This document shows positions 1 to 16,086 of a stretch of DNA of 16,086 nt, in pieces. The notes under the pieces were generated by a model. That model ran no database searches, had not been told where the DNA came from, and worked only from the letters and a program-made list of their open reading frames with translations. Every line of letters starts with the position of its first letter. The stretch's first letter is position 1. This stretch comes from a bacterium. Lineage in GTDB: Bacteria > Thermosulfidibacterota > Thermosulfidibacteria > Thermosulfidibacterales > JALWSI01. Location: contig JALWSI010000171.1 of assembly GCA_027080315.1 (NCBI GenBank), positions 1 to 16,086 on the forward strand. Reading direction: 5' to 3'. A program made the position numbers and the translations under genes.

Positions 1-385
1 CCACCATAAACCGGTGAAAGCTGTCCTGAAGGTGGTCAAGAAGGGCCCATTGGGAGTTAATCTCGTACTCAAGGTCTCTGAGCTCCGGGTAGTCATCAAA
101 GGCCTTAAGAACGCAAATTGGACACTGAGAGGCATTGGTGCCATTCAGAGCTGATGCATTGCCCACTGGCAAAAGGGGTGCTTCTCCCGTGAGGTTTCCA
201 GATGGTTTAACCAGAGCCTCTGGGGGAATGAGGGGAAGGCCCTCAGCCTTCTTTATCACCACCTTGGCAGTTGCATTTGCCCGTTTCTCTCTAAGATTGC
301 CCTTGTGATGGGCGGCACAACCCCAGTTAAGGATAGCAGCACTAACGAGAGCGGCGAAAAGAAGAGTCTTTCCCAAACCTCCCAT
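1..385 (-). CDS. Putative lipoprotein, 3' end outside window
   Basis: An open frame of 128 codons starts at an ATG at 385 and runs off the left edge without a stop. The N-terminus looks like a lipoprotein signal: Lys6, a hydrophobic stretch at residues 8-19, then NWGC with Cys23 as the probable lipidated residue. The lipobox is not canonical because position -3 is Asn. The rest is hydrophilic, with a CPIC pair at residues 88-91 and five Asn-X-Ser/Thr triplets between residues 37 and 86. No family is recognised and no function can be given. It begins 5 bases after the agmatinase stop, so it is probably the ninth gene of the leftward operon. The ribosome-binding site is poor, and an in-frame TTG slightly upstream cannot be excluded as the start. 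An outer-membrane or inner-membrane anchored location is inferred from the signal alone. Confidence 0.6.
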   Translation of the reverse strand, partial: MGGLGKTLLFAALVSAAILNWGCAAHHKGNLREKRANATAKVVIKKAEGLPLIPPEALVKPSGNLTGEAPLLPVGNASALNGTNASQCPICVLKAFDDYPELRDLEYEINSQWALLDHLQDSFHRFMV

Positions 386-390
386 GGGTC

Positions 391-1242
391 TCAACTCGCC
401 TTCATCCCCATAATCAGAAGAAGCTCTCTAACCGCCTTTGCAGCAAGAAGGGAAGAGGCCCCTGTGGGATCGCAGGGGGGCGAAAGCTCAACCACATCAC
501 AGCCCACAAGGTTGAGTTTGGAGACCAAGGATATCGCCTCAAAAAGCTCCTGGGAGGTTATACCCCCGGGCTCCGGAGCCCCCGTGCCAGGGAGAAATCC
601 TGGATCAACCACATCAAGGTCAAGAGAGAGATAACAGGGACGGTCTCCTATCCTTTCAAGCACAAGGGGAAACTCTTTCAGGCCAAAGGGAGCCCCAGGC
701 TGTATCTCTCTGGCCCGGGCAAACTCATCGCGGGTTCCAGAGCGTATGCCCACCTGAAAGAGCGATTCTGGCTGAAGCAGATTATGCACATGGTACATAA
801 CCGTGGCATGGGAGAGTTTTTCTCCTTCGTAATCGCTGCGAAGGTCAAGGTGCGCATCTAACTGAAGCACCACAAGGTTGGGCCAGCGCTTAACAAGAGC
901 GGATACCACTGGTAGGGTGAGGAGATGCTCACCCCCCATAATAACCATCCGATTGTCGTCGCAGGAGTAGAGGGAAGCAACAGCCTCCTCAACCATCCTC
1001 AAAGAGCGGCTAAGCCCCCCGGGAGGAAGCGGTAGATCCCCCAGATCTCCAATAGAAAAGTCCTCAAGATCTGCGTCAAGCATGGGGCTATAGCTCTCTA
1101 ATGCCTCTGAATAGAAGCGGATAGAGTGGGGACCAAACCTGGTGCCGGCTCTGAAAGAGGTGGTGCAGTCCAAAGGCACCCCCAGAAGATTAACCCTTTG
1201 GAGAGAATCTAAGCTGCCATCCACCGTTGAGAGAAACCTCAC
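391..1242 (-). CDS. speB: Agmatinase (ureohydrolase family)
   Basis: Binuclear-manganese ureohydrolase of 283 residues, expected to hydrolyse agmatine to putrescine and urea in polyamine synthesis. The metal ligands of the arginase/agmatinase family are all visible: GGEH with His106, DAHLD with Asp129, His131 and Asp133, and SLDLDVVDP with Asp208 and Asp210. SHATVM at 144-149 is closer to agmatinases than to arginases or formiminoglutamases. The start is GTG at 1242, overlapping the stop of the preceding gene by 4 bases, with a strong GGAGGT at 1249-1254 six bases upstream. Arginine decarboxylase, which would supply agmatine, is not in the window, so the substrate is a family-based assignment. 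Other ureohydrolase substrates (guanidinobutyrate, guanidine) remain possible. Confidence 0.85.
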   Translation of the reverse strand: MRFLSTVDGSLDSLQRVNLLGVPLDCTTSFRAGTRFGPHSIRFYSEALESYSPMLDADLEDFSIGDLGDLPLPPGGLSRSLRMVEEAVASLYSCDDNRMVIMGGEHLLTLPVVSALVKRWPNLVVLQLDAHLDLRSDYEGEKLSHATVMYHVHNLLQPESLFQVGIRSGTRDEFARAREIQPGAPFGLKEFPLVLERIGDRPCYLSLDLDVVDPGFLPGTGAPEPGGITSQELFEAISLVSKLNLVGCDVVELSPPCDPTGASSLLAAKAVRELLLIMGMKAS

Positions 1243-2504
1243 TCCTTCACCTCCTCAAGCACCTTAAGCCTCAAACGGGTTATCCGGGTACCTTCAACAC
1301 CTTCAACTGTGAGCTTTACGTTTCCCACCACCACCTCGTCCCCTGGCTCAGGCAGGTGCCCCACCATGTGAAACACAAGACCTCCAACGGTGTCTATCTC
1401 ATCAAAGGGAAATAGAGACTCCTCTTTCAGGTGGGGAAACCTGAGCAGAAACTCGTCTATGTCCATAAGGGGTGAGATGGAGAAAGAGCCATCTGAGAGC
1501 TCTATGAAGTCGTCTTTGTCCTCCTCTTCATACTCATCGGCGAGCCTTCCAACAATCTCTTCAAGTATGTCTTCAAGGGTGACAAGACCCTCTATGCCTC
1601 CGTACTCGTCCACCACTATCGCCATGTGCTTCTTGTTTTTCTGGAACTCTTTGAGCAGATCGGTAATGGGCTTGCTCTCTGGCACAATGTAGAGCTCTCT
1701 CATCACATCCTTCAAATGTTCTATCTTTGATATTCCAAAGGGAATACCCACAATATCCTTAAGATACAGAAGTCCAACAAGCCTCTCCTTGCTCTCTTCG
1801 TACAGGGGAACCGCCCTGAAACTAATCCCTTTCAACTGCCTGTAAGCCTCCAAAGGAGGGGTGTTAACATCTATGGCCACCATCTCAGCTGCAGGGGTCA
1901 TCACCTCATCCACAGTGGTGTCGGTAAACTCAAAGACGTTGTGAATCATCTGTCTTTCTTCCTTCTCAATTCCTCCCTCTCTGGCCCCCACATCAACCAA
2001 TACCTTTATGTCCTGCTCCATTATGCTTCCGCTCTCCCTCTTTGAGGAAACAACCCCTGCTATGGCGGAGAGAAGCCATCTGAAGGGCCAGATGAAGAGG
2101 TAAAAGGCGCGCAAGGGCACAGAGACCGTTAGGGCCCATTGAAGAGGGTACCTTATGGCCAAAGACTTTGGAAACATCTCTCCATAAAAGACCAGCACAA
2201 GGGTCATCACCGCCACAGCCACCCCTATGTACCTGTCTCCCCACAGCTTCATGGCAACCGAGGCAGCAGTGGCTGAAGCCGCAACATTCACTATCTCGTT
2301 GCCAATAAGCACCGTGCTAAGCAACCCCTCCCTGTCAGAGAGGAGGGATCTTAGCACCCTGGCCCTGAGCCCCTTTCTCTCCTCAAGCTCCGCTCTGTGA
2401 AGGGAGGTTAGGGAGAACAAGGCCGTCTCACTCCCTGAGAACATAGCCGAAAGGGTTAAAAGCACGGGTAAGAGAAGGGCCCTACCAAGCAGCTCAGAGT
2501 CCAT
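1239..2504 (-). CDS. CorC/HlyC-type CBS membrane protein (CNNM family)
   Basis: Protein of 421 residues with the three-part build of the CNNM/CorC (HlyC-CorC) family. A transmembrane DUF21/CNNM domain covers about residues 1-155, with SGSETALFS near the N-terminus and EMFPKSLA at 109-116. A pair of CBS domains spans about 195-320, ending in the typical VVDEYGG and GLVTLEDILEEIVG segments at 297-319. A CorC_HlyC domain at about 330-415 includes VGGLVFHMVGHLP. Bacterial relatives act in magnesium or cobalt export or homeostasis; the old name hemolysin is misleading. The CBS pair probably binds adenine nucleotides and Mg2+. The start is ATG at 2504, two bases after the potassium-channel stop codon ends, with a weak GGTGGG upstream. 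Its place beside a K+ transporter suggests a shared cation-homeostasis role, which is inference. Confidence 0.85.
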   Translation of the reverse strand: MDSELLGRALLLPVLLTLSAMFSGSETALFSLTSLHRAELEERKGLRARVLRSLLSDREGLLSTVLIGNEIVNVAASATAASVAMKLWGDRYIGVAVAVMTLVLVFYGEMFPKSLAIRYPLQWALTVSVPLRAFYLFIWPFRWLLSAIAGVVSSKRESGSIMEQDIKVLVDVGAREGGIEKEERQMIHNVFEFTDTTVDEVMTPAAEMVAIDVNTPPLEAYRQLKGISFRAVPLYEESKERLVGLLYLKDIVGIPFGISKIEHLKDVMRELYIVPESKPITDLLKEFQKNKKHMAIVVDEYGGIEGLVTLEDILEEIVGRLADEYEEEDKDDFIELSDGSFSISPLMDIDEFLLRFPHLKEESLFPFDEIDTVGGLVFHMVGHLPEPGDEVVVGNVKLTVEGVEGTRITRLRLKVLEEVKE

Positions 2505-2505
2505 T

Positions 2506-3861
2506 TTAGCCCACCATCACATTGGCTTCTGGGTACCTTATCTCTGGAGGCGGCGCCCCTGCCTGGGCCAAGGCAAGCACAATGGTCAATGGCCCCACCC
2601 TGCCAGCCAGCATCAGAATGCTCAACAACACCTTTGAAGCAGGGGAGAGCATGGGGGTTATCCCAGTGGAAAGGCCCACGGTGCCAAAGGCAGAAACCAC
2701 CTCAAAGAAGACCTGGGTTATTGAGAACCGGGGATCAATCTCAAGAAGCAGAAGGGTGTAAACCACCACAAGGCATAGAGAGAGAAAGAAGATCGCAAAG
2801 GCCTTTGAGATCACCTTTGAGGGAATGGTTCTCTTCATGAGCACCGTATGGCTGCTCTCCTTTATTGTGGCCCAGATGGAAGAGATAACCACCACAAAGG
2901 TTGTTGTCTTTATGCCGCCACCGGTACCTCCTGGTGACGCCCCGATAAACATGGCCAAGGTGAGTAGGATTAGTGTTGGCTCTCGCAACCGGTTTATGGG
3001 AACCGTATTGAACCCAGCTGTTCTTGGGGTGACAGACTGGAAGAGCACCGCCCAGAATCTCTCATTCCAGGTGAGATGAGCAAGTATGCCATGTCTCTCA
3101 AAGAAAAGGATGAGCAAAGCCACGGATATTATGAGAAAGAGGGTTGCCCTTATCACTATGCGGGTATGGAAAGAGAGGTTCACCCTCTCCTCACCATGAC
3201 CCGAACGCCAGAAGCCTCTCCAAAGCTGGTGCAACACCGGAAACCCTATACCGCCCATCACTATGAGCATCATCACCGTGAAGTTTACCAAAGGATCGCC
3301 CACAAACCTTGAAAGGCTGTCTGAAAAGAGACCAAAACCGGCATTACAAAAGGCCGAGATGGAATGGAAAACCGCATAATAGGGCGCTCTGCTCCAACCC
3401 ACCTCCTGGGCCATGGATGGAAGCAACAGCATCGCTCCAATAGCCTCAAAGAGCATGGTGAAGAGAAAGATGTTTCGTATGAGCTGAAAGAGGCTTTCAG
3501 TGTCGTAGTAGTTCAATGCGTCTTGAATCAGCATCCTCTCCCTCAAAGAGAACCTCTTTTTACCCCCCAGAGAGAGGAAGAAGGTAGAGAAGGTCATTAT
3601 TCCCAATCCCCCAAGCTGGATAAGGATTAGGATCACCACCTGGCCTGCAAAGGAGAAACGGGATCCGGTGTCAACCACAACAAGCCCCGTAACGCAGACG
3701 GCAGAGGTGGCTGTAAATAAAGCGTTTATGAAACCGACGGATTGACCGTTAGAAGAGGCCCAAGGCATTGTGAGGCAGATCGCCCCAATGAGAATGGCCC
3801 CCACAAAGCTACCCACTATGGCCCGGGGAGGGGAGAAGATGGTCTGAGATATATCCATCAC
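2506..3861 (-). CDS. ktrB: TrkH/KtrB-type potassium transporter subunit
   Basis: Integral membrane K+ translocation subunit of 450 or 451 residues, about the length of KtrB. The four pore loops typical of the superfamily are visible with their filter glycines: TSAVCVTGL (Gly59), NAGFG (Gly175), RTAGFN (Gly283) and GTVGLS (Gly396). The intramembrane gating loop GASPGGTGGGIKTTT lies at 307-321 and the conserved Arg of LAGRVGPLT at 421. Translation could start at GTG 3861, immediately after the nrdR stop, or at the ATG at 3858; neither has a well-spaced ribosome-binding site. A cytoplasmic RCK partner (KtrA/TrkA) normally forms a ring beneath this protein, but no such gene lies next to it. The partner must be encoded elsewhere, or the subunit works alone. 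Confidence 0.88.
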   Translation of the reverse strand: MMDISQTIFSPPRAIVGSFVGAILIGAICLTMPWASSNGQSVGFINALFTATSAVCVTGLVVVDTGSRFSFAGQVVILILIQLGGLGIMTFSTFFLSLGGKKRFSLRERMLIQDALNYYDTESLFQLIRNIFLFTMLFEAIGAMLLLPSMAQEVGWSRAPYYAVFHSISAFCNAGFGLFSDSLSRFVGDPLVNFTVMMLIVMGGIGFPVLHQLWRGFWRSGHGEERVNLSFHTRIVIRATLFLIISVALLILFFERHGILAHLTWNERFWAVLFQSVTPRTAGFNTVPINRLREPTLILLTLAMFIGASPGGTGGGIKTTTFVVVISSIWATIKESSHTVLMKRTIPSKVISKAFAIFFLSLCLVVVYTLLLLEIDPRFSITQVFFEVVSAFGTVGLSTGITPMLSPASKVLLSILMLAGRVGPLTIVLALAQAGAPPPEIRYPEANVMVG

Positions 3862-4335
3862 CTACTTTACGTGGTGTCTCAATTCGGGAGGCAACAGCTC
3901 TCTCAGCTCTCTCAAGAAATCGGTTACGTCTTTGAACTGTCTGTAAACCGAGGCAAATCTAACGTATGCAACCTCGTCAGTATCCCTGAGCATGGCGATC
4001 ACAAACTCCCCTATCTGTTGAGAAGAGACCTCTGGCTCACCTAAGGAGACAATCATCCTCTCAATCTGGTTCACCATGTCTTCCTGCTCTTCCACACTCA
4101 CAGGTCTCTTCTCAAAGGCCTTCCGTATGCCTGAGAGCAGCTTCTCTCTCAAGTAAGGCTCTCTACGCCCATCCTTCTTGATCACCATGGGCATGCTTTC
4201 TTCTATCCTCTCGTGGGTTGTGTAGCGCTTTCCACAAGAGAGGCACTCTCTCCTCCTGCGCACCACGAGCCCATCCTTGCTCATGCGCGAGTCAATCACC
4301 TTGTCCTCAAGACTGTGACAGAAAGGACACCTCAT
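3862..4335 (-). CDS. nrdR: Transcriptional repressor NrdR
   Basis: 157-residue regulator of ribonucleotide reductase genes. The N-terminal zinc ribbon has Cys3, Cys6, Cys31 and Cys34 in the characteristic MRCPFC and [12 protein letters not shown] segments, with a basic run RRRR between them that contacts DNA in the family. An ATP-cone domain follows at about residues 49-139, including [10 protein letters not shown] and the [11 protein letters not shown] segment. In the family the ATP-cone reads the ATP/dATP ratio and controls oligomerisation and DNA binding. The ATG at 4335 overlaps the dCMP deaminase stop in an ATGA junction. No ribonucleotide reductase gene and no convincing NrdR box is visible here, so its targets lie elsewhere. 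Co-transcription with dCMP deaminase fits deoxynucleotide balance. Confidence 0.96.
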
Positions 4336-4820
4336 ACTCCAATCTCTCCTTCCGGCATGGGCATCTGCTCTATCTCCACCTCTGCCTCCTTCAGCATCTC
4401 CATAGAGAGGGGATCGGGATACCCCTCTAAGTAGTAGATGGCCTTAACCCCCGCGTTTATCAGCATCTTGGTACAGATGATACAGGGAAAGGTGGTTGAA
4501 TAGAGCACCGCCCCCTTTATGGAGACCCCAAAGAGGGCGGCTTGAATAATGGCGTTCTGCTCTGCGTGGAGCCCCCTGCATATCTCGTGGCGCTCCCCCG
4601 AGGGGATCCCCAGCTCTCTTCTCAGGCAACCCCTCTCGGAACAGTGGATAATACCACTTGGGGGGCCATTGTAGCCAGTTGAGAGAATCCTCTTGTCCCT
4701 CACAAGCACCGCTCCCACCTTTCTCCTGAGGCAGGTGGAGCGTGTGGCCACCATCCTGGCAATGGTGAGAAAGTAATCATCCCAAGAGGGACGGTCTTTC
4801 TCATCCAGAGAAGGTTCCAC
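4332..4820 (-). CDS. dCMP deaminase (ComEB-like)
   Basis: Zinc-dependent deoxycytidylate deaminase of 162 residues, converting dCMP to dUMP, the substrate of thymidylate synthase. The catalytic signature is intact: HAE at 85-87 and PCIIC with Cys113 and Cys116 as zinc ligands and Glu87 as proton shuttle. Extra Cys and His residues between 60 and 85 resemble the second zinc site of T4-type dCMP deaminases. The family is often labelled ComEB because of a Bacillus competence operon; nothing here points to DNA uptake. The start is GTG at 4820, with GGAGGT about 9 bases upstream inside the end of glyA and a 2-base gap after the glyA stop. It overlaps nrdR by 4 bases, linking pyrimidine deoxynucleotide synthesis with its regulator. 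Confidence 0.92.
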
Positions 4821-4822
4821 CC

Positions 4823-6085
4823 TCAGGGCACCTCCTCGTTGAGGATCTCAGGATAAAGTGGGAACTTAGTGCAGAGCTCTTCAACCTCTCTTCTCACCTG
4901 GGCAATAACCTGTTGGTCGTCTCTATTCTCAATAACCTTGGTTATCATCTCGCCTATCTGCTCCATCTCTGACCTGCCCATGCCCCTGGTGGTGATTGCC
5001 GGAGTGCCAATGCGAATACCACTGGCCACAAAAGGCTTCTCTGGATCAAATGGAATCATATTCTTGTTAACGGTAATTCCCGCCTTCTCCAAGGCGGCCT
5101 CAGCATCCTTTCCGGTTACAGACTTATTCCTCAAGTCAACCAGCATCAAGTGGTTGTCGGTTCCTCCAGAAACCAGTCTGAATCCGTTCTTCACCAGGGT
5201 GTTGGCCATTGTCGCGGCGTTATCAATAATGGCCTTCTGGTACTCTTTGAACTGAGGGGTCAACGCCTCTTTAAAGGCAACCGCCTTTGCCGCAATCACG
5301 TGCATTAAGGGACCGCCCTGTATACCAGGAAAGACGGTCTTATCAATGAGTTGGGCAAACTCCTCGTGGCACATGATCATGCCTCCACGGGGCCCTCTAA
5401 GGGTCTTGTGTGTGGTGGTTGTGACAAAGTGACAATGAGGGAAAGGGGAAGGATGAAGCCCTGCTGCCACTAAGCCTGCAATATGAGCGATGTCCGCCAT
5501 GAGCAGTGCGCCGCACTTATCGGCAATGGCTCTAAACCTCTCAAAGTCTATAACCCTGGGATACGCACTGGCCCCCACCACAATCAGTTTGGGTCTCTCC
5601 TTGAGGGCTATCTCTTCAACCTCGTCATAGTTGATGGTTTCCGTCTCTCTATCCACCCCGTAAAAGACCACATTATACATCTTGCCCGAGAAGTTCACAG
5701 CGGCACCGTGGGAGAGGTGCCCTCCATGGGCAAGGTTCATGGCCAGCATGGTGTCTCCGGGCTGAAGCACTGCAAAATAGACCGCCATGTTGGCCTGGGT
5801 GCCAGAATGAGGCTGAACGTTCACATGTTCGCACCCAAAGATCTCTTTGGCCCTCTCACGGGCCAGTTCCTCCGCCACATCCACAAACCCGCAACCGCCG
5901 TAGTACCGCTTGGCAGGGTACCCTTCGGCGTACTTGTTGGTCATTACACATCCCTGGGCCTGAAGCACTGCAAGGCTTGCAAAGTTCTCCGAAGCAATAA
6001 GCTCCAAGGTGAAGGCCTGTCTCTTCACCTCGCTCAGGATCGCCTCTGCAAGCCCCCTGTCACAGTTCCAGATATGCTCCATCAT
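4823..6085 (-). CDS. glyA: Serine hydroxymethyltransferase
   Basis: PLP enzyme interconverting serine and glycine while charging tetrahydrofolate with a one-carbon unit for thymidylate, purine and methionine synthesis. Starting at the ATG at 6085 gives 420 residues, the usual length. The PLP lysine is Lys227 in [14 protein letters not shown]. Other family landmarks are LIASENF at 29-35, the KYAEGYP segment at 51-57, HSGTQAN at 93-99 and [10 protein letters not shown] at 196-205. This start is preferred to an open extension up to 6154. AAGGAGAG lies 9 bases before the ATG, the extension has no family similarity, and it would overlap rpiB by 65 bases. It begins 4 bases after the rpiB stop and ends 2 bases before the dCMP deaminase, so translation is probably coupled along this part of the operon. 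Confidence 0.96.
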
Positions 6086-6089
6086 GAGC

Positions 6090-6545
6090 CTACTCTCCTT
6101 TCCTGCTGTTCCACTCAATAAGGGTGAGACGGCGCTGATGGCGCCCTCCCTCAAAAGGGGTGTTTAGCCACACCTCAAGCAGGTGCTTCGCCACCTCTTC
6201 TCCAATCACCCTGCCCCCCATAACCAGAAGGTTGGCATCGTTATGGCGTCGGCTCATCTCTGCAGTGTAGGCGTCATGGCAGAGGGCAGCTCTTATTCCC
6301 CTGAACCTGTTTGCCGCAATAGACGCCCCTATGCCAGTACCGCACATGAGCACTCCCCTTGAGATATGGCCATCAAGAATCCCTTTGCAGATAGCAGCGG
6401 CATAATCGGGATAGTCAACAGAGTTGGTGCTGTTGGTGCCGTAATCCATAACCGTGTATCCCAAAGACTCCAAATGCTCCTTCACCGCCTCTTTCAAACA
6501 AAAGCCTCCGTGGTCAGAGGCCACTCCTATAAGCTCAAACGCCAC
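6090..6545 (-). CDS. rpiB: Ribose-5-phosphate isomerase B
   Basis: 151-residue RpiB/LacAB-family sugar-phosphate isomerase, interconverting ribulose 5-phosphate and ribose 5-phosphate in the non-oxidative pentose phosphate pathway and supplying ribose for nucleotides. The family residues are in place: ASDHGG with Asp11 and His12, the catalytic Cys68 in CGTGIG followed by Thr70, and SRRHNDAN with His101 and Asp103. The start is GTG at 6545, preceded by AAGGGGG at a spacing of about 5 bases. The gene lies 18 bases after glnB and 4 bases before glyA. The order rpiB, glyA, dCMP deaminase, nrdR is a familiar deltaproteobacterial arrangement in which riboflavin genes often follow; here a potassium channel follows instead. 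Confidence 0.95.
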
Positions 6546-6563
6546 TTCAACCCCCTTAATGCC

Positions 6564-7000
<437 letters not shown>

Positions 7001-7007
7001 GAAGAGC

Positions 7008-8738
7008 ATGAGCATAATAGAAGAGGCCTTACAGAGAAAAGCCGAAGAGGAGAGAGAGAAGAACGGTCAAGAAGGGCAAGGTGTTGCCCCTCCTCCGGTT
7101 AGGCCTCCCCGAAAACCCGAAGAGAAGAGAGGTCCCCTGTTTTGGATTCTTGTGGTGCTTTTGGTGATCTCTGTGGGTATTGTGAGTGGTCTCGCCTCGT
7201 ATCTCTACATCTTTGGTGGCAGCCTTAGCGACCTCGCCTACCTGCTTCCTGTCTCACGAGAAGAGCAGGTGGCGCCCCCTAAGCCCTTCTCTCCACCAAA
7301 GGCTAAGGGGAAGGAAGAGATCCCACCAGCAGAGCCCAAGCATGAAGAGGCCATGGCCAAGAACGAAGCAGGAGAAAAAGAAGAAGAGAAAGAGCCTGGA
7401 ATTGTCCCACCTCCCCAAGAGCTGAAGTCTCCATGGAGGGTGTTGACCTCTCAGGAAAAGGGAGCTGAAGCCTCAGAAAAAGCCCCCAAAGAGGCATCTC
7501 AGGCTATTACGCAAAAAGGGGAGAAAAAGGAGCTACGGAGAAACCTGAAAGTGGCCCTTCAGAACCTCAACCGCATGGGTATCCCCCTTGCCAATCCCAT
7601 GATGGAAGCACCCAACACCATGGAACAGCCCAAAAAGATGATGGCTCAAAAGGCTCAACAGCCTGTAGTAAAAACTGCACCATCCCCTTCTCCAAAGATG
7701 GCATCAGGAATGGCAAAAACGGTAAATGAGAAGCCGCAAAAGCATCTCGCCCCCAAACCCAATCTCCCAGCCATGGTATCAGCAAAGAAAGCCTCTCCTC
7801 CTATCTCCGGCAGTGAAGTGGAAAAGCATAACATCCCTAAATCTCTCACCACCGTTCAAAAGAGAGTAGAAGCATCCCAGAAGGCCATTGTGGCAGCAAA
7901 AGAAACACCCCCAGAGTCTCAAAAAAGGGAGATGAAGACAGAAAAAGATACAAAACCCCAACAGCCGAGCCCCCCACCTCTGAGAGAAGAGGCGGAAAGC
8001 AAGATTGAGGTATCCACACACAAGGCACCTGAGCATCCCTATTACCAGGAAGAGAAGGTGGAAGAGGTGGCACCGGGAACCATGGAGTTTCAAAAGGCCC
8101 AAAAGCCCAATCCCAAAGAGGTGGTGAAAAGATACCTCAGGCTCGCAATAGACTTCCAGGAGAAGGGGGACGACACCCACGCCATAAGGCTTTACAAAAA
8201 GGTCCTTGAGAAGGAACCAAACTGCGTGGAGGCACTGAACAACCTCGCCTCAATCTACCTGAAGAAGGGCATGATCTGGCGGGCAGAGCCTTTGATCAAC
8301 AAGGCCTTTGCCTTTGCCCCCCACAAGGTGGAGGTGATAACCAACAAGGCCTATATTGAGTTCAAAAAAGGACACTACTTCTTAGCGGAAGGCCTTTGGC
8401 ATCAGGCACTTAACTACAACTCCTCATACGTGCCAGCCATGCTGGGCCTGGGCACCCTCTACCTTGCAGAAGGATGCCCCACAGATGCCCAGAGGATTCT
8501 GTCTCAGGCCTTAGAGCTTGAACCCAACAACCCCAAGGTTATCTACAACCTCGCCTTAGCCATGGACAGATGCGAGCGATACGAAGAGGCCATCTCCCTC
8601 TACCAAGAGCTGCTCAATCATCACCAGTCCATGCCCCAGCAGGTGATATCCAAGGTGGTGGCACGCCTCTACGAGCTTCAGAAGAGCCGTGAAGGAACAG
8701 GCATAAAGGCCATGAAGAGAGAGAAGGGAACCTGGTAA
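7008..8738 (+). CDS. Membrane-anchored TPR protein, MshN/GspB-like
   Basis: 576-residue protein with three regions. The N-terminus begins with a cytoplasmic SIIEEALQRKAEEE segment, recalling the start of MshN and GspB accessory proteins, followed by one transmembrane helix at about residues 43-69. A Pro/Lys/Ala/Glu-rich low-complexity linker spans about 85-365. About five tetratricopeptide repeats follow at about 370-545, with typical EALNNLASIYLKKG and VIYNLALAMDRCERYEEAI helices. The layout implies an inner-membrane anchor with a long spacer carrying a periplasmic TPR platform. The start at 7008 is supported by AAGGA 5 bases upstream and the family-like N-terminus; the open frame further left is antisense to glnB and rpiB. 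It is followed without a gap by the assembly ATPase, which supports a role in type IV pilus, MSHA-type or type II secretion assembly. The exact function is not established. Confidence 0.75.
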   Translation: MSIIEEALQRKAEEEREKNGQEGQGVAPPPVRPPRKPEEKRGPLFWILVVLLVISVGIVSGLASYLYIFGGSLSDLAYLLPVSREEQVAPPKPFSPPKAKGKEEIPPAEPKHEEAMAKNEAGEKEEEKEPGIVPPPQELKSPWRVLTSQEKGAEASEKAPKEASQAITQKGEKKELRRNLKVALQNLNRMGIPLANPMMEAPNTMEQPKKMMAQKAQQPVVKTAPSPSPKMASGMAKTVNEKPQKHLAPKPNLPAMVSAKKASPPISGSEVEKHNIPKSLTTVQKRVEASQKAIVAAKETPPESQKREMKTEKDTKPQQPSPPPLREEAESKIEVSTHKAPEHPYYQEEKVEEVAPGTMEFQKAQKPNPKEVVKRYLRLAIDFQEKGDDTHAIRLYKKVLEKEPNCVEALNNLASIYLKKGMIWRAEPLINKAFAFAPHKVEVITNKAYIEFKKGHYFLAEGLWHQALNYNSSYVPAMLGLGTLYLAEGCPTDAQRILSQALELEPNNPKVIYNLALAMDRCERYEEAISLYQELLNHHQSMPQQVISKVVARLYELQKSREGTGIKAMKREKGTW

Positions 8739-10388
8739 GTGGCAAAGAAGCGCTTAGGAGACCTGCTGGTTGACATGGGGTTTCTCACCCCAGCAAAGCT
8801 GGAGGTGGCCCTAAAAGAGCAGAAGAGAACGGGAGAGCTATTAGGACAAACCCTTGAGAGATTAGGATTCACCTCTCCTGAGAAGATGGCCTTGGTTCTG
8901 GCCGCCCAGGCGGGAATACCCTTTGTGAACCTCAAAGAGGTGAAACCCCAGCTTGAAGCCATAGAAGCCCTTGGCGAAGACCTGGCAAGGGAGTTTCACG
9001 TGCTGCCCATTGAGCTCAAGGGCAACACCTTGGTTGTTGCAACAGACAACCCCTACGACGTCCTTGCAGTTGACAGGTTAAAGGAGAGATCTGGACGAGA
9101 CATTGAGATAAGGGTGGCAGAGCCGGAGCTGATTTCCTCCCTCATAGACGAGTACTACGGCATAAAGGGAGTCACGGACAAGGACTTGGAGCTCGCCATC
9201 CAAGAGGTCCTGGCATCCTTGGGGGGAGAAGGGCTGGAGTCTCCCCTTGTAAACTTCGTTGAGAAACTCATAGGCAACGCCCTTAAGGAGGGCTGCACCG
9301 ACATCCACATTGACCCTGGAGACAGGGTGACCCGAATAAAGATGAGGCTTGACGGGGTTCTCTACCAGAAACTGGCGGTTCCCAAAGACCTGCATCCCCC
9401 CATTGTGAACCGCATCAAGATACTGGCAGAGCTGGACATCTCAGAGCAGAGAGTCCCACAAGATGGCCGAATTGGCATGAATATTGGGGGCAAAAACATA
9501 GACATCAGGGTCTCAACCCTCCCCACGGTGAGGGGAGAAGCGGTGGTGATGAGGCTCTTAGACAAGAGCCGGCTTCTGCTCGGGCTTGAGGATTTAGGGT
9601 TTTCTGAAGAGAACTATGTCAGGTTCAAGGAGCTGATAAACAAGCCCTTTGGAATGATCTTGGTGACGGGTCCCACGGGATCCGGTAAGACCACAACCCT
9701 GTACGCAGCCCTCTCTTCAATAGACGTGGTGAGCAAGAACGTGATGACCATTGAAGATCCCGTTGAGTACGAGCTCTCCATGGTTAGGCAGTCGCAGATA
9801 AATCCCCAGGCTGGATTCACCTTTGCCTCGGGACTCAGGTCCGCCTTAAGGCAAGACCCTGATGTGATTCTTGTGGGAGAGATAAGGGATAAAGAGACAG
9901 CAGACATGGCCATTCGCGCTGCCCTCACAGGTCACCTGCTCTTCTCAACCCTTCACACCAACGACGCCGCAGGAACCATCACGAGGCTCATAGACATAGG
10001 GGTCTCCCCATTCCTCCTCCCCTCAACCCTCCTTGCAGCCATGGCCCAAAGGTTAGTGAGAAAGGTCTGCAATCACTGCAAAGAGAGTTACGAGGCATCG
10101 CCAAAAGAGAAAGAGATTCTGGGAGCGCCCACAGATCAGCCCTTGGAGTTAGTGAGAGGGAAGGGGTGCCCTTACTGCCGCAATACAGGCTACAAGGGAA
10201 GGATGGCGGTCTTTGAGATGCTCACCATGAACCCCGAGATAGAGGAGCTGGTGCTCAACAACGCCCCCAGTAGCAAGATCAAGCGCGCCGCAGTGGAGAA
10301 CGGCATGACCGATCTTAGGCACGACTGTATCTCCAAGGTTCTGGCAGGGAAGACCACTGTGGAAGAGCTAATAAGGGTGATTGGATAA
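8739..10388 (+). CDS. PilB/GspE-type assembly ATPase
   Basis: 549-residue secretion ATPase powering pilin or pseudopilin polymerisation at the inner membrane. An N-terminal MshEN-type domain (about residues 1-145) carries two 24-residue motifs starting RLGDLLV (5-28) and LLGQTLE (34-57). The ATPase core has Walker A GPTGSGKT at 311-318 (Lys317), the Asp box near DGRIGMNIGGK and IDIRVST (242-260), Walker B DPDVILVGE at 373-381 and the His box TGHLLFSTLHTND at 397-409. A tetracysteine zinc site uses Cys444, Cys447, Cys477 and Cys480. These mark the extension/assembly class, not PilT. The start is GTG at 8739, directly after the stop of the TPR gene, so translational coupling is likely; no well-spaced ribosome-binding site is seen. 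No pilin, PilC/GspF or secretin gene is in the window, so pilus versus secretion use is unresolved. Confidence 0.92.
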   Translation: MAKKRLGDLLVDMGFLTPAKLEVALKEQKRTGELLGQTLERLGFTSPEKMALVLAAQAGIPFVNLKEVKPQLEAIEALGEDLAREFHVLPIELKGNTLVVATDNPYDVLAVDRLKERSGRDIEIRVAEPELISSLIDEYYGIKGVTDKDLELAIQEVLASLGGEGLESPLVNFVEKLIGNALKEGCTDIHIDPGDRVTRIKMRLDGVLYQKLAVPKDLHPPIVNRIKILAELDISEQRVPQDGRIGMNIGGKNIDIRVSTLPTVRGEAVVMRLLDKSRLLLGLEDLGFSEENYVRFKELINKPFGMILVTGPTGSGKTTTLYAALSSIDVVSKNVMTIEDPVEYELSMVRQSQINPQAGFTFASGLRSALRQDPDVILVGEIRDKETADMAIRAALTGHLLFSTLHTNDAAGTITRLIDIGVSPFLLPSTLLAAMAQRLVRKVCNHCKESYEASPKEKEILGAPTDQPLELVRGKGCPYCRNTGYKGRMAVFEMLTMNPEIEELVLNNAPSSKIKRAAVENGMTDLRHDCISKVLAGKTTVEELIRVIG

Positions 10389-10399
10389 GGATCACCCTT
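10373..10399. terminator. Hairpin at convergent gene ends, candidate bidirectional terminator
   Basis: AAGGGTGAT (10373-10381) and its exact complement ATCACCCTT (10391-10399) form a perfect 9-bp stem with a 9-base loop. The TAA of the assembly ATPase lies in the loop and the TGA of the convergent HD-domain gene lies in the right arm. A run of only three T follows on the plus strand and two on the minus strand, so it is not a textbook intrinsic terminator. Its symmetry and position still argue for transcription end control or 3' end protection in both directions. Confidence 0.5.
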
Positions 10400-11330
10400 T
10401 GTAGATGTATCTCTCAAACCAACGATGGTAAGCGGTCCAGTTGCCCTCGGTGTTATCCTTCTGAATAAAGACATCAAACCCCGAAAGCTTTGAATCCATC
10501 TCGTCAAGAAAGTGGATAAGCACTGCCTCTTTGAACATGGGTCTCTGGGCGGCTCCCACCTCAGGCTCACCGTGGTGGCTCGCCACAATGTGTTGAATCT
10601 TCAACGAAAGCTCAGGGGGAAAGCCCTCAATCTCGCCAATGAGCCTGGCAAGAATCTGCCCCCCCAGCATGACGTGTCCCATCAGCCTTCCCTGGTCTGT
10701 GTACTCAGGCTGGCTCTCCTTCCAGAATATCTCCTCAACCTTGCCTATGTCGTGAAGGAGGCCCCCGGCAATGAGGAGATCCTTGTTTAGGTCAGGATAC
10801 ACCTTGCACCAGAGCAAATAGGCTCCCTTAGCTATGGCCAAAGAGTGTTCAAGAAGCCCCCCCACGTAGGGGTGATGGATCTTGATGCCTCCAGGAGCAG
10901 AGCAGTAGGCCTCTCTCAACTCAGGGTCATTCCACACCTTCATAAGAAGGGTTTTGAGGTACTCATTCTCCACCTGCTCAACAAGAGAGAGCCACTCCTT
11001 CTCCATGGTCTCAAGGTTCCTGGGAGACCTGGGCATCAGCGCCTTAATCTCCTCTGGAGAGGCGTGGCTCATCACCTCAACAACCACCTGAACATTGCCC
11101 TTCCAGGAGGTGGCCCTTCCCTCAATCTTCACAACATCGCCCTTCTGGAAGCTGGAGTTGAGCTCCTCCACATTCTCCCAAGCCTTGGCCTCCACCTCTC
11201 CCGTATCGTCTGCAAGACCCAAAGCAAGGTAGTTCTCGTCAACGTTGGTCTTCTTCTGTTTAAGGTCCTTGTACGAAAGGCGGTAAACCCCCTCCACCCG
11301 GGCTCCAGGGGTTATCTCTTTAACCTTCAT
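10392..11330 (-). CDS. OB-fold/HD-domain phosphohydrolase, YhaM-like 3'-5' exoribonuclease
   Basis: 312-residue protein with the two-domain build of YhaM. An N-terminal OB-fold (about residues 1-90, with GDVVKIEGRATSWKGNVQ) is followed by a metal-dependent HD domain (about 140-300). Visible metal ligands are His162 in LLEHS, His193-Asp194 in LLHDIGK, His219, His252-His253 in SHHGE and Asp276. YhaM relatives trim RNA or single-stranded DNA from the 3' end; other HD proteins act on nucleotides, so the substrate is family inference. The ATG at 11330 lies inside the end of the LutBA gene with an 11-base overlap, and GAGGAG sits a few bases upstream. Placement as last gene of an organic-acid oxidation operon is unusual and may be only transcriptional convenience. 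Confidence 0.8.
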   Translation of the reverse strand: MKVKEITPGARVEGVYRLSYKDLKQKKTNVDENYLALGLADDTGEVEAKAWENVEELNSSFQKGDVVKIEGRATSWKGNVQVVVEVMSHASPEEIKALMPRSPRNLETMEKEWLSLVEQVENEYLKTLLMKVWNDPELREAYCSAPGGIKIHHPYVGGLLEHSLAIAKGAYLLWCKVYPDLNKDLLIAGGLLHDIGKVEEIFWKESQPEYTDQGRLMGHVMLGGQILARLIGEIEGFPPELSLKIQHIVASHHGEPEVGAAQRPMFKEAVLIHFLDEMDSKLSGFDVFIQKDNTEGNWTAYHRWFERYIYKG

Positions 11331-13404
11331 GGCTCCTCAAGGCCTTAAGTAGGAAGGAGGCAAGGTGCTCAACCTTAATGTCCAAACCCGCCTCTTTAAC
11401 CCCTTGGGTCAGCTGCATGATGCAGCTGGGGCATGAGGTTAAGAGGCACTCTGCCCCGCTATTTTCAAGCCACTCCATCTTTCTTCTCAAGATCTCCTTT
11501 GAGACAGGGGGATGGGTGAACCTGTAGAGGCCAGCACCACCACAGCAGAGAGACTCCTCGTCGCCTCTCACCAGCTGCACCCCTTCAACCCTCTCAAGCA
11601 AAGCGTAAGGCTCCTCTTTGACCCCTGCATGGCGACCCAGATGGCAGGGCAGATGGTAGGCAACTGTGGCATTTAGGGAACCAAAGGACTTCTCAGGAAA
11701 CCTTTTCAAGAGAAACTGGGAGAGATCAAGGGCTTTGATCTTTCTGCTACTTGCTCCTTTAAGCAGCCCAGAGAGACAGGTGGCGCACAAGAAGAGAAGG
11801 GGCTTTCTACTATCAACCCTCTCAAGGTTCTTCGCCTCAAGCACCCTGCCCTTCAGGGTCTCACCCATCACCTCATGGGGATGACCGCAGCACTCCTCCT
11901 TAATTATCTGAACAGTCACTCCAAGCAGCCTGAGAAGCTCCACCGCATCCTCAGCAATCTGGGGATAGAGATACTCAATCATGCAGCCTGCATAGAGGGT
12001 GACATCTCCCCCTTGTGTGGTGATTCCATGCTCTTTGGCCCAAGCATGAAAGGGCTTTAAGGGAGGATCGGGTAGCACAGCCTTGCCGGCAAGCTCCCCT
12101 AAGGCACCTGGCAGCTCCGGCATCTGTTTCACGGGCATCATGCCCATAACCAGGGATAGCGACTGAAGACGCTCCCGTTTCTCCAAGGCCTTCAGGGCCT
12201 CTCTTCTAATCTTGGTTGCAACCTTCTCCCTCTCTCTAACCACCTCAACCAACTTGGGAATATCTATGCCCACGGGACACACCTCAAGACAGGTTCCACA
12301 GGTGGTGCAGAGGTCGGCGACATCCTTTGCCGCCTCGTATCCCGCAGTTATGGCTGTCCACGCGGCCCCTATGCCTCCCATGTAGATGTGGCTAAAACGC
12401 TGTCCACCTACAGACTGGTAAACGGGGCACACGTTCATGCAGGCCCCGCAGCGTATGCATCTTAGGGTCTCCTTAAGCTGGGGATCCTCAAGGGCCTTCT
12501 TGCGACCGTTGTCCACAACCACAAGGTGAAGCTGGCGACCCTCTTTCCACTTGAAGGGGGCAGAAAATACGCTCACGTAGCTGGAAGAGGTGAGCCCCAC
12601 TGAGTTTCTCGGGAGAATGTCAAGAAGAAAGAGGCCATCTGCCAGGGTCTCCACCACCTTCTCGTAACCTGTGATGATCACCTGCAGGGGGGGCAGGGTG
12701 GCGCAAAGCCTGCCGTTTCCCTCGTTGGTCATGAGCATGAAGAGAGCCCTGTCTGCGGCTATGGCGTTGATCCCCGTTATCCCCATGTGTGCGGTGAGAA
12801 ACTTCTGGCGTATCTCTTTACGCACCTCCTTGGTGATGAGGAAGGGATCTCTGGGCACCTCACGTCCCCAGTGGCGCTCAAAGATCTGGGCAACCTCCTC
12901 AACGGTGCGATGCACCGCAGGCACTATGAGATGAGAGGGCGGTTCTCCTGCAAGCTGAATAATCCTTTCTCCAAGATCGGTTTCAACAACCTCTATCCCC
13001 TCCTCCTGAAGGGCCGGGTTAAGTTCAATCTCTTCGCTGGTGATGGACTTCCCCTTAACAACGAGGTCCACCTTTGCCTCTTCGGCTATCCCTTTGATGA
13101 TGTTACGGGCCTCTTCTGCAGTGGCTGCATGGTGAATAATCCCCCCCCTGGCGGTGAACTGCGCCTCAATAGAGGCCCAAAGCTCTTCTGCCTTGGCCAA
13201 GGCCCTCTCTTTTATCTCTCTGCCTCTCTCCTGAACCTTGGCGAAATCACCCACCCCTCTAAGTGCCTCTTCCCTCCTTGTAGCGAATCTGCTCGTGGCA
13301 TTGGTTAGAGCCTCTCTAAGGTTGGGATCCTCAACCTTCTCCCTCAGGGAGTCCCATCTCTCCACTGGGAGCCCCAACAATCTCCACACTTCCCGCAGAT
13401 CCAT
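11320..13404 (-). CDS. LutB-LutA fusion: LUD/iron-sulfur/CCG-domain oxidoreductase
   Basis: 694-residue protein combining two subunits that are separate in Bacillus LutABC (L-lactate oxidation). Residues about 60-300 are a LUD domain with TSEEIELN, VVETDLGERIIQLAGE and TNEGNGR. Two 4Fe-4S motifs follow: Cys316/319/322/326 and Cys366/369/372/376. Two CCG domains come last, with Cys474, CCG at 505-507 and CATC at 540-543, then Cys587, CCGG at 620-623 and CPSC at 658-661. This matches LutB plus LutA/GlpC-like electron-transfer modules. The usual IAETG motif after GITG is replaced by IAADR (215-219). ATG 13404 is preferred over GTG 13431 because it follows the lutC stop by 2 bases with GGTGGTGA upstream. 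Lactate is the likely but unproven substrate class; location is probably cytoplasmic or membrane-peripheral. Confidence 0.85.
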   Translation of the reverse strand: MDLREVWRLLGLPVERWDSLREKVEDPNLREALTNATSRFATRREEALRGVGDFAKVQERGREIKERALAKAEELWASIEAQFTARGGIIHHAATAEEARNIIKGIAEEAKVDLVVKGKSITSEEIELNPALQEEGIEVVETDLGERIIQLAGEPPSHLIVPAVHRTVEEVAQIFERHWGREVPRDPFLITKEVRKEIRQKFLTAHMGITGINAIAADRALFMLMTNEGNGRLCATLPPLQVIITGYEKVVETLADGLFLLDILPRNSVGLTSSSYVSVFSAPFKWKEGRQLHLVVVDNGRKKALEDPQLKETLRCIRCGACMNVCPVYQSVGGQRFSHIYMGGIGAAWTAITAGYEAAKDVADLCTTCGTCLEVCPVGIDIPKLVEVVREREKVATKIRREALKALEKRERLQSLSLVMGMMPVKQMPELPGALGELAGKAVLPDPPLKPFHAWAKEHGITTQGGDVTLYAGCMIEYLYPQIAEDAVELLRLLGVTVQIIKEECCGHPHEVMGETLKGRVLEAKNLERVDSRKPLLFLCATCLSGLLKGASSRKIKALDLSQFLLKRFPEKSFGSLNATVAYHLPCHLGRHAGVKEEPYALLERVEGVQLVRGDEESLCCGGAGLYRFTHPPVSKEILRRKMEWLENSGAECLLTSCPSCIMQLTQGVKEAGLDIKVEHLASFLLKALRSHEG

Positions 13405-13406
13405 GC

Positions 13407-13955
13407 TCAAATCACCACCGCGTAAACCCACTGGGGACCATGCACCCCGCTAACGTGAATAAGCTCAATGTCCCCGGTCTTGCTGGGGCCATTCACCACA
13501 GAGAGGTAGGCAGGAGGATCATCTCCAACCACCGCCTCCATGGCCTCTTCCAAAGAGGGATAGATTGCGTTCTCTCTCACAACCACAAGATGAATAGGGG
13601 GAAGAGAGGTGAGAAGATGGGTCTCCTTATCCCTCCAGGCAAAGAGCAGGCTTCCTGTCTTTCCAACAGCTGCCGATACACCTGTCACCCCAAGATCCAC
13701 CTTAGAGGCATCCTCCTCAAAGCTGACCCCTGCCTCGGAAAGGGCAGAGGAGATCTCTTCAAAAAGTGGAAGGCCCTGCTCTAAAGCCGCTGTTTTGACT
13801 TTTAGCTCTTCAACCATGGACTTCAAGAGCTGTTGCAAAGGACGCCTTTTGGTGGGGCGCAAAGGGGTTCCCCCCACCTCTTCAAACCTGGTGAGAAACA
13901 GCCTTGCCGAGGCGCCCCTTCTACGACGCGAGCCTCCACCCTCAGAGGATGGCAT
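13407..13955 (-). CDS. lutC: LutC-type LUD domain protein
   Basis: 182-residue LUD-domain protein of the LutC family, the third component of the LutABC lactate oxidation complex. Family landmarks are LTRFEEVGG near residue 21, GVTGVSAAV at 89-97, GPSKTGDIELIHVSGVHGP at 156-174 and the LPPIHLVVV strand. The normally conserved IAETG(T/S) reads VGKTGS (97-102), with Lys99 where Glu is expected. The ATG at 13955 has GAGGGGTGAGG immediately upstream and gives a 14-base overlap with the PII-like gene. A GTG two codons earlier is possible. The N-terminus is rich in Arg and Ser (SRRRR), unlike most LutC. Gene order lutC then fused lutBA supports joint function; divergence of the motif leaves the substrate open. 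Confidence 0.85.
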   Translation of the reverse strand: MPSSEGGGSRRRRGASARLFLTRFEEVGGTPLRPTKRRPLQQLLKSMVEELKVKTAALEQGLPLFEEISSALSEAGVSFEEDASKVDLGVTGVSAAVGKTGSLLFAWRDKETHLLTSLPPIHLVVVRENAIYPSLEEAMEAVVGDDPPAYLSVVNGPSKTGDIELIHVSGVHGPQWVYAVVI

Positions 13956-14283
13956 CCTCACCCCTCTCGTTGGTACGAACCCTCATGGCATCTTCAACGG
14001 GGAGAACAAAGACCTTTCCATCTCCAGGGGTCTCTGTGTTGCACACCTGGTGCAGCACATCCAGCACCTTGGCGAGCATCCCATCCTCCACCACGGTTTC
14101 AAGCCTCATCTTGGGGAAAAACTTGGGAATACCCCCCCCCTCACCGGGCTGCCCCATGCGGGCAAGGGACTTTCCTATTCCCATAACCTGCCCCACGCTG
14201 ATTCCAGGGGCCCCAAGTTCGTAAAGGGCCTTCTTCACCTCCCAGAGTTTGTCAGGATTTATGAACGCAACCACCATCTTCAT
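13942..14283 (-). CDS. Divergent PII-like signal protein lacking Tyr51
   Basis: 113-residue PII homologue that aligns without gaps to GlnB. Nucleotide-binding residues are retained: Gly37, Lys58, Gly87, Gly89, Lys90, Arg101 and Arg103 in the TPGDGKVFVLPVE and RVRTNERG segments. The T-loop differs completely: position 39 is Ser (normally Gln, a Mg2+/2-oxoglutarate contact), position 51 is Gly (normally the modified Tyr), and a GQPGEGGG stretch at 44-51 replaces GHTELYRGAE. It should bind ATP/ADP, but uridylylation at Tyr51 is impossible and 2-oxoglutarate binding is probably altered. It heads the lutC-lutBA-yhaM operon and overlaps lutC by 14 bases, suggesting control of organic-acid oxidation and not of ammonium assimilation. 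ATG 14283 has AAGGGGGA about 8 bases upstream; a second ATG lies two codons later. No known PII-like subfamily is assigned with confidence. Confidence 0.88.
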   Translation of the reverse strand: MKMVVAFINPDKLWEVKKALYELGAPGISVGQVMGIGKSLARMGQPGEGGGIPKFFPKMRLETVVEDGMLAKVLDVLHQVCNTETPGDGKVFVLPVEDAMRVRTNERGEDAIL

Positions 14284-14315
14284 AGCCTGTCCCCCTTTTC
14301 TATCCTCGTATGGGC

Positions 14316-14343
14316 ACTACACGGTTCACCTTTGAAGTGTCAA
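14316..14343 (-). promoter_or_regulatory. Candidate promoter of the PII-like/lut operon
   Basis: On the minus strand a perfect -35 box TTGACA (14343-14338) is followed by a 16-base spacer and TGTAGT (14321-14316, 4 of 6 matches to TATAAT). The start would lie roughly 25 bases before the ATG at 14283. The -35 box is one arm of the palindrome at 14337-14352. Confidence 0.5.
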
Positions 14344-14352
14344 GGTTGACAC
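14337..14352. promoter_or_regulatory. Palindrome GTGTCAAGGTTGACAC, shared -35 boxes or operator
   Basis: Perfect 7-bp arms GTGTCAA and TTGACAC are separated by GG at the centre of the divergent region between the PII-like gene and rplI. Each arm contains TTGACA reading outward on one strand, so the two promoters have back-to-back consensus -35 boxes two bases apart. The element could be an operator for a dimeric regulator, or could simply let polymerase choose one direction at a time. Confidence 0.55.
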
Positions 14353-14375
14353 CCTCTCTGCTCCCTATGTATCTC
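14346..14375 (+). promoter_or_regulatory. Candidate promoter of rplI-dnaB
   Basis: A perfect TTGACA lies at 14346-14351. The -10 element is weak: TATCTC at 14370-14375 with an 18-base spacer, or TGTATC at 14368-14373 with 16. The start would lie about 30 bases before the rplI ATG. The strong -35 makes a promoter plausible despite the poor -10. Confidence 0.45.
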
Positions 14376-14413
14376 ACTACAGAAGAACCGCAAAAGAGAA
14401 AGGGGACAAGCCT

Positions 14414-14860
14414 ATGCAGGTGATATTACTGAAGGATGTTGACGGTGTAGGAGAAGCAGGAGCAGTGGTGGAGGTGTCAGACGGATACGCCAGAAACTAC
14501 CTGCTGCCCAAAAAGCTGGCCACAGTGGCAACCAGCAGAAAGGTGAAAAGTATAGAGAAACAACGCCAAGCCGTGATGGAGAGAATAAAGAAGGAACAGA
14601 AGGCCACCCAGACCCTGGCCCAACAGCTCTCTGAGGTGACTCTAAGCATTGAGAAACAGGCAGGGGAAGAGGGCAAACTCTTCGGCTCTGTCACAAAGAA
14701 GGAGATCGCCGAGGCCCTTGAGGCAAAAGGGTTCAAGATTGACAAGAAACAGGTGGTGCTTGAGGAAAACATCAAATCCCTTGGAGAATACGATGTTGAG
14801 ATAAAGCTGCCCCACGGTCAGTCTGCAAAGATAAAGGTGGAGGTGGTATCGGGTGAATGA
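14414..14860 (+). CDS. rplI: 50S ribosomal protein L9
   Basis: 148-residue L9, the usual length. The diagnostic N-terminal domain is clear: MQVILLKDVDGVGEAG, then VEVSDGYARNYLLPKKLA at 19-36, which binds 23S rRNA near the L1 stalk. A long charged connecting helix (about 40-75) and the C-terminal domain (about 77-148, with KLFGSVTKKEI) follow. The ATG at 14414 is preceded by AAAGGGGACAAG. It begins a rightward unit with dnaB. In many bacteria rplI follows rpsF and rpsR; here those genes are absent, and a divergent PII-like operon lies upstream instead. The stop overlaps the dnaB start. Confidence 0.97.
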   Translation: MQVILLKDVDGVGEAGAVVEVSDGYARNYLLPKKLATVATSRKVKSIEKQRQAVMERIKKEQKATQTLAQQLSEVTLSIEKQAGEEGKLFGSVTKKEIAEALEAKGFKIDKKQVVLEENIKSLGEYDVEIKLPHGQSAKIKVEVVSGE

Positions 14861-16086
14861 TCCCTCTTCAGGGATAGCCGTTCAACCTGCTCCAAAGGGG
14901 GTGATGCCTCCTCAGAACGTAGAGGCAGAGATCAGCGTTCTGGGAGGCCTCCTTCTTGATCCCAACTCTGTGGCCAATGTTGCGGACATCTTGGAGCCCG
15001 CAGACTTCTACCGCCGTGAGCATCATCTCATCTTCTCAGCCATGCTAAACCTATTCAATCGCAACGAACCCATAGACCTCATAACCCTTGCAGAAGAGCT
15101 CAAAGAGGCGGGACACTTAGAGGCTGCAGGGGGAGAACCCTACCTTTACGATCTGGCAGAGGCGGTGCCCACCGCCGCTCATGTGCGGTACTACGCAAAG
15201 ATCGTGAAAGAGAAGGCCCTGTTGAGGCAGCTCATTGGGGTGTCAACAGAGATCATTGAGAGCTGCTATCAGCCAGGGCAAGAGGCGGAGGAGCTGCTGG
15301 ATGAGGCAGAACGCAAGATCTTCGCCATTGCCGAGCATCAGATCAAGGAGGACTTTGTTGACGCCAATGCCTTGGCCAAGCTGGGCATGCAGAGGCTTGA
15401 CGAGCTTGCCACCCGCAGCAACGCCATAACCGGGATCCCCACAGGGTTCGCCGACCTTGATCAGATAACCGCAGGGTTTCAAAGATCAGACTTCATTGTT
15501 GTTGCAGCCCGTCCCTCTATGGGAAAGACCACCCTCTGCCTCAACATAGCCCAACACGTTGCAGAGAAAGAGAAAAAGGTGGTGGCCTTCTTCAGCCTTG
15601 AGATGCCCAAAGAACAGCTGGTACTCAGGATGTTTGCCTCTGGGGCCAAGGTTGACTTCCACAAGGTGAGAACGGGAATGCTCACCGACGATGATTACGA
15701 GAGGATAGCCAGAGCAGCGGCAAACTTAAGCGCGGCTGAGCTGTACATTGACGACACCCCCGCCATCACCGTGATGGAGCTCAGGGCAAAAGCCCGCAGG
15801 CTTCAGGCAGAAAGGGGGCTTGACATGGTGGTTATTGACTACCTTCAGCTTATGCAGGGACGGAGAGGTAGCAACGAGCCCAGCAGACAGCAGGAGATCT
15901 CTGAGATCTCAAGATCACTAAAAGCCCTGGCCAAAGAGCTTAATATCCCTGTTGTAGCCATATCGCAGCTATCCCGTGCCGTTGAGGCCCGTCAGGACAA
16001 AAGGCCTCAACTCTCAGACTTGAGGGAATCTGGAGCCATTGAGCAGGACGCGGATCTGGTTATCTTTGTGTATCGGGACGACGTTT
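14853..16086 (+). CDS. dnaB: Replicative DNA helicase DnaB, 3' end outside window
   Basis: First 411 codons of the hexameric replication-fork helicase. The N-terminal DnaG-interaction domain (PPQNVEAEISVLGGLLLDP at about 19-37, then helices to about 120), the linker and the RecA-like motor domain are present. Walker A RPSMGKTT includes Lys225, FFSLEM follows, Walker B is VVIDYLQLM, and the SQLSR and SGAIEQDADLV segments lie near the cut end. No intein interrupts the Walker A or SQLSR region. The start is taken as GTG 14853, overlapping rplI by 8 bases, because GGAGGT lies exactly 8 bases upstream. This gives about 17 extra residues before the usual start region. GTG 14901 and ATG 14904 are alternatives with a poorly spaced ribosome-binding site. 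The last roughly 40 to 60 residues are missing. Confidence 0.95.
   Translation, partial: MNDPSSGIAVQPAPKGVMPPQNVEAEISVLGGLLLDPNSVANVADILEPADFYRREHHLIFSAMLNLFNRNEPIDLITLAEELKEAGHLEAAGGEPYLYDLAEAVPTAAHVRYYAKIVKEKALLRQLIGVSTEIIESCYQPGQEAEELLDEAERKIFAIAEHQIKEDFVDANALAKLGMQRLDELATRSNAITGIPTGFADLDQITAGFQRSDFIVVAARPSMGKTTLCLNIAQHVAEKEKKVVAFFSLEMPKEQLVLRMFASGAKVDFHKVRTGMLTDDDYERIARAAANLSAAELYIDDTPAITVMELRAKARRLQAERGLDMVVIDYLQLMQGRRGSNEPSRQQEISEISRSLKALAKELNIPVVAISQLSRAVEARQDKRPQLSDLRESGAIEQDADLVIFVYRDDV
14860..14875 (+). repeat. Small hairpin at the rplI stop / dnaB 5' end
   Basis: ATCCCT (14860-14865) and AGGGAT (14870-14875) form a perfect 6-bp stem with a CTTC loop. It starts on the last base of the rplI stop and sits inside the first codons of dnaB if GTG 14853 is used. 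It could lower dnaB expression relative to L9 or mark an RNA processing site. Chance is possible at this length. Confidence 0.35.

Follow-up and report, generated by a model that had tools for sequence, protein, structure and literature searches.

The P-II family protein of 113 residues encoded on the minus strand at 14283-13942 of the stretch of DNA analysed here (16,086 nucleotides, hereafter the window) belongs to a separate PII class, which is present in four phylum-level lineages of those sampled, has lost the Gln39 ligand of canonical PII and carries T-loops that change with the neighbouring gene. PII proteins are textbook integrators of 2-oxoglutarate (2-OG) and energy state. For the window protein, we consider it evenly balanced whether it is an ATP/ADP (energy charge) sensor blind to 2-OG, which would tune LUD/LdhH lactate oxidation by means of a partner-matched T-loop.

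The window protein and its class

The window PII matches the Pfam P-II family (PF00543) over residues 1-106 with an E-value of 8e-21 and 74.7 bits, against a gathering cut-off of 25. It aligns without gaps over 112 residues with the canonical GlnK of the same window (44 % identity), as the original prediction had claimed for GlnB, and the codon listing gives every residue that was named there: S39, K58, G87, G89, K90, R101 and R103, with D88 between the two glycines, and G44 Q45 P46 G47 E48 G49 G50 G51 along positions 44-51. The open frame is not a product of chance, since single-copy orthologues at 54-66 % identity are found in seven of the eight other genomes of the phylum (the gene thus being present in 8/9, the window's included). 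The plus-strand frame of 13942..14283 is not a PII. The plus strand also has a 246-residue open frame at 13609-14349, opposite the genes for PII and LUD_C, which seems to be incidental to the richness of the coding sequence in G+C. Neither a promoter nor a terminator was found in the scan upstream of the PII gene, and Rfam and tRNA scans gave no matches.

AlphaFold2, using a 29-sequence alignment, predicts the PII ferredoxin-like fold for this protein (pLDDT 89.8), with the lowest confidence around the T-loop, where the block mean for residues 41-50 is 61. Foldseek relates the model to many PII structures at TM 0.8-0.9, the best fold matches being Synechococcus elongatus PII 2xul/2xzw (2-OG complexes) at about 0.85-0.9.

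A profile built from the orthologues was searched against 386 sampled genomes and identified five further genomes above the canonical matches, at 108-137 bits (G350, G211, G300, G341 and G013), all of which read GIGKP at positions 35-39. Scores with the subsequent class profile are bimodal, with 131-197 bits for the class and at most 114 for other PIIs; a sequence interrupted by an internal stop, probably a fragment of a class member, scores 108, and the window PII scores 171 with this profile, which includes it. The class, referred to here as GIGKP, was defined by GIGK[PS][LM] at positions 35-40, P26-G27, S29, retention of G89-K90-R101-R103 and a class-profile score above 130 bits, and the window protein, which reads GIGKS and combines S39 and N9 with the lack of Tyr51, falls within it. 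Members occur in 45 of the 77 genomes of the G300 phylum (44 above 150 bits and one partial at 132), in 4/24 of the G211 phylum and in 1/3 of the G350 phylum. Although a second survey of 385 genomes, largely the same set, detected no further lineage with the class profile, the surveys sample one to three genomes per family and the class may therefore occur beyond the four lineages found. A named scan for relatives of the window PII returned LUD-linked orthologues only, in MAGs labelled Aquificota, Thermodesulfobacteriota, Deferribacteres or simply 'bacterium'.

A tree was built from 28 sequences of the class and 60 PIIs from outside it, NifI-like proteins among the latter; in it all 28 class sequences are monophyletic with 100/99 support, and this is unchanged without the T-loop columns. 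The class forms one side of that branch, which places the window PII outside the GlnB/GlnK grouping, and the LUD-linked sequences form a subclade of their own, again at 100/99. Two sequences that had been considered as members (L009 and L029) were rejected, as both retain Gln39 and the class branch does not include them. The suggestion that the protein might represent a separate PII class thus holds among these 88 PIIs, with Gln39 lost throughout the class; homologues scattered among ordinary GlnK proteins with random neighbours, which would have spoken against it, were not what was found, given the well-supported clade and a LUD neighbour in each assessable genome of the phylum.

That the class is a known PII-like subfamily (PotN, PII-NG, NifI, SbtB or CPII) under another name appears very unlikely. 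PotN of Firmicutes offers a precedent, being described as an energy-state-sensing PII subfamily (Iskhakova et al. 2022, as cited in PMC9692440); however, when solved chains were scored with the class profile, none reached the level of class members, and the PotN chain 7o4x, at 71.6 bits, ranks even below the canonical chains, which mostly score 84-113. NifI-like sequences (L140, L144 and L145) fall far outside the class in both the tree and the profile scores, and the neighbouring genes differ. Comparison of sequences thus supports an old, separate PII class without earlier annotation, set apart from PotN by profile score, for which the NCBIfam/Pfam naming (nitrogen regulator only) is probably misleading.

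Ligand residues and the T-loop

Position 39 is Pro in 27 of the 28 class sequences and Ser in the remaining one, that of the window, as against Gln in 59 of the 60 other PIIs. In the ATP-Mg-2-OG complex of Archaeoglobus GlnK3, the Mg2+ holding 2-OG has no protein ligand other than Gln39, which becomes a switch residue bonded to Lys58 when ADP is present instead (PMC3198391). Lys58 is itself needed for 2-OG binding, which is lost in the PII variants K58N and K58M (PMC6908673). Lys occupies this position in 60/60 non-class PIIs and 7/7 LUD-linked rows, and Arg, Cys, Gly or other residues replace it in 20 of the 21 other class rows. Since Gln39 is lost and Lys58 is mostly lost outside the LUD-linked group, the canonical MgATP-2-OG site would not be expected to form as known in this class. 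Lys9, present in 51 of the 60 non-class PIIs, is Asn in the window PII and invariantly so in the LUD-linked group (7/7), a replacement that the original prediction had not named. In the P-II family the nucleotide sites lie between the subunits of a trimer. The residues G35, G37, D88, G89, K90, R101 and R103 are kept in 28/28 class sequences, and binding of ATP/ADP by the class is likely as judged from these residues.

The window PII, with Lys58 kept and Ser39, might still bind 2-OG weakly via other ligands. A related but rather improbable explanation is that the site has been rebuilt to sense 2-OG or a different 2-oxo/2-hydroxy acid (pyruvate or lactate, for instance), with Mg2+ held without Gln39 and the metabolite being consumed or produced by the pathway encoded alongside. 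The retention of Lys58, a 2-OG carboxylate binder in canonical PII, in the LUD-linked rows and its loss elsewhere in the class would agree with this, as would neighbours that act on oxo/hydroxy or amino/keto acids (PLPBP review PMC9605639). However, the only protein ligand of Mg2+ has been replaced by Pro, whose side chain is unable to coordinate the ion, and Lys9 is lost as well in the LUD-linked group.

Tyr51 is the T-loop site of uridylylation/adenylylation in GlnB/GlnK. The corresponding column holds Tyr in 1/28 class sequences versus 52/60 others, the window PII having Gly. GlnD-type enzymes are encoded in 8/9 genomes of the phylum, including the window's host, and each genome has one to three canonical PIIs beside the class paralogue; the paralogue thus stands beside the canonical nitrogen circuit and outside it, and the loss of Tyr51 is meaningful.

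The T-loop region comprises residues 35-58 (GIGKSLARMGQPGEGGGIPKFFPK; 14110..14181, minus strand), as delimited from the orthologue alignment, codon listing and T-loop identities. The original prediction regarded its glycine-rich stretch as a rebuilt loop. The letters are correct and the loop is unlike that of GlnB/GlnK, but the stretch is no feature of the class: it is absent from 7/7 orthologues, whose loops, of the type GIGKPLARMADMMERHGAIPKFFPK, have one residue more. According to the codon listing, E48-G49-G50-G51 lie over a run of nine C on the plus strand at 14132..14140 (nine G on the coding strand); no other G/C homopolymer in the window is as long. With the other loop in all seven orthologues and this run beneath it, GQPGEGGG, seen in the window genome only among the orthologues compared, is a private variant, and the glycine-rich loop was rejected as a class hallmark. 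What is conserved in the LUD-linked group is Pro39 (Ser in the window), Asn9, the lack of Tyr51 and a PKFFPK strand. Slippage at the nine-G run, at the tip of the T-loop, would frameshift the PII gene or alter the length of the loop.

The private, homopolymer-coded stretch also raises the question of whether this is an ordinary GlnB/GlnK whose T-loop is degenerate or mis-assembled in one MAG. We hold this to be extremely improbable, as the reading frame is intact on both sides of the run, seven orthologues exist in other genomes, Pro39 marks the class in four phylum-level lineages and monophyly does not depend on the T-loop columns; for the class as a whole these findings refute it.

Gene partners within and beyond the phylum

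In the window's phylum the PII gene is followed on the same strand by a gene for a short LutC-like LUD protein, LUD_C, in 8/8 genomes. In the window this gene occupies 13407..13961 on the minus strand, starting at 13961 (GTG) or 13955 (ATG) and overlapping the PII stop codon, so that about 14-20 bases are shared; the overlap is shorter in the orthologues, with 4 bases in five of them and a single base in the other two. LUD_C matches PF02589 with 79.9 bits and retains the GPSKTGDIEL...GVHGP motif; Deinococcus radiodurans LutC (2g40) is its top match by profile as well as by predicted fold, and its fold also matches the LutB chain 9a6l_B. Overlapping LUD_C in turn is an LdhH-like LutB-LutA fusion with LUD, 4Fe-4S and CCG domains (11320..13431, minus strand), identified from domain matches and synteny and found after LUD_C in 7/8 genomes; the exception is G001, where PII and LUD_C remain paired and the LdhH gene is located on a different contig. 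The ninth genome, G007, was rejected as a counter-example, since the contig stops within LUD_C (base 11918 of 11918) and the absence of PII is not informative. The last gene of the run (10392..11330, minus strand) encodes a protein with HD and OB-fold domains resembling YhaM. Four further genomes of the phylum share this synteny, so that the gene follows the operon in five (35-42 % identity); its product is related to the exoribonuclease YhaM, with a weaker relationship to the Cas3 HD domain.

The LdhH-like protein scores 595 bits, below the NCBIfam LdhH cut-off of 800, and its substrate is therefore uncertain. Lactate oxidation is plausible, considering that FAD-oxidase_C dehydrogenases are encoded in 9/9 genomes of the phylum and a lactate permease in 5/9, the window's included. 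Among the matches listed in the 386-genome survey, a different PII gene lies some 6 kb or less from a LUD domain in only two genomes, both of one family, without being adjacent to it; within that scope canonical PII genes do not generally adjoin LUD genes. The canonical GlnK of the window (6564-6953, minus strand) belongs to a run glnK-rpiB-glyA-dCMP deaminase-nrdR-trkH-corC-like-(agmatinase), which recurs in G003 and G007 and has no amtB next to it. A literature search on PII with LutC or lactate utilisation, on PII-NG and on Nitrospina PII found nothing relevant, and the LUD domain paper (PMC3924224) does not mention a PII gene.

Whether a clade of such proteins would always lie beside LUD genes, as had been proposed, depends on the phylum: it holds without exception in that of the window, and was rejected beyond it. 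The class PII is nearly always directly upstream of one co-directional gene, which is fixed per phylum across several families. In the G300 phylum this is yggS followed by proC at 30/30 distinct loci (one short contig ends before proC), often with the class PII behind a gene for a SprT-like protein (L063, L095-L124); in the G211 phylum it is lplA, which begins a few to ~70 bases downstream at 4/4 loci (L086, L088, L127 and L128); in G350 there is no obvious partner gene. The G300 arrangement, with the class PII before yggS (PLPBP) and proC, constitutes a PII-PLPBP gene link without PipX.

The T-loops follow the neighbours. Their identity within groups is 0.63 (LUD), 0.56 (YggS) and 0.36 (LplA, where the loop is weakly conserved), compared with 0.18-0.30 between these groups, for which the core shows 0.46-0.53. 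The LUD group has a core identity of 0.68; against the other groups its T-loop identity is 0.18-0.21, with core values of 0.46-0.49 for the LplA and YggS groups. Canonical T-loops share 0.72 identity with one another, and the three main groups resemble them at only 7-13 % (0.07 for the LUD group), so the claim that the window's T-loop departs from that of GlnB/GlnK is well borne out. The pattern fits partner-specific T-loops across three lineages in which phylogeny and partner are not fully separable.

The class PII could alternatively be a general regulator whose target lies elsewhere, its position being inherited with the operon and kept by drift in each phylum. The change of partner gene between phyla (LUD, yggS-proC, lplA and none obvious in G350) means that the target may not be encoded beside the class PII. 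We nevertheless regard this explanation as unlikely, because adjacency is fixed over several families per phylum, reading frames overlap in the LUD group, the T-loop changes with the neighbour and the PII-LUD_C pair survives rearrangement in G001. Co-location of PII and LUD_C can also reflect co-expression without contact.

Proposed role and comparison with known systems

The proposed energy-charge sensor would operate as follows. With the PII fold and adenine-nucleotide site kept, and both the Mg2+/2-OG ligand and the modification site lost, the protein would sense ATP versus ADP and not 2-OG, and the bound nucleotide would determine the conformation of a T-loop suited to a single partner. 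The most likely candidate in the window's phylum is LUD_C, the LutC-like protein whose gene is translationally coupled to that of the PII, and on which the T-loop would dock; through LUD_C, the LdhH-like iron-sulphur subunit would be gated and the oxidation of lactate, or of a related 2-hydroxy acid, tuned to energy state. What the sequences show directly is the class, its lost residues, the order of the genes and the pattern of T-loops; the sensed ligand, the partner and the direction of control, be it activation or inhibition, are inferred, as are the altered 2-OG response and new target surface put forward in the original prediction. More tentatively, and with confidence short of even, the class of at least four phyla without 2-OG sensing may be an exchangeable energy-charge module placed before a different enzyme in each lineage (LutC/LdhH, YggS+ProC or LplA), the T-loop having re-evolved for the partner. 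If true, a clade that keeps the nucleotide site and drops the 2-OG ligand would represent a natural separation of two PII functions, and its fixed gene partners would provide a short list of candidate new PII targets; among these would be a connection of a PII to the LUD proteins of lactate oxidation and, separate from the PipX network, one between PII and PLPBP genes.

The class shares with GlnB/GlnK the fold, the length and the nucleotide residues of the B- and C-loops (G87-K90, R101 and R103), but differs in the replacement of Gln39 by Pro/Ser, the loss of Lys9 and Tyr51, an unrelated T-loop, its separate clade and its neighbours, which are LUD, yggS or lplA genes instead of amtB/glnA. NifI1 and NifI2 are PII paralogues that serve a single enzyme complex encoded alongside them and have long T-loop insertions. 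Their traits (T-loop insertion, tandem nifI, nif operon) are absent here, the window PII being single copy, 113 residues long and in a LUD operon. PotN (Lentilactobacillus, 7o4x) has the PII fold in common with the class and ranks 24 in the fold search, but is a Firmicutes protein linked to a polyamine transporter and is distinct by its class-profile score, given above. The cyanobacterial PII-PipX-PipY network is reminiscent of the class in that PipY is a PLPBP (YggS) and the class precedes yggS-proC in one phylum, pipY being located near proC in cyanobacteria (PMC9605639); however, PipX is described as confined to cyanobacteria (PMC7344720), and the class is without Gln39. Finally, the window operon resembles the LutABC/LldEFG and LdhH systems in its LUD, 4Fe-4S and CCG domains and in the LutC fold of LUD_C, but is distinguished from them by the fusion of LutB with LutA, a short LUD_C (about 150-185 residues) and a PII gene in front.
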